DNA of 64,000 nucleotides from Nonomuraea angiospora (GTDB taxonomy: Bacteria; Actinomycetota; Actinomycetes; Streptosporangiales; Streptosporangiaceae). Position numbers and translations under genes: made by a program. The DNA lies in assembly GCF_014873145.1 (NCBI RefSeq), contig NZ_JADBEK010000001.1:9920001-9984000 (forward strand), written 5' to 3'. This document shows positions 1 to 64,000 of the stretch, piece by piece (position 1 is the stretch's first letter; each line of letters begins with the position of its first letter). The notes below the pieces were generated by a model. That model did not search any database and was not told the DNA's origin. It worked only from the letters and a program-made list of their open reading frames with translations.

Positions 1-477
1 CTGCTCGACCGCGACGGCGGCACGCTCAACGCGCTGCTCGGCATCCAGGGCTTCGCCTGGCTGCTCGACCACCCCATGCTCTCGATCATCGTGTTCAACA
101 TCTGGCGCGGCACAGCGTTCTCGATGATGCTGTACGGCGCCGCGCTCGGGAACGTGCCGCCCTCGCACCTGGAGAGCGCCCGCCTGGCCGGGGCCTCCGG
201 CTGGCAGCAGCTCAGAGACGTGGTGTTCCCGCACATCAGAGGGCACGTCCTGACCAACCTGCTGCTGATCAGCCTGTGGACGTTCAACGACTTCACCCCG
301 TTCCTGCTGACCGCGGGCGGCCCCGACGGCAGGTCCGAGGTGCTGGCCGTGCACGTGTACAAGGTCGCGCTGCAGAGCGGCGAGCTGGGCTACGGCGCCG
401 CGGTCTCCGCGATCATTCTGCTGATCAACCTGGTCGTGGCCGTGTTCTACCTGCGGCTGCTCCGGAGAAGGAAATGA
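1..477 (+). CDS. Sugar ABC transporter permease, MalF-like (5' end outside window)
   Basis: This is an inner-membrane subunit of a binding-protein-dependent sugar importer. The reading frame is open from base 1, so the N-terminus lies upstream of the window and only about the last 158 residues are seen. The EAA loop that contacts the ATPase is visible as LESARLAGASGWQQLRDVVF, followed by hydrophobic segments and a basic C-terminus (LRLLRRRK). The stop overlaps the next permease start by 4 bases (ATGA), so the two are translationally coupled. The MalF/MalG/MalK order is canonical for CUT1 importers; the solute-binding protein is presumably upstream. Family assignment is secure. The substrate is inferred only from the downstream alpha-mannosidase. 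Confidence 0.9.
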   Translation: MLDRDGGTLNALLGIQGFAWLLDHPMLSIIVFNIWRGTAFSMMLYGAALGNVPPSHLESARLAGASGWQQLRDVVFPHIRGHVLTNLLLISLWTFNDFTPFLLTAGGPDGRSEVLAVHVYKVALQSGELGYGAAVSAIILLINLVVAVFYLRLLRRRK

Positions 478-1331
478 CCCGTTTCGTGCTGGGCCGGATC
501 GGCTTCTACACGCTGATCGCGGTGCTGCTGGCCTTCTTCACGATCCCGCTGCTGTGGCTGGTGACGGCCCCCTTCACCTCCGACCCGACCTACGAGATCA
601 AGATCCCCGGCTTCACCTCCGACCCGACCTCCGAGGTCAAGGCCCCCAGCTTCACTCTGGACAACTTCAGGGCGGTGGCCGAGCATCCGTACGCGCTGCC
701 GTCCCTCTACAACTCCCTGGTGCTGTCCGTCGGCACGGCCGTGCTGGTGGTGATCCTGGCCTCGCTGGCCGCGTACGCGCTGAGCCGGGTGCGGCTGCCC
801 GGCCGGGACGCGCTGCTCTACGCGTTGCTGCTGCTGTCGTCGATCATCACGGGGACGGCGGCCATGGTGCCGCTGTTCCAGCTCGCGGTGGAGCTCAACC
901 TCATCGACTCGCAGCTCGGGCTGATCCTCATCCTGACCGGCGGGCTGCTGCCGGCGGCGATCTTCATGCTCAAGGACTTCATGGACTCCACGCCGAAGTC
1001 GTACGAGGAGTCGGCGCGGGTCTTCGGGGCCACGCCGCTGCAGATCGTGCGGCACGTGGTCGTGCCCCTGGTGCGGCCCGGCCTGGCGACGGTCGGGGTC
1101 TGGGCGGTGGCCAACGTGTGGGGGAACTTCCTCATGCCGTACCTGCTGCTGAGCGACGTCGAGAAGCAGCCGGCGGCGGTGATCACCTACACCCTCTACA
1201 CCGAGGGCGGCCAGGCCAACCTCAGCATGTTGTCCACGTTCGGCCTGCTGTACTCGGTCCCCGTGGTGCTCATGTACCTGTTCGTCAGCAAGAAGTACGG
1301 CTTCCGCTTCCACGGAGGGATCAAGCGTTAA
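474..1331 (+). CDS. Sugar ABC transporter permease, MalG-like
   Basis: This is the second permease of the CUT1 importer, about 285 residues with roughly six membrane segments. The start at 474 (MTRFVLGRIGFY) is chosen because it overlaps the previous stop and places the first hydrophobic helix at residues 10-35. The EAA-type loop is EESARVFGATPLQIVRHVVV, and the C-terminus (KKYGFRFHGGIKR) is typical of MalG-type permeases. Odd feature: the extracytoplasmic loop after helix 1 carries a tandem duplication of 13 codons (FTSDPTYEIKIPG then FTSDPTSEVKAPS), with 19 identical bases at a 39-bp offset. The stop codon shares one base with the next start. Confidence 0.92.
   Translation: MTRFVLGRIGFYTLIAVLLAFFTIPLLWLVTAPFTSDPTYEIKIPGFTSDPTSEVKAPSFTLDNFRAVAEHPYALPSLYNSLVLSVGTAVLVVILASLAAYALSRVRLPGRDALLYALLLLSSIITGTAAMVPLFQLAVELNLIDSQLGLILILTGGLLPAAIFMLKDFMDSTPKSYEESARVFGATPLQIVRHVVVPLVRPGLATVGVWAVANVWGNFLMPYLLLSDVEKQPAAVITYTLYTEGGQANLSMLSTFGLLYSVPVVLMYLFVSKKYGFRFHGGIKR
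573..650 (+). repeat. 39-bp in-frame tandem duplication inside the MalG-like permease
   Basis: The 19-mer TTCACCTCCGACCCGACCT occurs at 573-591 and again at 612-630, and the two 39-bp units stay similar to 650. At protein level two 13-residue units lie side by side in the loop following the first transmembrane helix. The second unit has diverged (Y to S, I to V, I to A), so the duplication is not brand new. Confidence 0.85.
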
Positions 1332-2395
1332 TGGCCGGAATCGAACTACGCGGGCTGACCAAGGTCTATCCCGGCGGGGTGAAGGCGCTCGACTCGCTCG
1401 ATCTGGTCATCCCCGACGGCGAGTTCTTCGCCCTGCTCGGCCCCTCCGGCTGCGGCAAGACCACGCTGCTGCGCACGATCGCCGGCCTGGAGACCGCCAC
1501 CGGCGGCGCCGTCGTCATCGGCGAGCGGGACGTGACGGGCGTGCAGCCCGGCGGCCGGGACGTCGCCATGGTCTTCCAGGACTACGCGCTCTTCCCGCAC
1601 ATGGACGTCACGGACAACATCGCCTACCCGCTGCGCATCAAGAAGGTCGCCAAGGGCGCCCGCCGCGACAAGGCCGCCGAGGTGGGGGCGCGGCTCGGGC
1701 TCGAACAGCTCATGGACCGGCGGCCGGGCCAGCTCTCGGGCGGGCAGCAGCAGCGGGTGGCGCTGGCCAGGGTGATGGCCACGCAGGCGCAGGCGTTCCT
1801 GTTCGACGAGCCGCTGTCCAACCTGGACGCCCGGCTGCGGCTGGAGGCGCGTACGTTCCTGAAGAAGCTCCAGCGCGAGCTGGGCGTCACCACCGTCTTC
1901 GTCACCCATGACCAGGCGGAGGCGCTGGCCATGGCCGACCGGATGGCGGTCATGGAAGCCGGGCACATCCGGCAGATCGGCACGCCGGCCGAGGTCTTCC
2001 AGCGGCCCGCGAACACGTTCGTGGCCGGATTCATCGGCTCGACACCCATGAACCTGCTGGACGGCGTCGTACGAGGTGACACGCTGGAGGTGGCAGGGTG
2101 CAAGGTGGCGGTCCCGGCCTCGGCCGAGGGGCGGCTGTCCGACGGGGAGAAGATCGTGTACGGCGTGCGACCCGAATACCTGGCCTACTCGGCGGAGCCC
2201 GGCGAGGGCGCGCTGGGCGGCAAGGTGGCCATCGTGGAGAACCTCGGCGCGTCCCATCTGGTGACCCTCGACGTCAACGGCGTGACCGTGCAGGCCGTCG
2301 TGCCCGAGGGGAGCGAACCCGAGATCGGCGCCGACGGCCACGCGGCGCCCCGGCGCGACCGCGCCCTCGTCTACCGGGACGGAGAGCTCGTGTGA
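1331..2395 (+). CDS. Sugar ABC transporter ATP-binding protein, MalK/UgpC-like
   Basis: This cytoplasmic ATPase energises the importer formed with the two preceding permeases. It has 354 residues. Walker A is GPSGCGKTT at residues 37-45, the signature is LSGGQQQR, Walker B is FLFDEP, and the H-loop is in VTHDQAEA. A C-terminal OB/TOBE-type region of about 110 residues follows, as in MalK, MsmK and UgpC. The ATG at 1331 overlaps the permease stop by one base and gives the standard N-terminus (MAGIELRGLTKVYPGG). The stop overlaps the GTG of the next gene (GTGA). MalK-type ATPases can serve several importers, so it may not be exclusive to this one. Confidence 0.95.
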   Translation: MAGIELRGLTKVYPGGVKALDSLDLVIPDGEFFALLGPSGCGKTTLLRTIAGLETATGGAVVIGERDVTGVQPGGRDVAMVFQDYALFPHMDVTDNIAYPLRIKKVAKGARRDKAAEVGARLGLEQLMDRRPGQLSGGQQQRVALARVMATQAQAFLFDEPLSNLDARLRLEARTFLKKLQRELGVTTVFVTHDQAEALAMADRMAVMEAGHIRQIGTPAEVFQRPANTFVAGFIGSTPMNLLDGVVRGDTLEVAGCKVAVPASAEGRLSDGEKIVYGVRPEYLAYSAEPGEGALGGKVAIVENLGASHLVTLDVNGVTVQAVVPEGSEPEIGADGHAAPRRDRALVYRDGELV

Positions 2396-3570
2396 GAGGC
2401 CACTGGAGCCTGGACGACCGGCTGGAGCGGATCCTGCGCGAGGTGCCCTTCGAGGTGCCCGCGGGGACCGCGGCCGTGACCGTGCGGCTGGCCTACGACC
2501 GCTCGCAGGGCGTGATCGACCTCGGCTGCGGCGCGCCCGGCGGCTTCCGCGGCTGGTCGGGCGGCGCGCGCGACGAGTACACGATCACCCCGGACTGGGC
2601 GACGCCCGGCTACCTGCCGGGCGAGCCGGAGGCGGGCACGTGGCACGTGTGGCTGCGCCTGCACCGCATCCCGCCGCAGGGCCTCGACTACTCGCTGGAG
2701 ATCACCACCTCGGCCGCCGCCCCCGCCGAGCCGGTGGCCGAGGAGCCGCCGCACGGGCAGCGCCCGCCCCGGCGGGACGTGCCCTCCGTCGACGGCCTGC
2801 GGTGGTTCGCGGGCGACTTCCACGCCCACACCCTGCACAGCGACGGCAGCCTGACCATCGCCGAGCTGGCCGAGCTGGCCCACGGGCGCGGCCTCGACTT
2901 CCTGGCCGTCACCGACCACAACACCGTCAGCCACCACCCCTGGCTGGGCAAGATCGACCGTGGGATCACGCTCATCCCGGGGCAGGAGGTCACCACCGAC
3001 CGGGGCCACGCGAACGTGTTCGGCGAGGTCGGCTGGGTGGACTTCCGGCAGCCGGCCGACTCCTGGGCCGAGCACGCCGAGCGCGCGGGCGGGCTGATCT
3101 CGATCAACCACCCGCTCGGCGGGGACTGCGCCTGGCTGCTGCCCATCGCCCGGCGTCCCCGGATAGCCGAGGTCTGGAGCTCCGGCTGGTGGGACCGCCG
3201 CTGGGGCGCGCCGCTGGCCTGGGCGGACGCCTGGCGCGACGACGTGATCGCGATCGGCGGCAGCGACTTCCACCGCCACGGCTCCGACGGCCTGCCCGGC
3301 GGGCCGACCACGTGGGTGCTGGCCGAGGACACGAGCACGGTGCTGGACGGCGTGCGCGCCGGGCGCACCGCCGTCTCCACCGGCCCCGACGGGCCGCTGC
3401 TGCTCAGGCTGGGCGACGAGCTGCTCGCCCTGGACGCCGACGGCCTGGTCCTGGTACGCCCCGACGGCACCCGGCAGGTCGTACGCGGGGAGCGCGCGCT
3501 GTTGCGGGCCATCGACGGACGCCACCGCCTGGAAACTTACGAGAACGAGGTGATCGCACTATGCGAGTGA
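2392..3570 (+). CDS. PHP-domain metal-dependent hydrolase, CehA/McbA type
   Basis: This is a predicted metal-dependent phosphoesterase-like hydrolase of 392 residues. An N-terminal beta-rich region (about 1-120) precedes the PHP domain, whose metal-binding motif is DFHAHTLHSDG from residue 142. Further motifs are AVTDHNT, GQEVTTDRGHANVFG, SINHP and GGSDFHRHG. The GTG at 2392 overlaps the ATPase stop, which fixes the start. Many CehA-type proteins sit beside sugar importers; the reaction here is unknown. I infer action on a phosphorylated or ester-linked sugar taken up by the importer. The metal ligands all look intact. Confidence 0.85.
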   Translation: MRGHWSLDDRLERILREVPFEVPAGTAAVTVRLAYDRSQGVIDLGCGAPGGFRGWSGGARDEYTITPDWATPGYLPGEPEAGTWHVWLRLHRIPPQGLDYSLEITTSAAAPAEPVAEEPPHGQRPPRRDVPSVDGLRWFAGDFHAHTLHSDGSLTIAELAELAHGRGLDFLAVTDHNTVSHHPWLGKIDRGITLIPGQEVTTDRGHANVFGEVGWVDFRQPADSWAEHAERAGGLISINHPLGGDCAWLLPIARRPRIAEVWSSGWWDRRWGAPLAWADAWRDDVIAIGGSDFHRHGSDGLPGGPTTWVLAEDTSTVLDGVRAGRTAVSTGPDGPLLLRLGDELLALDADGLVLVRPDGTRQVVRGERALLRAIDGRHRLETYENEVIALCE

Positions 3571-4457
3571 AAGTCGCCAACGCACCCGTGAGCTTCGGTG
3601 TCTTCGAGCTGGCCACGGAGCCGCCGCCGCTCAGCGCCGACGAGATGGTCCGGGCGCTGTCCGAGGCCGGTTACGAGGGCATCGACTCGGGGCCGATCGG
3701 CTACCTGGGCACCGGATTCCGGCTGACCGACCGGCTGGCGGGGAACGGGCTGCTGCTCGCGGGCGGCTGGGTGGACCTGCCCTACAGTGACGCGGCGGCG
3801 TATGAGACCGGGCTGTCCGCGCTGGAGGCCGCGCTCGACGTGTTCGCCGTCGCGCCGCCGGCGCCCGAGGGGTTCGGGCCGCGGCCCACGCTGGCCTGCT
3901 CGGGGTCGCCGGAGCGGTTCGCGCGCCCGGGTGGGAGCGTTCCAGGTCTGGCGGCGTCCGAGTGGGCGGCCTACGCGGCCCGGGTGCAGGACGCGACCGA
4001 CCGGTGCCGCGAGCGCGGGCTGGAGCCCGCGTTCCACCACCACCTCGGCACCTACGTCGAGACCCCTGACGACGTCGAGCGGCTGCTGGAGCTGACCGAC
4101 GTGCAGCTCTGCCTGGACACCGGCCACCTGCTGCTGGCCGGGGGCGACCCGGTGAGCGCGCTGCGCGACTGGTCGGGCCGGGTCGGGCACGTGCACATCA
4201 AGGACGGCGACACGAAGATCCTCGCCCAGGCCCTGGCCGACGGCGTGGACCTGCGCGAGCTCATGGGGCGCGGCGGGTTCGCCCCGCTCGGGGAGGGCGA
4301 GCTGGACCTGCCCGCCGTGGTGCGCGTCCTCGACGAGATCGACTACGCGGGCTGGGTGATCATCGAGCAGGACACCCTGCCCGGACGCCGCTCCGTCGCC
4401 CAGAACATCGCCGACCAGGCGGCCAACCGCCGCAGGCTGGAGGACTTGGGACTGTGA
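3561..4457 (+). CDS. Sugar phosphate isomerase/epimerase-like TIM barrel, IolE-like
   Basis: This 298-residue xylose-isomerase-like TIM barrel protein is closest in pattern to 2-keto-myo-inositol dehydratase (IolE). It shows N-terminal KVANAPVSFGVFE, then FHHHLGTYVE, CLDTGHLLLAGGDP, VGHVHIKDGD and WVIIEQD, which carry the expected metal-binding Glu/Asp/His residues. The start at 3561 lies inside the end of the PHP gene (10-base overlap). With the Gfo/Idh/MocA oxidoreductase that follows it resembles an inositol- or keto-sugar-processing pair. No other iol gene is present, so the true substrate is open. Confidence 0.85.
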   Translation: MRVKVANAPVSFGVFELATEPPPLSADEMVRALSEAGYEGIDSGPIGYLGTGFRLTDRLAGNGLLLAGGWVDLPYSDAAAYETGLSALEAALDVFAVAPPAPEGFGPRPTLACSGSPERFARPGGSVPGLAASEWAAYAARVQDATDRCRERGLEPAFHHHLGTYVETPDDVERLLELTDVQLCLDTGHLLLAGGDPVSALRDWSGRVGHVHIKDGDTKILAQALADGVDLRELMGRGGFAPLGEGELDLPAVVRVLDEIDYAGWVIIEQDTLPGRRSVAQNIADQAANRRRLEDLGL

Positions 4458-5533
4458 GAATCGCGCTGGTGGGATGCGGCGCCGTCACGCAGGCGGTCTA
4501 CGTGCCGCTGCTGTCGAGGCGGCGTGACCTGTTCGAGGTGGTCGCGGTCTGCGACCTGTCGCGGACGCTCGCCGACGCGGTGGGTGACCGGCTGGGCGCC
4601 GCCGGGCGTTTCACGTCGGTGGCGGAGCTGCTCTCGGCAGGGGGCTTCGAGGCCGTGCTCGTCCTCGCCTCGGGCTCCCACGGGGAGACGGTCGGCCGGG
4701 CGCTGGCCGGCGGGTACGCCGTGCTGTGCGAGAAGCCGCTCGCGCTGACCAGGGCGGAGGTGGCCGCCCTGCCCGAGGGGCGGCTGATGGTGGGCTACAT
4801 GAAGCAGTACGACCCGGCCGTGCGCCGGGCCGAGGAGCTGCTGGCCGAGCTGGGCGGCCCAGAGGCGATCAGGTCGGTCGAGGTGACCGTGCTGCATCCG
4901 AGCGGGGAGTCGCAGCTGGCGTTCGCGAACCTGACGCAGGCGCGGGACGTGGACCCGGGGCTGCTCGACTCGCTGCGGGCCGCCGAGCGCGACCTGGTCT
5001 CGCGGGCGCTGGGGGAGTCGGCGCCGGAGCGGGTGCGGGCGCTGTACGGGGTGGCCCTGGGCTCTATATGCCACGATTTGTCGCTCTTGAGGCGCTTTAC
5101 TGGGTCGCCTGCTGAAATTTCGTACGTTGAGACCTGGGGACCCGCGCCGGGGTCCATCGAGATCAGCGGGCCCCTGCCCGCCCGGGGCCGGTTCTCGATC
5201 CGCTGGCACTACCTGGAGGACTACCCGGCCTACCGCGAGACCGTGGCCGTTCACCACGACAGGGGCTCGCTGGAGCTGGTCTTCCCCTCGCCCTACCTGA
5301 TGAACGCGCCCACCACGCTCACCGTGGTCTCCGGCGCCGAGAGCCGCACCGAGCACCGCGACGTGACCGAGGCATTCGAAGTACAGCTGGCCGCCTTCCA
5401 TGCTTTCGTGAACGATGGCAAGCCGCCTCTCACCGACGCGGGCGGCGGGCTGGAGGACATCGTGACGGCCCAGCGGATCGCCGCTCGTTACGCCGTACAG
5501 CATGATCTGCCCATCGGAGGGGAGGCCGCATGA
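4454..5533 (+). CDS. Gfo/Idh/MocA family NAD(P)-dependent oxidoreductase
   Basis: This 359-residue oxidoreductase has an N-terminal Rossmann fold (RIALVGCGAVTQAVYVPLL) and the family EKP motif with the likely catalytic Lys94 (CEKPLALT). It probably oxidises or reduces a sugar at a ring carbon using NAD(P). The GTG at 4454 overlaps the preceding stop (GTGA) and is the only start that preserves the nucleotide-binding glycines. The stop at 5531-5533 overlaps the mannosidase ATG. Odd feature: a short stretch around 5062-5132 uses A/T-ending codons rare elsewhere in the operon, although the frame is intact. Confidence 0.88.
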   Translation: MRIALVGCGAVTQAVYVPLLSRRRDLFEVVAVCDLSRTLADAVGDRLGAAGRFTSVAELLSAGGFEAVLVLASGSHGETVGRALAGGYAVLCEKPLALTRAEVAALPEGRLMVGYMKQYDPAVRRAEELLAELGGPEAIRSVEVTVLHPSGESQLAFANLTQARDVDPGLLDSLRAAERDLVSRALGESAPERVRALYGVALGSICHDLSLLRRFTGSPAEISYVETWGPAPGSIEISGPLPARGRFSIRWHYLEDYPAYRETVAVHHDRGSLELVFPSPYLMNAPTTLTVVSGAESRTEHRDVTEAFEVQLAAFHAFVNDGKPPLTDAGGGLEDIVTAQRIAARYAVQHDLPIGGEAA

Positions 5534-8220
5534 GCGAAGAGATCGTCGTCGTACCGCACACGCACTGGGACCGGGAGTGGTACGAGCCCTTCCAGCGCTT
5601 CCGGCTGCGGCTGGTCGCGCTGCTCGACGAGGTGCTCGACACCATGGAGCGCGAGCCCGCCTACCACTTCACCCTCGACGGGCAGCTGGCCTGCGTGGAC
5701 GATTATCTGGAGGTGCGGCCCGAGAACCGCGACCGCATCGCCGCGCTCGTCGAGTCGGGGCGGCTGGCGGTGGGGCCGTGGCAGATCCTGCTCGACGAGT
5801 TCCTGTGCTCGGGCGAGAACATCGTGCGCAACCTCGAACTGGGCATGAGCCGGGCGGACAAGCTCGGCGGGGCGATGCCGGTGGGATACCTGCCCGACAT
5901 GTTCGGGCACACGGCGCAGATGCCGCAGATCCTGCGCAAGGCCGGGCTGCTGCACGCCTGCGTCTACCGCGGGGTTCCGTCCTCGGTGACCACGGACGCC
6001 TTCGCCTGGGTCGCGCCGGACGGGACGGCGCTGCGCACCCAGTACCTGCCCGCGGGCGGCTACGGGAACGGGGCGCACCTGTTCTCGGACTCCGCTGGGC
6101 TGGCCGAGCGGGCGGCGGCGTTCGTCACGACCATGCGGGAGTGGCACGGGCCCGAGGGGGCTCTGCTGGCCATGTACGGCACGGACCACTCGGCGCCGGT
6201 GCGCGGGCTGCCGGAGATGGTGGCGGCGATCGGCGCCCGGATGGACACCCTGTCCGGATATATCGGGAAGTATTCCGGCGAGGTGGACGGGCTGCCGCGC
6301 GTCGAAGGCGAGCTGCGCTCCCACGCCCGCGCCAACATCCTGCCCGGCGTCATCTCGGTCCGGGCCCACGTCAAGCAGGCCATGGGCCGCGCCGAGCGGA
6401 TGGTCGAGCGCTACGCCGAGCCGCTGGCCGCCCTCTGGGGCGCCGAGTGGCCGGGCCGCTTCCTCGACATGGCGTGGTGGCGGCTGGTCGACGCCAGCGG
6501 CCACGACTCGGTGACCGGCTGCGGCGTGGACGACACCGCCCAGCAGGTGGCCGCGCGCATCGCCGAGGCCGAGCACCTCGGCCAGGCCGTACGCGACATG
6601 GTGACCGCCCGGCTGGCCGGGTCGGTGCCCTCGGACGGGGTGCTGCTCGTCAACCCGACGCCCGCCGCGCGCAGCGGCGTCGTGGTCGTGGACGTGGCCG
6701 GCACCGACCCGCTGGTGGACCCCTCGGGCGCGCCGGTGCCGGTGCAGCCCCTGGAGTACGCGCCCACGCTGCTGCTGGACGAGGAGATGGACGCCGCCAC
6801 GGCGCTGACCTTCGTCCACGGCACCGAGCTGTACGGGCAGCACATCACGGCGTGGTCGGTGGAGGGCGGGACGCTGACGTTCACGGTGGCGCGGGAGACG
6901 TCGGCCGTGATCGACCTGGACGACCTGCGCGCGGCGACCGGCGGCGTGCGGCGGGTGCGCATACTCGCCGAGCCCAGGCGCACGGTCGCCGCCCTGGTGG
7001 AGGTCCCGCCGCTGGGCCACACGAGCATCCGGCCGGCGCCCCGCGAACAGGTGCGGCGCCCGCCCGCCGGGCAGGGCCGGCCGGTTCCCGCGCCGGTGCG
7101 CGGCGACGAGGAGGCGCTGGACAACGGCCTGCTGCGGGTCACGATCGCCGGCGACGGCACGCTGACGCTGGTGGGCGCGGACGGCACGACGGTCACGGGA
7201 GCCGGGCGCATCGTGGACGGCGGCGACGTCGGCGACACCTACAACCACGCGCCCCCGACCGGCGACCTGCTCGTGTCGGAGCCGTCGTCCGTCGAGACGG
7301 AGCTGGTCTGCTCGGGTCCGCTGGTGGCGGCGGTGGACGTGCGGCGTACGTACCGGTGGCCGGCCTCGGGCCGCGGGATCGACGGCACTCCCGAGCTGCC
7401 CGCGCCCGCGCGGTCCCGGCGGACCGAGGAGATCGTCGTCACCACCCGCGTCGAGCTGCGGGCCGGCGAGCCGTACGTGCGCCTGCGCGTCGAGTTCGAC
7501 AACCGGTGTGAGGATCATCGGGTTCGGCTGCACGTGCCGCTGCCCGCCCCGGCGACGGAGTCGCACGCCGAGGGGCAGTTCGCGGTGGTCACCCGCGGGC
7601 TGACCTCGGAGGGCGGCTGCGGCGAGACCCCGCTGCCCACCTTCCCCGCCTCCTCGTGGGTGGCGGCCGCAGGCGTGGCGGCGCTGCTGGAGCACGTGAC
7701 GGAGTACGAGGTGGCGGACGGCGAGCTGGCCCTGACGCTCCTGCGCTCGGTCGGTTACCTGTCCCGCAACCGCAACGCCCTGCGCCCCGAGCCGGCCGGG
7801 CCCCAGCTGCCGACCCCCGCCGCCCAGTCGCGCGGGATCCGGTCGGTGAGCCTGGCGCTGATGCCGTACGCGGACTCCTGGCAGGAGGTCGTGCCGCAGG
7901 CCGAGACCTTCCGCCACGACCTGCTCGTGGTCCCGGGCCAGGGCGAGCGCGCCGCGGCGCTGCCCGATCCCGCGTCCGGGCTGTCGGTGACGGGCGACGG
8001 CGTGGTGATGACCTCGCTGCGGATGCGTGACGACCGGCGGGAGCTCAGGGTCGTGGCCCTCACGCCGGTCGCCACGGAGGCCGTCATCGAGGGCGCCTTC
8101 ACCCAGGCCCGCCACGCCGACCTGCGCGGCCGCCCCGGCGATCCGCTGCCGGTCGCGGACGGGGTGCTCCGCCTGGCGCTGAAGCCGTGGGAGATCGCGA
8201 CGGTCCAGCTCTCCGGATAG
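5530..8220 (+). CDS. Alpha-mannosidase, glycoside hydrolase family 38
   Basis: This 896-residue cytoplasmic enzyme is predicted to release mannose from alpha-mannosides. The GH38 N-terminal metal site is HTHWDREWY (residues 10-18). The probable nucleophile is Asp123 in YLPDMFGHTAQMPQIL, the arrangement seen in bacterial MngB-type enzymes. The middle domain follows to about residue 380, and beta-sandwich C-terminal domains complete the family length. No signal peptide is visible, so substrates must be imported, fitting the ABC importer encoded first in the operon. It is the last of at least seven overlapping genes. Substrate linkage, and whether a 2-O-mannosyl-glycerate analogue is used, cannot be told from sequence. 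Confidence 0.93.
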   Translation: MSEEIVVVPHTHWDREWYEPFQRFRLRLVALLDEVLDTMEREPAYHFTLDGQLACVDDYLEVRPENRDRIAALVESGRLAVGPWQILLDEFLCSGENIVRNLELGMSRADKLGGAMPVGYLPDMFGHTAQMPQILRKAGLLHACVYRGVPSSVTTDAFAWVAPDGTALRTQYLPAGGYGNGAHLFSDSAGLAERAAAFVTTMREWHGPEGALLAMYGTDHSAPVRGLPEMVAAIGARMDTLSGYIGKYSGEVDGLPRVEGELRSHARANILPGVISVRAHVKQAMGRAERMVERYAEPLAALWGAEWPGRFLDMAWWRLVDASGHDSVTGCGVDDTAQQVAARIAEAEHLGQAVRDMVTARLAGSVPSDGVLLVNPTPAARSGVVVVDVAGTDPLVDPSGAPVPVQPLEYAPTLLLDEEMDAATALTFVHGTELYGQHITAWSVEGGTLTFTVARETSAVIDLDDLRAATGGVRRVRILAEPRRTVAALVEVPPLGHTSIRPAPREQVRRPPAGQGRPVPAPVRGDEEALDNGLLRVTIAGDGTLTLVGADGTTVTGAGRIVDGGDVGDTYNHAPPTGDLLVSEPSSVETELVCSGPLVAAVDVRRTYRWPASGRGIDGTPELPAPARSRRTEEIVVTTRVELRAGEPYVRLRVEFDNRCEDHRVRLHVPLPAPATESHAEGQFAVVTRGLTSEGGCGETPLPTFPASSWVAAAGVAALLEHVTEYEVADGELALTLLRSVGYLSRNRNALRPEPAGPQLPTPAAQSRGIRSVSLALMPYADSWQEVVPQAETFRHDLLVVPGQGERAAALPDPASGLSVTGDGVVMTSLRMRDDRRELRVVALTPVATEAVIEGAFTQARHADLRGRPGDPLPVADGVLRLALKPWEIATVQLSG

Positions 8221-8260
8221 CCGCCGCTCGCCGTCAGGCCGGTCCCATGACCTTCGCGGC

Positions 8261-8276
8261 TTGTGGCCGGCCACAA
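8261..8276. promoter_or_regulatory. Perfect 16-bp palindrome TTGTGGCCGGCCACAA, candidate operator
   Basis: TTGTGGCCGGCCACAA is perfectly self-complementary with no spacer. It lies 41 bases after the mannosidase stop and 68 bases before the ureohydrolase start. The lack of a loop argues for a protein-binding site rather than a terminator. The cognate regulator is unknown; the nearby Lrp-type protein is one candidate. Confidence 0.5.
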
Positions 8277-8344
8277 CACTCACCGTGCGACTTCGTTGGC
8301 TCGACAATTGCCGCAGGTCAGAGGCATGACGAACACTGGGCCGC

Positions 8345-9277
8345 ATGAACCTTGGCCCTGTCGACTCCTCTCAGGTCCCGCGTTTCGCCGGGCTCGCCAC
8401 CTTCGCCCGCCTGCCCAGGCTCGACCAGGTCGAGCGGGCCGGCGTGGCCGTCGTGGGCGTGCCGTTCGACACCGGCGTGTCCTACCGGCCCGGCGCCAGG
8501 TTCGGCCCGGCCGCGGTCAGGGAGGCCTCCCGGCTGCTGCGGCCGTACCACCCGGGGCTGGACGTCTCGCCGTTCGAGCGGGCGCAGGTGGTCGACGCCG
8601 GTGACATCGCGGCCAACCCGTTCGACATCGGGGCGGCCATCGAGAGCATCGAGGGCGCGGCGGACTCGATCGACGCCAAGCTCGTCGCGATCGGCGGCGA
8701 CCACACGATCGCGCTGCCGCTGCTGCGCTCCGTGGCCAGGAGGCACGGCCCGGTGGCGCTGCTGCACTTCGACGCCCACCTCGACACCTGGGACACCTAC
8801 TTCGGCGCCGAGTACACGCACGGCACCCCGTTCCGGCGGGCGGTGGAGGAGGGCCTGCTGGACACCGAGGCCGTCAGCCACGTCGGGATCAGGGGCCCGC
8901 TGTACGGCAAGAAGGACCTCGAGGACGACCGGCGGCTCGGGTTCGGCATCCTGACGGCGGCCGACGTGCTGCGGCGCGGCCTCGACGAGGTGATCGACGT
9001 GCTGCGGCAGCGCATCGGCGACCGGCCCCTGTACGTGTCCGTCGACATCGACGTGCTGGACCCGGCCCACGCCCCGGGCACGGGGACGCCGGAGGCGGGC
9101 GGGCTCACCAGCCGGGAACTGCTGGAGATCCTGCGCGGCCTGGCCGGGTGCGACCTGGTCGGGGCCGACGTCGTCGAGGTGGCCCCGGCGTACGACCATG
9201 CGGAGATCACCTCGATCGCCGCCTCCCACGTGGCCTACGACCTCGTCAGCCTGCTGGCGTTGCAGGAGAAACCATGA
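8345..9277 (+). CDS. Agmatinase or related guanidino-acid ureohydrolase
   Basis: This 310-residue arginase-superfamily enzyme carries the three manganese-binding motifs: [22 protein letters not shown] and [23 protein letters not shown]. It would hydrolyse a guanidino compound (agmatine to putrescine plus urea, or guanidinobutyrate to GABA plus urea). The neighbouring transporter, aminobutyraldehyde-type dehydrogenase and polyamine importer favour agmatine or putrescine metabolism. The ATG at 8345 gives the normal N-terminus. The stop overlaps the permease start by 4 bases (ATGA). Exact substrate among agmatine, guanidinobutyrate and guanidinopropionate is uncertain. Confidence 0.88.
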
Positions 9278-10770
9278 GCCTCACCGAGATCGAGACGTAC
9301 GGGGTCGAGCGCATCCCCGACGCGGACCGCACCGCGCGCCCGATCGACCTGTTCCGGCTGGCGTTCGGGGGCGCGAACACCTTCGCCACCTGCGTGCTCG
9401 GCGCCTTCCCCATCCTGTTCGGCCTGTCGTTCTGGCAGGGGCTGGCCGCGACCGTGCTCGGGCTCGTGGTCGGCGCGCTGATCCTGGCGCCGCTGTCGCT
9501 GTTCGGGCCGCTCAACGGCACCAACAACGCCGTCTCCTCCTCCGCCCACCTGGGCGTGCACGGGCGGGTCGTGGGCTCGTTCCTGTCGCTGCTGACCGCG
9601 ATCGCGTTCTTCTCGATCTCGGTGTGGTCGTCGGGGGACGCGCTGGTCGGCGGCGCCCACCGGCTGGCCGGGCTGCCCGACACCGACCTGTCGTACGGCG
9701 TCGCGTACGCGCTCTTCGCCGTCCTCGTGCTCATCGTCTGCGTGTACGGCTTCCGCTTCATGCTGTTCGTCAACAAGATCGCGGTCGCGGCGGCGTCGCT
9801 GCTGTTCGTTCTGGGGGCGTTCGCCTTCGCCGGGGACTTCGACCCGTCCTATCCGGGCACGCTCGCGGCCGGTGACCCGCTGTTCTGGCCGTCGTTCATC
9901 GGCGCGGCGCTGATCGTGCTGTCGAACCCGGTGTCGTTCGGCGCCTTCCTGGGCGACTGGTCCAGGTACATCCCGGCCACGACGCCGAAGTCCCGGGTGA
10001 TGGCCGCGGCCTTCCTGGCGCAGCTCGCCACCATCCTGCCGTTCCTGTTCGGCCTGACCACGGCCTCGATCATCGCGACCAAGGCCGCCGACTACCTGGA
10101 CCCGGCCGCCCCCAACTACGTCGGCGGGCTGCTGGCCGTCTCGCCCGGCTGGTACTTCGTACCGGTCTGCCTGATCGCCCTGATCGGCGGCATGTCCACC
10201 GGCACGACCTCCCTCTACGGCACCGGGCTCGACTTCTCCAGCGTCTTCACCCGCTTCTCCCGGGTGCAGGCGACGGTGTTCATCGGCACGCTGTCGATCG
10301 TGTTCATCTTCATCGGCCGCTTCGCCGCGAACCTCACCCAGAGCATCTCCACGTTCGCCACGCTGATCATCACGTGCACGGCGCCGTGGATGGTGATCAT
10401 GATGCTCGGCTACGTGACCCGCAGGGGCTGGTACGACCCCGAGGCGCTGCAGGTCTTCAACCGGCGCCAGAGCGGCGGCCGCTACTGGTTCACACACGGC
10501 TGGAACTGGCGCGGGCTGTCGGCCTGGCTCGTCTCCGCGGGCCTGGCGCTGCTGTTCGTGAACCTGCCGGGCCAGTTCGTCGGCCCGCTGGGAGACCTGG
10601 CCGGGGGAGTGGACATCTCGCTGCCCGTGGGGCTGGCCGTCGCGGGCGTGCTCTACCTGGCGCTGCTGACGGCGTTCCCGGAGCCCCGGGAGGTGTACGG
10701 CCCCGAGGGCCCGCGCCTGGTCCGTACGGCGGACACGCCGATCCTGCCTATCGTGGAGACGGTCGGCTAG
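9274..10770 (+). CDS. NCS1-family permease (cytosine/purine/allantoin transporter type)
   Basis: This 498-residue secondary transporter has about 12 membrane helices. The NCS1 pattern is seen in [33 protein letters not shown] near the N-terminus and in [22 protein letters not shown] in the middle. The ATG at 9274 overlaps the ureohydrolase stop, so both are made together, implying import of the substrate or export of a product of that enzyme. NCS1 members usually carry nucleobases, hydantoins or related compounds; co-occurrence with ureohydrolases suggests a guanidino compound, which is inference. The gene ends 1 base beyond the first base of the convergent regulator's stop. Confidence 0.88.
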
Positions 10771-11258
10771 CGAGTGCCCCAGGAGTAGGTCTGTTTACGC
10801 AGCTTGAGATAGACGAACGACTCCGTGGCCCGCACGGCGGGGATGGCGCGGATCTTGCTGAGGATCTCCAGCAGGTGCCCGTCGCCCTCGCAGACGACCT
10901 CGACGATCACGTCGAAGGAGCCCGCCGTGAGGACCACGTAGTCGATCTCGTCGATGGCCGCCAGCTCGTCGGCCACGGCCTCCAGGTCGCCCTCGCAGTT
11001 GATGCCGATCATGGCCTGCCGCGGGAATCCGAGGGTCAGCGGGTCGGTGACGGCGACGATCTGCATGACGCCCGCGTCCTGCAGCCGCTGGACACGCTGA
11101 CGCACGGCGGCCTCCGACAGGCCCACCGCCTTCCCGATCGCCGCGTACGGCATGCGCCCGTCGGTCTGGAGCTGCTCGATGATCTGCTTGGACAGATCGT
11201 CGAGCACCACCGGCCCGGCATTGGCGTTGTTGCGGCGTACGCGGGGCGGCGTCGTCAT
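10767..11258 (-). CDS. Lrp/AsnC-family transcriptional regulator
   Basis: This 163-residue regulator has an N-terminal helix-turn-helix (DDLSKQIIEQLQTDGRMPYAAIGKAVGLSEAAVRQRVQRLQDAGVM, about residues 20-65) followed by the RAM ligand-binding domain (about 75-155). It is read against the permease, with stop codons overlapping, and divergently from the aldehyde dehydrogenase at 11455. This makes it the likely local regulator of polyamine or guanidino-compound catabolism. The ligand is inferred to be an amine or amino acid. The start at 11258 gives a short Pro/Arg-rich N-terminal tail before the HTH. Confidence 0.92.
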   Translation of the reverse strand: MTTPPRVRRNNANAGPVVLDDLSKQIIEQLQTDGRMPYAAIGKAVGLSEAAVRQRVQRLQDAGVMQIVAVTDPLTLGFPRQAMIGINCEGDLEAVADELAAIDEIDYVVLTAGSFDVIVEVVCEGDGHLLEILSKIRAIPAVRATESFVYLKLRKQTYSWGTR

Positions 11259-11454
11259 CGACGGAATCCTCCTACTGGTCCGGCGTTACGGGTGCGTTCC
11301 CGCTGAGTTGCCGTCCTGGTGCGACATGTTGTCAGTTCCTGGCGGCCTGTCAAGCGAATTCGTAGCAATTTGGTATCTTCACCACGAAATCCCTTGTCGA
11401 GATGCACCTGCTCTGTAAGAGTCGCGGCATCTCAGCCACCCACTTGGAGGGCGC
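11259..11454. promoter_or_regulatory. Divergent promoter region, Lrp regulator / aldehyde dehydrogenase
   Basis: This 196-base spacer must hold promoters for both genes. It is locally AT-richer at 11350-11400 and contains CGAATTCG (11355-11362, palindromic) with TTCGTAG at 11359-11365 and an oppositely oriented CACGAA at 11383-11388. The same TTCGTAG string recurs before the FAD oxidase gene at 16828. A site for the Lrp-type regulator is the simplest reading, unproven. Confidence 0.45.
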
Positions 11455-12885
11455 ATGATCCGTCTGCAGAACTTCATCAATGGTGAGTTCGTGGACGCCA
11501 AGAGCGGCAGGTTCTCCGACATCATCGACCCGTGCACGGGCGAGGCCTACCTGCAGGCCCCCGTCTCCGGCCCGGAGGACGTCGATGCCGCCTTCGCCGC
11601 GGCTGCCGCCGCGTTCGAGTCGTGGGGCAGGAGCACGCCGGGTGAGCGGGCCAACCTCCTGCTCAAGGTCGCCGACGCGATCGACGCGCGGGCCGATGAG
11701 ATCAACGAGGCGGAGTGCCTCAACACCGGCAAGCCGCGGGCCCGGATGGCCGAGGACGAGACCCCGGTGGCCGCCGACCACTTCCGCTTCTTCGCGGGCG
11801 CGGCGCGCACCCTGGAGGGTCCCACGGCCGGCGAGTTCCTCGCCGAGCACACCAGCGTCATCCGGCACGAGCCGATCGGCGTGATCGGCCAGGTCGCGCC
11901 GTGGAACTACCCGATGATGATGGCGGTCTGGAAGATCGCCCCGGCCCTGGCGGCCGGTAACACGGTCGTGCTCAAGCCGTCCGACACCACCCCGGCCTCC
12001 ACGCTCAAGCTGGCCGAGATCCTCGGCGCGGTGCTGCCCGCGGGCGTCTTCAACGTCGTCACCGGCGACCGCGAGACCGGCGCCCTCGTGGTGAGCCACC
12101 CCACCGCCTCCATGGTCGCCATCACCGGCTCGGTCGGCGCGGGCATGTCGGTCGCCAAGAGCGCCGCCGACGACCTCAAGCGGGTGCACCTGGAGCTCGG
12201 CGGCAAGGCTCCGGTCGTGGTGTTCGAGGACGTCAAGGACCTGCGCAAGGCCGCCTCCGACATCGCCACCGCCGGCCTCTACAACGCCGGCCAGGACTGC
12301 ACCGCCGCCTGCCGCGTGCTGGTGCACGAGAGCGTGCACGACGAGTTCGTGGCCGCGCTCGCCGAGGCCGCCGCCGCCACCGTGACCGGCGACCTGGGCA
12401 ACGAGGACGCGCTCTACGGGCCGCTCAACAACGAGAACCAGCTCTCCAGGGTCCAGGGCTTCATCGACCGGGTCCCGGCGCACGCCAAGGTCCTCACCGG
12501 CGGTCACCGGGTCGGCGAGAAGGGCTACTTCTTCGCGCCGACGATCGTCGACGGTCTCAAGCAGGACGACGAGATGGTGCAGAACGAGGTCTTCGGCCCC
12601 GTGATCACCGTCCAGACTTTCAGCGACGAGGCCGACGCGCTGGCCAAGGCCAACGACGTGAAGTACGGCCTGAGCGGTTCGGTCTGGACCTCCGACCACG
12701 GCCGGGCCATGCGGATGTCCAACCGGCTCGACTTCGGCGTGGTCTGGGTCAACACGCACATCCCGTTCGTCTCGGAGATGCCGCACGGCGGCTTCAAGCA
12801 CTCCGGGTACGGCAAGGACCTGTCGGTGTTCGGCCTGCACGACTACACCCGGGTCAAGCACGTCATGCACTACATCGGCGAATAG
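11455..12885 (+). CDS. Aminobutyraldehyde dehydrogenase-like aldehyde dehydrogenase
   Basis: This 476-residue NAD-dependent aldehyde dehydrogenase has general base Glu247 in LELGGKAP and catalytic Cys282 in NAGQDCTAACRV. The cofactor-binding segment (GQVAPWNYPMMMAVWKIAPALAAGNTVVLKPSDTTP) is complete. Family length and the polyamine context point to oxidation of 4-aminobutyraldehyde or a related omega-amino aldehyde to GABA. A GGAGG-type ribosome site lies just before the ATG. It is the first gene of a plus-strand run continuing through the polyamine importer. Other omega-amino aldehydes or betaine aldehyde are possible substrates. Confidence 0.9.
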   Translation: MIRLQNFINGEFVDAKSGRFSDIIDPCTGEAYLQAPVSGPEDVDAAFAAAAAAFESWGRSTPGERANLLLKVADAIDARADEINEAECLNTGKPRARMAEDETPVAADHFRFFAGAARTLEGPTAGEFLAEHTSVIRHEPIGVIGQVAPWNYPMMMAVWKIAPALAAGNTVVLKPSDTTPASTLKLAEILGAVLPAGVFNVVTGDRETGALVVSHPTASMVAITGSVGAGMSVAKSAADDLKRVHLELGGKAPVVVFEDVKDLRKAASDIATAGLYNAGQDCTAACRVLVHESVHDEFVAALAEAAAATVTGDLGNEDALYGPLNNENQLSRVQGFIDRVPAHAKVLTGGHRVGEKGYFFAPTIVDGLKQDDEMVQNEVFGPVITVQTFSDEADALAKANDVKYGLSGSVWTSDHGRAMRMSNRLDFGVVWVNTHIPFVSEMPHGGFKHSGYGKDLSVFGLHDYTRVKHVMHYIGE

Positions 12886-12898
12886 GACAGCGGCTGGG

Positions 12899-13969
12899 AT
12901 GACTGAGCTGAATGCGATAGAGCTTGAGGACGTCGTCAAGGAGTACCTCTCGCATGGCGAGGTCGTCCAGGCGGTCAAAGGCGTCACCCTGGGCATAGCC
13001 GAGGGGGAGTTCTTCTCCCTCCTCGGCCCGTCCGGGTGCGGCAAGACCACGACCATGAGGATGATCGCGGGCTTCGAGCCGCCCTCGAAGGGGCTGGTGC
13101 GGCTGCACGGCAAGGACGTCACGGACGTCCCGCCCAACAAACGCGACGTCAACATGGTCTTCCAGTCCTACGCCCTCTTCCCGCACATGAGCGTCTGGGA
13201 CAACGTGGCCTTCGGGCTGAAGCAGCGCAAGACGCCGCAGGAGGAGATCAAGCGGCGGGTCGGCGAGATGCTGGAGATCGTCGACCTCACCGGCCGGGAG
13301 AAGCGCCGCCCGCGCGAGATGTCCGGCGGCCAGCAGCAGCGCGTGGCGCTGGCCCGCGCGCTGGTCAACCGGCCGCGGGCGCTCCTGCTCGACGAGCCGC
13401 TCGGCGCGCTCGACCTCAAGCTGCGCCAGGCCATGCAGATCGAGCTCAAGCGCATCCAGCGCGAGGTCGGCATCACGTTCGTGTACGTGACCCACGACCA
13501 GAACGAGGCGCTGACCATGAGCGACCGGATCGCCGTCATGAACGACGGCCTGGTCGAGCAGCTCGCCGGGCCGCGGGAGATCTACGAGCGGCCCGCGACC
13601 GCGTTCGTGGCCGGCTTCATCGGCACCTCCAACCTGCTCGCGGGCACCGCCAGCGGCGGCGAGCTGAAGATCGGCGGCGGCCGGGTGCTGGTGCCGGGGC
13701 AGGACGGCGACGTGACGGTCACCGTGCGGCCCGAGAAGATCACCATCGACACGGTGGAGCCCGGCCAGGGCCTGAGCGCCGTGCGCGGCACCGTCGCCGA
13801 GGTGGTCTACCTGGGGACCTACAACAGCTACGCCGTGAGCCTCGCTGACGGGGCCGAGATCACGGTGTTCCAGCAGAACGCTCTTGACGCTTCGGCCACC
13901 GCGGAGCGGGGGGACTCCGTCTGGCTGTCGTGGCAGGCGCAGCACTCATATGTGATTGGAAGTCGATAG
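12899..13969 (+). CDS. potA: Polyamine ABC transporter ATP-binding protein, PotA-like
   Basis: This 356-residue ATPase has Walker A GPSGCGKTTT (residues 43-52), signature MSGGQQQRVALARAL, Walker B LLLDEPLGALD and an H-loop in VTHDQNEA. A C-terminal TOBE domain with TVRPEKI is typical of PotA-type importers. It starts 14 bases after the dehydrogenase stop and is followed by the binding protein and two permeases. Substrate specificity (spermidine, putrescine or other) is inferred from operon partners. Confidence 0.92.
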   Translation: MTELNAIELEDVVKEYLSHGEVVQAVKGVTLGIAEGEFFSLLGPSGCGKTTTMRMIAGFEPPSKGLVRLHGKDVTDVPPNKRDVNMVFQSYALFPHMSVWDNVAFGLKQRKTPQEEIKRRVGEMLEIVDLTGREKRRPREMSGGQQQRVALARALVNRPRALLLDEPLGALDLKLRQAMQIELKRIQREVGITFVYVTHDQNEALTMSDRIAVMNDGLVEQLAGPREIYERPATAFVAGFIGTSNLLAGTASGGELKIGGGRVLVPGQDGDVTVTVRPEKITIDTVEPGQGLSAVRGTVAEVVYLGTYNSYAVSLADGAEITVFQQNALDASATAERGDSVWLSWQAQHSYVIGSR

Positions 13970-13975
13970 CACCTC

Positions 13976-15175
13976 ATGAACCACCCCATGCTCCGCTCCC
14001 GTCGCGATTTCTTCCGCGTCGCTGGGTTCTCCGCCACAGGGCTCGCGCTGGCCGCGTGCGGCGTTCAAGGACAGAAGGCCGCGCCCCCGAAGGCCGACGC
14101 GGTCAAGGATTTCTGGGCCAAGCAGACCAAGCACGGCAAGGTCGTCTTCGCCAACTGGCCCGAGTACATGCCCGGGGACAAGGCCCCCCTGGAGAAGTTC
14201 AAGCAGGCCACCGGCATCTCGTACGAGTACAAAGAGGTCATCCAGGAGAACGCCGAGTTCTTCGGCAAGGCCGACCCCGTGCTGCGGGCGGGGCAGTCGC
14301 TGGGCTACGACATCGTCGTCATGACCAACGGCGTCCAGCTCCAGCACATGATCGAGCTGGGCTACGTGACGCCGCTCGACCACTCCCAGCTGCCGAACTT
14401 CGAGGCCAACGCCGGCCAGAAGTACAAGGAGCGGGCCTACGACCCCGGCAACAAGTACACGGTGCCGTACACGTCGGGGGTGACCGGGATCGCGTACAAC
14501 ACCAAGTACGTCGACGAGGACATCACCAGCATCCAGGCGCTGTTCGACCCCAAGTACAAGGGCCGGGTGGGCATGATGGCCGACGCCCAGGAGATCGGGA
14601 ACTTCGGCATGTTCGCGCTGGGCATCGCCCCGGAGAAGTCGACCGAGGCGGACTGGAAGAAGGCCGGGGAGAAGCTCAAGGCACAGCGCGACGCCGGAAT
14701 TGTCCGGAAATATTACGATCAAAGCTACATCGACGCTGTGTCCAAGGGCGACGTCTGGATCAGCATGGCCTGGTCGGGCGACGTCTTCCAGCGCCAGCTC
14801 GCCGGCGAGCCCGTCAAGTTCGTGGTGCCCGAGGAGGGCGGCACGATCTGGACCGACAACATGCTCATCCCCAAGAACGCGGCCAACCCGGTGGACGCGC
14901 TCATGCTCATGGACTACCTCTACCAGCCGCCCGTGGCCGCCGAGCTGGACGAGTTCATCCAGTACGTCACGCCGGTCCCGGCCGTGCAGGACCTGCTGAG
15001 GGAGAAGGCCAAGACGGCCAAGGGCAAGGACAAGAAGTCCCTCGAGGAAATGATCGACAGCCCGCTCATGTTCCCCACCGAGGCCGACTACGGCAAGCTG
15101 CACAACTACACCCCGCTGACCACCCAGCAGGAGCAGGTCTACAACCCGATCTTCCAGTCCATCACCCAGGCGTAG
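13976..15175 (+). CDS. potD: Polyamine-binding lipoprotein, PotD/PotF-like
   Basis: This 399-residue extracellular substrate-binding lipoprotein starts with a twin-arginine-type signal (SRRDFFRVAGF) and a lipobox LAAC with Cys28, so it is probably exported folded and lipid-anchored. The body matches spermidine/putrescine-binding proteins (FANWPEYM near residue 60, YDIVVMTNG, VPYTSGVTGIAYNTKY). It begins 6 bases after the ATPase gene and the stop is 3 bases before the first permease. Ligand-contacting residues cannot be assigned confidently by eye. Confidence 0.92.
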   Translation: MNHPMLRSRRDFFRVAGFSATGLALAACGVQGQKAAPPKADAVKDFWAKQTKHGKVVFANWPEYMPGDKAPLEKFKQATGISYEYKEVIQENAEFFGKADPVLRAGQSLGYDIVVMTNGVQLQHMIELGYVTPLDHSQLPNFEANAGQKYKERAYDPGNKYTVPYTSGVTGIAYNTKYVDEDITSIQALFDPKYKGRVGMMADAQEIGNFGMFALGIAPEKSTEADWKKAGEKLKAQRDAGIVRKYYDQSYIDAVSKGDVWISMAWSGDVFQRQLAGEPVKFVVPEEGGTIWTDNMLIPKNAANPVDALMLMDYLYQPPVAAELDEFIQYVTPVPAVQDLLREKAKTAKGKDKKSLEEMIDSPLMFPTEADYGKLHNYTPLTTQQEQVYNPIFQSITQA

Positions 15176-15178
15176 CGC

Positions 15179-16030
15179 ATGAGGCGGCTCACCCCCTACC
15201 TGCTGGCGCTGCCGAGCTGGATGTGGCTTGCGATCTTCCTGGTCGTGCCCATGGCCGCGATGGCCTCGGTCTCCCTGCAGACCGGCAACGCCATCGACGG
15301 CTTCGCCATGACGTTCAGCTTCTCCAACTACAGTGACGCGCTCGGCCGGTACAGCACCCAGCTGGTGCGCTCGCTGCTCTATGGCGGCCTGGCCACCGTG
15401 GCCATGCTGGTGATCGGCTACCCGGTGGCGTACTGGATCGCGTTCAAGGGCGGCACGCGCAAGTCCGTGTACCTGTTCCTGCTGCTGCTGCCGTTCTTCG
15501 TGTCGTTCGTGCTGCGGACGATCTCGTGGAACTTCCTGCTGTCGGACAACGGCATCCTGTTCGGCACGCTGAAGGGCTGGGGGCTGCTGCCCGAGGACTT
15601 CCACGTGCTGGCCACGACGGTCGCCGTGGTGGGCGGGCTGACGTACAACTTCCTGCCGTTCATGATCCTGCCGATCTACGTGTCGCTGGAGCGGGTGGAC
15701 CCGCGGGTGATCGAGGCGGCCCAGGACCTGTACGCCACGCGGACGTCGGCCTTCCGGCGGGTGGTGCTGCCGCTGTCGCTGCCGGGGGTCTTCGCGGGGG
15801 TGCTGATGACGTTCGTGCCCGCCACGGCCGACCCGATCAACGCGCAGATCCTCGGCGGCACGGCCAACACGATGATCGGCAACATCATCCAGACCGAGTA
15901 TCTGACGAACCTCGACTACCCGACCGCCTCGGCCCTGTCGTTCACGCTGATGGCGGTGCTGCTGGTGGGCATCTTCATCTACGCCAGGGCGCTCGGGACG
16001 GAGAACGTGCTCGAGGCGGCGGCCCGATGA
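15179..16030 (+). CDS. potB: Polyamine ABC transporter permease, PotB-like
   Basis: This inner-membrane permease has 283 residues and about six helices. The EAA-type loop is IEAAQDLYATRTSAFRRVVL, followed by PLSLPGVFAGVL, as in PotB/PotH. It overlaps the next permease by 4 bases (ATGA at 16027). It would form a heterodimeric channel with the PotC-like subunit, powered by the PotA-like ATPase. Confidence 0.92.
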   Translation: MRRLTPYLLALPSWMWLAIFLVVPMAAMASVSLQTGNAIDGFAMTFSFSNYSDALGRYSTQLVRSLLYGGLATVAMLVIGYPVAYWIAFKGGTRKSVYLFLLLLPFFVSFVLRTISWNFLLSDNGILFGTLKGWGLLPEDFHVLATTVAVVGGLTYNFLPFMILPIYVSLERVDPRVIEAAQDLYATRTSAFRRVVLPLSLPGVFAGVLMTFVPATADPINAQILGGTANTMIGNIIQTEYLTNLDYPTASALSFTLMAVLLVGIFIYARALGTENVLEAAAR

Positions 16031-16812
16031 GAGGGACGAGGCTCGGCGACCGGCTACTGCACATCTACACCTGGATCATCATCCTCTGGCTGTCCTCGCC
16101 GATCGCCGTGATGATCCTCTTCGGCTTCAACGACAAGCAGAGCAAGTCGAACACCTCCTGGCAGGGCTTCACGCTCCGCTGGTACGCCGAGCTGTTCGAC
16201 ATCTCCGACCTGACCGTGGCGCTGCGCAACTCGCTGGTGATCGCCGCGGTCAGCACGATCATCACGGTCGTGATCGGCACCATGCTGGGGCTCGCGCTCG
16301 GACGGCACCGTTTCCACGGCAAGGGGGTCACGAACTTCCTGGTCTTCGCCGCCATCTCCACACCCGAGCTGGTCATGGGCGCGTCGCTGCTGTCGCTGTT
16401 CGTCTCGGGGAACGTGCCGCGCGACGCGAACACGATCATCGTCTCCCACGTGCTGTTCTCGTTGTCCTTCGTGGTGGTGACGGTGCGGGCGCGGATCGTC
16501 ACGCTGGACCCGTCGCTGGAGGAGGCGGCCAGGGATCTGGGGGCGACGGCCTGGGGGACGTTCCGGCAGGTCACGCTGCCGTCGATCATGCCGGGCGTGA
16601 TGGCGGGCGCGATGTTGTCGTTCGCTCTCTCCATCGACGACTACGTGGTCACCAGCTTCGTCAACGGCTCGACCGTCACCTTCCCCCTGTGGATCGTCGG
16701 TGCGGTCAAGACCGGGATCCCACCGCAGGTCAACGTCATGGGTACGCTGATCTTCGGCATCGGGGTGCTGATCGCGATCGGAAACGCGGTGGCGGCGCGG
16801 CGCCGTACCTAA
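16027..16812 (+). CDS. potC: Polyamine ABC transporter permease, PotC-like
   Basis: This second permease has 261 residues and about six helices. The ATG at 16027 overlaps the PotB-like stop and puts the first helix at residues 10-32. The EAA loop reads LEEAARDLGATAWGTFRQVT and the following SIMPGVMAGAMLSFALSIDDYVVTSF is diagnostic of PotC/PotI-type subunits. The gene closes the importer. The next gene is 35 bases downstream and has its own palindromic leader. Confidence 0.93.
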   Translation: MRGTRLGDRLLHIYTWIIILWLSSPIAVMILFGFNDKQSKSNTSWQGFTLRWYAELFDISDLTVALRNSLVIAAVSTIITVVIGTMLGLALGRHRFHGKGVTNFLVFAAISTPELVMGASLLSLFVSGNVPRDANTIIVSHVLFSLSFVVVTVRARIVTLDPSLEEAARDLGATAWGTFRQVTLPSIMPGVMAGAMLSFALSIDDYVVTSFVNGSTVTFPLWIVGAVKTGIPPQVNVMGTLIFGIGVLIAIGNAVAARRRT

Positions 16813-16821
16813 ATATCCTCC

Positions 16822-16832
16822 ACGAACTTCGT
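16822..16832. promoter_or_regulatory. Small palindrome ACGAA-C-TTCGT before the amine oxidase gene
   Basis: ACGAACTTCGT is a 5-1-5 inverted repeat 16 bases before the GTG of the FAD oxidase, immediately followed by AGGGA, the likely ribosome site. It shares TTCGTAG with the Lrp/dehydrogenase intergenic region at 11359. It may be an operator for the local Lrp-type protein or only a short leader hairpin. Confidence 0.4.
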
Positions 16833-16847
16833 AGGGAAGTGGGATTT

Positions 16848-18242
16848 GTGGATCCGCTGAAGGCGCTTGCTGACGCGGAGCGCAAGCCGTACTGGCTGGA
16901 CAGCCCGGCCAGACCCGAGCCGCGACCGCGGCTCGACCAGACAACGAGCGCCGACCTGGTCGTCGTCGGCGGAGGCTTCTCAGGGCTGTGGACGGCCCTG
17001 ATGGCCAAGGAACGAGACCCGTCCCTGGACGTGGTCCTGCTCGAAGGACGCAGGATCGGCTGGGCCGCCACCGGCCGCAACGGCGGGTTCTGCATGGCGA
17101 CCCTCACCCACGGTCTGGCCAACGGCGCGGAACGGTGGCCGGACGAGATCGGGCGCCTGGAACGCATGGGCGTGGCCAACCTCGACGAGATCGAGCAGAC
17201 CCTGGAGCGCTACGGCGTCGACTGCTCCTTCGAGCGCACCGGCGAGCTGCACGTGGCCACCGAGCCGTGGCAGCTCGACGGGCTCCGTGAGCACCTGGAG
17301 CTGATCTCCGAGCTGGGGCTCGACTACGTGCCGCTCGACCAGGAGCAGGTGCGCGCCGAGCTGAACTCGCCGACCTACCTGGGCGGGCTCTGGGAGCGCA
17401 GCGGATGCGCCATGCTCGACCCGGCCAGGCTGGCCTGGGGGCTGCGGGAGGCGTGCCTGCGGCTGGGGGTGCGCGTCCACGAACGCACCCCGGTCCGCTC
17501 GCTGCGCGACGACGGCACGACGATCACGCTGCGCACGCCGTACGGCGCCGTCGCGGCGCGGCAGGTGGCTCTCGGGACCGGCGTGTTCCCGCCGCTGCTG
17601 CGGCGGCTCAAGCACTTCGTGGTCCCCGTGTACGACTACGCGCTGATGACCGAGCCCCTGACCGACCTCCAGCTCGCCGAGGTCGGCTGGCGCAACCGGC
17701 AGGGCGTGGGCGACTCGGGCAACCAGTTCCACTACTACCGGCTGACCGACGACAACCGGATCCTGTGGGGCGGCTACGACGCCGTCTACTACAACGGGGG
17801 TCTGGTCAAACCCGAGTACGAGCAGCGCGACGAGACGTTCGTCAAGCTGGCCGAGCACTTCTACGACACCTTCCCCCAGCTCGACGAGGTGCGGTTCACC
17901 CACCGGTGGGGAGGGGTGATCGACACCTGCAGCCGGTTCAGCGCCTTCTACGGGCAGGCGCACGGCGGGCGGCTGGCCTACGCCACCGGCTACACCGGGA
18001 TGGGCGTGGGCGCCACCCGCTTCGGCGCGAACGTCATGCTCGACCTGCTGTCGGGCGAGTCCACCGAGCGGACCGAGCTGCGGATGGTCAAGGAGAAGCC
18101 GATGCCGTTCCCGCCGGAGCCGGTGCGGTCCGGGGTCATCCAGTTCACCCGCTGGTCGATCGCGCAGGCCGACCAGCACGAGGGCAAGCGCAACCTGTGG
18201 CTGCGCGTGCTCGACCGGATGGGGCTGGGGTTCGACTCGTGA
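16848..18242 (+). CDS. FAD-dependent amine oxidase, PuuB/OrdL-like (DAO family)
   Basis: This 464-residue flavoprotein has an N-terminal dinucleotide-binding motif (DLVVVGGGFSGLWTALMAKE, about residues 34-54) and RIGWAATGRNGGFC, characteristic of gamma-glutamylputrescine oxidase-like enzymes. A C-terminal FAD-contacting segment reads GYTGMGVGATRFGANVMLDLL. The GTG start at 16848 is supported by AGGGA about 10 bases upstream. In this operon it would oxidise putrescine, gamma-glutamylputrescine or another amine, feeding the aldehyde dehydrogenase at 11455. No gamma-glutamylputrescine synthetase is seen in the window, so free amine may be the substrate. Confidence 0.88.
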   Translation: MDPLKALADAERKPYWLDSPARPEPRPRLDQTTSADLVVVGGGFSGLWTALMAKERDPSLDVVLLEGRRIGWAATGRNGGFCMATLTHGLANGAERWPDEIGRLERMGVANLDEIEQTLERYGVDCSFERTGELHVATEPWQLDGLREHLELISELGLDYVPLDQEQVRAELNSPTYLGGLWERSGCAMLDPARLAWGLREACLRLGVRVHERTPVRSLRDDGTTITLRTPYGAVAARQVALGTGVFPPLLRRLKHFVVPVYDYALMTEPLTDLQLAEVGWRNRQGVGDSGNQFHYYRLTDDNRILWGGYDAVYYNGGLVKPEYEQRDETFVKLAEHFYDTFPQLDEVRFTHRWGGVIDTCSRFSAFYGQAHGGRLAYATGYTGMGVGATRFGANVMLDLLSGESTERTELRMVKEKPMPFPPEPVRSGVIQFTRWSIAQADQHEGKRNLWLRVLDRMGLGFDS

Positions 18243-19135
18243 TCCTGACCACGCGAGTCGAGTTCGTGGTCGACGGCCTCACGCTCGCCGGGGACCTGCG
18301 GGTCCCCGGCGGCGCGGGGCCCCGGCCCGCCCTGGTGTTCACGGGGCCGTTCACCGGGGTGCGCTCCCAGGTCACAGGGCTGTACGCGGATCGGCTGGCC
18401 GAGCGGGGGTACGTGACGCTGGCCTTCGACCACCGGAACTGGGGCGAGTCCGAAGGGCTTCCGCGCCGGGAGGAGGATCCGCAGGGCAAGCTGCGCGACC
18501 TGCGGGGGGCGGTGTCGTTCCTGCGGTCGCGGGCCGAGGTGGACCGGGATCGGATCGGGGCGGTGGGGGTGTGTCTGGGGGGCGGCTACGCGCTCAAGTT
18601 CGCAGCTTTCGACCCCCGAGTCCGGACATTTGTCGGTATCGCGGGCGCGTACAACAACCCGTACGGCATGCGCTCCGGCATGGACTACCAGGCGACGCTG
18701 GCGGCCCTCACGGACGTCCTCGAACGCCAGGACCAGGGCGGCGCCGTGGAGTACCTGCCGGTCGTCTCCTCCCTGCCCCCGGAGGAGGGGGAGGCCGCCA
18801 TGCCGGGCGACGAGCCGTACGCGTACTACGGCACCTCGCGGGGCGCCTCGCCGCACTGGTCCAACTCGGTGACCAGGGCGAGCCTGCGGGAGCTGGTCAC
18901 GATGGACAACATGATGGGAGCGGACTTCCTGTCGCCCAAGCCGGCGCTGATCGTGCACGGGGTCGTCGACCGCTTCTGCTCGCCGGAGGGGGCCGAGGAG
19001 GCGTTCCGCCGCCTCGACCAGCCGAAACAGCTCGTCTGGGTGGACGCCAAGCAGCACATCGACCTGTACGACCGCGAACCGTACGTCACGCAGGCCGTGG
19101 ACGCCACCGCCACCTTCCTCGCCGACCACCTCTGA
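18239..19135 (+). CDS. Alpha/beta hydrolase, dienelactone-hydrolase-like
   Basis: This 298-residue alpha/beta hydrolase has a nucleophile elbow GVCLGG, so Cys, not Ser, is the nucleophile, as in dienelactone hydrolases. The acid Asp lies in HGVVDRFCSPEGAEEAF and the His in DAKQHIDLYD. An oxyanion-type FTGPFTGVRSQVTGLYADRLAERGY opens the fold. The GTG at 18239 overlaps the oxidase stop (GTGA), so it belongs to the polyamine operon. Its substrate is unknown; a lactam, lactone or amide formed from the amine pathway is possible. Confidence 0.82.
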   Translation: MILTTRVEFVVDGLTLAGDLRVPGGAGPRPALVFTGPFTGVRSQVTGLYADRLAERGYVTLAFDHRNWGESEGLPRREEDPQGKLRDLRGAVSFLRSRAEVDRDRIGAVGVCLGGGYALKFAAFDPRVRTFVGIAGAYNNPYGMRSGMDYQATLAALTDVLERQDQGGAVEYLPVVSSLPPEEGEAAMPGDEPYAYYGTSRGASPHWSNSVTRASLRELVTMDNMMGADFLSPKPALIVHGVVDRFCSPEGAEEAFRRLDQPKQLVWVDAKQHIDLYDREPYVTQAVDATATFLADHL

Positions 19136-19167
19136 CCACCCCTCTGGTGCCCGGAGCGATCCCGGCC

Positions 19168-19192
19168 GCCGAGCCCGTCTACCGGGCTCGGC
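19168..19192. terminator. Hairpin, 10-bp stem, between convergent genes
   Basis: GCCGAGCCCG (19168-19177) and CGGGCTCGGC (19183-19192) form a perfect 10-bp stem with a 5-base loop. It sits 32 bases after the hydrolase stop and covers the stop codon of the small minus-strand gene, so it could end transcripts from both sides. No long U-run follows. Confidence 0.6.
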
Positions 19193-19466
19193 CTGACAGC
19201 AGTGCCGCCCAGATCGTGCGAGCTTCACCGATGGAGCACTGGTGGGTCTCGTGAACCACGTCCCCGGCTTCGGCCTGCACAGTGCGGCGGATGAGGGTCT
19301 GACCGCCGCCCTGGCGCAGCTCGTAGAACACGGCTCGGCAGGTGCAGGTCCACGCCACGACGCGGACGCGATGCAAGGCACCACATGGTTCCAGCCACGT
19401 CAGCCGGACGTGACCACGCCGGGCCATGGGTACGTGCGGACTCAGGCAGCCTTCGCCGGCCGTCAC
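19179..19466 (-). CDS. Small hypothetical protein coupled to the HATPase gene
   Basis: This is a 95-residue protein of unknown function. The GTG at 19466 overlaps the stop of the ATPase gene (GTGA, 4 bases), which is the main reason to call it real. It has no signal peptide. The middle is Cys/Trp-containing (VAWTCTCRAVFYELRQGGGQTLIRRT) and the C-terminus helical (SIGEARTIWAALLSGRAR). I have an impression of similar small actinobacterial proteins beside HATPase/XRE/DUF397 loci but cannot verify it here. Its stop lies inside the terminator hairpin. A plus-strand ORF overlaps it but lacks coupling or a plausible product. Confidence 0.55.
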   Translation of the reverse strand: MTAGEGCLSPHVPMARRGHVRLTWLEPCGALHRVRVVAWTCTCRAVFYELRQGGGQTLIRRTVQAEAGDVVHETHQCSIGEARTIWAALLSGRAR

Positions 19467-20038
19467 GACACACCTGCGGCCACAATGCTCGGTGCTTCAC
19501 GGAGTTCGGCGTATCGAGCAGCGATCCTGCGCGCGGCCCGCTCCGGCGACACTCCGGGCGACGTATCGTCGACGGAGCGCTCATCTGGCATCTTGAGGTC
19601 GCACCAAACAACGCGATGCCCTCGCTCGATCAGATGCGTCCCCCAGCGCTCCGAGAGTTCGGACGCGATCTGCAGTCCCCGGCCGGATTCCTCGTCACCG
19701 CAGGGCTCACCTGGGACGAAGCGCTCCGCCGGCACATTGGCACCGGGGTCGATCACATCCAGGCGAATGAAGTCATCCCCGAAGCCCAGATGAACTCTCA
19801 CCCAGTCGCGTGTGCCGCTGATCGGCACATGCAACACGCTGTTGTTCACCAGTTCGGCAACGACCTGCTCCGCGTCGAAGCACAGCGGATGCGCCTCTCC
19901 CAGCCACATCCTGACGGCCTGTCTCGCTCTCCGGGGTGCTTGGCCGTCGCGGCGCAGGACCGTGCTCTGCCACGCGCCAACGATTGGTCTTTTGGCGGAC
20001 AGGGCTACCGTTGGCACGAAATCCACCGCTTCACCCAC
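19463..20038 (-). CDS. HATPase_c domain protein, anti-sigma-factor kinase-like
   Basis: This protein of about 191 residues has a GHKL ATPase fold like RsbW/SpoIIAB. The N box is VVAELVNNSVLHV, the G1 region DVIDPGANVP and the G2 region GRGLQIASELSERWG. It has no sensor or phospho-acceptor domain. Such stand-alone ATPases are abundant in filamentous actinobacteria and often lie beside XRE/DUF397 genes, as here. The GTG at 20038 has a poor ribosome site; a second GTG four codons later, about 8 bases after AGGTGG, may be the real start. It is divergent from the XRE gene and coupled to the small gene downstream. Confidence 0.82.
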   Translation of the reverse strand: MGEAVDFVPTVALSAKRPIVGAWQSTVLRRDGQAPRRARQAVRMWLGEAHPLCFDAEQVVAELVNNSVLHVPISGTRDWVRVHLGFGDDFIRLDVIDPGANVPAERFVPGEPCGDEESGRGLQIASELSERWGTHLIERGHRVVWCDLKMPDERSVDDTSPGVSPERAARRIAARYAELREAPSIVAAGVS

Positions 20039-20234
20039 CTGTCGTCGTGATCACACGTGATCTTGGTCTGTCTGTGGTATTCAAGCCCTGCGTAGCCGCG
20101 AGCTTTTGGCCAGCGTGACAGGACAGGCGGGCTTGTAGGACATCTCTCAAGTACTTGTGTCACACGGAATCAAGGGCCAATCTGTGTGATGAATGTGTGT
20201 GATGCCTGTGGCACCAGACTGGGAAAGGGCGTCA

Positions 20235-21065
20235 ATGCCGGGTCCCAAGCAGCTGAATCCGGACGAGAGTGCGGCAGCGCGGTTCGGTTACGAGTTGCGC
20301 AAGGCACGGGACGCCGCAGGCTTCACGCAGGGGCAACTCGGCCAGCGAATGGGCTACCACGCCAACGCCATCGGCATGGTCGAGCGCGGAGAACGCGCAC
20401 CCAAGGCCGAGTTCGCTCGCCTGGCAGAGGAACACCTTGGACTGGAACCCGAAAAGTTGTCCCAGTTCCTGCCTGTTGGCTCGCGTGAGACGATCTTCAA
20501 AACTCTCGGTCCGTGGCTTGAGATCGAGGCCGGTGCACGGGAGTTGTGGACATGGGAGCCCACCATGGTCCCTGGGTTGCTTCAGACCCCTGAGTACACG
20601 AGGGCCATCGTCGCAGGAAAGCCTGGCATCACCAGCGAGAAGATAGAGGCGGCTGTCAGGGATCGGATGGCGCGGAAGGAGATCTTCCGCAAGGCCAACC
20701 CTCCTCTGCTCTACGCGGTGTTAGACGAGTCAATCCTGTATCGTCCGATCGGGAGCGAAAGTATCATTCGCGCCCAGTTGACCTATCTGATCGAGGTGGC
20801 TCGCAGTCCAATCACGATTCAGATCCTCCCCTTCGACGCCCGCGTGACGGCTGGGCTTCTCGGCGGGTGTCTGATCGCACATACGACTGGTGGGCCGACC
20901 GCTGCCTTTGTGGATAGCCCAGTGAGCGGGAAGGTGTGGGACGGAGAGTCTGAGGTCGAGATTCTTATCCGTCGCTATCAGGCATGCCGCTCCGAAGCCC
21001 TTCCCCAGAGTCTTTCTCTTCGGAAGATCAAAGAAAGGTTGGATCAAGAATGGAACTGGAGCTGA
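20235..21065 (+). CDS. XRE-family regulator with DUF5753 (Scr1 type)
   Basis: This 276-residue DNA-binding protein has an XRE helix-turn-helix at about residues 12-70 (RFGYELRKARDAAGFTQGQLGQRMGYHANAIGMVERGERAP) and a DUF5753 domain from about 95 (WEPTMVPGLLQTPEYTRAIV). The ATG at 20235 follows GGGAAAGG; starts upstream lack such a site. It is paired with a DUF397 gene whose start lies inside it, the arrangement of the Scr1/Scr2 activator pair of Streptomyces. Codon 163 (20721-20723) is TTA, rare in such genomes, so translation may depend on the bldA tRNA. Codon use is visibly less GC-biased than in flanking operons. Confidence 0.9.
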   Translation: MPGPKQLNPDESAAARFGYELRKARDAAGFTQGQLGQRMGYHANAIGMVERGERAPKAEFARLAEEHLGLEPEKLSQFLPVGSRETIFKTLGPWLEIEAGARELWTWEPTMVPGLLQTPEYTRAIVAGKPGITSEKIEAAVRDRMARKEIFRKANPPLLYAVLDESILYRPIGSESIIRAQLTYLIEVARSPITIQILPFDARVTAGLLGGCLIAHTTGGPTAAFVDSPVSGKVWDGESEVEILIRRYQACRSEALPQSLSLRKIKERLDQEWNWS

Positions 21066-21265
21066 GCGAGGAACTTGCCGCCGCTGTGTGGCGCAAGTCC
21101 TCGTTCTCGGGCGACAATGGCAATTGCCTTGAAGTGGCACCACTGTCCGGTGGTCGTGTCGGCATCCGAGACACCGAGCGCCCGGACCTGCAACCCTTCG
21201 TGGTGAGTGAAGGCGTGTGGTCCGCATTCACCTGTGGGGCCAAAGCGGGAGAATTCGACTTCTAG
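21050..21265 (+). CDS. DUF397 domain protein
   Basis: This 71-residue protein matches the DUF397 pattern: WRKSSFSG, NCLEVAPL and GRVGIRDTERPD. The ATG at 21050 overlaps the end of the XRE gene by 16 bases in another frame and is preceded by GAAAGG, so the two are co-translated. DUF397 proteins are partners of XRE/DUF5753 regulators; the pair may act as a regulator-modulator or in an antagonist manner. A terminator follows directly. Confidence 0.9.
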   Translation: MELELSEELAAAVWRKSSFSGDNGNCLEVAPLSGGRVGIRDTERPDLQPFVVSEGVWSAFTCGAKAGEFDF

Positions 21266-21277
21266 CTCCGACGTCAA

Positions 21278-21309
21278 GGGGGCCCGGCGCGTTGCTGGGC
21301 TCCCTTTCT
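21278..21309 (+). terminator. Rho-independent terminator after the XRE/DUF397 pair
   Basis: GGGGGCCCGGC (21278-21288) pairs with GCTGGGCTCCC (21294-21304) through 11 positions including two G-T wobbles, loop GCGTT, followed by TTTCT. It lies 13 bases after the DUF397 stop. Confidence 0.75.
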
Positions 21310-21720
21310 GGGGTTGATGGAAAGTATTCCGTTTGTGGTATCACATACGGGTCATGAGCGGTGACTATCTGCTGGGACTCGGGCAGACCTGGGGGCAGGT
21401 CCTGGAGAGGGGTGACTCACATGGCTGTTGGTCAACAAACGCGCCCGTGGGGCTTGGGGGCGAATGATCCCACTCTCGCCAGTCGTGCCGGAATGCCACA
21501 AGGTCGGATTCGACTCGGCGACGCAGCTCACGACCTTCTTTGAACCTTTTCCAATCGACGAGACGGTCAACATGGTCATTCGCGCTATGGGTGAGCACCA
21601 GGTACAAGTGGCTCGCATCGATCCCGCCGACACCGGCGCAGGGCTCACGCTCGGCGCTCGCATCGGCGACGGCGTGCCCGCGCGATCCGCCGGCTGATCT
21701 CCCCGCGGGCGTCCATGCCA
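21310..21720. other. Lower-GC region without a confidently recognisable gene
   Basis: This stretch of 411 bases lies between the terminator and the flavoprotein stop. A plus-strand frame at 21428-21697 could encode up to 89 residues (TTG start; includes FFEPFPIDETVNMVIRAMGEH), and a 40-codon frame with a GAGAGG-type ribosome site starts at 21421. They overlap in different frames and neither resembles a family I know. A decayed gene is possible. I call no gene. Confidence 0.35.
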
Positions 21721-22266
21721 TCACCCCTGTGTCTGTCGCTCCCCGACAACGGCGTGTAGCTCCTGCATGATGCGTTCCCAGGATGGTATGCGGGACTGTG
21801 GCGGGGCGGCGGGATCGAACAGGACCCGCACGCCCATCTCCCGAAGCATGTCCAGGCTCCGCTGGAAGGCGAGATGCCGGGCTAGCGCGTCCTTCAGCAG
21901 CGGCACGGCCAGGATCGGGACGCCGAACCCCATCACCTCGCACAGCAGTCCGACGGCGAAGGTGTCGGCGATGCCGTTCGCCCACTTGTTGATCGTGTTG
22001 AACGTCGCCGGAGCCACGATCACCGCGTCTGCGGGAGGGAGACCCTTGGGATCCTGCGGCAGGCGATATGTGCTGCGGACCAGGTCACCGGTCAGCCGCT
22101 CCAACTCCGGGACATCGACGAAGCGTTCCCCCATCGGCGTGGTGACCACGTGCACCTGCCACCCGGCCGCCTGAGCCACGGCGACCAGGTGGTGGAGGTC
22201 GGCGGCAGCAGGTGCGGCACATGCGATGACGTAGAGAACGCCGCGCGTGCCCCCGTGCGGTTCCAT
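21721..22266 (-). CDS. Flavoprotein, phosphopantothenoylcysteine decarboxylase-like
   Basis: This 181-residue protein has the flavoprotein fold of HFCD/PPC-decarboxylase relatives. Visible landmarks are an N-terminal beta strand GVLYVIACAAPAA, the TTPMGERF segment, the PXMN-like region DAVIVAPATFNTINKWANGIADTFAVGLLCE, and a C-terminal VPLLKDALARHLAFQRSL. The ATG at 22266 is chosen over a longer upstream frame because AGGA sits 8 bases ahead of it and homology-like sequence starts there. It is probably not the CoaBC enzyme, since the synthetase half is missing. In accessory regions such proteins may act on secondary metabolites or be orphan. Confidence 0.8.
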   Translation of the reverse strand: MEPHGGTRGVLYVIACAAPAAADLHHLVAVAQAAGWQVHVVTTPMGERFVDVPELERLTGDLVRSTYRLPQDPKGLPPADAVIVAPATFNTINKWANGIADTFAVGLLCEVMGFGVPILAVPLLKDALARHLAFQRSLDMLREMGVRVLFDPAAPPQSRIPSWERIMQELHAVVGERQTQG

Positions 22267-22614
22267 GCTGGTGATCCTAATGAGAGGCCGGTATCCGCAC
22301 TCGGTGACCGGCCTGTGGAGTCGTGCAGGGCATGTGAGCCGACCAGGGAATGACGTCACCGGTGAGTGACGATCGCCCTGGATCGACTCAGACGCCTGTG
22401 GATCTTGCCGGGCAGGTTCGGCACGGATGCTTCGCCTCGTCCACGGTGCTCAGCACCGGTCTGTGCCGGGTCGGCGAGAACTGGGATGGCGGAGCGCGGC
22501 GCGACGCGAACGGCGCTCAGCACAGCGTCTCGGCACTCGGCCGACGACCGGAAGGCCTCCCTCACGGGCTGCCGTGTGTTTGCTGGAGTGTTCGGTAGCT
22601 GCCAGAGTGACGAG
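22267..22614. other. Divergent intergenic region, no gene recognised
   Basis: This spacer of 348 bases lies between the flavoprotein start and the VOC-protein start. It should contain both promoters. A long in-frame extension of the VOC gene runs through it, but its residues look like random GC-rich translation. A small GGTGC-TCA-GCACC hairpin lies near 22444-22456. I see no other structure. Confidence 0.4.
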
Positions 22615-23025
22615 GTGTCTCGCCTTGTTCCTGAATTGATCTGCTCCGACATCCAGGCCAGCTTGGCCTTCTATCGCCTGCTGGGTTTCAAGATTCGCTA
22701 TGAGCGCCCCCAGGAGCGATTCGCCTACCTGGAACGTGACGGGGCGGACCTGATGTTGGAGCAGCCGCTGAGCCGGGACCGTCTCTACCCGCGCGCGGCG
22801 CTGGACCACCCCTACGGGCGTGGGATCAACCTCACTGTCGAAGTGGATGATGTGGACGAGATTCACACCATGCTGCTTGCTGCGGGCTACGAGATGTGGT
22901 TGCCGTTGGAGGAGCGCTGGTACGAGCGCAGCGTCGACGCTGTCGGCGTGCGCCAGTTCGCGGTGCAGGACCCGGACGGTTACCTACTGCGCATTTCTCA
23001 GCAAGTGGGAACCCGCTCTCGATAG
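22615..23025 (+). CDS. VOC-superfamily protein (glyoxalase/bleomycin resistance fold)
   Basis: This 136-residue protein has two beta-alpha-beta-beta-beta modules. The N-terminal half reads VPELICSDIQASLAFYRLLGFKIRYERP and AYLERDGADLMLEQP; the second half has INLTVEVDDVDEIHTMLLAAGY and RQFAVQDPDGYLLRISQ. The pattern resembles bleomycin-resistance/extradiol-type proteins. The GTG at 22615 is used because the conserved fold starts right after it; the longer ORF upstream adds unstructured sequence. The substrate or drug bound is unknown. It is an isolated gene in the accessory patch. Confidence 0.82.
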   Translation: MSRLVPELICSDIQASLAFYRLLGFKIRYERPQERFAYLERDGADLMLEQPLSRDRLYPRAALDHPYGRGINLTVEVDDVDEIHTMLLAAGYEMWLPLEERWYERSVDAVGVRQFAVQDPDGYLLRISQQVGTRSR

Positions 23026-23220
23026 CTGCTCACTTTGGCTCGGGTGCGTCCTCCGGCGGTAGGTGGCCGGCAGCCGGTCCGCCTGGCTTTGCGGTTGGGC
23101 GGATGCCGTGTGAGCCGGTGATCGTTTCTGCCGGATAACCGGCAGGTCAACGCCGACGAGCGTGCGGTAACCGGGGTCGCGTCCGAGGGGTGCGGGGACC
23201 GGCAGGGCCCCGCCTGGGGG

Positions 23221-23393
23221 TGTGGGGGCTCGCCCCCACAGGGCGCTGCCCGAGCGCTCCATCGCGCGTAGCGCGACTCACTGCGAGGACCGAGCCGTTG
23301 GGGGGTCGAAGGGGGGCCTGCCCCCCTGGGAGGCGCTGCCCGAGCCGTTGTTCGGCGCGTAGCGCCCCCCATTGTGAGGACCATGCTGTTACC
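23221..23393. repeat. Two-unit hairpin-rich intergenic repeat
   Basis: The spacer at 23026-23399 has no gene. Its distal half contains two related units, each made of a G-run/C-run hairpin followed by GGCGCTGCCCGAG, a GCGCGTAGCGC-like inverted repeat and a TG(C/T)GAGGACC end. Hairpin 1 is 23221-23240 (TGTGGGGGC-TC-GCCCCCACA, 9-bp stem); hairpin 2 is 23310-23327 (7-bp stem). The units repeat at roughly 90-base spacing (23242 and 23332). They could terminate transcription of both convergent genes, or be a dispersed intergenic element. Confidence 0.7.
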
Positions 23394-23399
23394 CCCGGC

Positions 23400-24917
23400 T
23401 CAGGCGTGGGTCAGGACTTCTTCCGGGATGACCTTCGGGACGCCGCGGAGGCCGATCAGGGCCAGCACGGTCACTATGGCCAGGAGGGCCGCGGTGACCA
23501 GGGCGGTCATGTGCAGGCCCTCGATGAAGGCCGTCTGGGCTGCTCGCATGAGCTGATCCGCCTGCTGAGGCGGCAAGGTCGCGGCCGTGCTCACCGCGCC
23601 CGCGATCGACTCTCGCGCGGAGTCGGCGGAGGGGAGGCCGGGGGGGAGCTGCAGGTTGGACTGGTACGCGGTGTTCAGGACCGTGCCCAGGATGGCGATG
23701 CCCAGTGCGCCGCCCAGTTCGAAGGCCGTTTCCGAGACCGCGGCGGCCGCTCCCGCGCGTTCCCTGGGGGCCGTGGCGAGGACGTTGTCGTTGTTGACGG
23801 TGAAGGTGAAGCCGATTCCCACGCCGCCGATGATCATGACGGGGAGGAGTACGAGGTAGTTCAGGGTGGGGCCGAGCGTGCTGTAGTAGAGGAACGCGCC
23901 GGCGTTCATGGCCAGGCCCAGGGCGACGACGCCGTTCCTGCCGATGCGGTGGATCAGCTTGGCGGCCAGGATGCCGCCCACCGCGCCGCTCAGGCCGCCC
24001 GGCAGCTGCGCGAGGCCCGCCTGGAGCGGCGACCAGCCCAGGACGAGCTGCAGGTACCAGCCGAACATCAGCATCATGGCCGACATCGTGAAGATCGCCA
24101 GCAGGTTGGTGACGATGGACGCGCTGAACGCCCGCCGCCTGAAGAGCCGTACGTCGATCAGCGGCTCGCGCAGCCGCGTCTGGCGCCACACGAACAGGCC
24201 CAGCAGCAGGACCCCGGCCGCGCCCGCGACCAGCACGTCGGCGTGCTCCAGGCCCTGGTGCGCCGCCTCCTTGATCGCGTAGACGGCCGTCACCACGCCG
24301 GCGAACGAGAGGACGACGCTGACCAGGTCTGGGCGGCCCGCGTGCGGGTTGCGGGACTCGGGCAGCACCAGGGCCCCGCCGGCCAGCACCAGCAGCATGA
24401 TCGGTACGTTGATCAGGAAGACCGAGCCCCACCAGAAGTGGTCGAGCAGGAGACCGCCCACGACCGGGCCGACGGCGAACCCGGCGGCGCTCATCCCGCT
24501 CCAGATGCCGATGGCGGCGGTGCGCTCGCCGGGTTCGGTGAACACGTTCCGGACGATCGACAGGGTGGACGGCATGATCGTCGCTCCGGCCACGCCGAGC
24601 AGGGCCCTGGCCGCGATCAGCAGCTCGGCGTTGGGTGCGTATGCCGTGACCACCGAGGCGGCGCCGAACGCGGCCGCGCCGATCAGCAGCAGGCGCTTGC
24701 GGCCGATGCGGTCGCCGAGGTTGCCCATGGTGACGAGGAGGCCGGCCAGCGCGAAGCCGTACATGTCGCCGATCCAGAGCAACTGGGTGGAGTTCGCGCC
24801 GAGGTCGGTCACCAGCCTGGGCAGGGCCAGGTGCAGGACCGTGAGGTCGAGGGAGAGGAGGAGGGTGGCCAGGCAGGCGATGGCCAGGCAGGACCATTTG
24901 TTCTTCATGCCGTCCAC
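23400..24917 (-). CDS. MFS exporter, DHA2 family (EmrB/QacA type, 14 helices)
   Basis: This 505-residue proton-driven multidrug exporter is predicted to have 14 transmembrane helices. Motif A is seen as GNLGDRIGRKRLLL; motif C-type glycines occur in SGMSAAGFAVGPVVGGLLLDHFWWGSVFLINVPI. The frame opens at GTG 24917; an ATG three codons later is an equally good start. It lies 26 bases after the AfsR-like regulator gene on the same strand and is probably co-transcribed. The drug or product exported is unknown. Confidence 0.92.
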   Translation of the reverse strand: MDGMKNKWSCLAIACLATLLLSLDLTVLHLALPRLVTDLGANSTQLLWIGDMYGFALAGLLVTMGNLGDRIGRKRLLLIGAAAFGAASVVTAYAPNAELLIAARALLGVAGATIMPSTLSIVRNVFTEPGERTAAIGIWSGMSAAGFAVGPVVGGLLLDHFWWGSVFLINVPIMLLVLAGGALVLPESRNPHAGRPDLVSVVLSFAGVVTAVYAIKEAAHQGLEHADVLVAGAAGVLLLGLFVWRQTRLREPLIDVRLFRRRAFSASIVTNLLAIFTMSAMMLMFGWYLQLVLGWSPLQAGLAQLPGGLSGAVGGILAAKLIHRIGRNGVVALGLAMNAGAFLYYSTLGPTLNYLVLLPVMIIGGVGIGFTFTVNNDNVLATAPRERAGAAAAVSETAFELGGALGIAILGTVLNTAYQSNLQLPPGLPSADSARESIAGAVSTAATLPPQQADQLMRAAQTAFIEGLHMTALVTAALLAIVTVLALIGLRGVPKVIPEEVLTHA

Positions 24918-24943
24918 TGTCGGGAGCGCGGCTGACGGCCTGC

Positions 24944-27900
24944 CTACCGCTCGCTGACCGTCCCGCCGTCAGGCCCGGGCAGAGGTCCGGGTGAAGGCCC
25001 GGGTGGAGGCGGGTTTACGGCCTCGCTAGGAGGGGCGGTTGATGGATCGCCGGTCGGCTCGGCCGGTGGCTCGCTGACGGCCTCGTGCGGAGGTCCGGCC
25101 GGTGCCGTGCTGACGGCCTCGTGCGGAGGTTCGGCTGATGGAGTGACGGCTGAGCGGGCGTTCACCTCGTCGAGGGCGGTGGCGATGCGGGCGCGGGTGT
25201 CCTCCGCGGAGTACCAGTCTGCCGGGACCTCCTCACGCGCCTGGACGAGCAGGGCGCGGGCCTCGTCCAGGTCGCCCTGGAACAGCGCGACCCGGCCCAG
25301 CCCGAGGCGCGCCCACGCCAACGTCTCCGTCGAGCCGTTCCTGCGCGACATCCCGGCGGCCCGCAGGTAGTCGGCCCGCGCGCCCGTCGCGTCGGCCAGG
25401 TGGAGCCGGGCGTCGCCCCGCCGGCACAGGGCCTCGGCGATCTCCGTCTCGGCGCCCAGCTCGGTGGCCACCGCCAGCGCCTCGTCGGCCAGCGCGACCG
25501 CGGTCGTGAAGTCGCCCTTCTCCTCGTACAGGGAGCCGAGGCCGGACAGCGTCATCACCATGCCCCACCGCTCCCCGATGGCCTTGAACGCGGCCAGGCT
25601 CCGCTCGAAGTTGTCCAACGCCTCGGCGACCCGGCCGACCGACTGGAGCAGGAACCCCACACCGCCGGAGGACAGCGCCTCCTGCCAGGGCTGGAGGTCG
25701 TTGGCGCGGTTGATGAGCGCGGCGTGGACCTCGTCGTACTCGCCGGGCGGCCCCGTGTAGGCCGAGAGCAGCATCGAGAGGAACTCCAGCCGCAGCGGCA
25801 GGCTGTACGCCGGCAGCAGTTGCCGCGCCTCCGCCAGCCGGGCGCGCAGCTCGTCGTCGATGTCGCCGGTCCACGCCCTGATGAGCACGCACATGACGTA
25901 CTCCTCCTCCATGCCCGGCGGAGGCCGGAAGGCGAGCGTGGTCAGCAGGTCGGCGGCCAGGTGGGCGCCGGTGACGCGGTGGCCGCGCATCCACCAGTAG
26001 CAGGCGCAGTGGGCCAGCAGCCGCAGCCCCAGCTCCGGCCGCCCGGAGGCGGTCGCCCAGCGGATCGCGGCGTCGAGCTCGGCGCTCTCCTCGTCGAGCC
26101 GGACCAGCCACTCCAGCTGCTCGCGGGTGCGCAGCCGCGGGTCGGCCGTCATGACCAGGTCGAGGTAGTAGCGGGCGTGCGCCTCGGAGATCGGTTCGGC
26201 CTCGCCCGACTCCGCCAGCCGTTCCGCGCAGAACGCCCTGATCGTCTCCAGCATCCGGAACCGGCCGCCCACGAACTCCACCAGCGACTTCTCCGCCAGC
26301 GAGAAGAGCACGTCCTCGGACAGCCCGCACACCTGCTCGGCCGCCTCCGGCCGGGCCCCGCCGACGAACACGCTCAGCCGCCTGGCCAGCCGCTGCTCGC
26401 TCTCGTCCAGCAGGTCCCAGCTCCACGCGACGACCGCGTGCAGCGTCTGGTGCCGGGGCAGCGCCGTACGGCTGCCCCTGGTCAGCAGCCCGAACCGGTC
26501 GTCGAGCCGGGCCGCCACGTCGGACACCGGCAGGGTGCGCAGCCGCGCCGCGGCCAGCTCGATGGCCAGCGGCAGCCCGTCGAGCGCCCGGCAGATGCGT
26601 ACGACCGCCGCGGCGTTGCCCGCGTCGACGGCGAAACCAGGCCGTACGGCGGCGGCGCGGTCGGCGAACAGCCGGACCGCCGGATAGTCCAGGGGGTCGC
26701 CGGTCTCGGGCGGCGGCAGCCGCAGCGGCGCCACGGGCAGGATCGACTCGCCGGTGATGCCGAGCGCCTCGCGCCCGGTCACCAGCACGCGCAGCTCGGG
26801 GCAGGAGGCCAGCAGCAGGTCGGCCAGCTCGGCGGTGGCCGCGACGACGTGTTCGCAGTTGTCCAGGACGAGGAGCAGGCTGCGGCCGGCCAGCGCGGTG
26901 ACGAGCCTGGTGGCCGGGTCGACGGTGAGCCGGTCGGGGGTGGGCGGGGCGTCGCGGATGTCCAGGGCGGACAGGACGGCCCCTGGGACGCCGGCGTCGT
27001 CGGAGACCGGCGCGAGCGCCACGAAGCACACGTCGCCGGGCTCCTGCTCGGCCGCCTCGGTCGCCAGCCGCGTCTTGCCCGCGCCGCCTGGCCCGATCAG
27101 CGTGACGAGCCGGTTGGCGCGCAGCCTGGCGGCCACCTCCTCGATCTCCTCGGCCCTGCCGACGAAGCTGGTGAGCTGGGCGCGCAGGCCCTGCCGCCGC
27201 CGGGCCGCGGGGGCGGCGTCGGGAGCGGCGGCGCCGAGCGCAGGGTCGGCCCTGAGCACGGCCAGGTGGGCGGCGGCCAGCTCGGCTCCCGGCTCGACGC
27301 CCAGCTCCTCGTCCAGGATCTTCCTGGCCTCGTCGTAGACGGTCAGCGCCTCGGCCTGCCGGCCGCTGCCGTAGAGGGCGCGCATGAGCTGGGCGCGCAG
27401 CCGCTCGCGCAGCGGGTGGGCGGCGGTGAGCTGGCTGAGCTCGGCGACCAGCTCGCGATGCCGGCCCAGGTCGAGGTCGGCTTGCACGCGGTCTTCGACG
27501 GCGGCCAGCCGCAGCTCGGCCAGCGCCGCCGCGGCGGCCTCGGCGTGCGGGGCGTCGGAGAGCGGCGCGCCCCGCCACAGCTCGAGCGCCTCGCGCAGGA
27601 GCGTGGCCGCCCGGCCGGGGTCGCCGCCGGCGAGGGCCTGCCTGCCCTGCTGCGCCAGCAGCTCGAACCTGCGCGCGTCCACGTCCTGGGGGTCGGCCAC
27701 CAGCCGGTATCCCGCCGGATGGAACTCCACCAGGTCCCTGCCCAGTGCCCGGCGCAGCCTGGAGACCTGCGACTGCAGCGCGTTGGCCACGCCCTCGGGC
27801 GGTCTCGGGCCGTACATGCCGTCCACGAGCTGCTCGCCGCCGACGATGCGGCCGGCGTGCAGGGCGAGCAGCGTCAGCAGCGCGCGCACCCGGGGACCGC

Positions 27901-27964
27901 CGAGCGCGACCGGCTCGCCGTCCTCGCCCAGCGCGCTGGTGGGCCCGAGGATCTGGAAGCGCAT
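24944..27964 (-). CDS. AfsR/SARP-type regulator (BTAD, NB-ARC ATPase, TPR)
   Basis: This 1006-residue transcriptional regulator has a winged-helix DNA-binding domain at 1-95 (MRFQILGPTSAL), a BTAD at about 96-245 (YDEARKILDEELGVEPG), an NB-ARC ATPase from about 265 with Walker A IGPGGAGKTR and the LLVLDNCEH segment, and TPR-like helices from about 600. The last 70 residues are a Pro/Glu/Ala-rich tail with repeated PPHEAVS, absent from its paralogue at 38676. It lies 7 bases downstream of the PEP-mutase-family gene and 26 bases upstream of the exporter, so it probably regulates its own operon or a nearby pathway. Confidence 0.92.
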   Translation of the reverse strand: MRFQILGPTSALGEDGEPVALGGPRVRALLTLLALHAGRIVGGEQLVDGMYGPRPPEGVANALQSQVSRLRRALGRDLVEFHPAGYRLVADPQDVDARRFELLAQQGRQALAGGDPGRAATLLREALELWRGAPLSDAPHAEAAAAALAELRLAAVEDRVQADLDLGRHRELVAELSQLTAAHPLRERLRAQLMRALYGSGRQAEALTVYDEARKILDEELGVEPGAELAAAHLAVLRADPALGAAAPDAAPAARRRQGLRAQLTSFVGRAEEIEEVAARLRANRLVTLIGPGGAGKTRLATEAAEQEPGDVCFVALAPVSDDAGVPGAVLSALDIRDAPPTPDRLTVDPATRLVTALAGRSLLLVLDNCEHVVAATAELADLLLASCPELRVLVTGREALGITGESILPVAPLRLPPPETGDPLDYPAVRLFADRAAAVRPGFAVDAGNAAAVVRICRALDGLPLAIELAAARLRTLPVSDVAARLDDRFGLLTRGSRTALPRHQTLHAVVAWSWDLLDESEQRLARRLSVFVGGARPEAAEQVCGLSEDVLFSLAEKSLVEFVGGRFRMLETIRAFCAERLAESGEAEPISEAHARYYLDLVMTADPRLRTREQLEWLVRLDEESAELDAAIRWATASGRPELGLRLLAHCACYWWMRGHRVTGAHLAADLLTTLAFRPPPGMEEEYVMCVLIRAWTGDIDDELRARLAEARQLLPAYSLPLRLEFLSMLLSAYTGPPGEYDEVHAALINRANDLQPWQEALSSGGVGFLLQSVGRVAEALDNFERSLAAFKAIGERWGMVMTLSGLGSLYEEKGDFTTAVALADEALAVATELGAETEIAEALCRRGDARLHLADATGARADYLRAAGMSRRNGSTETLAWARLGLGRVALFQGDLDEARALLVQAREEVPADWYSAEDTRARIATALDEVNARSAVTPSAEPPHEAVSTAPAGPPHEAVSEPPAEPTGDPSTAPPSEAVNPPPPGPSPGPLPGPDGGTVSER
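25073..25130 (-). repeat. 22-bp direct repeat coding for the PPHEAVS tail of the regulator
   Basis: An identical 22-mer occurs at 25073-25094 and 25109-25130, a 36-base (12-codon) period. Translated, each copy gives PPHEAVS. Neighbouring sequence contains more divergent copies (PPSEAVN), suggesting slipped-strand growth of the tail. Confidence 0.75.
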
Positions 27965-27971
27965 GCGTCGA

Positions 27972-28718
27972 TTATCGCGGTTGCGGCAGCAGCGCGGCGA
28001 TCTCCGCGTAGGTCGGCAGCGCAGGAGCCTGCCTGCCCTGGGCGGCCGACAGCGCCGCGACCGCCCCGTGGAGCGCGGCCCGGTACAGCAGCGAGCCGGT
28101 GCTCACCCTGGCCACGCCGGCCTCGGCGAGCTGGGCGAGCGTGGGGCCGTCCGGCTGGTAGAGGACGTTGAGGGGCAGCGGCGTGCTCGCGGCGACCTCG
28201 GCGATCTCGCGCAGCTCGCTCATGCCGGGCACGAAGATCCCGTCGGCGTGGCCGTAGGCGGCCACCCGTTCGCGCGTGTCGCCGGTCTTCAGCCAGTACG
28301 TGTCCGTACGGGCGTTGACGAACACGCCGTGGCCCCTGGCCGCCTCGATGATCCGCTGGTGCAGCTCGATCGGGCGCAGCGTGCCGTCGGGGCGGCCGTC
28401 CTCCAGGTTGACCCCCGCCACTCCGAGCGCGGCGAGGGCCGCGACCAGGTCGGACACCTCGGCGGGGTCGTCGCTGAAGCCGCCCTCGATGTCGACGGTG
28501 ACCATGACGCCCAGGTCCTTGATCGACTCGGCCAGCTCGATGGTCTCCGCCCTGGTGGCGCCGGCCGCGTCCGGCTTGCCGTACGCGGCGGCCACGCCGA
28601 GGCTGGTCGTGCCGATCGCGGGGAAACCCTCCCGGGCCAGGAGGGCGGCCGAGCCGTAGTCCCAGGCGTTCGGCAGCAGCAGGGGGTCGCCGGGGCGGTG
28701 CAGGTCGTGGAAGTTCAT
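27972..28718 (-). CDS. Isocitrate lyase/PEP mutase family protein
   Basis: This 248-residue TIM-barrel enzyme of the PEP mutase/isocitrate lyase superfamily shows LPNAWDYGSAALLAREGFPAIGTTSLG at the N-terminus, VTVDIEGGFSDDP with the metal-binding acidic residues, GVNLEDGRPDG and VNARTDTYW. It lacks the KKCGHL signature of true isocitrate lyase, so it is more likely an oxaloacetate decarboxylase-, carboxyphosphonoenolpyruvate mutase- or methylisocitrate lyase-like enzyme. Its ATG overlaps the P450-like gene stop (ATGA). Confidence 0.87.
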   Translation of the reverse strand: MNFHDLHRPGDPLLLPNAWDYGSAALLAREGFPAIGTTSLGVAAAYGKPDAAGATRAETIELAESIKDLGVMVTVDIEGGFSDDPAEVSDLVAALAALGVAGVNLEDGRPDGTLRPIELHQRIIEAARGHGVFVNARTDTYWLKTGDTRERVAAYGHADGIFVPGMSELREIAEVAASTPLPLNVLYQPDGPTLAQLAEAGVARVSTGSLLYRAALHGAVAALSAAQGRQAPALPTYAEIAALLPQPR

Positions 28719-29482
28719 GAGCGGCTCAGGTGGAGAAGGGCTTCGAGCACGCCGGCGGCCAGCGCGAGCGCGTAAGCGGGCGCGGGGCAGGGGCGCACGC
28801 CGTGGCCGAAGGTCAGATGGGGGGTACGGCCGCGCGAGGGATCGAACCGGTCGGGGTCGGCGAACACGTCAGGGTCGCGGTTGGCCGACACCAGGTCGAT
28901 GGTCACCTCGTCGCCGGTCCGCGTGTCGAGCCTGCGGGTGGCCTTGAGCGGCGGGTCCTGCCTGAGCGTCTCGTGCAGCAGCGCCTCGGGATCGGCGTTC
29001 TCGAAGGCGTGCCCGGGGGCGTGCCCGAGGGCGTTCTCGATGAGCGCCTCCGTGGCGGCGTGCCCCTGCAGCAGCAGGGTGATCTCGGGGATCGGAGCCT
29101 GGCCGAGCAGCCGGGCGACGGCGGCGTCGGCCTCCGGGCTCTCCTCGCCGGACAGGTAGCCGGTCGCGGCGGCGGCCACGGCGCTCGTGTCCTTCACGCC
29201 CAGCGCGGCGCCGAGCACGGCCGTGGGGACGCCCCGCCAGTCACCGCCCCGCTCCAGCGTCATGGCCCTGGCCGCCGGCCTCAGCTCGGCGGGGTCAAGG
29301 GCGGCCAGCCGCTCCTCCAGCAGGCGGCGCCGCCCGGCGTGCGTCTCTCCGGTGCTGAACCTCGACACCTGGGCGCGCAGCCAGGCCAGCGTGCCCTCCT
29401 CGGCGTCCTGTCGTACGGGAGGCGGCACGTACCTGGGGTCGGCGAGCACCGCCTCAGCGGCCGCGTGGCGTGTGATGAGCAT
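28715..29482 (-). CDS. Compact cytochrome P450-like protein
   Basis: This 255-residue protein is recognisably P450-derived but far shorter than the usual 400. The N-terminus starts in the first strand region (MLITRHAAAEAVLADPRYVPPP), the C-helix heme-contact area survives weakly (ETHAGRRRLLEERL), the ExxR motif is ETLR in LLHETLRQDPPLKATRR, and the heme-Cys segment is FGHGVRPCPAPAYALALA. The I-helix reads QGHAAT where AGxETT is usual, so the acid of the acid-alcohol pair is lost. It may bind heme but be a poor monooxygenase, or be a binding protein. It is coupled to the PEP-mutase-family gene. Confidence 0.75.
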   Translation of the reverse strand: MLITRHAAAEAVLADPRYVPPPVRQDAEEGTLAWLRAQVSRFSTGETHAGRRRLLEERLAALDPAELRPAARAMTLERGGDWRGVPTAVLGAALGVKDTSAVAAAATGYLSGEESPEADAAVARLLGQAPIPEITLLLQGHAATEALIENALGHAPGHAFENADPEALLHETLRQDPPLKATRRLDTRTGDEVTIDLVSANRDPDVFADPDRFDPSRGRTPHLTFGHGVRPCPAPAYALALAAGVLEALLHLSRS

Positions 29483-29533
29483 GGTTCCACGCTAGAACGG
29501 CGTCATTTCGTCGCGGGTCGAAGGGTGGGGGCA

Positions 29534-30205
29534 TCAGGCCGCCAGGCGATCGGACCGCTCGGGGCGTTCGGTCGCGGCCGGAACGGCCTGGGTGCGCACG
29601 GCGGGCCGCTTCGCGACCGACACCAGCGCCATCGCGACGAGCAGCGCCATCTCGGCCAGCACCACGCCCCGCTCCAGCGGGCCGTAGTAGCCCGCGCCGC
29701 CGATCAGCGGCGAGGTGATCGAGGCCGGGTGGGCCGCCAGGTAGAAGGCCAGCATGGCCGCGGAGGTCACGCTCAGGGCCCGGACGGCGTTCCACCGGGG
29801 CGCCGCCTCCCGGCCCCTGGCCAGGGTCCAGCCGGCGACCGGCAGCGAGGTGAACACGACGGCCGCCGCCCACCGGTGGATCTCGCCGGTCAGCGAGCCG
29901 ACCTGCGAGTTGCCGGGGTCCGTGGGGAAGATCGCGCTCATCATCAGCCCCGCCGCCCCCGCCAGGAGCAGCACCCGGGTGGCCGCGGTGCGCGCCGGCT
30001 CGCTCGCCGCCAGCCCGTACGCGAGGCACAGGCACGCCCCCGCCAGTGCCAGCATCCCCACGAGGACGGGCACGAGCCCGCCGGAGACCAGGGCGTAGTC
30101 GCTGAGCAGCGGCTGCGTCGGCAGGGCGACCTGCGCGTACGCCAGCGCGCACGCGGACACCACCGTGCCGGAGACAGCGCCCCAGGCGCTTTGGACTGGG
30201 GTCAT
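29534..30205 (-). CDS. DUF998 family membrane protein
   Basis: This 223-residue integral membrane protein has six to seven hydrophobic segments. The DUF998 landmark FPTDPGNSQVGSLTGEIHRWAA lies near residue 95. The start overlaps the stop of the glycosyltransferase gene by 4 bases, so the two are co-translated. The C-terminus is a short charged cytoplasmic tail. Molecular function is unknown; a role in the pathway of the glycosyltransferase is inferred from the coupling. Confidence 0.82.
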   Translation of the reverse strand: MTPVQSAWGAVSGTVVSACALAYAQVALPTQPLLSDYALVSGGLVPVLVGMLALAGACLCLAYGLAASEPARTAATRVLLLAGAAGLMMSAIFPTDPGNSQVGSLTGEIHRWAAAVVFTSLPVAGWTLARGREAAPRWNAVRALSVTSAAMLAFYLAAHPASITSPLIGGAGYYGPLERGVVLAEMALLVAMALVSVAKRPAVRTQAVPAATERPERSDRLAA

Positions 30206-31419
30206 CGGGCCACCTCATCGTAGATCTGCTCGAACCGGGCCAGCGACGACCGGTCGTCGTGGGTGAGCGCCAGCTCCCTGCTGGTCTTGCCCAAGCGGGC
30301 CCGCAGGTCCTCGTCGGTGAGAATGCTCGTCAGGTGCCTGGACAGGGAGATCACGTCGCCCGGCTGGAACAGGTATCCGTTCTCGTCCACCAGGTGCGGC
30401 AGCGCCATCGCGTCGGCGGCCACCACGGGCAGCCCCATGGCCATGGCCTCCAGCGTGGCGATGCTCTGCAGCTCGGCGACGCCCGGCATGGCGAACACGT
30501 CGGCGGCGGCGAACGTCTGGGGCATGAGCTCGTCGGGCACGAAGCCGAGGAAGAAGACCCGCTCGCCGACGCCGATGCGGGCGGCCAGCCGCTCCAGTTC
30601 GGCCCGCTGGTTGCCGCGGCCGACGAAGACCGCCTGGGCGTCGGTCTGGTTCAGCACGAGCGGCAGGGCGCGGACGATCTCGTCCAGGCGCTTCTCCTCG
30701 TCCAGGCGGCCGACGAACAGGATGGTGGGCCTGTCGGGCAGGTCGAACAGCTTGCGCGCCCACGCCTTGGGCTCGGCGCGCGGGTGGAACCTGGTCAGGT
30801 CGATCCCGCAGGAGACCGCCTCCACCTCGCGGCCGAAGCCCTGGTCGGCCAGCAGCTTGGCGGCCAGCGGGGTCGGGGTGGTGATGCGGTCGGCGCGGTT
30901 GAAGATCCGGCTGAAGTCGCGCCACGCGAGCCGGCCGGCCTTGGCCCGCAGCCGCTCGGGGATGTGGCAGAACTGGAAGAGGTTGTCGGGCATGAAGTGG
31001 TTGGTGGCCACGATGGGCACGTCGGCGCGCCGGGCGGCGGCGATGGCGGCCCTGCCGACCACGAAGTGGCCCTGGGCGTGCAGCACGTCGGGGCGGATGT
31101 CGGCGATCAGCCGGTCGAGCCTGGCCGGCACCGTGAACCGCATCGAGGGGTGGACCGGTATCGGCGCGGAGCGCAGGCGGTGCACGATCACGTCGTCCAC
31201 GACGTCGGCGGTGGGCGGGCCCACGTCCGACTGGCAGACCACGTGCACCTCGTTGCCGCGCGCGGCCAGGCCGGTGGCCAGGCGGTGGGTGAAGTAGGCG
31301 GCGCCGTTGACGTCCGGCGGGTAGGTGTCGGTCGAGATCAGGATCCGGCGGGGCCGTTCGGGGGCGGGGGCGGGGGCGGTCTCGGCGATCTTGGGGAGAG
31401 AGCGCAGGGGCATGGCCAT
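30202..31419 (-). CDS. Glycosyltransferase family 4 protein
   Basis: This 405-residue GT-B glycosyltransferase has an N-terminal acceptor domain starting RRILISTDTYPPDVNGAAYFTHRLATGLAARGNEV, typical of mannosyl- or glucosyltransferases acting on lipids. The C-terminal donor-binding domain has LFVGRLDEEKRLDEIVRAL, GVGERVFFLGFVPDELMP and the EAMAMGLPVVAADAMALPHLV motif. It is cytoplasmic or membrane-associated. CGGAG lies upstream of ATG 31419. Its partner is the coupled DUF998 membrane protein. The acceptor is unknown. Confidence 0.9.
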   Translation of the reverse strand: MAMPLRSLPKIAETAPAPAPERPRRILISTDTYPPDVNGAAYFTHRLATGLAARGNEVHVVCQSDVGPPTADVVDDVIVHRLRSAPIPVHPSMRFTVPARLDRLIADIRPDVLHAQGHFVVGRAAIAAARRADVPIVATNHFMPDNLFQFCHIPERLRAKAGRLAWRDFSRIFNRADRITTPTPLAAKLLADQGFGREVEAVSCGIDLTRFHPRAEPKAWARKLFDLPDRPTILFVGRLDEEKRLDEIVRALPLVLNQTDAQAVFVGRGNQRAELERLAARIGVGERVFFLGFVPDELMPQTFAAADVFAMPGVAELQSIATLEAMAMGLPVVAADAMALPHLVDENGYLFQPGDVISLSRHLTSILTDEDLRARLGKTSRELALTHDDRSSLARFEQIYDEVAR

Positions 31420-31435
31420 GGAAGTGACTCCGGTT

Positions 31436-32269
31436 TCACAAAGGGGTGGGGGAATGAGCCGGGGGATTGTTGCGGGACTCCAGCGGGCTGGTGCGGGCCA
31501 GCGCGACGGTCCCGGCCGCGGTCAGGAGCGCCGCCGCGACCGGCAGGACGCCGGTCGGCACCGGCTCGCCGAGCAGCAGCGCGCCGAACGCCACCGCGGT
31601 CAGCGGGTCGGCGATCTGGAGCGAGGCGAACGAGACGCCGAAGTGCCCGGCCGCGTAGGCCCGCTGGAGCATCACCAGCGCCAGCAGCAGGGGCACCGGC
31701 AGCGCCAGCACGTACCACCAGTTCCAGGTGCCGTCCAGCAGCACGCGCATGAGCGTGGCCGTCGCGCCGTAGAGCACGCCCGAGCTGGTGGCGAGCAGGG
31801 CGGCCCGGCCCGCCGGTGAGACCGCCCGCGAGGCGGCCCACAGCAGGACCGCCGCGACTCCGGCCACGCCGAGCAGCGTGAGCACCCCGTTCGGGCTGAG
31901 GTAGGTGGGACCTTCGGAATCGGGGACGAGCAGGACGAGCCCGACCAGCCCGGCCGCCACCACACCCGCGGCCGCCAGCTCCTTGGGGGAGGGCTTGCGG
32001 CCGTGCAGCGTGGCGGCGAGGGGCAGGGCGAACAGCAGGCTCGCCACGCCCATCGGCTGGACGACGGTCAGCGGCCCTAGTCCGAGTGCGACGATGTGCA
32101 GGCCACCACCCGTCAGAATGGACGCGCCGCCGAGCAGCCAGCGCGGCTTCCGCAGCAGCGCGAGCAGCCCCGGCTTGGCCGACCCGACTGCCTCGAACTG
32201 CTGGAGAGCGGCTCCGAGCGCGAAGAACAGCGAACCGACCAGGGCGATCGCCGCGGCCAGCACAGTCAT
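31436..32269 (-). CDS. DMT-superfamily transporter, EamA-like
   Basis: This 277-residue membrane protein has about ten helices (for example VQPMGVASLLFALPLAATLHGRKPSPKEL) and two EamA-like halves. The start at ATG 32269 is favoured over the GTG two codons earlier because AAAGGAG sits 5-6 bases before the ATG and would abut the GTG. It belongs to the minus-strand run with DedA upstream and GT4 downstream. The substrate is not deducible. Confidence 0.85.
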   Translation of the reverse strand: MTVLAAAIALVGSLFFALGAALQQFEAVGSAKPGLLALLRKPRWLLGGASILTGGGLHIVALGLGPLTVVQPMGVASLLFALPLAATLHGRKPSPKELAAAGVVAAGLVGLVLLVPDSEGPTYLSPNGVLTLLGVAGVAAVLLWAASRAVSPAGRAALLATSSGVLYGATATLMRVLLDGTWNWWYVLALPVPLLLALVMLQRAYAAGHFGVSFASLQIADPLTAVAFGALLLGEPVPTGVLPVAAALLTAAGTVALARTSPLESRNNPPAHSPTPL

Positions 32270-32305
32270 GCGCACTCCTTTCAGACGGATGGTTGCCAGG
32301 TAGGG

Positions 32306-32923
32306 TCAAACGGACGTGTCCGCCGGAAGACGTTCTGGGGAAGCCTGGATGGCGCGTCGCTTCCTGAGCCATCTCACGAGCTCGACGAGCCCGGTGATGG
32401 ACACCGCGATGCCCAGGCCGAGGAGCAGGCCCTTGATCGGGTCGTTCTCGAAGGCCATGCCGCCGAAGAAGCCGATCAGCCCCGAGTACACCGCCCACGA
32501 GCTCGCCGCGATCGCGTCGAAGAACGTGAACGAGCGCAGCGGATGCCGTACGGCGCCCATGGTCAGCGTGGTCGCGGTGCGCCCGCCGGGGATGTACCTG
32601 GCGACCACGAGGACGAGGCCGCCCCGCTCGGCCAGCGTGTCGCGCGCCCAGACGAACGCCTTCTTCTCCCGCAGCCTGCCCGCCGACTTGTTGCCGATCA
32701 GGTAGGAGATGTGGTCACCGGCGAAGGCGCCCAGGGCGGCCGCCACGATGACCAGGGCCAGGTTCGTCTCGCCGGAGGCGGCGAACACCGCGGCGGTGAT
32801 CACTGACGTCTCGGCCGGCACGATCGGGAAGAACCCGTCGAGCAGCGCGAGGCCGAACAGCGCCGCGTATAACCAAGGTGAGGTCATCACCTGCTGGACC
32901 AGGTCGAGAATGGCGTGCGACAT
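32306..32923 (-). CDS. DedA family membrane protein
   Basis: This 205-residue DedA/SNARE-associated membrane protein shows GLALLDGFFPIVPAETSVITAAVFAASGETNLALVIVAAALGAFAGDHISYLIG and the family motif region ARYIPGGRTATTLTMGAVRHPLRSFTFFDAIAASSW. DedA proteins act in lipid-carrier recycling and membrane homeostasis (undecaprenyl phosphate or phospholipid flipping). CGGAG precedes the ATG. It is the first gene of the minus-strand series. Confidence 0.92.
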   Translation of the reverse strand: MSHAILDLVQQVMTSPWLYAALFGLALLDGFFPIVPAETSVITAAVFAASGETNLALVIVAAALGAFAGDHISYLIGNKSAGRLREKKAFVWARDTLAERGGLVLVVARYIPGGRTATTLTMGAVRHPLRSFTFFDAIAASSWAVYSGLIGFFGGMAFENDPIKGLLLGLGIAVSITGLVELVRWLRKRRAIQASPERLPADTSV

Positions 32924-33313
32924 GAGCGTTGACTCCGATCGTTAGGGCACCCACACAGCGTGTCTGCGTGGCACGGCCGGGGGCATCGGGGATGCCCCGG
33001 GTCGAACGCGGACCCATCCCTTACGCGGATCAGGGCCGGTACCCCATGAAGGTAGAAACTCCGCAGGTCACGGCACATCGGACGATCGGCACGCACGGCC
33101 CCCTACTTTCGTCGGGGGCCCGGTTCCGACCTCCGGGTGACACCATCGATCAAACCGGTTTCCGCAGGCCGAAACAGGAGTGGAGGTAGGCGCTTTCGGG
33201 GTGGGGCTAGCCCTACTGCGACAGGGGCCGCCGCCCTACCCTGACTTTCGTCAGGGTCGCCGCCTGACTTCCGGCGGCACTGGCGGGCGCGGGAGGCGGC
33301 TACCGTCGGTGCG
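32924..33313. promoter_or_regulatory. Divergent intergenic region with two related inverted repeats
   Basis: This gene-free spacer of 390 bases lies between DedA and the histidine kinase. Two hairpin/operator-like elements share the core ACTTTCGTC: GGCCCCC-(10)-GGGGGCC at 33097-33120 and CCCTGAC-TTTC-GTCAGGG at 33239-33256, a perfect 7-bp repeat. The second lies 57 bases before the kinase start and could overlap its promoter. No gene is evident. Confidence 0.55.
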
Positions 33314-34513
33314 GTGAGACGTCTTCGCCGGGAGAGCCGCCGCCAGGTGGTCTACGACCTGCTGCTCTGGGCCGTGCTCGGCATCTTCGTGGCGGCCATG
33401 GGCCCTGACCCGTTCGTGGATCCGGCCGCCTTCGCCATGGTGAGCCTGCCCAGGATCGGGCTGGCCACGGTCGCGGTGCTGGTGGGCCGGCGCTGGCCGC
33501 TGGCCGCGCTGGTGCTGCTGCTGCCGCTGGGGCCGTGGCAGTTCAGCGAGGGGTTCGCGACCGTGGACCTGAGCTGGCTGCTGCCCAGGCGCAACGTGAA
33601 GATCCTGCCGCTGCTGGCCAGCTCGCCGTTCATCATGTGGTACGCCTACCTCACCGGGCGGCGCCTGGCCGTCCTCTGGCCCGCGCCGCTGGCGTTCTGC
33701 CTGATCTCGGCCGTCGGCGTGGGCGTGGTGCTGGCCAAGGGCGGCGACCTCGCCCTGTGGGTGTCCATGGTGACTGCGCTGCTCGGCACGTACGTGGTGC
33801 CGTACCTGCTGGGGCTGCTCAGGCGCAGGCTGCTGCAGGGGCGCACGCAGGCGAGGCTGGCCGCCGAGGCGCAGGCGCGGCTGCGCGAGCGGGCCCGGAT
33901 CGCGCGGGAGATGCACGACTCCCTCGGCCACGACCTGGCCCTGATCGCCGTGCGGGCGGCCGGGCTGGAGATGGCCCCGGGGCTGGCCGAGACGCAGGTC
34001 AGGGCGGCGGGGGAGCTGCGGCTGGCGGCGGCCGACGCCACGGACCGGCTGCGCCAGATCATCGGGCTGCTACGGGAGGACTCCGACGCGGCGCCGCTGT
34101 CACCCGTGAACGAGGACGTGACCGAGCTGGTGCGGCGGGCCAGGGACTCCGGCATGCCGATCACCCTGGACCTGGCGCCGGGGCCGGTGCCCGGCCTGGC
34201 GCACGCGGTGATCCAGGAAGGGCTCACGAACGCCGCCAAGCACGCCCCCGGGGCCCCGGTCGGGGTGCGGGTCTCGCCGGAGCGCGTCACCGTGCGCAGC
34301 GGCCGGCCGCGCGCCCGGCCCCTCGCGCTGCCCGGCGGGCTGGGGCTGGCGGGCCTGCGCGAGCGCGTCCGGCTGGCCGGGGGCACCTTGACCGCCGGTC
34401 CGGTCGGCGACGGCTTCGAGCTGGACGTGAGCATCCCCCGCGCGGGGGAGCGGGATCCCCGCGGCTCGGGAGGGAATCGACGGCCCGCCGGGCGACGCTC
34501 GGAGCATGACTGA
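33314..34513 (+). CDS. Sensor histidine kinase, HisKA_3 (NarL-system) type, orphan
   Basis: This 399-residue membrane kinase has about five to six helices at 12-165, then a dimerisation/phosphoacceptor region with His201 in ARIAREMHDSLGHDLALI. A HATPase region has VIQEGLTNAAKHAPGAPV (N box) and GGLGLAGLRERVRLAGGTL (G2 box). The G1 Asp motif is hard to find, as in some members. The start is GTG 33314. No response regulator is adjacent: the following gene, overlapping by 8 bases, encodes a membrane protein. The cognate NarL/LuxR-type regulator must be elsewhere. Confidence 0.9.
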   Translation: MRRLRRESRRQVVYDLLLWAVLGIFVAAMGPDPFVDPAAFAMVSLPRIGLATVAVLVGRRWPLAALVLLLPLGPWQFSEGFATVDLSWLLPRRNVKILPLLASSPFIMWYAYLTGRRLAVLWPAPLAFCLISAVGVGVVLAKGGDLALWVSMVTALLGTYVVPYLLGLLRRRLLQGRTQARLAAEAQARLRERARIAREMHDSLGHDLALIAVRAAGLEMAPGLAETQVRAAGELRLAAADATDRLRQIIGLLREDSDAAPLSPVNEDVTELVRRARDSGMPITLDLAPGPVPGLAHAVIQEGLTNAAKHAPGAPVGVRVSPERVTVRSGRPRARPLALPGGLGLAGLRERVRLAGGTLTAGPVGDGFELDVSIPRAGERDPRGSGGNRRPAGRRSEHD

Positions 34514-35447
34514 ACGCAGACCGGGGATAGGCCGCGTCACCGCCGCGATCGTCGCGATCGCCGCGATGCTGCCGTACCTCACGCTGAAGGCGCTCTGGCT
34601 GACGGGACACCCGGTCGGGGTCGCCGATCCGGCCTTCATGAACGACCCGGCGATGATCGGGCTCAACACGATGACGTTCGGCATGGAGGCCGTCGGGCTG
34701 GTGCTGGCGCTGGCGTTCACCACGCGGTGGGGGCGGCGGCTGCCGGCCTGGCTCGTGCTGCTCCCGCTCTGGGTCGGCACCGGACTGCTGGCCGTGGTGA
34801 TCGTCACGGCGCCGATCATGGTGCTGACCGGGGGACTTGCGGTCTTCGAGACCGGCGGGGCGATCGAGCCGTGGATCTACATGATGGTCTACGGCGGGTT
34901 CGTCGCGCAGGGTGCCGGCCTCATGACGGCCTTCGTGCTCTACTCGCGCGACCGGTGGCCGGGCGTTTTCACCACCCGGATCGATCGCGCGTTCGCCAGC
35001 CCGACCCGGTCGTTCCAGACGGTCGTGGCCTGGGGCGCGCTACTGGTGGCCGGGCCGATCGGCGCGGTCAAGCTCGCCGGTGGCCTGCAGGACCGCGTCG
35101 AGGGCCTGCTGGCCGTCGCCGGGGCCGTCGCGCTCGTGGTGGCGGTCCGGCGGCGCGGGCGCGGCCCGTTCTGGGCGCCGCTGGTGGCGGCCTGGCTCGG
35201 CTCCGGCTCGCTGTTCAGCGGCGGCCTCTACGCGATGATCATCAGCTCCGTACGGGCGCCGCTCGGCGCGCCGGGGGCGGAGCTGGCCGAGCTGTTCGGC
35301 ATGCTGGCGGGGCTGGTCATGGGGATGTGCGGGGCGTTCCTGCTGGCCGAACGGTCAGGTGTGGGCGACGTTCAGCCGGCGGAGCACCCGCTTGAAGGCG
35401 AAGATGGAGAACGCGATCGCCAGCCCGCTGATCACGGCCACCGCTGA
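34506..35447 (+). CDS. Hypothetical multi-pass membrane protein
   Basis: This 313-residue protein has about eight hydrophobic segments and no family I recognise. The ATG at 34506 overlaps the kinase stop by 8 bases, so it may be functionally tied to the sensor. The last 30 or so residues (EHPLEGEDGERDRQPADHGHR) are hydrophilic and lie over the end of the convergent gene, a 93-base overlap. It might be an accessory sensor subunit or a permease; nothing in the sequence settles this. Confidence 0.75.
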   Translation: MTERRPGIGRVTAAIVAIAAMLPYLTLKALWLTGHPVGVADPAFMNDPAMIGLNTMTFGMEAVGLVLALAFTTRWGRRLPAWLVLLPLWVGTGLLAVVIVTAPIMVLTGGLAVFETGGAIEPWIYMMVYGGFVAQGAGLMTAFVLYSRDRWPGVFTTRIDRAFASPTRSFQTVVAWGALLVAGPIGAVKLAGGLQDRVEGLLAVAGAVALVVAVRRRGRGPFWAPLVAAWLGSGSLFSGGLYAMIISSVRAPLGAPGAELAELFGMLAGLVMGMCGAFLLAERSGVGDVQPAEHPLEGEDGERDRQPADHGHR

Positions 35448-35996
35448 CGTCCGCAGCACCATGAACCCGCCGAGCGACCCGGCCACGTACTCGTGGACGG
35501 CCAGAGCGATGCTGAGCGTCGAGTTCATGAGCAGCACGAACGCCCACAGCAGCGTGATCCTGGCGAAGAACCTGCGGACCCGCTCGTGCTTGAGCACCGC
35601 CGACGGCAGATGGATGTAGTCGAGCGTGAGCTTCTGCACGAGCGGCCGGTTGAGCCGGACGGAGGCGAGGAACGCGATGCTGATGCAGATCGTGCCCATC
35701 TCCGGCTGGATGAAGAACCACATCCACGTGCCGGTCCAGAACGCCACGAGGGCGCGGACCGTGATCGCGAACGCGGCCAGGAACATGGTCGCGGGCACCT
35801 TGACCCGCCTGATCAGCCGCCACCCCACCCCGATGTAGACCCAGGCGACGGTGGCGATGAGCGCGCCCTTGAACCCCAGGACCATCATGGCCAGGTAGAA
35901 CACCGCCAGCGGCGCCACGACGCCTTCGAGCAGCCGGGGGGCCGCCTGCCGGGCGAGTGCGGTCAGGCGTGGAAGGTGGACCGGGGGATGGTTCAA
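35355..35996 (-). CDS. VC0807-type multi-pass membrane protein
   Basis: This protein of about 213 residues has five to six membrane segments (for example LLEGVVAPLAVFYLAMMVLGFKGALIATVAWVYIGVGWRLIRRVKVP), the pattern of VC0807/septation-protein-A-like membrane proteins. The TTG at 35996 is chosen because GGAG lies 5 bases upstream; the frame opens to another TTG at 36050, with an N-terminal extension that looks non-coding. Function is unknown. Its 3' end overlaps the convergent membrane gene. Confidence 0.7.
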   Translation of the reverse strand: MNHPPVHLPRLTALARQAAPRLLEGVVAPLAVFYLAMMVLGFKGALIATVAWVYIGVGWRLIRRVKVPATMFLAAFAITVRALVAFWTGTWMWFFIQPEMGTICISIAFLASVRLNRPLVQKLTLDYIHLPSAVLKHERVRRFFARITLLWAFVLLMNSTLSIALAVHEYVAGSLGGFMVLRTSAVAVISGLAIAFSIFAFKRVLRRLNVAHT

Positions 35997-36209
35997 GGCT
36001 GCTCCGCAGATAGGCCGACGATCAGCGTCTACCCGGGCTTCGGGGGACAAGGCTTGCCAGATGGACCGCTCGCCGTAACCAGCGCGGCATCAGCCGCGTC
36101 CCGGGAAGCACGCCGGTGGCTTACCGTACCCGAGGAGAGGTGATGCGACTGCCTCTTTTGACGCGTTCCATCTGATTCCACGAAAACAGCGAGGTCTTAC
36201 GGCAGGCTT

Positions 36210-36857
36210 TCAACTGAGTGACGAGGTGGCGAGCTTCGCGCCGAATCCGAGGAACAGGACGCCGACTCCGGAGGTCAGACCGGCGCTGAGCTTCCTGCGC
36301 CGGCGGAACTGGTTGGCCAGGAAGGTCCCGCCGAAGATCAGCGCCGTCAGATAGAGGAAGCTGAACACCTGGATCACCGCGCCCAGGATGAGGAACGACA
36401 GCGCGGGATTGGCGTAGCCCGGGTCGACGAACGCGATGAAGAACGAGACGAAGAAGAGGATGGCCTTCGGGTTCAGCAGGCTGATCAGCAGGGCCTTGCG
36501 GAACGGGTGCGGCTGGCGTTCCAGCTTGACCTGCGGCTTCTCCTCCTTGGTCGCCTTCCTCGATCGCCAGGCGCCCCTGATCATCTGGAAGCCCATCCAC
36601 GCCAGGTAGCCGGCGCCCGCGTACTTGACGATCGTGAAGAGCAGCGGGTTGGAGCGGAGCAGGGACGCGGCGCCGGCGGCGGCCAGGAACATCAGCACGG
36701 TGTCGCCGATGAAGACGCCCGCCGCGGCCCGGTAGCCCTGGCGGACGCCGTTCTGGGCGGCGAAGCTGAGTACGTACAGGGAGTTGGGGCCGGGCAGCAG
36801 GATGATCAGCAAGGCGCCGATGGCGTAGGCCCAGAAATCGGTGATGCCGAAGAACAT
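36210..36857 (-). CDS. LysE-family amino acid exporter
   Basis: This 215-residue membrane protein of the LysE/RhtB family has six helices, with the N-terminal motif AIGALLIILLPGPNSLYVLSFAAQNGVRQGYRAAAGVFIGD and the later RKALLISLLNPKAILFFVSFF. It would export amino acids or derivatives. GGAGTGA precedes the ATG. It is monocistronic and divergent from the secreted GH5 gene. The specific amino acid cannot be predicted. Confidence 0.92.
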   Translation of the reverse strand: MFFGITDFWAYAIGALLIILLPGPNSLYVLSFAAQNGVRQGYRAAAGVFIGDTVLMFLAAAGAASLLRSNPLLFTIVKYAGAGYLAWMGFQMIRGAWRSRKATKEEKPQVKLERQPHPFRKALLISLLNPKAILFFVSFFIAFVDPGYANPALSFLILGAVIQVFSFLYLTALIFGGTFLANQFRRRRKLSAGLTSGVGVLFLGFGAKLATSSLS

Positions 36858-37082
36858 GACGTCTCACTCCAGGGGGGAGGACCAACCGCACATCACGATA
36901 TCTCGCATCGCGCGTTTGGGCTTTACCCTCAATACCTATTTGTTTACTATGGAATGCAGGTGGGCTCGCTGATGCGCTGGGGCTGGCGGCGCTGCTGTCC
37001 GTGGGTTCGCCGATCGAGATGGGCGCGGTTCGCGCGGCTAGGGGTGGCCGCGTGGACCGCGCCCTTTGACTGTTCGCGTCAA

Positions 37083-37120
37083 TTTGGGTCTTGTCCTCCG
37101 GTGGAGGTCCGATCTACGCT
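37083..37120 (+). promoter_or_regulatory. GH5 promoter: TTTGGGTCTTGT, -35 TTGTCC, -10 TACGCT
   Basis: The 12-mer TTTGGGTCTTGT (37083-37094) is identical to one at 47030-47041 upstream of the first chitinase. A -35-like TTGTCC (37091-37096) and -10-like TACGCT (37115-37120) are 18 bases apart. Conservation between two unrelated genes supports the call. Confidence 0.6.
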
Positions 37121-37126
37121 CCCCAT

Positions 37127-37157
37127 ACTCGTTAGTAAGGTTTCCTAATGAACGAGT
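37127..37157. promoter_or_regulatory. Nested palindromic operator before the GH5 gene
   Basis: The inner imperfect palindrome TAGTAAG-G-TTTCCTA (centre 37140) is flanked by perfect outer arms ACTCGTT (37127-37133) and AACGAGT (37151-37157). It starts 7 bases after the -10 box, over the expected transcription start, so a repressor bound here would block initiation. The inner half GTTTCCTA is shared with the chitinase operator at 47080. Confidence 0.65.
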
Positions 37158-37172
37158 GAGGAGCTCACCCCC

Positions 37173-38564
37173 ATGCATCGATCCGTGCGGCTCGCCGCCA
37201 TCGGCGCGATCGTCGCCGCCTCCTTGCAAGCAGCCCCAGCCCAGGCCGCGACCACGTACGAGGCCGAGAACGCCACCGTCTCCCAGGGCGTCGTCGAGTC
37301 GAACCACGCCGGCTACAGCGGCACCGGGTTCGTCAACTACGACAACACCACCGGCTCGTACGTCGAGTTCGCCGTGGACGCCGCCACCGCCGGCCCCGCC
37401 ACCCTCACCCTGAGGTACGCCAACGGCACCACCGTGAACCGTCCGATGACCATCGCCGTGAACGGCACCGCCACCACCAGGGACTTCCCCGGCACCGGCG
37501 CGTGGACCACCTGGCAGGAGGCCACGCTCACCACCACGCTCAACGCCGGGACCAACACCGTCCGCGCCACCGCCACCACCGCCAACGGCGGCCCGAACCT
37601 CGACCGCCTCGTCCTCGGCACGCCCTCCAGCGCCGGCACGCCCGTCCAGGCCAACGGGCAACTGCAGGTGTGCGGGGTCAGGCTCTGCAACCAGAACGGC
37701 AAGCAGATCCAGCTGCGCGGGATGAGCAGCCACGGCCTGCAGTGGTACTCCCAGTGCCTCAACACCGCCTCCCTGGACGCGCTGGCCAACGACTGGAAGG
37801 CCGACGTCCTGCGCATCTCCATGTACATCCAGGAGGACGGTTACGAGACCAACCCCCGGCTGTTCACCGACCGGGTGCACAACCTGATCGAGCAGGCCAC
37901 CGCCCGCGGCATGTACGCCATCGTCGACTGGCACATGCTCGACCCGGGCGACCCCAACTACAACCTGTCGCGGGCCAAGACGTTCTTCACCGAGATCGCC
38001 CAGCGGCACAACGGCAAGAACAACCTGCTCTACGAGATCGCCAACGAGCCCAACGGCGTCTCCTGGTCCACCATCAGGAACTACGCCAACCAGCTCATCC
38101 CGGTGATCAGGCAGTACGACCCGGAGACCCCGATCCTGGTCGGCACCCGCGCCTGGTCGTCGCTGGGCGTCTCCGACGGGGCGACCGAGTCCGAGATCGT
38201 CAACAACCCGGTCAGCGCCACCAACATCATGTACACGTTCCACTTCTACGCGGCCTCTCATGGCAGCGAGTACCTCAACACGCTGTCCAGGGCCGCCGAC
38301 CGGATCCCGATCTTCGTCACGGAGTTCGGCACCCAGACGGCCTCCGGGGACGGGTCGAACAACTTCACGCGGTCGCAGCAGTACCTCGATCTGCTGGCCC
38401 AGAAGAAGATCAGCTGGGTGAACTGGAACTACTCGGACGACTTCCGCTCGGGCGCCGTCTTCACCGAGGGCACCTGCCCGAACGGCTCCTTCTCCGGCAC
38501 CTCCCGCCTCAAGCCCGCCGGGGTCTGGGTCCGCGACCGCATCCGCACCCCTGACGACTTCTGA
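37173..38564 (+). CDS. Secreted GH5 endoglucanase-like enzyme with N-terminal CBM35/CBM6-type module
   Basis: This 463-residue secreted glycoside hydrolase starts with a Sec signal peptide (about 1-25, APAQA end). A carbohydrate-binding module of the CBM35/CBM6 kind follows (TYEAENATVSQGVVESNHAGYSGTGFVNYDN, about 26-150), then a GH5 catalytic domain from about 165 (RGMSSHGLQWYSQCLN, VDWHMLDPGD). The acid/base is Glu292 in EIANEPNG and the nucleophile Glu384 in FVTEFGT. GH5 subfamily 2 endoglucanases look like this, so cellulose is the likely substrate; mannan is less likely. A strong terminator follows. AGGAG lies upstream of the ATG. Confidence 0.93.
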   Translation: MHRSVRLAAIGAIVAASLQAAPAQAATTYEAENATVSQGVVESNHAGYSGTGFVNYDNTTGSYVEFAVDAATAGPATLTLRYANGTTVNRPMTIAVNGTATTRDFPGTGAWTTWQEATLTTTLNAGTNTVRATATTANGGPNLDRLVLGTPSSAGTPVQANGQLQVCGVRLCNQNGKQIQLRGMSSHGLQWYSQCLNTASLDALANDWKADVLRISMYIQEDGYETNPRLFTDRVHNLIEQATARGMYAIVDWHMLDPGDPNYNLSRAKTFFTEIAQRHNGKNNLLYEIANEPNGVSWSTIRNYANQLIPVIRQYDPETPILVGTRAWSSLGVSDGATESEIVNNPVSATNIMYTFHFYAASHGSEYLNTLSRAADRIPIFVTEFGTQTASGDGSNNFTRSQQYLDLLAQKKISWVNWNYSDDFRSGAVFTEGTCPNGSFSGTSRLKPAGVWVRDRIRTPDDF

Positions 38565-38576
38565 CCCGCGCCCGTC

Positions 38577-38605
38577 CAGCCAGGGTCCTCCCCGGACCCT
38601 GGCTG
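38577..38605 (+). terminator. Intrinsic terminator after the GH5 gene
   Basis: CAGCCAGGGTCC (38577-38588) and GGACCCTGGCTG (38594-38605) form a perfect 12-bp stem with a 5-base loop, followed by TCCCCTTCT. It begins 13 bases after the stop codon. Confidence 0.85.
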
Positions 38606-38675
38606 TCCCCTTCTCCGGGCGCTTGGGGCGTGCGGCCGGGCGCGGGGTGGTGGGGGGCAGGGCAGGATGTGACAT

Positions 38676-41600
38676 GTGCGGATTTGCATTCTCGGGCCGC
38701 TGGAGGTCGAGGGCGACGGGGGACCGATCGCGGTCGGTGGGTTCCGGCTGCGGGCGCTCCTGGCCGTGCTGGCGCTCGAAGCCGGCCGTACCGTCACGGC
38801 CGAGCGGCTGATCGACGCCCTCTGGCCGGACGCCCCGCCCGCCAACGCGGCCAACGCCCTCCAGACCCTGGTCAGGCGGCTGCGGGTGGCGCTTCGCCCG
38901 TACGAGGTGGTGGAGAGCAGGCCGGGCGGTTACACGCTGGCCGTGGCCCCCGACGACGTGGACGCCCTGCGGTTCCGGCGGACGGCCGCGCAGGGGGCCG
39001 GAAAAGGGGAGGGCCTGGAGCTCTGGCGGGGGCCCGCGCTGGCCGACCTGACCTCCGTGCCGCTCCTGGCGAACGCGGCCGCCGCCCTGGAGCAGGACCG
39101 GCTCTCCGCCGTCGAGGCCCGCGCCGAGGCCGGGCTGGCGGCGGGCGCGCCGGTCGATCTGACGTCGGAGGTCGCCGCGCACCCGCTGCGCGAGCGGCTG
39201 GGCGCGCTCGCCATGCGGGCCCTGGCCGCGCAGGGGCGGCAGGCGGAGGCGCTGGAGCTGTTCGAGCGCACCCGCCGCACGCTCGCCGACGAGCTCGGCG
39301 TCGATCCCGGGCCCGAGCTGCGCGCCGCCCATCTGGCCGTCCTGTCGGGAGACGTCCCGGTACGTCCCGCGCCCCCGACGGCCCGGGTCAGGCAGCGGGG
39401 CAACGTACGGACCCCGCGCACCAGCTTCATCGGCCGCGAGGCCGAGCTGGACCAGCTGGGCACCCTCCTCGGCCGGGCCAGGATCGTCACGCTCGTCGGC
39501 CCCGGCGGCGCGGGCAAGACCCGGCTGGCCACGGAGGTGGCGCTCCGGTCGGCCGAGGCGGTCTGGATGGTCGAGCTGGCCCCGGTCAGCGACCCGGCCG
39601 ACGTCCCGGGCGCCGTGCTCGACGCGCTCGGCCTGCGTGGCGACCGCCCGCCGTACCGGCTGCCCGCCGAGGGGGGCGGCCCGGTGGAGCAGGTGGCCGA
39701 GGCCCTCGCGGGCCGCCCGGCGCTGCTCGTCCTGGACAACTGCGAGCACCTCGTCGACGCCGCCGCCGAGCTGGCCGAGCGGCTGCTGACGGAGTGCCAG
39801 GACCTGAGGGTGCTGGCCACCAGCAGGGAGCCGCTCAACCTGCCGGGCGAGCACCTCGCCCCCGTCCCGCCGCTGGAGCCGCCGCCCGTGGGGGCGAGCG
39901 CCGAGCAGGCGGGGGCCTACCCGTCGGTCCGGCTGCTGCTCGACCGGGCCGGGGCCGCGCGGCCGGGGTTCGCCGTGGACGGCGGGAACGTGGCCTCGGT
40001 GGTGGCGCTCTGCCGCAGGCTGGACGGCATGCCGCTGGCCATCGAGCTGGCCGCGGCCCGGTTGCGCACCATGACGCCGAGGCAGCTCGCCGACCGCATC
40101 GACGACCGGTTCAAGCTGCTCACCGGCGGCAGCAGGACCGCGCTGCCGCGCCAGCAGACGCTCAGAGCGGTCGTGGAGTGGAGCTGGGAGCTCCTGGGCG
40201 AGCAGGAACGGGTGCTGGCCAGGCGGCTGGGCGTGTTCGCGGGCGGCGCGACGCTGGAGGCCGTCGAGGCGGTCTGCGGGGGAGCGGCGGACGTGCTGGG
40301 CGCGCTGGCCGACAAGTCGCTGGTCCAGGTCTCGGCCGAGGGCCGCTACTCGATGCTGGAGACCATTCGCGCCTACGCGCTCGAACGGCTGGCGGAGGCG
40401 GGCGAGGTCGACGAGTACCGGCGGCGGCATGCGGCGTACCTGCTGGAGCTGGCCGAACGGGCGGTGCCCGAACTGCGGACGGCCGCGCAGACCGCCTGGA
40501 TCGAGCGGCTGTCCCAGGAGCGCGACGACTTCGCCGCGGCGCTGCGCTACGTCATCGACGAGCGGGACGCCGGGTCGGCGCTGCGGCTGTGCGCGGCGCT
40601 GAACTGGTACTGGTGGATGACCGGCTACCGGAAGGAGGGCGCGACCTGGGCCACGCAGGTGATGGAGCTGGTGGGCGACGACCCGCCCGCCGGGCTGACC
40701 GCGGCGTACACGGCGTGCATGTTCGCGTACGGCGTGGACAAGTTCGGCACGATCGTCAACGACCGGCCCGCCATGCTGGCGCTGTCGGAGCTGATGGACC
40801 GGCTGATCGAGCGGGCCGAGCGGGAGGGGCCGCTGCATCCGATGATCAAGCTCAGCAGGGCCGTCATGGCCGCCGCCGCGGGGGAGGACGACCGCGCCGC
40901 CGGCCTGATCGAGCAGTACATCGAGAGCGACGATCTCTGGTTGTCCAGCTCCGCCCTCATGGTCGGCGGCCGGCTGCGCAGCGAGGAGCGGCTGGAGCGG
41001 TCGGTGGCCGGGTTCAGGCAGCTCGGGGACCGGTGGGGGTTGAGCGAGGCGCTGCTGGGCCTGGCCGAGATGCGGGCCGCCAGGGGAGCGCCGGCGGACG
41101 ACCTGATCGCCGAGACCTGGTCGCTGACCAGCCGTTGGGTCGGGTCGGACGAGGCGATCTCGACGCTGCTCAGGCTGGCGGAGCTGCGGCTGCGGACCGG
41201 CGACCTGGACGGCGCGCGGGATGACCTGGACAGGGCCAGGGCCAGCATCGACGGGGAGACGACGGCGTACACGCGGCTGCTGCTCGGCCTGGCCGAGGCC
41301 GCGCACGCCTGCCACCTCGGCGACCTGGACCGGGGCCTGGAGATCTACCGCGGGCTGTTCCCCCTGCTCGACGAGGCCCCGCCGATGGTGCAGCTGGCCG
41401 CCGCGCTCAGGACCGCTTATGGCCGGGCGCTGGCGCGCGGCGGCGACCTGGACGCCGGGCTCGAACAGCACCGCCTGGCCCTCGAAGTGCTCGGCACGAG
41501 CAGCCCGGACCGGCCGCTGCTGTCGCAGGTGCTGGCCGGGTTCGCGCTGGCCGCGCAGGTCGAGGGCGACCAGGAGCGGGCGGCCGTGCTGTTCGGGGCG

Positions 41601-41759
41601 TCGGCGGCGGTCGAGCCGCACGACGTCTCGCCCGACACCCTGGAGGGCGCCCGGACGGCCAGGGCCGCGCTCGGTGACGAGCACTACGACGAGTGCTTCG
41701 CCAAGGGCGCGGCCATGTCCAGGCAGGAGGTCTACGGGATGGTCGGCAGCACGACGTAG
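38676..41759 (+). CDS. AfsR/SARP-type regulator (BTAD, NB-ARC ATPase, TPR), second copy
   Basis: This 1027-residue paralogue of the regulator at 24944 has a winged helix at 1-90 (RICILGPLEVEGDGGPI), a BTAD at about 95-225 (FERTRRTLADELGVDPGPELRAAHLAVL), an ATPase with Walker A GPGGAGKTR near residue 277 and LLVLDNCEHLVDAAAEL, then C-terminal TPR helices. The GTG at 38676 is supported by GGCAGGA 8 bases upstream. It lacks the Pro-rich tail of its paralogue. The stop overlaps the convergent CocE-type gene by 28 bases. Whether it controls the adjacent hydrolase and DrrAB-like genes is inference. Confidence 0.92.
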   Translation: MRICILGPLEVEGDGGPIAVGGFRLRALLAVLALEAGRTVTAERLIDALWPDAPPANAANALQTLVRRLRVALRPYEVVESRPGGYTLAVAPDDVDALRFRRTAAQGAGKGEGLELWRGPALADLTSVPLLANAAAALEQDRLSAVEARAEAGLAAGAPVDLTSEVAAHPLRERLGALAMRALAAQGRQAEALELFERTRRTLADELGVDPGPELRAAHLAVLSGDVPVRPAPPTARVRQRGNVRTPRTSFIGREAELDQLGTLLGRARIVTLVGPGGAGKTRLATEVALRSAEAVWMVELAPVSDPADVPGAVLDALGLRGDRPPYRLPAEGGGPVEQVAEALAGRPALLVLDNCEHLVDAAAELAERLLTECQDLRVLATSREPLNLPGEHLAPVPPLEPPPVGASAEQAGAYPSVRLLLDRAGAARPGFAVDGGNVASVVALCRRLDGMPLAIELAAARLRTMTPRQLADRIDDRFKLLTGGSRTALPRQQTLRAVVEWSWELLGEQERVLARRLGVFAGGATLEAVEAVCGGAADVLGALADKSLVQVSAEGRYSMLETIRAYALERLAEAGEVDEYRRRHAAYLLELAERAVPELRTAAQTAWIERLSQERDDFAAALRYVIDERDAGSALRLCAALNWYWWMTGYRKEGATWATQVMELVGDDPPAGLTAAYTACMFAYGVDKFGTIVNDRPAMLALSELMDRLIERAEREGPLHPMIKLSRAVMAAAAGEDDRAAGLIEQYIESDDLWLSSSALMVGGRLRSEERLERSVAGFRQLGDRWGLSEALLGLAEMRAARGAPADDLIAETWSLTSRWVGSDEAISTLLRLAELRLRTGDLDGARDDLDRARASIDGETTAYTRLLLGLAEAAHACHLGDLDRGLEIYRGLFPLLDEAPPMVQLAAALRTAYGRALARGGDLDAGLEQHRLALEVLGTSSPDRPLLSQVLAGFALAAQVEGDQERAAVLFGASAAVEPHDVSPDTLEGARTARAALGDEHYDECFAKGAAMSRQEVYGMVGSTT

Positions 41760-43318
41760 GAGGGACCGTGCAGCGTGGTGGTGCCCTTGTCGAGATTGCG
41801 CCCGAATCGGGGGAAGTTCGAGCCCGCCACGTCGATCCTGATCCGGTGTCCGGGCAGGAAGGCGTTCGAGATCGCCCCCAGCCGTACGGTCACCTCGCGC
41901 ACCTCGCCGGGCACCAGGCCCGTCAGCCTGGCGACGCCGTCGGTCAGCAGCTCGGCCCGCCCGTCGGGGTGGACGTCGATGAGCTTGGCCGTGACGTCGG
42001 CGCTCGCGGCGGTCGAGGAGACCCGCGCGACCAGCTCGACCGGGCCGCTCACCTCCACCCGCTCGGTGAGAGGCGCCGTCCGGTGGCGCAGGACGTCGCC
42101 GCGCCCGTCGAGCGGCCGCTGGTCGAGCGGGCCGAACGCCTCGAACGTCATGACCGCCCCGCCGAGCGTCGGCACCGGGTCGCCGGGGTCGCTGACGAAC
42201 TCCGCCGCCCCGCCCTCCCCGGGCGTCACGCTGAGCCCGCCGTCGAAGCCCAGGTGGTACGGCACGGGCCTGGCCCGCCGGATGGGCCAGTCGTCCTCCT
42301 CGCGCCACGCGTCGTCGCCCATCACGAAGATCTTCACCTTCGCCCGGTCGCGCAGGGGCGCCCCGCGCAGCCAGTGGCCGAACCAGTCGAGGTGCACCCC
42401 GGTCCAGTCGATCGCCTCCTGGCTCGCCTGGTCGCCGTAGTCGCGCCCGCAGATGTCCCGCTCGTGCGTGAAGTGCGTCCACGGGCCCACGACCAGCCGG
42501 GACTCGCCGCCCAGCCACTCGAAGTGCTCGATGGAGCCGTCGCGGAAGTAGTCGTACCAGCCGGTGCTGACCAGCGCGGGCACCTCGATGTCGGCGTGCC
42601 GGACGATCCCGCCCCGCCAGAGCGGGTCGAGGGGGTCGGGGGTGTCCATCCACGCCGAGTAGAAGGGCACCAGGTCGGCCAGCAGCGGCTGGTCGCTGAG
42701 CGGCAGCCGCTCCGCCAGCTCCCGCAGGCGCTCGTCGATCCCGTGGGGCAGGCCGATGGCCGCCAGGTACCGGCCCTTGTCCTCCTCCGTGGCCGTGCCG
42801 AGCGCGATGCGGCGGTCCAGCTCGTCCACGGCCAGCACCATCGCGCTGACGGTGAGGATGATGTTGAGGTTGGGGACACCGCCCGGCTGGTAGACGCACT
42901 CGTACAGGCCGGCGGGGGAGACGTGCGGCGCGATGGCCTTCAGGCCCTCGGGGCGCTCCTGGGCCGCGAGAAGCTGCGTGATGGCCAGGTACGAGTCCCC
43001 ATACATCCCGACATTTCCGTCGGACCAGGGCGCGGTCGCCGCCCACCGGACCGCGTCGTAGCCGTCGGCCGCCTCCCCGCTGATGAACCGGAGCTCGCCC
43101 TGCGAGGCGCCGGTGCCGCGGACGTCCTGGATGGCCACCGCGTACCCGGCCGCCACCAGGCGGGGCACGTCGAGGTGGTACCCGGGACCCGTGGCGGCCC
43201 GGCCGTACGGGGTGCGCGACAGCAGCACGGGGAAGCGGCCATCCTCGGCCGGCCGCCACAGCGTCGCCACCAGCTCGGCGCCGTCCCGGGTGGTCATGGT
43301 CTCAGTGGTCTCGATCAT
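41732..43318 (-). CDS. CocE/NonD family hydrolase (X-Pro dipeptidyl-peptidase-like)
   Basis: This 528-residue alpha/beta hydrolase of the CocE/NonD family starts with the catalytic domain (LLSRTPYGRA, VAIQDVRGTGASQGEL). The nucleophile Ser is in VGMYGDSYLAITQ. The C-terminal jelly-roll domain includes TAKLIDVHPDGRAELLTDGVARL and GHRIRIDVAGSNFPRFGRN, as in cocaine esterase and X-Pro dipeptidyl-peptidases. The ATG at 43318 follows AGGAGA by 6 bases; the longer upstream frame overlaps the ABC permease and is rejected. No signal peptide is seen. It overlaps the ABC permease stop by 4 bases. It may hydrolyse an ester or amide of the exported compound. Confidence 0.9.
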   Translation of the reverse strand: MIETTETMTTRDGAELVATLWRPAEDGRFPVLLSRTPYGRAATGPGYHLDVPRLVAAGYAVAIQDVRGTGASQGELRFISGEAADGYDAVRWAATAPWSDGNVGMYGDSYLAITQLLAAQERPEGLKAIAPHVSPAGLYECVYQPGGVPNLNIILTVSAMVLAVDELDRRIALGTATEEDKGRYLAAIGLPHGIDERLRELAERLPLSDQPLLADLVPFYSAWMDTPDPLDPLWRGGIVRHADIEVPALVSTGWYDYFRDGSIEHFEWLGGESRLVVGPWTHFTHERDICGRDYGDQASQEAIDWTGVHLDWFGHWLRGAPLRDRAKVKIFVMGDDAWREEDDWPIRRARPVPYHLGFDGGLSVTPGEGGAAEFVSDPGDPVPTLGGAVMTFEAFGPLDQRPLDGRGDVLRHRTAPLTERVEVSGPVELVARVSSTAASADVTAKLIDVHPDGRAELLTDGVARLTGLVPGEVREVTVRLGAISNAFLPGHRIRIDVAGSNFPRFGRNLDKGTTTLHGPSYVVLPTIP

Positions 43319-44076
43319 CGGACTCTCCTGTTGTAAGCACGAAGGGCAAGAGGGGCGAAGAGGACGAGCAGGGCGGCGGTCCAGCCGAGCGTGATCCACA
43401 CGTCGGAGGCGTGCGGGCCGCCGGTCAGCAGCCCGCGCAGGGCGCCGGCCAGGTGGGAGACGGGGTTGACGCCCATCCACCAGCTCAGCCAGCCGGGCAT
43501 GTCGGTGGCGGGGACGAAGGCGCTGCTGCCGAACGTGAGCGGCAGCAGAACGGCCGTCGCCATCCCCTGCATGGACGTGACGGACTTGGCGATCAGCCCG
43601 ATCCAGGCCGAGCCCCAGCTCAGCGCCATGGCCAGCAGCAGCACGAGCCCGAGCCCGGCCAGCGCGCTCAGCGGGCCGGTCGTGACGCGGAAGCCGACGG
43701 CGTACCCGACGACCATGGACATCACGACGGTGATCAGCAGCGTGAGCAGGTCCGCCAGGATGCGGCCCGTCAACGGCGCGGACCTGGCGATCGGCATGGT
43801 CCTGAACCGGTCGAACACGCCGTTGCCGATGTCGGTGGCCAGGTTCATGCCGGTGGTGATCGTCGACATCAGCGCCACCTGGACGAGCACGCCGGGCAGC
43901 ATGTACGCCACCGCGTCCGCCCGGTCGCCGCCGGCCGCCCCGCCGAACAGGTACACGAAGATGACGATCATGAAAACGGGCTGGAAGAGCAGGCCGAAGA
44001 GCTGGCCTGGCTGGTTCTTCAGGGGGATCAGGCTGCGCCAGGCCAGCGTGAGGCCCTGGGAGAGCGCGGTGGTCAT
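43315..44076 (-). CDS. ABC-2 type exporter permease, DrrB-like
   Basis: This 253-residue permease has six helices. It carries FRTMPIARSAPLTGRILADLL and the ABC-2 domain pattern FVPATDMPGWLSWWMGVNPVSHLAGALRGLL, typical of daunorubicin-resistance DrrB relatives. The start at 44076 overlaps the ATPase stop by 4 bases (ATGA). It forms an exporter with the DrrA-like ATPase; the drug or lipid exported is unknown. Confidence 0.92.
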   Translation of the reverse strand: MTTALSQGLTLAWRSLIPLKNQPGQLFGLLFQPVFMIVIFVYLFGGAAGGDRADAVAYMLPGVLVQVALMSTITTGMNLATDIGNGVFDRFRTMPIARSAPLTGRILADLLTLLITVVMSMVVGYAVGFRVTTGPLSALAGLGLVLLLAMALSWGSAWIGLIAKSVTSMQGMATAVLLPLTFGSSAFVPATDMPGWLSWWMGVNPVSHLAGALRGLLTGGPHASDVWITLGWTAALLVLFAPLALRAYNRRVR

Positions 44077-44984
44077 CGGGGGTCTCCGGTCAGGGTGAGG
44101 AAGACGTCGTCGAGGGAGGGCAGGCGCAGGGCGTGCTCGGCGAGCACGATGCCCGCGTCGTCCAGGTCCCTGAGCAGCACGGGCGGCACCTTGAGGTCGT
44201 GCACCGGCACGCTGACGACGCCGTCGGCGGCCTTCGCGCCGAGGATGGTCTCGGCCTTCTCCAGGTCGGCGGCGCGCAGCGGCCGCACGTCGAGCCGGTG
44301 GCCGCCCGCCAGCGCCTTGAGCTCCGCGGGCGTGCCGGACGCGGCGACCCGCCCCCGGTCGATGACCAGCAGGTCGTCGGCGAGCTGGTCGGCCTCCTCC
44401 AGATACTGCGTGGTCAGCAGCACGGTCACGCCGTCGGCGGTCAGCTCCCTGACCACGTCCCACAGCTCGCCGCGGGCATGGGGGTCCAGGCCGGTGGTCG
44501 GCTCGTCGAGGAACAGGATCCGCGGGCGGCTGACCAGGCTGACGGCCAGGTCGAGGCGGCGGCGCATGCCGCCCGAGTAGCCGCTCGCCGCGCGCCCGGC
44601 CGCCTCCTCCAGGCCGAAGCGGGCCAGCAGCTCGCTGGCCCTGGCCCTGGCCGCCGGCCGTGACAGGCCGAGCAGGCGGCCCACCAGCAGCAGGTTCTGG
44701 GTGCCGGTGAGCTTCTCGTCCACCGAGGCGTACTGGCCGGTCAGGCCGATCAGCTCGCGGACCTTCGCGGCCTGGCGGGTGACGTCGTACCCGCCGACCA
44801 GGGCGCGGCCGGCGTCGGGGCGGGCCAGGGTGGCCAGGACGCGTACCGCCGTGGTCTTGCCCGCGCCGTTCGGGCCCAGGACGCCGAGCACGGAGCCGGT
44901 CCGCGCCGCCAGGTCGACGCCGTCGAGCGCGCTCTTGTCGCCGTACCTCTTGACGAGCCCTTCGGCTTCGATCGCGTACTTCAT
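44073..44984 (-). CDS. ABC exporter ATP-binding protein, DrrA-like
   Basis: This 303-residue ATPase has Walker [11 protein letters not shown]-loop [15 protein letters not shown], signature [12 protein letters not shown], Walker [14 protein letters not shown] and a DrrA-type C-terminal extension ending [16 protein letters not shown]. The ATG at 44984 gives the usual N-terminus ([15 protein letters not shown]). An earlier in-frame ATG at 45014 directly abuts an AGGAGG, leaving no spacing, so I prefer 44984. It is the first gene of the exporter/CocE operon. Confidence 0.92.
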
Positions 44985-44989
44985 GTCTC

Positions 44990-45019
44990 GGAGGATGTCC
45001 GGGCCCGCTGGCATCCTCC
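44990..45019. promoter_or_regulatory. 8-bp inverted repeat in the leader of the DrrA-like gene
   Basis: GGAGGATG (44990-44997) and CATCCTCC (45012-45019) are perfect inverted arms 14 bases apart. On the minus strand the distal arm contains the only Shine-Dalgarno-like AGGAGG of this leader, so folding would hide it. It may be a translational control hairpin or chance. Confidence 0.35.
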
Positions 45020-45145
45020 TGGCATCGACCTGTCAGGGGGATGGTGCATGTCCGTAACTTTGGGCCTTTCCTCCGTCAGGCAACGTCTTCACTCTCGGGT
45101 CAGGCGCCGGACACCATCCGATCCCCAGCGCCCGAGGAGGACGAG

Positions 45146-46975
45146 GTGCGACACCGATTACTCATCCTGCTGGCAGCCCTCAGCCTGATCAGCCTGACCG
45201 GCATGACAGGGGCGGGCGCCGCGGCGGAACCCCCTGCGAACAAGCAGTACCGCGTGCAGGGCCCGGCGGACTCGCGGCAGCGCAGCGCCGTCGCGGCCAC
45301 CGGAGCGGCCATCGAGGAGGTGGCCAAGGACTCGGTCCTGGTCACGGCCACGGAAGCCGAGGTCTCCGCCATCAGGCGGCTCGGCTACCGGGTGGCGGAG
45401 GTGCCGCGCCCGACATCCCCGTCCGGCGTCGGGACGCTTGACTTCCCGCCGGCGGACTCCGGCTACCACAACTACGCGGAGATGAACGCGGACATCAACG
45501 CCCTGGTCGCGGCCCATCCGAACATCGTCAGCCAGTCGAGCTTCGGCACCTCGTACGAGGGCCGGGCGCTGCCCCTGATCAAGATCAGCGACAACGTGGG
45601 CACGGACGAGAACGAGCCCGAGGTGCTCTTCACCGCCCACCAGCACGCCCGCGAGCACCTGACGGTCGAGATGGCGCTGTACATCATGCACCTGCTGGCC
45701 GACAACTACGGCACCGACGCCCGGATCACCAACCTGGTCAACACCAGAGAGATCTGGATCATGCCGGACCTCAACCCGGACGGCGGCGAGTACGACATCG
45801 CCACCGGCTCCTACCGCTCCTGGCGCAAGAACCGGCAGCCGAACTCCGGCTCGTCGGCCGTCGGCACCGACCTGAACCGCAACTGGGCCTACCAGTGGGG
45901 CTGCTGCGGCGGCTCGTCGGGTTCGACGTCGAGTGAGACGTACCGGGGCGCGAGCGCCGAATCGGCCCCCGAGATCAAGGCGGCGGCCAACTGGGTGCGC
46001 AGCCGGGTCGTCGGCGGCGTGCAGCAGATCAAGACCAACCTCGACTGGCACACCTACAGCGAGCTGGTCCTGTGGCCCTACGGCTACACCCTCAGCGACA
46101 CCGCGCCCGGCCTGACCCAGGACGACCGGGACGCGCACGCCACGCTCGGCCAGAACCTGGCCTCCACCAACGGTTACACGCCGGAGCAGGCCAGCGACCT
46201 CTACATCACGGACGGGACCATCGACGACTGGATGTGGGGCGCCTACAAGATCTTCAGCTTCACGTTCGAGATGTACCCGACCGGCGCGAACCCCGGCTTC
46301 TACCCGCCGGACGAGCAGATCGTCCCGCAGACCACCCGCAACCGGGAGGCCGTGCTCCGCTTCCTCGAATACTCCGACTGCGTCTACCGGATCATCGGCA
46401 AGGAGTCCCAGTACTGCGGCACCGGCAACCCGCCGCTGACCGTCTACTCCGACACCTTCGAGACCGCCACGGGCTGGACGGCCAACCCGGCGGGCACCGA
46501 CACCGCGACCCTGGGCCAGTGGGAGCGCGGCGACCCCGAGGCCACCAGCTCCAGCGGCGCCAAGCAGCTCGGCACCACGGTCAGCGGCACGAACGACCTG
46601 GTCACGGGCCGCCTGGCGGGCTCGGCGGCCGGTGACCAGGACATCGACGGCGGCGTCACCTCGATCCAGTCGCCGCCCATCACGCTGCCGTCCACGGGCG
46701 CGCTGAACCTGTCGTTCTCGTGGTACCTGGCGCACGGCTCGAACGCCTCCAGCGCCGACTACTTCCGGGTCCGCGTGGTGGGCAACACCACCACGACGGT
46801 CCTGAACCAGGCGGGCGCGGCGTCCAACCGCAACGGCGCCTGGGCAACCGCGACGGCCGGCCTGAACGCGTTCGCGGGCCAGACGGTCCGCATCCTCATC
46901 GACGCCGCCGACGCCTCGGGCGCCTCCCTGGTGGAGGCCGGCGTGGACGACGTCAGGATCACCCAGCAGCCGTAG
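45146..46975 (+). CDS. Secreted M14 zinc carboxypeptidase with C-terminal beta-sandwich
   Basis: This 609-residue secreted metallopeptidase starts with a Sec signal ([25 protein letters not shown]) and a pro-region to about residue 110. The M14 domain has zinc ligands His167 and Glu170 (HQHAREH) and His302 ([15 protein letters not shown]), substrate-binding DLNRNW and catalytic Glu375 (FTFEMYP). A C-terminal beta-sandwich (about 435-609) resembles a secretion or P-domain-like module. The GTG at 45146 follows GAGGAGG. Codon 5 is TTA (45158-45160), a candidate for bldA-dependent translation. It is monocistronic, with a strong terminator following. Confidence 0.92.
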
Positions 46976-46987
46976 ACCGCAGCACCG

Positions 46988-47024
46988 CTCCGCCGTACAA
47001 GATCCCCTGTCTTGTACGGCGGAG
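46988..47024 (+). terminator. Strong intrinsic terminator after the carboxypeptidase gene
   Basis: A perfect 15-bp stem (46988-47002 with 47010-47024; arms begin CTCCGCCGTACAAG) and a 7-base loop are followed by TCTTGTTTGGG. It begins 12 bases after the stop and isolates the gene from the chitinase promoter immediately downstream. Confidence 0.88.
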
Positions 47025-47029
47025 TCTTG

Positions 47030-47066
47030 TTTGGGTCTTGTAAGCATCCGGTGTCAAGGCTACGAT
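47030..47066 (+). promoter_or_regulatory. Chitinase operon promoter: TTTGGGTCTTGT, -35 TTGTAA, -10 TACGAT
   Basis: TTTGGGTCTTGT (47030-47041) is identical to the element at 37083-37094. The -35-like TTGTAA (47038-47043) and -10-like TACGAT (47061-47066) are separated by 17 bases, the optimal spacing for a vegetative sigma factor. Confidence 0.65.
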
Positions 47067-47075
47067 CGCGCCAAA

Positions 47076-47100
47076 TACTTAGGAAAGTTTCCTATAAGTA
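47076..47100. promoter_or_regulatory. Nested palindromic operator before the chitinase operon
   Basis: The perfect inner palindrome TAGGAAA-G-TTTCCTA (47080-47094) is flanked by TACTTA (47076-47081) and TAAGTA (47095-47100). It lies 10-14 bases after the -10 box, over the transcription start. The same inner arm and the same position occur at the GH5 gene, so one repressor probably controls both. Confidence 0.7.
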
Positions 47101-47128
47101 ATCGGATCCGAGTCAGCACCTCCTTGCC

Positions 47129-47178
47129 CGTGCCGTACGGCTTGCGCTCTCACCCCCCGGTGCAAGCCGTACGGCACG
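47129..47178 (+). promoter_or_regulatory. 17-bp perfect stem-loop in the chitinase leader
   Basis: CGTGCCGTACGGCTTGC (47129-47145) is the exact reverse complement of 47162-47178, with a 16-base loop. The hairpin is in the untranslated leader, after the operator and 21 bases before the GTG. It leaves the GAAGGAAG ribosome site free. It may stabilise the mRNA, attenuate transcription or serve as a protein site; no U-run follows. Confidence 0.75.
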
Positions 47179-47199
47179 CCACCCCCGAAGGAAGAACTC

Positions 47200-48777
47200 G
47201 TGAGACCTCGCGCGATCCTCCTGGCACTCTCCACCCTCGCACTGACCCTGTACGCCCTCCCGGCCCAAGCCGCCCCTCTCGCCCCCGGAGCCACCGCGAC
47301 CTTCGTCAAGGTCTCCGACTGGGGCTCCGGATTCGAGGGCAAGGTCACCGTCACCAACGGCACCACCACGGCCATGAACGGCTGGAACGTCCAGTTCGAC
47401 GTCCCGGCCGGCTACTCGATCCCCTCCGCGTGGGACGCGGTCATGTCCCGCAGCGGGCAGCACTACACCTTCACCAACCCGAGCTGGGCCTCCCCCCTCG
47501 CGCCCGGGGCCAGCGCGAGCTTCGGCTTCAACGGCAGCCCCGGCAACTTCCCCGGCATCACCGGCTGCACGCTGAACGGAGCCTCGTGCGGCGGCTCGAC
47601 GGCCGGGGCCCCGGGCCGGCCGGGCGCCGCCTCGGCCACCGCGACCGGCAGCGCCATCTCCCTCACCTGGGGGGCGTCCTCGGGCACGGTGACCGGCTAC
47701 CGCGTCTACGAGGGCGCCGCAGTCAAGGCCACGGTCACGGGCACCTCGGCCACGATCGGCGGGCTCGGCTCCTGCGAGACCCACACCTACACCGTCAAGG
47801 CGTACAACTCCGTCGGGGAGTCGGACGCCGGCGACCCGGTCACCGCCACCACCAGCGGCTGCACCGGGGGCGGCGGGACGCTGCCCAAGCACTTCCTCAC
47901 CGGCTACTGGCACAACTTCGCCAACGCCGCGGCCGAGCTCAAGCTGTCGGCCGTGCCCGGCGAGTACGACCTGATCGCCATCGCGTTCGGCGAGGCCACC
48001 GCCACCGCGGGCGAGGTCACGTTCGGGATCGACCCCGGGCTGGCCTCGGCGGTCGGCGGCTACACCGACGCCCAGTTCAAGACCGACGTGCAGGCCCTGC
48101 ACCAGCGGGGCAAGAAGGTCATCCTGTCCGTGGGCGGTGAGGCCGGGCGCGTGCAGGTGGCGAGCGCCGCCGCCGCGACGAAGTTCGCCGACTCGGTGTA
48201 CGCGCTGATGCAGTCCTACGGCTTCGACGGCGTGGACATCGACCTGGAGAACGGCCTCAACGCCACCTACATGGCCCAGGCGCTGCGGGCGCTGCGCGCG
48301 AAGGCGGGCTCCGGGCTGATCATCACGATGGCCCCGCAGACCATCGACATGCAGTCCACCGGGGCGGAGTACTTCAAGCTCGCCCTGAGCATCAAGGACA
48401 TCCTCACGGTCGTCCACACGCAGTACTACAACTCCGGGTCCATGCTCGGCTGCGACCAGGCGCAGGCGTACGGGCAGGGCTCGGTGAACTTCATGACCGC
48501 CCTCGCCTGCATCCAGCTCGAGAACGGCCTGCGCCCCGACCAGGTGGCGCTGGGCCTGCCGGCCGGGCCGGGCGCGGCGGGCGGCGGCGTCGTCTCTCCC
48601 TCCCTCGTCAACCAGGCGCTCGACTGCCTGGCCAAGCGCACCGGCTGCGGGACCTTCGTGCCACCGCGCGCCTACCCGGACATCAGGGGCGCGATGACCT
48701 GGTCCATCAACTGGGACGCGAGCAACAACTGGTCCTTCTCCAAGACCGTCAAGCCCCACCTCCAGGGAATGCCATGA
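47200..48777 (+). CDS. Secreted GH18 chitinase with CBM2 and Fn3 modules
   Basis: This 525-residue secreted chitinase starts with a Sec signal (about 1-25, PAQAA), then a CBM2-type module (WGSGFEGKVTVTNGTTTAMNGWNVQFDVPAGYSI and TFTNPSWASPLAPGASASFGFNGSPG), an Fn3 domain (about 140-215, SISLTWGASSGTVTGYRVYEG-type) and a GH18 barrel from about 230. The catalytic motif is FDGVDIDLEN with Glu350 as acid, and all DxxDxDxE acids are present. The GTG at 47200 follows GAAGGAAG. The stop overlaps the next chitinase ATG (ATGA). Confidence 0.94.
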   Translation: MRPRAILLALSTLALTLYALPAQAAPLAPGATATFVKVSDWGSGFEGKVTVTNGTTTAMNGWNVQFDVPAGYSIPSAWDAVMSRSGQHYTFTNPSWASPLAPGASASFGFNGSPGNFPGITGCTLNGASCGGSTAGAPGRPGAASATATGSAISLTWGASSGTVTGYRVYEGAAVKATVTGTSATIGGLGSCETHTYTVKAYNSVGESDAGDPVTATTSGCTGGGGTLPKHFLTGYWHNFANAAAELKLSAVPGEYDLIAIAFGEATATAGEVTFGIDPGLASAVGGYTDAQFKTDVQALHQRGKKVILSVGGEAGRVQVASAAAATKFADSVYALMQSYGFDGVDIDLENGLNATYMAQALRALRAKAGSGLIITMAPQTIDMQSTGAEYFKLALSIKDILTVVHTQYYNSGSMLGCDQAQAYGQGSVNFMTALACIQLENGLRPDQVALGLPAGPGAAGGGVVSPSLVNQALDCLAKRTGCGTFVPPRAYPDIRGAMTWSINWDASNNWSFSKTVKPHLQGMP

Positions 48778-50189
48778 AATTTCGCAGCAAACTCATCGCA
48801 TTACTCGCCGGGATCGCCCTCGCGCTGACCGGCGCCGGATTCACGACCGCCGCGCCCGCCGCGTACGGGGCCGTGCAGCAGCAGTTGGCCGCCGCCTGGG
48901 CCCCGTGGACCTCGTACGCCATCGGCGCGGTCGTCACCTACAACGGCGTCGACTACGTGTGCATCCAGGCCCACACCTCGCAGCCCGGCTGGGAGCCGCC
49001 CAACGTGCCGGCCCTCTGGAAGGTCGGCTCGGGCGGCGGCAACCCCGGCGCCCCCGGGCAGCCCGGCGCGGTCAACACGTCCGTGACGAACTCCAGCATC
49101 TCGCTGAGCTGGGGCGCCTCGTCCGGCACCGTGACCGGCTACCGCGTGTACGAGGGCTCGACGCAGCGGGCCCAGGTCACCGGCACCAGCGCGACCGTCT
49201 CCGGGCTCGGCACGTGCACGACGCACACCTACACGGTGAAGGCGTACAACTCGGCGGGAGAGTCGGCCGGCCGTGACGCGACCGCCACCACCAGCGGCTG
49301 CACCGGCGGCGGCGGGACGAAGATGCCCGGCGCCCCCTACCTCTACATGGGCTGGGGCGACCCGCCGAACCCCGGCACCGTGATGGACGCGACCGGCGTC
49401 AAGTCGTTCACGATGGCGTTCATCCTGTCCAGCGGCGGCTGCACTCCGGCGTGGGACGGCAACCGCCCGCTGACCGGCGGCGCCGACCAGCAGGCCATCA
49501 ACACGATCAAGTCGAAGGGCGGCAGCGTCCAGATCTCCTTCGGCGGCTGGCAGGGCAACAAGCTCGGTCCCAACTGCTCCACGCCGCAGGCGTTCGCGAA
49601 CGCGGTGCAGCAGGTCATCAACGCCGTCGGCCCCGCCGTCGTGGACTTCGACATCGAGAACACCGACGAGTTCGAGAACTACACCGTCCAGGACCGCATC
49701 CTGAACGGGATCAAGATCATCAAGCAGAACAACCCGAACGTCAAGGCCGTGGTCACCTTCGGCACCTCCAAGACCGGCCCCACCGCGCCCGGCGTTCGGC
49801 TCATCAACCAGGCCAAGGCGCTCGGCGTGCCGATCGACAACTACACGATCATGCCGTTCGACTTCGGCGGCTCGAACATGTACCAGGACACCGTCAACGC
49901 CTCCGAGGGCCTGAAGAACGCGCTGAAGAGCGCGTTCGGGTGGAGCGACGCCCAGGCGTACGCGCACATGGGCATCTCGGGCATGAACGGCCTGTCCGAC
50001 CAGCAGGAGACGACCTCCCCGTCCACGTGGACGCAGATCCGCGACTGGGCCAAGTCCCATGGCCTGACCAGGCTCGCCTACTGGGCCGTCAACCGTGACC
50101 GCCCCTGCCCGGGCGGCGGCGTGGTCTCCAACTGCAGCGGCATCTCCCAGTCCAACTGGGAGTTCACCCGCATCACCGCCGGATTCTGA
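48774..50189 (+). CDS. Secreted GH18 chitinase with CBM5/12-type and Fn3 modules
   Basis: This 471-residue secreted enzyme starts with a Sec signal (about 1-33), then a CBM5/12 chitin-binding module (WAPWTSYAIGAVVTYNGVDYVCIQAHTSQPGWEPPNVPALWK), an Fn3 domain almost identical in wording to that of the previous chitinase (GASSGTVTGYRVYEGS), and a GH18-like barrel from about 185. The active-site strand is VVDFDIENTDE: Glu295, Asp293 and Asp291 are present, but the first Asp of DxxDxDxE is replaced by Ala, as in a divergent GH18 subgroup. Codon 10 is TTA (48801-48803). It is translationally coupled to the first chitinase. Confidence 0.93.
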   Translation: MKFRSKLIALLAGIALALTGAGFTTAAPAAYGAVQQQLAAAWAPWTSYAIGAVVTYNGVDYVCIQAHTSQPGWEPPNVPALWKVGSGGGNPGAPGQPGAVNTSVTNSSISLSWGASSGTVTGYRVYEGSTQRAQVTGTSATVSGLGTCTTHTYTVKAYNSAGESAGRDATATTSGCTGGGGTKMPGAPYLYMGWGDPPNPGTVMDATGVKSFTMAFILSSGGCTPAWDGNRPLTGGADQQAINTIKSKGGSVQISFGGWQGNKLGPNCSTPQAFANAVQQVINAVGPAVVDFDIENTDEFENYTVQDRILNGIKIIKQNNPNVKAVVTFGTSKTGPTAPGVRLINQAKALGVPIDNYTIMPFDFGGSNMYQDTVNASEGLKNALKSAFGWSDAQAYAHMGISGMNGLSDQQETTSPSTWTQIRDWAKSHGLTRLAYWAVNRDRPCPGGGVVSNCSGISQSNWEFTRITAGF

Positions 50190-50197
50190 CCCGCCGA

Positions 50198-50228
50198 GCG
50201 GCCCGCCCCCCGCGCCGGGGCGGGCCGC
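50198..50228 (+). terminator. 12-bp hairpin between the second and third chitinase genes
   Basis: GCGGCCCGCCCC (50198-50209) and GGGGCGGGCCGC (50217-50228) are perfectly complementary with a 7-base loop. It lies 8 bases after one stop and just before the GGAGG of the next gene. No U-run follows, so it may be a partial terminator or an mRNA-stabilising element that sets relative expression. Confidence 0.65.
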
Positions 50229-50243
50229 GCGTGGAGGTATCGC

Positions 50244-52040
50244 ATGAATCTCCGAGGACCGGTCGCGCTCGCCCTGGCTCTCGTCGCGCTGCACGCCACC
50301 CCCGCCTACGCCGCGAACATCCTGGCCAACCCCGGATTCGAGTCCGGGCTGAGCGGCTGGACGTGCGGCACCACGTCCGGCGCGCAGGCCGTGTCGTCGC
50401 CCGTGCACGGCGGGACCCGCGCGCTCCAGGCCACCCCGCAGGGCAGCGACTACGCCCGCTGCCAGCAGACCGTCACCGTCAAGCCGAACACCGCCTACCA
50501 GCTCTCGGCCTGGGTCCAGGGCAACTACGTCTTCCTCGGCGCCACCGGCACCGGCGGCACCGACCCGCAGACGTGGGGCGCGCCGGGCGCGGCGTGGAGC
50601 CAGCTCAAGACCTCCTTCACCACCGGCGCCTCGACCACGTCCGTGACGGTGTACGTCAACGGCTGGTACGGCCAGGGCGCCTATCTGGCCGACGACGTGG
50701 TGCTCGACGGCCCCGGCGGCACCCCGGACACCCAGGCGCCGACGGTCCCCGGCACCGTGTCCGTCGGCGGCGCCACGAGCTCCAGCCTCACCGTGAGCTG
50801 GGGAGCGTCCACGGACAACGTCGGGGTGGCCCGCTACGAGGTCTCCCGCGACGGCGGGGCGCCGGTCGCCGTCACCGGGACGAGCCACCAGGCCACCGGG
50901 CTCGCCGCGGCCACCACGTACCGCTTCAAGGTCCGGGCCTGCGACGCCGCGGGCAACTGCTCGGCCTACACCCCCGAGGCGAGCGGCACCACGACGAGCG
51001 GCGGCGGGGGCGGCGGGCTGCCCAAACGGGTCATGGTGGGCTACCTGCACGCCTCATTCGCCAACGGATCCGGATATATCCGGATGAGTGAGGTGCCGAA
51101 CGAGTGGGACATCATCAACCTCGCCTTCGGCGAGCCCACCTCGGTCACCTCGGGCGACATCAGGTTCCGGCAGTGCCCGGCGGCCGAGTGCCCCAACGTC
51201 GAGCCCGAGGCCGACTTCGTCGCCGCCATCAGGGCCAAGCAGGCACAGGGCAAGAAGGTGCTGATCTCGATCGGCGGCCAGAACGGCCAGGTCCAGCTCA
51301 CGACCGCGGCGGCCCGCGACAAGTTCGTGGAGTCGGTGTCCGCGATCATCGACAGGTACGGCCTGGACGGCCTGGACATCGACTTCGAGGGCCACTCGCT
51401 CTACCTCAACCCCGGCGACACGAACCTCGCCGGCCCGACCACCCCGGTCGTCGTCAACCTGATCTCGGCGCTGAGGTCGCTCAAGAGCCGGTACGGAGCC
51501 AAGTTCGTGCTGACCATGGCGCCGGAGACGTTCTTCGTCCAGCTCGGCCACCAGTTCTACGGCCCGGGGCCGAACGGCGCGGCCGACAGCAGGAGCGCCT
51601 CCTACCTGCCCGTCATCCACGCCCTGCGCAACGACCTGACCCTCCTCCACGTGCAGGACTACAACTCGGGCCCGATCATGGGCCTCGACGGCCAGTACCA
51701 CACGATGGGCGGGCACGACTTCCACGTGGCCATGACGGACATGCTGCTGGCCGGCTTCCCGATCATGGGCAACGCGGGCAACGTGTTCCCGCCGCTGCGC
51801 CAGGACCAGGTGGCCATCGGGCTGCCCGCATCACCGAACGCCGGCAACGGGTTCACCACCGTGGCGGAGGTGCAGAAGGCGTTCGACTGCCTCGCCAAAG
51901 GCACGAACTGCGGCACCTACCGGCCGCGCGGCGTCTACCCGAACCTGCGCGGCCTCATGACCTGGTCGATCAACTGGGACAGGTACAACGGCTTCGAGTT
52001 CTCCCGGAGCCACCGGGCGTACCTGAACGCCCTCACCTGA
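50244..52040 (+). CDS. Secreted GH18 chitinase with N-terminal CBM4/16-type and Fn3 modules
   Basis: This 598-residue secreted chitinase starts with a Sec signal (about 1-24), then a beta-sandwich carbohydrate-binding module (NILANPGFESGLSGWTC, the CBM4/9/16 pattern, to about 155), an Fn3 domain (about 165-255, SLTVSWGASTDNVGVARYEV) and a GH18 barrel from about 262 with DGLDIDFEG and Glu382 as acid. GGAGG precedes the ATG. The stop overlaps that of the convergent NarG-like gene by 8 bases. Each of the three enzymes carries a different binding module, so they probably attack different forms of chitin. Confidence 0.94.
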   Translation: MNLRGPVALALALVALHATPAYAANILANPGFESGLSGWTCGTTSGAQAVSSPVHGGTRALQATPQGSDYARCQQTVTVKPNTAYQLSAWVQGNYVFLGATGTGGTDPQTWGAPGAAWSQLKTSFTTGASTTSVTVYVNGWYGQGAYLADDVVLDGPGGTPDTQAPTVPGTVSVGGATSSSLTVSWGASTDNVGVARYEVSRDGGAPVAVTGTSHQATGLAAATTYRFKVRACDAAGNCSAYTPEASGTTTSGGGGGGLPKRVMVGYLHASFANGSGYIRMSEVPNEWDIINLAFGEPTSVTSGDIRFRQCPAAECPNVEPEADFVAAIRAKQAQGKKVLISIGGQNGQVQLTTAAARDKFVESVSAIIDRYGLDGLDIDFEGHSLYLNPGDTNLAGPTTPVVVNLISALRSLKSRYGAKFVLTMAPETFFVQLGHQFYGPGPNGAADSRSASYLPVIHALRNDLTLLHVQDYNSGPIMGLDGQYHTMGGHDFHVAMTDMLLAGFPIMGNAGNVFPPLRQDQVAIGLPASPNAGNGFTTVAEVQKAFDCLAKGTNCGTYRPRGVYPNLRGLMTWSINWDRYNGFEFSRSHRAYLNALT

Positions 52041-53604
52041 CGAGCTGCGTGGGCTTGAGCGGGATGCCGAGGCCGGGCGGCCGGTAGGTGGGCAGCGCCT
52101 CGCCGTACTCGTGCATCCAGGCGTGGTCCACCAGCAGCCGCATCCGCCCGCCGCCGGGCGGGCCGCCCTCCCGCACCGGGGCGGCCCGCCCGGCCAGGCG
52201 CGCGACCGCCTCCGCGACCAGCCCGGCGTCGGGCGGCGACAGGTCGCAGTGCTCGTCCGGCCCGATGATCAGGTCCACGTCGGGCGGCAGCGGGTAGATC
52301 GGCCGCGGCAGGGCCAGCACGCGCGGCGGCGGCGCCATCGGCCAGCCGTCGGCCACCGCCTCCAGCAGCACCGAGCGCGCGGTCCGGCGCGCGAACAGCC
52401 CCTCGGCCAGCGCCCAGCTCAGCGCGCCCACGTCCGCGCGGTCCTCGCCGCAGGCGTGCAGGCACAGGTACGGCACCAGCGGGATCCCGGCCCCGCTCGC
52501 CTGCGCCCACCCCGTGCCACATCCGGTCAGCACCAGCAGCGCCAGCATCGCCCGGTAGGCGGTGTCGGCGTGCGGGGTCTCGAGCCGCCCCGGCACGAGC
52601 AGGCAGCGCCCGCCGGTCTTCTCCGCCGTCACGCCCAGCTCCCGCGCGATCTTCAACGTCCGCGACGCGGCCACCCCCGTGCACGCCTCCTGCCAGGCAG
52701 GCGTGTACGGCTCACCCGGGTCCGCGTACCCGGACGGCCACACGCCGGGCAACCCGGGCCGGCTCACCCCGTAGACGGCCAGCAGCAGGTCGAACACCGT
52801 CGTCACCAGCTCGTCGCCGTCCCGCAGCACCGGCACGCCCCGCCGCAGCACGCCCGGCCCGTCGTCGAAACGCGGCAGCAGCACCTCCACCGCCTCGCCG
52901 CCGTACACGCTCAGCCGGTCGCTCCCGCGCCCCACCAGCCCGCCCGGCACGTAGGCGTCCTCGCGCGCCCGCAGCCCCACCAGCGACGGCAGGTCCGTGC
53001 GCTCCATGGCGTGCTCGGCGAACGGCGTCCGGTCCAGGAAGAACTCCTTGAGCAGCACGTGCCCCATGGCCATCGCGAGCGCCCCGTCCGTGCCGGGGCG
53101 CACGACCAGCGTCTCGTCGGACAGCCGCGTCGGATGCGTGCCGATCGCCACCACCTTCTGGCCCTTGTACCGCCCGGCGATCACCCAGGGGGTGTCCGGC
53201 GTGCGTACCAGCCGGTTGTTCTCCCCCCACAGCAGCACGTACGCGGCCCGCGCCCAGTCGTCGGCCGCCGGGCCCGCGAACCGCGGCCCCAGCACCTGCT
53301 CCGGCGCGCACGGATGCTCGGTCAGCACCGCGCCGCCGAGGGCGGCGATCAGCCCCGCCAGCGGCGAGGTGGACAGCGCCGCCACCCGGTCGGGCCCGTG
53401 GCACGCGGCGGTGTGCACCATCGCCGCCGCCGTCAGCTCCGCCGCAGAGGCGTCGTCGAGCGGCACCCGCCGCTCTCCTCTGAACGGCCGATATTGCTGA
53501 GAATTCGCTGTGAGTTTCGCCCAGGCGGCAACCGGGTCACGAACCCCGTCCCGCATCTCGAAATAGAGCCTGACCAGTGCCTGGTTGACCTGCGATCCCC
53601 CCAT
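52033..53604 (-). CDS. Miniature NarG-like molybdopterin oxidoreductase homologue
   Basis: This 523-residue protein keeps the central NarG segment: WARAAYVLLWGENNRLVRTPDTPWVIAGRYKGQKVVAIG, LVVRPGTDGALAMAMGHVLLKEFFLDR and VTTVFDLLLAVYGVSRPG with PYTPAWQEACTGV. A true nitrate reductase alpha subunit has over 1200 residues and an N-terminal 4Fe-4S site. Here the N-terminus begins directly in YFEMRDGVRDPVAAW with no Fe-S cysteines, and no NarH, NarJ or NarI follows. The late segment is unlike NarG. The frame is intact, so it is not an obvious pseudogene. Cofactor binding and catalysis are doubtful. The ATG at 53604 lacks a clear ribosome site; Met17 is an alternative start. Confidence 0.72.
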   Translation of the reverse strand: MGGSQVNQALVRLYFEMRDGVRDPVAAWAKLTANSQQYRPFRGERRVPLDDASAAELTAAAMVHTAACHGPDRVAALSTSPLAGLIAALGGAVLTEHPCAPEQVLGPRFAGPAADDWARAAYVLLWGENNRLVRTPDTPWVIAGRYKGQKVVAIGTHPTRLSDETLVVRPGTDGALAMAMGHVLLKEFFLDRTPFAEHAMERTDLPSLVGLRAREDAYVPGGLVGRGSDRLSVYGGEAVEVLLPRFDDGPGVLRRGVPVLRDGDELVTTVFDLLLAVYGVSRPGLPGVWPSGYADPGEPYTPAWQEACTGVAASRTLKIARELGVTAEKTGGRCLLVPGRLETPHADTAYRAMLALLVLTGCGTGWAQASGAGIPLVPYLCLHACGEDRADVGALSWALAEGLFARRTARSVLLEAVADGWPMAPPPRVLALPRPIYPLPPDVDLIIGPDEHCDLSPPDAGLVAEAVARLAGRAAPVREGGPPGGGRMRLLVDHAWMHEYGEALPTYRPPGLGIPLKPTQLVR

Positions 53605-53722
53605 GGAAAAAGTTCAACACAGACAGTGACGCTCTATCGCCATACGTATCGGCATGTCGGGGATAAGAATTGGAAGCCCTGGTGGCAACCACTGCCGGTG
53701 TTGCGGCAGGCTAGAGGCCGCC

Positions 53723-55117
53723 ATGGATTACGCAGTTCTCACGGGGATAGTCCTCGTCGCCGGTGTCGTACTCGCTCTAGTCGCCCAATGGCGGGATTGG
53801 CGTCCACCGCTCGTCGTCGCCATCGTCGTCGGCGTGGCCGTGCGCCTGCTGATCATGTACACGTCGGCCATCGATTCGTGGCAACCCGTCGACTTCATGG
53901 AGAGCTTCAAGCCGGCCGGCGAGGCCGTGCTGCGCGGCCAGGACCCGGTGCTGGCCAGCGAGGGCGGCTGGCACTTCCTGCCGACCATCCCCTACGTCTA
54001 CGGCATCCTGCTGTGGCTCGGCATCCCGTGGGAGTACGCCGGGCGCCTGGTCACCGTGGTCGCCGACATCGCGCTCATCCCGCTGGTGGCCAAGCTGGCC
54101 GGCGGCCCCAAGGCGTCGCTGCGGGCGCTCCAGTACGCGCTCAACCCCCTCGCCCTGATGATCGCCGCCATCCATGGCCAGGTCGAGCCGGTCGCGCTCG
54201 TGTTCGGCGTGGCGGCGTTCGTGGTCGCCCGCGGCCCCGGCGCCCTGGAGCGTCCCGGCATCACCACGGACGTGGTCGCCCGGGTGCGCGCCGGCGTGGC
54301 CGCCTACGGCGTGCGCTCCTCGATCCCGCGCGTGGTCGGCCGGGGCGGCCTGCTGCACCGCGCCCTGCTGCCGGGCCCCGACGACAGGGCCGACCTCAAG
54401 CGGGGCGCGCTGGCTGGCGTGCTGATGGGCCTGGCGCTGTGCGCCAAGAGCTGGCCGATCTGGCTGATCCCCGGCATGCTGCTGCTCCTGCCCAACCTGC
54501 GCTCCCGGGTCGCCGCGCTGTTCACCACCGGGATCGTGCCGCTGTTCTTCCTGGTCACGCTGCCGGTCTTCGCGGGCACGTCCCTCAACCAGATCCCCGC
54601 CGTCATCAACACCATCCGCGACATCCGCCCCATCGTCGGCGAGTGGGGCTGGACCCCCTGGTTCACCGGCGGCGACTGGGCGCTGCGGCCCGAACTGGCC
54701 TCGTTCGGCACGAACCTGATCTACCTGTGCGTCGTCGGGGCCGTGCTCTACTGGCGGCGCGCCGACCCGATCGACATGACGACGGCCATCCTGCTCGTCT
54801 TCATGGTCGTGACGCCCCGGCTCGGGGCCCAGTACCTGCTGTGGTTCATGCCGTTCCTGGTCGCCAGGCCCACCAGGTTCGCCTGGCCGGCCATCGTGGG
54901 CGTGTCGCTCTGGTCCGGATACGGCTACCTCTACATGACGCAGTTCGACGTCAACACCTGGTGGTACCTGCACCAGGACTGGTCGCGGGCCTCGATCGTG
55001 CTGCTGCCCATCCTGGCGCTGGCCATGCCCTGGGGCCGCCGCGTCGCCACCACGGCCCCAGGACTGGCTCTCGTCGGCGGCCCGTCTCAGCAGGCCAAGG
55101 TCAGGTCACCCGCATAG
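53723..55117 (+). CDS. GT87-like (DUF2029) polyprenol-linked mannosyltransferase-type membrane protein
   Basis: This 464-residue membrane protein has about ten to twelve helices. The first extracytoplasmic loop has SWQPVDFMESFKPAGEAVLRGQDPV, and helix-flanking FVVTPRLGAQYLLWFMPFL occurs late, consistent with GT-C transferases of the DUF2029/GT87 kind that use polyprenyl-phosphate mannose. The ATG at 53723 is supported by GAGG 6 bases upstream; an N-terminal extension in the same frame is Cys-rich and unlikely. The likely acceptor is a cell-envelope glycan or glycoprotein, by inference. Confidence 0.8.
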   Translation: MDYAVLTGIVLVAGVVLALVAQWRDWRPPLVVAIVVGVAVRLLIMYTSAIDSWQPVDFMESFKPAGEAVLRGQDPVLASEGGWHFLPTIPYVYGILLWLGIPWEYAGRLVTVVADIALIPLVAKLAGGPKASLRALQYALNPLALMIAAIHGQVEPVALVFGVAAFVVARGPGALERPGITTDVVARVRAGVAAYGVRSSIPRVVGRGGLLHRALLPGPDDRADLKRGALAGVLMGLALCAKSWPIWLIPGMLLLLPNLRSRVAALFTTGIVPLFFLVTLPVFAGTSLNQIPAVINTIRDIRPIVGEWGWTPWFTGGDWALRPELASFGTNLIYLCVVGAVLYWRRADPIDMTTAILLVFMVVTPRLGAQYLLWFMPFLVARPTRFAWPAIVGVSLWSGYGYLYMTQFDVNTWWYLHQDWSRASIVLLPILALAMPWGRRVATTAPGLALVGGPSQQAKVRSPA

Positions 55118-55930
55118 GCGCCCCCACAGGATGATCCACTGGTCGGGGTGGACGTGGGCCACGACGGTGTCGCGGGCGACGCCCGCCGCCTCCAGCGCGG
55201 CGTCCACCCCCTCGTAACGGGTCTTCAGCGAGGCGCGCACCGAGCCGCCGAGGCCGCCGAAGCCCAGCTCGACCAGCTCCTGGTACGAGCGGCGCGCGGC
55301 GACGAGCGGTTCGGGCCTGCGCTGGAGGCGCAGGATCGCCGAGTCGACGGACGGGACGGGGCGGAAGCTCTCCCTGCCGATCGTGTCGCCGAGCCGCCAG
55401 TGGAACCACGGCCACGACTCCACCGTGACCAGGCTCCAGCGGCCGTAGTCGCCCGACCGCTTGCGGGCGTACTCCCGCTGGGTGAGCAGCGTCGCCGAGG
55501 TCAGGGCCGGCGCCCGCAGGCACCAGTCCACGATCTTCGACGTGATCGAGTACGGGATGTTGCCCACGACCGCGAACGGCTCACGCGGCGCCCGCACGGC
55601 CGTGAAGTCGCCCCTGACCACGTCGATCCGGGGATCGCTGCGCGTACGGGCGGCCAGCCGCCCGGCGAGCAGCGGATCGATCTCGTAGCCGACGACCCGC
55701 GCGCCCGCCTCGGCGAGCGCCAGGGTGAGCACGCCCTCCCCGGCGCCGGGCTCCAGCACGAGCCCTTCGGGAGCGGCGGCCTTCACCATCAGATCGACGG
55801 CATGCCGGTCGGCCAGGAAATTCTGCGAGAGCGTGCGCCGCGCCCGGTCTCTGGGCGTGCGGCCGCCACCGCCATTCCTGGCTTTACGCTGAGTATGCGA
55901 ATAGTTTCCGTGCGCGAAATTCTGCGCCAC
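55106..55930 (-). CDS. erm: 23S rRNA (adenine-N6)-dimethyltransferase, Erm family
   Basis: This 274-residue rRNA methyltransferase modifies the peptidyl-transferase adenine equivalent to A2058, giving macrolide, lincosamide and streptogramin B resistance. It has a basic N-terminal tail (HTQRKARNGGGGRTPRDRARRTLSQNFLADR), the SAM-binding LEPGAGEGVLTLALAE, the acidic loop YEIDPLLAGRL, motif IV VVGNIPYSITSKIV and a C-terminal helical domain. The start is GTG 55930 with AAAGGG about 9 bases upstream. KsgA is the alternative family, but the N-terminal tail and QNFLADR favour Erm. A leader region with candidate leader peptides lies upstream. Confidence 0.92.
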   Translation of the reverse strand: MAQNFAHGNYSHTQRKARNGGGGRTPRDRARRTLSQNFLADRHAVDLMVKAAAPEGLVLEPGAGEGVLTLALAEAGARVVGYEIDPLLAGRLAARTRSDPRIDVVRGDFTAVRAPREPFAVVGNIPYSITSKIVDWCLRAPALTSATLLTQREYARKRSGDYGRWSLVTVESWPWFHWRLGDTIGRESFRPVPSVDSAILRLQRRPEPLVAARRSYQELVELGFGGLGGSVRASLKTRYEGVDAALEAAGVARDTVVAHVHPDQWIILWGRLCG

Positions 55931-56088
55931 AGCACTTGCCCTTTCGGGTCCTCGAGATTGACAGGTCTCGAAGGGCCCTGGGCGCGCGTGCGGACGCTAC
56001 AGCCTCAGGTTGTGCGCGTCCGTCAGCGGGCCAGAGCCCGGCCGTGGCGGATGCGAATGAAAACCGGGCAGGAGAACATGCATGTCAT
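55931..56088 (-). promoter_or_regulatory. Erm leader with two overlapping candidate leader peptides and hairpin
   Basis: On the minus strand, frame A runs from ATG 56088 to a stop at 56023 (21 codons; contains FIRIRHGRALAR with R-I-R). Frame B runs from ATG 56083 to a stop at 55997 (28 codons; MHVLLPGFH..., ending NLRL). The following leader folds as CGAGA-(8)-TCTCG, and CCTTCGAG pairs with CTCGAGG, placed just before the AAAGGG ribosome site. This layout fits drug-dependent translational or transcriptional attenuation of erm. Neither peptide has a strong ribosome site, so expression is unproven. Confidence 0.45.
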
Positions 56089-56194
56089 GCCGGTCACAGT
56101 AGGCAGCGTTCCGCCGTCCGGGCAACGGAATTAAATCTGCGGCGTCGGGGGCGCTTTGAGCCCGCATTGAAGTGGCTCGGGTAGACCTTTACCC

Positions 56195-56872
56195 ATGGAC
56201 CGACCGGCCAGGGTGCTCGTCGTGGACGACGAGCCGAACATCCGCGCCCTGCTCTCCCAGACGTTGCGGCTGGTGTCGTTCGAGGTCAGGACCGCTGAGA
56301 CGGGAGCGGAGGCGGTGACGGCCGCCAGGGAGTTCGATCCCGACATCGTGGTGCTCGACGTGATGCTGGAGGACTTCGACGGGTTCGAGGTCGCCAGGCG
56401 GCTCGGCGAGCGCGTCCCCGTGCTGTTCCTGACCGCCCGCGACGGGGTCGAGGACCGCGTCCAGGGCCTCACGCTGGGCGCCGACGACTACGTGGCCAAG
56501 CCGTTCAGCCTGGAGGAGGTGGTGCTGCGCATCCGCGCCATCCTGCGCCGCAGCCGCGCGACGCCCCGCAACGACGTGCTGCGCTACGCCGACCTGGAGC
56601 TGGACCCCGCGGCCCACCAGGTCTCCCGGGCCGGAGTGCCGGTGGACCTGTCGCCCACCGAGTTCAACCTCCTCGAATACCTCCTCACCAACGCCGGCAG
56701 GGTGGTGAGCAAGGCGCAGATCCTCGACAGCGTCTGGCACTACGACTTCGACGGCGACTCCAGCATCGTCGAGTCGTACGTCTACTACCTGCGCAAGAAG
56801 ATCGACAAATGGGAGCCGCAGCTCATCCACACCGTGCGCGGCGTCGGCTACACGCTGAGGACCCCGCGGTGA
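56195..56872 (+). CDS. OmpR-family response regulator
   Basis: This 225-residue regulator has a receiver domain at 1-115 with phospho-acceptor Asp55 (IVVLDVMLEDFDG), acidic pocket DDE at 11-13 and switch Lys102 (VAKPF). A winged-helix effector follows at about 130-225 (LSPTEFNLLEYLLTNAGRVVSKAQILDSVWHYDF, VRGVGYTLR). It is of the MprA/TcrX/CseB-like kind. The GTG of the kinase overlaps its stop (GTGA). It should control the efflux operon downstream, although no binding site can be named from sequence. Confidence 0.95.
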   Translation: MDRPARVLVVDDEPNIRALLSQTLRLVSFEVRTAETGAEAVTAAREFDPDIVVLDVMLEDFDGFEVARRLGERVPVLFLTARDGVEDRVQGLTLGADDYVAKPFSLEEVVLRIRAILRRSRATPRNDVLRYADLELDPAAHQVSRAGVPVDLSPTEFNLLEYLLTNAGRVVSKAQILDSVWHYDFDGDSSIVESYVYYLRKKIDKWEPQLIHTVRGVGYTLRTPR

Positions 56873-58290
56873 GACCCGCCGCCTGGACCCTGCGCACCCG
56901 CCTGGTCATGGCCGTGCTCGGGGTCGCCACGCTCGGGCTGGTGCTCTCCACCGTGGCGGGCGTCGCGCTGCTGCGCGGCAACCTGATGGGCCGGGTGGAC
57001 CAGCAGCTCGAACAGCTCAGCAGGGTCGTCATGGTCAAGGGGGGCGACCTCTTCTCGCGGGCGCGGGCGCTCCAGCCGCTCCCGGTGGACGACCTCGTCT
57101 CCGAGGTGCTCACGAAGCGGGTCGCCGCCGTCCAGCAGGTCATGGTGTACGACACCGGCGGCGCGCTGCAGTTCAAGTTCGGCGCCCCGGACGAGCCCGG
57201 CCCCGTCATCGACCGGGGCAGGATCGGCGAGAACTACACCGCGCCGGGCACCTCGGGCCCCTCATGGCGGGTCCGCGCCACGAAGGCGTCCAACGGCGAC
57301 ACCGTGGTGTTCGCCCAGTCGCTCCGCGAGGTCGAGCAGACCCAGACCTCCGCCGTCGCCATCTTCGTCGCGGTGGGCGTGTTCGTGCTGCTCCTGCTCG
57401 GCGTGGCCGCCGACGCCCTCGTACGCCTCGGCCTGCGCCCGCTGACCAGGATGGAGGCCACGGCCGGCCACATCGCCCGCGGCGACTTCGACCGCCGGGT
57501 GCCCGCCCACGACCCGCACACCGAGCCGGGCCGCCTGGCCCGCGCCATGAACGTCATGCTCGACCGCCTCCAGTCCGAGATCGCCGCCAGGACCGACTCC
57601 GAGATCCGCATGCGCCGCTTCCTCGCCGACGCCTCCCACGAGCTGCGCACCCCGCTCACCTCCGTGCGCGGCTTCGCCGAGCTGCACCGCAGGGGCGGCG
57701 ACGCCGGCGAGGCGATGCGCAGGATCGAGGACGAGGCCGCCAGGATGGGCGTGCTGGTCAACGACCTGCTCACGCTGGCCCAGCTCGACGAGGAGCGCCC
57801 GATCGAGCGGCGGCCCGTGGACCTGCTGGAGGTGGCCGCCGACACGATCCGCGACGCCCGCGTACGCGTGCCGGACCGGCAGGTCAGGCTCGCCGGGCTG
57901 GACGGCCCGCTCGCACCCGTGACGATCACGGGAGACGACGCCCGCCTGCGCCAGGTGGCCGCCAACCTCGTCGGCAACGCCCTCGGCCACACGCCCCCCG
58001 ACGCGTCCGTCACCGTCAGGGTCGGCAGATCGCACGACCTGGCCGTAATAGAGGTGTCGGACACCGGGCCGGGCGTGCCGACCGAGCACGTGCCGCGCCT
58101 GTTCGACCGCCTCTACCGCGTCGGCCAGGGCAGATCCAGGGCCGACGGCGGCGCCGGGCTCGGCCTGGCCATCGTCTCCGCCATCGTCCGCGCCCACGGC
58201 GGCCGCGTCGAGGTGGACACCGCGCCCGGCGAGGGGGCGACGTTCCGCGTCCTCCTACCTGGCTCCGAGGCGGCTCCCAGCCCGCTTTGA
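56869..58290 (+). CDS. Sensor histidine kinase (HAMP, HisKA, HATPase)
   Basis: This 473-residue membrane kinase has TM1 at about 12-37, an extracytoplasmic sensor of about 120 residues, TM2 at about 158-185 and HAMP (LRPLTRMEATAGHIARGDFDRRV). The phospho-acceptor is His257 in DASHELRTPLTSVRGF. The ATPase has VAANLVGNALGHTPPDASV, VSDTGPGVP and GAGLGLAIVSAIVRAHGG. The GTG at 56869 overlaps the regulator stop. The lipoprotein gene begins 24 bases later, so sensor and efflux genes are probably one operon. Confidence 0.95.
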   Translation: MRPAAWTLRTRLVMAVLGVATLGLVLSTVAGVALLRGNLMGRVDQQLEQLSRVVMVKGGDLFSRARALQPLPVDDLVSEVLTKRVAAVQQVMVYDTGGALQFKFGAPDEPGPVIDRGRIGENYTAPGTSGPSWRVRATKASNGDTVVFAQSLREVEQTQTSAVAIFVAVGVFVLLLLGVAADALVRLGLRPLTRMEATAGHIARGDFDRRVPAHDPHTEPGRLARAMNVMLDRLQSEIAARTDSEIRMRRFLADASHELRTPLTSVRGFAELHRRGGDAGEAMRRIEDEAARMGVLVNDLLTLAQLDEERPIERRPVDLLEVAADTIRDARVRVPDRQVRLAGLDGPLAPVTITGDDARLRQVAANLVGNALGHTPPDASVTVRVGRSHDLAVIEVSDTGPGVPTEHVPRLFDRLYRVGQGRSRADGGAGLGLAIVSAIVRAHGGRVEVDTAPGEGATFRVLLPGSEAAPSPL

Positions 58291-58314
58291 ACCGCGCTCG
58301 GCACATTCGGAGGC

Positions 58315-58851
58315 ATGACCAGGACACTAATCGCGCCCCCGCTGCTGATCGCGCTGCTGGCCGCGTTCGCCGCCGGCTGCGGCGGCCAGGAGGGCGGCGC
58401 CGGAGTCGCCTCCGTGGCCGTGGCCTCCTCCGCCAAGCCCGCCGCGAGCGCGAGCCCGACGGGCACGGCGGACCCGCAGGAGCAGGGCAGGAAGTTCGCG
58501 CAGTGCATGCGCGACCACGGGATCCCCATGGAGGACCCCGACCCGGACGGGGGCGGCGGCCTCCAGGCCATCGGCGAGAACGCCGACAAGAAGAAGGTCA
58601 CGGACGCCATCAAGGCCTGCCAGGCCTACGCCCCGTTCAAGGACCGCAAGAACCTCGACCCGGAGCAGGTCGACCAGCTCCGCGAGCTGGCCAGGTGCAT
58701 GCGCGAGAACGGCGTCGACTGGCCCGACCCCAACCCCGACGGCACCTTCACCAGCGACACCCCGCTGAAGCTGGACCGGAACGACCCCACGTTCAAGAAG
58801 GCCTTCGAGGCCTGCGGCAAGAAGTTCCCGAGGACGGGGCAGCGGAAGTGA
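58315..58851 (+). CDS. Lipoprotein with two Cys-Met-Arg repeats, function unknown
   Basis: This 178-residue secreted lipoprotein has a signal peptide ending LAAFAAGC (Cys21). It contains two related units of about 55 residues, each with a CMR motif and a second Cys: [19 protein letters not shown]...IKACQAY and [19 protein letters not shown]...FEACGKKF. The cysteines could form one disulfide per unit. It precedes the periplasmic adaptor, whose GTG overlaps its stop. I infer a cell-surface sensor ligand-binding partner or efflux accessory. The family name is not recalled. Confidence 0.75.
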
Positions 58852-59933
58852 CGCAGGTCAAGGAGCCCTCCCCGGCCACCCGCGCCTTACCGCCCCGCCG
58901 TCGCCTGCGGGCCCTGGCGTGGACGGGCGGCGCCGCGCTGCTCGCCGCCGCCGTCGCGGCCGCCGCCATCGGCTTCGGCGGGGGATCCACCGGTACGGCC
59001 GCCGCCACCCGTACGCCCCCCGCCACCGCCAAGGTGACCCGCACGACCCTCACCGAGACCAGGACCGTGGACGGCACCCTCGGCTACGGCGACCCCCTGA
59101 CCGTCACCGGCAAATCCCCGGGCACGATCACCTGGCTCCCCGGCGAGGGCGCCACGATCACCCGGGGCCACGGCGTCTACAGCGTGGACGCCGACCGCCG
59201 CCCCCTCCTGTACGGGACCATGCCCCTCTACCGCACCCTGAAGGACGGCGTCGAAGGCAAGGACGTGGAGCTGCTCGAACGCAACCTGAGCAAGCTCGGC
59301 TACACCGGCTTCGACGCGGACGACGCCTTCACCTGGGCCACCAGGGAGGCGGTCGAGGACTGGCAGGAGGACCTCGGGCTCGACGTCACCGGCGAGGTCC
59401 GGCCGGGCGACGTCGTGGTCGCCGGCGGCCCCATCCGGGTCGCCGACCTGAAGAAGGCGCTCGGCGACAGTGCCAACGGCCCCGTGCTGACCGCCACCGG
59501 CACCACCCGCCAGGTGCTCGTCAACCTCGACGTGGCCGACGAGCACCTGGTCAGGAAGGGCATGAAGGCCACTGTCGAGCTGCCCGACGGCACCGAGGTG
59601 AACGGCCGGATCACCGGCGTGGGCAAGGTCGCCACCGAGACCGGCACCGGCAACGACCCGGCCACCACCGTGGAGGTCACGGTGTCGGTGAGCGGGCTGA
59701 AGAAGTCGTACGACGCCGCCCCCGTGAAGGTCACGATCGTCTCCGGCCGGCGCGAGGACGTCCTGGCCGTGCCCGTCGGCGCGCTGTTCGCCCTGGCCGA
59801 GGGCGGCTACGGCGTACAGGTCGTCGAGGGCCGGGCGACCCGCTACGCCGCGGTCGAGACCGGCATGTTCGCCGACGGCCGGGTCGAGGTCACCGGCGTC
59901 CAGGAGGGCACGACCGTGGCGGTGCCCAAGTGA
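58848..59933 (+). CDS. Efflux periplasmic-adaptor-like protein with peptidoglycan-binding domain
   Basis: This 361-residue membrane-fusion-type protein has one N-terminal helix (about 22-45). A beta-barrel/lipoyl-like region (TEGTLGY-type [22 protein letters not shown]) flanks a PG_binding_1-like domain ([47 protein letters not shown]). A C-terminal adaptor domain follows ([21 protein letters not shown]). It is the MacA-like partner of the ABC transporter downstream. The GTG at 58848 overlaps the lipoprotein stop and the ATPase GTG overlaps its own stop. In Gram-positives such proteins act outside the membrane. Confidence 0.85.
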
Positions 59934-60595
59934 TCGCCGAACTGCGCGACGTGAGCAAGGACTACGGCGACGTGGCCGCGCTGCGCGGCGTCTCCCTCGG
60001 CATCGGGCACGGCGAGCTCGTCGGCATCGTCGGCCCCTCCGGCTCGGGCAAGTCGACCATGCTCAACATGATCGGCACCCTCGACCGCCCGTCCGGCGGC
60101 CAGGTCCGCATCGCCGGGCACGACGTGGGCTCGCTCACCGACAAGCAGCTCTCCGCGCTGCGCGCGAACGTCATCGGCTTCGTCTTCCAGCAGTTCCACC
60201 TGGCCGCCGGGGTCAGCGCGCTGGACAACGTGGCCGACGGCCTCCTGTACGCGGGCCCGTCCCTGCGGGAGCGGCGGCTGCGCGCGTACGACGCCCTCGA
60301 ACGCGTCGGCCTCGGGCACCGGCTCGGCCACCGCCCGCACGAGCTGTCCGGCGGCGAGCGCCAGCGCGTGGCCATCGCCCGCGCCGTGGCCGGCGAGCCG
60401 CGGCTGCTGCTGGCCGACGAGCCCACCGGCAACCTCGACTCCCGCGCGGGAGCGGGCGTGATGGAGCTGCTGCGCGAGCTGAACGCGGGCGGCACCACCG
60501 TGGTCGTCATCACCCACGACCGCGACATCGCGTCCTCGCTGCCCCGGCAGGTCGAGATGCTGGACGGCCGGGTCGTGGACGGGGTTCGGACATGA
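59930..60595 (+). CDS. ABC transporter ATPase, MacB/LolD-like
   Basis: This 221-residue ATPase starts [21 protein letters not shown]. It has Walker [10 protein letters not shown], the [17 protein letters not shown]-loop, signature [17 protein letters not shown], Walker [13 protein letters not shown] and an H-loop in VITHDRDIA, all diagnostic of the LolD/MacB/FtsE class. The GTG at 59930 overlaps the adaptor stop. The downstream permease ATG at 60592 overlaps its stop. Confidence 0.94.
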
Positions 60596-61791
60596 CCACT
60601 CCTCTGGTGGCGGCCCGGATGCGGCCGCGCGACGTGATCAGGGTGGGCGGGGCGGGCCTGCGGGCCAGGCCGCTGCGGGTGTTCCTGTCGGCGCTCGGCA
60701 TCGCCATCGGCATCGCGGCCATGCTCGGCGTCGTCGGCATCTCCGCCTCCAGCCAGGAGGACCTCAACCGGCAGCTCGAAGCGCTCGGCACGAACCTGCT
60801 CACTGTCTCGCCCGGCCAGACCCTCTTCGGCGAGGCGTCCCACCTGCCCGCCGAGTCGGAGGGCATGATCGGCCAGATCGGCCCGGTCACCGCGGTCACC
60901 GCCACCGGCACGACCGCGGCCAAGGTCTACCGCAACGACCACATCCCCGAGGCCCAGACCGGCAGCGTCTCCGTCACCGCCGCCCGGCTCGACCTCGTCG
61001 AGGACGTCGGCGCCACCGTTCTCAGCGGCGCCTGGCTGAACGAGGCCACCCACCGCTACCCGGCCACCGTGCTCGGCGCCAAGGCGGCCGACCGGCTCGG
61101 CGTCGTCCAGGCCGGTCCCGACCAGCGGGTGTGGCTGGGCGGGCAGTGGTTCACCGTCGTGGGCGTGCTCGCGCCCGCGCCCCTGGCCCCCGAGCTCGAC
61201 ACGGCCGCGCTGGTCGGCTGGCCGGTCGCGGAGGAGCGGCTCGGCTTCGACGGGTACGCGACCACGATCTACACCAGGGCGCGGGAGCAGGACGTCACCG
61301 CCGTCCGTGACGTCCTGGCCGCCACCGCGAACCCGGAGAAGCCCAACGAGGTCGAGGTGTCGAGGCCGTCCGACGTGCTGGCCGCCAAACAGGCCACCGA
61401 TGCCACGCTGAACGCGCTCCTGCTCGGCCTCGGCGGCGTCGCCCTGCTGGTCGGCGGGGTGGGCGTGGCCAACACGATGGTCATCTCGGTGCTGGAGCGG
61501 CGCGCCGAGATCGGCCTGCGCCGCTCCCTCGGGGCCACGCGCGGACAGATCCGGGTGCAGTTCCTCGCCGAGTCGCTGCTGCTGTCGGCCATCGGCGGCG
61601 TGGGCGGCGTGCTGCTCGGCATCGGCGTCACGGCGGCGTACGCGAGCCTGCAGAGCTGGCCCGCGATCGTGCCGGTCTGGGCCATGCTCGGCGGCGTCCT
61701 CGCCACGCTGGTCATCGGCGGCATCGCGGGCTTCTACCCGGCCGTACGGGCCGCGCGGATGTCGCCGACGGAGGCCCTGGCCACTCCGTGA
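60592..61791 (+). CDS. ABC transporter permease, MacB/FtsX-like
   Basis: This 399-residue permease has TM1 near the N-terminus ([24 protein letters not shown]), a large extracytoplasmic MacB_PCD-like domain (about 60-260) and an FtsX domain with three helices at the C-terminus ([51 protein letters not shown]). It partners the ATPase and adaptor to export a drug, peptide or siderophore-type molecule by mechanotransmission. It is the last gene of the operon. Confidence 0.93.
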
Positions 61792-61845
61792 GCGTGTCCG
61801 ATTTCGACAAGAGAACGGCCCAGGGGAAGGAGTAGCTTCGCCGTC

Positions 61846-62709
61846 ATGGACGTGATCGACCGTGCGGAGAGATACCTGCAGCTCCACGGCCGCCTGATCG
61901 ACAGGTTGCGGTTCGCGGCGCTGTTCCGCGACGGGCCCCCCGAACGGGTGCTCGACGTGCTGCGCTGCTACCAGAACGCCGACGGCGGCTTCGGCAACGC
62001 GCTCGAACCCGACCTGCGCGGCGCCGGCAGCCAGCCGGAGCCGGTCGAGGTGGCGTTCTGGATCCTGGACGAGCTGGACGCGTTCGACTCGCCGATGGTG
62101 GCCGCCGCCTGCGACTACCTGGCCGGGGTCGGCACGCCGGACGGCGGCGTGCCGTTCGTGCTGCCGTCCGTGCGCGACACGCCCCGAGCCCCGTGGTGGG
62201 AGACCCCCGACGACCCGCCGGGGAACCTCGTCCCCACCGCGTCGATCGCGGGGCTGCTGCACAAGCACGGCAGCACGCATCCCTGGCTCGCCGCCGCGAC
62301 CGACTTCTGCTGGTCGCGGATCGCCGCCCTCACCGAGACCAGCCCGTACGAGGCCCGTGCCGTCGTGACGTTCCTGGACCTGGTGCCGGATCGCCCTCGT
62401 GCGGAGGCGGAGTTCGCGCGGTTGCGTGACGCGCTGCTCGCGACCGTCTCCTTCGACCCCGACGCACCCGGGGACGCGCACTTCCCCCTGGACTTCGCGC
62501 CGTCGCCGCTGCGGCTGCCGATGTTCACGGACGAGGTCCTGGAGGCCCACCTCGACGCCCTGCTCCGCGCGCAGTCCGACGACGGGGGCTGGAGCGGCAA
62601 CTGGCTGATGTGGACGCCGCTGGTGGAGCACGAGTGGGGTGGCTACCTCACCGTGCACCGGCTCAGGACGCTGCGGGCGTACGGGAGGCTGCCGGGGTTC
62701 TGTCAGTGA
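61846..62709 (+). CDS. Hypothetical protein, terpenoid-cyclase-like alpha/alpha repeat fold
   Basis: This 287-residue cytoplasmic protein of unknown function has repeated segments resembling prenyltransferase/squalene-cyclase QW-type repeats: CYQNADGGFGNALEPDLRG near residue 40, GVGTPDGGVPFVLP near 100 and RAQSDDGGWSGNWLMWTPL near the C-terminus. It lacks the DXDD and aspartate-rich motifs of true cyclases, so enzymatic activity is not indicated. Neighbours do not suggest a pathway. Confidence 0.75.
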   Translation: MDVIDRAERYLQLHGRLIDRLRFAALFRDGPPERVLDVLRCYQNADGGFGNALEPDLRGAGSQPEPVEVAFWILDELDAFDSPMVAAACDYLAGVGTPDGGVPFVLPSVRDTPRAPWWETPDDPPGNLVPTASIAGLLHKHGSTHPWLAAATDFCWSRIAALTETSPYEARAVVTFLDLVPDRPRAEAEFARLRDALLATVSFDPDAPGDAHFPLDFAPSPLRLPMFTDEVLEAHLDALLRAQSDDGGWSGNWLMWTPLVEHEWGGYLTVHRLRTLRAYGRLPGFCQ

Positions 62710-62728
62710 GGCAGAGTACGTTGGAGGC

Positions 62729-63676
62729 ATGTATGCGGAACGGCCTCCGACCGCCGACCTCGCGGGCCGTCTTGCCTGCGTGTGGCACCAGGTCAGCGAG
62801 GCCGACGCCACGCAGCTCGTGGTGCCCGACGCCTGCGTCGACCTGATCTGGGGGCCGGAGGGGCTGTTCGTGGCCGGTCCGGACACCGGCCCCATGCCGA
62901 CCCCCATGACCTCCGGCGACACCTTCGTCGGCATCCGCTTCAGGCCTGGGGCGGTGGGCGCCTTCTTCGGCGTCCCGCTCCAGGAGCTGCGCGACCAGCG
63001 CGTCCGGCTGTCCGACCTCCCGCCCTTGAGCGATGAGCGCCTCGGGGTCTTCGACCTCCCGTCCCCGCGCGATGAGCGCGTCGGGGTGGCCGATCTTCGG
63101 GCCCTGAGCGATGAGCGCGTCGGGGTGGCCGATCTTCGGGCCCTGAGCGATGAGCGCGTCGGGGTGGCCGATCTTCGGGCCCTGAGCGATGAGCGCCTCG
63201 GGGCGCCCGGCTTTCCGCCCTTCCACGATCAGCCCGACTTTTCTTCCCTCCACGATCAGCGCGTCCGGGGGCCCGACCTTCCTTCCCTGCGCGACGCAGG
63301 GGCCGGGCCCCGCACGCGACTCGACGCGATGCTCGCGGCGGTCAGGGGTCGCCTGGCCCACGGGGTTCCCGCCGATCCCGCCGGCACCGCCATCGCCGGC
63401 GCGCTCAGGACGGGCCGCACGGTCGGCGAGGTGGCGTGGGACCTGGGGTTCAGCGAGCGCCAGCTGCACCGCCGCACCCTGGCCGCGTTCGGCTACGCGC
63501 CCAAGATCCTCCAGCGCGTCGTCCGCTTCCAGCGCGCGCTGACCCTGGCCCGCGCGGGCGTCCCGCTGGCGGAGGTGGCGGTCACGGCGGGCTACGCCGA
63601 CCAGGCGCACCTGTCACACGACGTCAAGCGGCTGAGCGGGGTGTCCATGCGCCACCTGGTCTCACCCACGGGGTAG
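62729..63676 (+). CDS. AraC-family transcriptional regulator with expanded repeat linker
   Basis: This 315-residue regulator has an N-terminal AraC-like sensor domain (CVWHQV..LVVPDACVDLIWGPEGLFVAGPDTGP, RFRPGAVGAFFGVPLQELRDQRV) and a C-terminal AraC HTH (TVGEVAWDLGFSERQLHRRTLAAFGYAPKILQRVVRFQRAL and a second helix pair ending GVSMRHLV). Between them, at about residues 88-188, lies a run of 13-residue repeats (VGVADLRALSDER three times, plus diverged units). Homologous regulators would have one such segment, so the linker has expanded. The ATG at 62729 sits very close to GGAGG. The last 15 bases overlap the convergent gene. Confidence 0.85.
   Translation: MYAERPPTADLAGRLACVWHQVSEADATQLVVPDACVDLIWGPEGLFVAGPDTGPMPTPMTSGDTFVGIRFRPGAVGAFFGVPLQELRDQRVRLSDLPPLSDERLGVFDLPSPRDERVGVADLRALSDERVGVADLRALSDERVGVADLRALSDERLGAPGFPPFHDQPDFSSLHDQRVRGPDLPSLRDAGAGPRTRLDAMLAAVRGRLAHGVPADPAGTAIAGALRTGRTVGEVAWDLGFSERQLHRRTLAAFGYAPKILQRVVRFQRALTLARAGVPLAEVAVTAGYADQAHLSHDVKRLSGVSMRHLVSPTG
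62993..63292 (+). repeat. 39-bp coding minisatellite in the AraC-type regulator
   Basis: Units of 39 bases start at 62993, 63032, 63071, 63110, 63149 and 63188. A 27-base short unit follows at 63227 and another 39-base unit at 63254. The units at 63071, 63110 and 63149 are identical base for base; outer units are diverged. All preserve the frame (13 residues). There are no unique spacers, so it is not a CRISPR array. Confidence 0.92.
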
Positions 63677-64000
63677 CTTGCCCGACACCAGCGCCTGCGC
63701 CCATCCGGCGGCCGGGTCGCTGTCGATGAACAACGCCCGCGCCAGCAGGCTGAGCGGAATGGCGAGAATGGCGCCCAGCGGGCCCAACACGAAAGTCCAC
63801 ACGATCAGCGAAAGAAATGTCATCGTCGTCGACAGCCCCACGGCGTCCCCCAGGAATTTGGGGAGAATGAACGACTGCGTGACGACATTGGTCACGGTGT
63901 ACGCGGCGACGACGAGCAACATCTTCTGCACCCCGCCCTCCAGCAGCGCGAGCATGGCGGGCGGCAGCAGGCCGATGATGAAACCGATGTTGGGGATGTA
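63662..64000 (-). CDS. AI-2E family transporter (5' end outside window)
   Basis: This is the C-terminal part (about 112 residues) of a membrane protein of the AI-2E/PerM family. It reads YIPNIGFIIGLLPPAMLALLEGG, then SFILPKFLGDAVGLSTTMTFLSLIVWTFVLGPLGAILAIPLSLLARAL, the conserved end of the family. The frame remains open to the window end, so the start codon lies beyond 64000. Family members transport autoinducer-2 or act as sodium/proton antiporters; which applies here is unknown. The stop overlaps the AraC gene by 15 bases. Confidence 0.9.
   Translation of the reverse strand, partial: YIPNIGFIIGLLPPAMLALLEGGVQKMLLVVAAYTVTNVVTQSFILPKFLGDAVGLSTTMTFLSLIVWTFVLGPLGAILAIPLSLLARALFIDSDPAAGWAQALVSGKLPRG

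Follow-up and report, generated by a model that had tools for sequence, protein, structure and literature searches.

A CsnR-box and a conserved upstream element at GH5 and chitinase promoters of Nonomuraea angiospora

Two promoters of Nonomuraea angiospora, one before a GH5 gene and one before a chitinase operon, share an upstream 12-mer and a similar palindrome, which raises the question of what regulator reads them and how far its control extends. Both lie on the forward strand of a 64-kb stretch of DNA (the window; C1:9920001-9984000) in a 13,093,168-base single-contig genome. A preliminary description of the window had proposed that a single regulator, acting through a TAGGAAAGTTTCCTA-like operator, co-controls secreted cellulase and chitinases.

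The two promoters of the window

The 12-mer TTTGGGTCTTGT (core TTGGGYCTTG) was located, as previously placed, at 37083-37094 and 47030-47041, and no further copy was present in the window even at one mismatch (0.02 expected). At both sites it runs into a putative -35. The promoter boxes and their spacing were also as first described: TTGTCC (37091-37096) and TACGCT (37115-37120) with an 18-base spacer in the GH5 promoter, and TTGTAA (47038-47043) and TACGAT (47061-47066) with a 17-base spacer in the chitinase promoter. A search of the window with TAGGAAANTTTCCTA at up to three mismatches detected only 37133-37147 (two mismatches) and 47080-47094 (none), with 0.01 expected; the palindromic 15-mers are TAGTAAGGTTTCCTA at 37133 and TAGGAAAGTTTCCTA at 47080. 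The distance from the first base of the 12-mer to the first base of the 15-mer is exactly 50 bases in both promoters.

The palindromes match an operator that is already known, the CsnR-box (AGGAAANTTTCCT), through which a ROK repressor controls chitosanase genes in Streptomyces. According to the available text of the published accounts, the S. lividans ROK protein CsnR acts as repressor of a chitosanase gene via a palindrome overlapping the start site (PMC3048496), the palindrome bound by CsnR overlaps the csnN106 start site and deletion of csnR leads to derepression (PMC3048496, PMC6097792), and (GlcN)2 was the strongest competitor in the 2018 review that sets out the CsnR-box and the csnREFGHK cluster (PMC6097792). 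The match to the CsnR-box was exact at 47080, within the 17-mer TTAGGAAAGTTTCCTAT (47079-47095), and had two mismatches at 37133, within the CsnR-box-like 17-mer TTAGTAAGGTTTCCTAA (37132-37148), which is kept in GH5 orthologs. The GH5 box retains positions 5 and 9, given as the main determinants in the available text of PMC6097792.

The GH5 promoter precedes a gene (37173-38564) for a CBM35-GH5 protein with a signal-like N terminus. Its catalytic domain resembles endoglucanase E5 of T. fusca (E5/Cel5A-like), and its CBM35 is nearest that of an exo-beta-D-glucosaminidase, so that the label "cellulase" is uncertain. The chitinase promoter is followed by genes for a CBM2-fn3-GH18 chitinase (47200-48777), a CBM5-fn3 protein with a chitinase-like catalytic domain (48774-50189; closest solved structure by sequence, Exochitinase 1, 9buf) and a CBM4_9-fn3-GH18 chitinase (50244-52040), the last assigned to the same operon from its spacing. 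All four genes are on the forward strand.

The palindromes had also been described as nested within outer arms. The letters of these arms are present, at 37127-37133/37151-37157 and 47076-47081/47095-47100, but their centers are 2 bases and 1 base, respectively, off those of the inner palindromes. Boxed sites (n = 92) from 13 genomes were compared; they had been picked by the 17-mer, which makes conservation within it a product of the selection. Beyond the 17-mer, left-right complementarity was 0.46 at offset 9 and 0.53 at offset 11 (0.35 expected for each) and 0.21 to 0.38 at the other offsets (0.26 to 0.31 expected). Being off-center and not conserved across regulon sites, the outer arms were ruled out as part of a shared operator.

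Two further repeats were observed near these promoters. The off-center CTCG...CGAG flank of the GH5 box (37127-37157) was kept in 11 of 27 boxed GH5 orthologs, in two of them as CTTG/CAAG, with a cross-locus rate for such flank pairs of 112/702; it is possibly a leader hairpin. An inverted repeat, CCGCCGTACAAGA/TCTTGTACGGCGG (46990-47022), lies 3' of an M14 peptidase gene and abuts the chitinase 12-mer on its upstream side; it is likely a terminator without a T run.

Box targets in N. angiospora and in other genomes

A version of the genome scan suggested in the preliminary description detected 15 boxes with the 15-mer at up to two mismatches, versus 1 for the reversed pattern, and 12 versus 0 with the 17-mer. 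Carbohydrate-active, sugar transport or regulator genes, mostly for chitin or chitosan, adjoin 11 of the 15 boxes. These are a ROK regulator gene heading ABC sugar transporter genes in a csnREFGHK-like operon, an NgcE-type binding protein gene (TIGR03851; 624 bits versus a cutoff of 400), genes for GH3, a GH46 chitosanase (one mismatch to the 15-mer) and an AA10 LPMO with a CBM5, the GH5 gene and GH18 operon of the window, two GH18 genes elsewhere in the genome, and the genes with CBM35 and PF05426 domains described below. All four GH18 genes above the Pfam cutoff lie behind boxed promoters (three boxes, the two window genes being counted as one operon); a fifth GH18 match, at 10320484, was below the cutoff. 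No clear target was assigned to the other four boxes, which adjoin L017, L023 (near DAO/PixA genes), an MFS gene and a DUF305 gene. The L017 protein has a signal-like N terminus, and its gene is also boxed in genome G004 (88% identical). These results support a TAGGAAAGTTTCCTA-like operator read by a shared regulator, as judged from boxes that center on chitin and chitosan genes. Of the proposed co-control, the chitinase side is supported by sequence and the cellulose side is not; the regulon appears to be one for chitin and chitosan.

Boxes were also detected between a CBM35-GH88-like gene and a divergent CBM35-glucose/sorbosone dehydrogenase gene (L021, 7995-8009) and at a PF05426 (alginate-lyase-like) gene (L022, 7014-7028), and these genes are boxed in relatives too. 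One could guess that they point to uronic acid polymers that accompany chitosan in some fungal walls. A search for sequence relatives of the L017 and PF05426 proteins in the PDB found none, and the polyuronate-degrading branch therefore stays a guess.

Across named GH46 loci, taken as the best 80 of 286, a box with up to three mismatches was present within 400 bases upstream in 66 of 80, compared with 0 of 80 in a downstream control; the remaining 14 had no box at that threshold. A GH46 gene of the betaproteobacterium Albitalea terrae (L191) is 78% identical to that of N. angiospora and has no box; horizontal transfer is possible.

Within Nonomuraea, all 54 genomes were boxed (17-mer, up to two mismatches), with 2 to 28 boxes each, a mean of 11 and a total of 603 versus 4 for the reversed control. 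Since these genomes share ancestry, orthologous loci do not count as independent observations. Seven named Streptomyces, Kitasatospora and Embleya genomes had 2 to 4 boxes, and five named Streptosporangium, Sphaerisporangium, Microbispora, Actinomadura and Microtetraspora genomes had 5 to 20. In a sample of the class, a match was found in 101 of 394 genomes. The family of the window accounted for 35 boxed genomes of 41, with at least five boxes in 13 and fewer than five in 28, whereas none of the 353 genomes outside the family had at least five. Many-box regulons are thus frequent, but not universal, in the family.

Gene classes were assigned, by BLAST to the N. angiospora regulon and by Pfam/NCBIfam on selected proteins, beside 79 boxed sites from 12 genomes (G001, G004 and G054 to G063, with 8 of the 12 boxes of G058). 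The best hits were to GH46 (n = 11), ROK (n = 10), GSDH-CBM35 (n = 8), the CBM5 chitinase of the window (n = 8), other chitinases (n = 8), GH5 or its CBM35 (n = 4), GH3 (n = 4), NgcE-like SBP (n = 4) and LPMO (n = 3), where the shared CBM35 alone can produce a best hit to GSDH or GH5. Among the open reading frames (ORFs) adjoining these boxes, 33 of 104 matched no protein of the N. angiospora regulon. Pfam analysis of ten selected proteins, which placed some of these unmatched ORFs, gave GH75 (two), GH8, GH9, a GH2 glucosaminidase, two phosphoesterases, HlyD and a weak GH18, with one unmatched.

This regulon resembles that of CsnR in S. lividans and S. coelicolor (csnREFGHK, csnA) in its operator consensus, in the position of the box at the promoter or start region, in a ROK repressor gene heading a six-gene transport and hydrolysis operon with a box of its own, and in a boxed GH46 gene. 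Boxed GH75- and GH2-type genes were found in the named Streptomyces genomes. It differs in having a dozen or more boxes rather than 2 to 4, in adding all four GH18 genes above the cutoff together with LPMO, NgcE, GH3, GH88-like and PF05426 genes, and in the extra TTGGGYCTTG on the GH5 and many GH18 promoters. The available text of PMC6097792 reports boxes at GH46, GH2, GH5 and GH75 genes, with three to four boxed genes in most genomes, and chitin genes without boxes, the single exception being Streptosporangium roseum, with 15 boxed genes that include chitinases. That rule, as reported outside S. roseum, is broken in N. angiospora, where GH18, AA10 and NgcE genes are boxed; because S. roseum already breaks it, boxed chitin genes are a difference in scope and not a defining feature. 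The putative CsnR regulon of S. roseum is alike in its boxed chitinases and its 15 boxed genes, while the many-box genomes found here extend across Nonomuraea and into Sphaerisporangium, Streptosporangium, Microtetraspora and other genera of the family.

The upstream element and the leader stem-loop

The 12-mer itself was not a genome-wide mark of the regulon: at up to one mismatch on both strands there were 9 matches versus 8 for the reversed control, and of the four exact copies, the two outside the window (C1:3755093 and 4765580) had no box nearby. Its likeness in the two promoters could then reflect descent only, one promoter having been copied before two neighboring genes (10 kb apart in this genome) and the upstream element having been under no selection. 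This is unlikely in view of the orthologous loci, which were the best 30 per search (the GH5 gene was found in 39 and the chitinase gene in 41 of the 54 Nonomuraea genomes). No box was present at up to three mismatches in 3 of 30 GH5 loci and 1 of 30 chitinase loci. TTGGGYCTTG preceded the box by 46 to 49 bases in 29 of 29 boxed chitinase orthologs and in 25 of 27 boxed GH5 orthologs; the other two GH5 orthologs were one base off the motif. The bases between element and box varied, and the GH5 promoters formed two groups with different middles in which the element was kept. The case for a meaningful 12-mer is built on this conservation at a near-fixed distance before the box.

The element accompanied only part of the regulon. 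None of the 11 other boxes tested in N. angiospora had it, including those of two GH18 genes and of the ROK, NgcE, GH46, GH3 and LPMO genes. It was present at 11 of the 79 boxed sites, which had been fetched irrespective of the element, and absent from nine GH18/GH5-type sites. Nine of the 11 were GH18/GH5-type by BLAST and two (L296 and L344) were placed in the chitinase class by eye from their frames; the association with class was 11/20 versus 0/59 with these two (P = 2e-8) and 9/18 versus 2/61 without them (P = 1e-5). A composite pattern of the element, 34 to 42 bases and a degenerate box was detected in 112 of the 298 genomes of the family, spread over 20 of 68 genera, compared with 0 for a reversed control. 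In 28 of 30 fetched composite loci, an ORF followed that matched a chitinase, GH5 or CBM35 protein of the regulon, three of these being other CBM35 proteins (L397, L409 and L411); the other two had no called ORF long enough to be of use. Sphaerisporangium, Streptosporangium and Microbispora also have the element in front of other GH18-type genes. The 86 distinct composites in the fetched loci reduced to 27 at 80% identity, and their consensus is biased toward the pattern by which they were selected.

On these comparisons, TTTGGGTCTTGT is a separate conserved element. Since its TTGGG half immediately precedes the putative -35 and its YCTTG half extends into that box, the element may be an activator site or a specialized extended -35. 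What appears to be new, as far as the sequences go, is TTGGGYCTTG at a near-fixed distance before a CsnR-box on the GH5 and many GH18 promoters. A string search of the literature from 2012 to 2026 gave, among the matches listed, no title on such element-plus-box promoters, and the account of S. roseum in the available text of PMC6097792 has no mention of the upstream element or of a leader hairpin.

The leader of the chitinase operon contains a stem-loop (47129-47178) with a 17-bp stem (47129-47145/47162-47178), between the operator and the start codon and directly preceding the ribosome-binding site. In 22 of 29 relatives, this site had a perfect inverted repeat of at least 8 bp. An alignment of 26 leaders, obtained from the 29 boxed ones by dropping an overly short leader, a leader that lacked the hairpin and a near-duplicate, had 18 pairs with 98.3% of cells paired and compensatory double changes in six pairs; the alignment that scores the structure is also its source, and the sequences are related. 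Shuffled controls had a mean of 1.5 compensatory pairs, with 0 of 500 as high, and slid structures had 0 to 2. The loop is C rich and nearly unchanged across relatives. No Rfam family matched in 36500-47400. The stem-loop is a candidate RNA element.

The candidate repressor and its proposed action

No repressor gene had been noted in the window, and no relative of the candidate ROK protein was found there: the best tblastn match had an E value of 0.046 over 17 residues. The gene for this protein, which has an N-terminal winged helix, is at C1:232485-233678, 9.7 Mb from the window on the contig (3.4 Mb for a circular chromosome), with a perfect box of its own 20 bases upstream of the start. Its orthologs were boxed in 30 of 30 Nonomuraea loci (the best 30 of the genus matches) and, at up to two mismatches, in 11 of 12 named genomes of other genera, the twelfth having a three-mismatch site approximately 290 bases upstream. 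The order ROK-SBP-permease-permease-GH4-BadF-type kinase was present in two Streptomyces genomes and in Embleya, Streptosporangium and Sphaerisporangium; it is the csnREFGHK cluster of the literature, which has been described in Kitasatospora (available text of PMC5635096). Both sites of the window are very probably operators of a CsnR-type ROK repressor. The boxes, their targets, the boxed csnR-like operon and their conservation were observed directly; we infer binding of the boxes by the ROK protein, repression and an inducer.

The box could instead be read, alone or along with the CsnR ortholog, by another ROK protein, of which the genus has hits with 46 to 49% identity, or by a different regulator. 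Other ROK proteins have much of the winged helix in common with the CsnR ortholog, and four Nonomuraea genomes (G007, G013, G024 and G026) had no close CsnR ortholog among 34 candidates scored per genome (best hits, ∼46 to 49% identity) and yet kept 2, 5, 4 and 5 boxes, respectively, one in each being part of a composite module. In these four, either another protein reads the boxes or the CsnR gene was missed. As a rival reading this is quite improbable, since only 1 of 11 other ROK hits in the named genomes was boxed and the recognition-helix stretch TGLSKPTASQL, identical in 15 of 15 CsnR orthologs compared, differed in all 11. The four genomes also had fewer boxes than the other 50 (2 to 5 versus a median of 10.5; one-sided P = 0.0008), although box number also tracks genome size (rho = 0.65).

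DasR belongs to the GntR family and acts via dre sites, and CebR is a regulator in Streptomyces of genes like those boxed here. The DasR regulon of Streptomyces is similar in its control of chitinase genes and its amino-sugar signal, but a dre-like site was absent from the N. angiospora regulon promoters tested. Although DasR regulates such genes in Streptomyces (available text of PMC6097792), control by DasR (chitin) or CebR (cellulose), with a secondary role for the palindrome, is most improbable and was rejected on site matches at regulon promoters and genome-wide dre counts: the best matches to the dre core at seven regulon promoters had three to four mismatches, the best CebR-like site near GH5 had four, the dre core was not enriched genome-wide at up to one mismatch (23 versus 39 reversed), and S. 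roseum has no DasR ortholog according to the same text.

The palindrome follows closely on the -10, where transcription is expected to begin, so that a bound repressor would block initiation. Release would be effected by chitosan-derived glucosamine oligosaccharides, by analogy with Streptomyces CsnR, and perhaps also by chitin oligosaccharides imported by the boxed NgcE-type transporter. Across Nonomuraea and much of the family, the regulon would span chitin and chitosan breakdown, and TTGGGYCTTG, at the -35 of the GH5 promoter and of many GH18 promoters, would act as an activator site or specialized extended -35. A fuller model is advanced tentatively, as a serious possibility: chitin and chitosan use would be merged under CsnR in a large part of the family, and the chitinase/GH5 branch would have a two-part promoter at which TTGGGYCTTG recruits an activator or makes a special sigma contact and CsnR represses at the start, so that both relief and activation are needed, with the leader hairpin adding an RNA-level step on the chitinase operon.

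The available text of PMC6097792 treats the control of chitin (DasR) and of chitosan (CsnR) as separate, with one strain excepted. The merged arrangement appears to be the rule in Nonomuraea and to recur within this family of soil actinobacteria. The set of promoters assembled here lets the growth of this regulon be traced, and TTGGGYCTTG offers a ready bait for a further regulator of chitinases.
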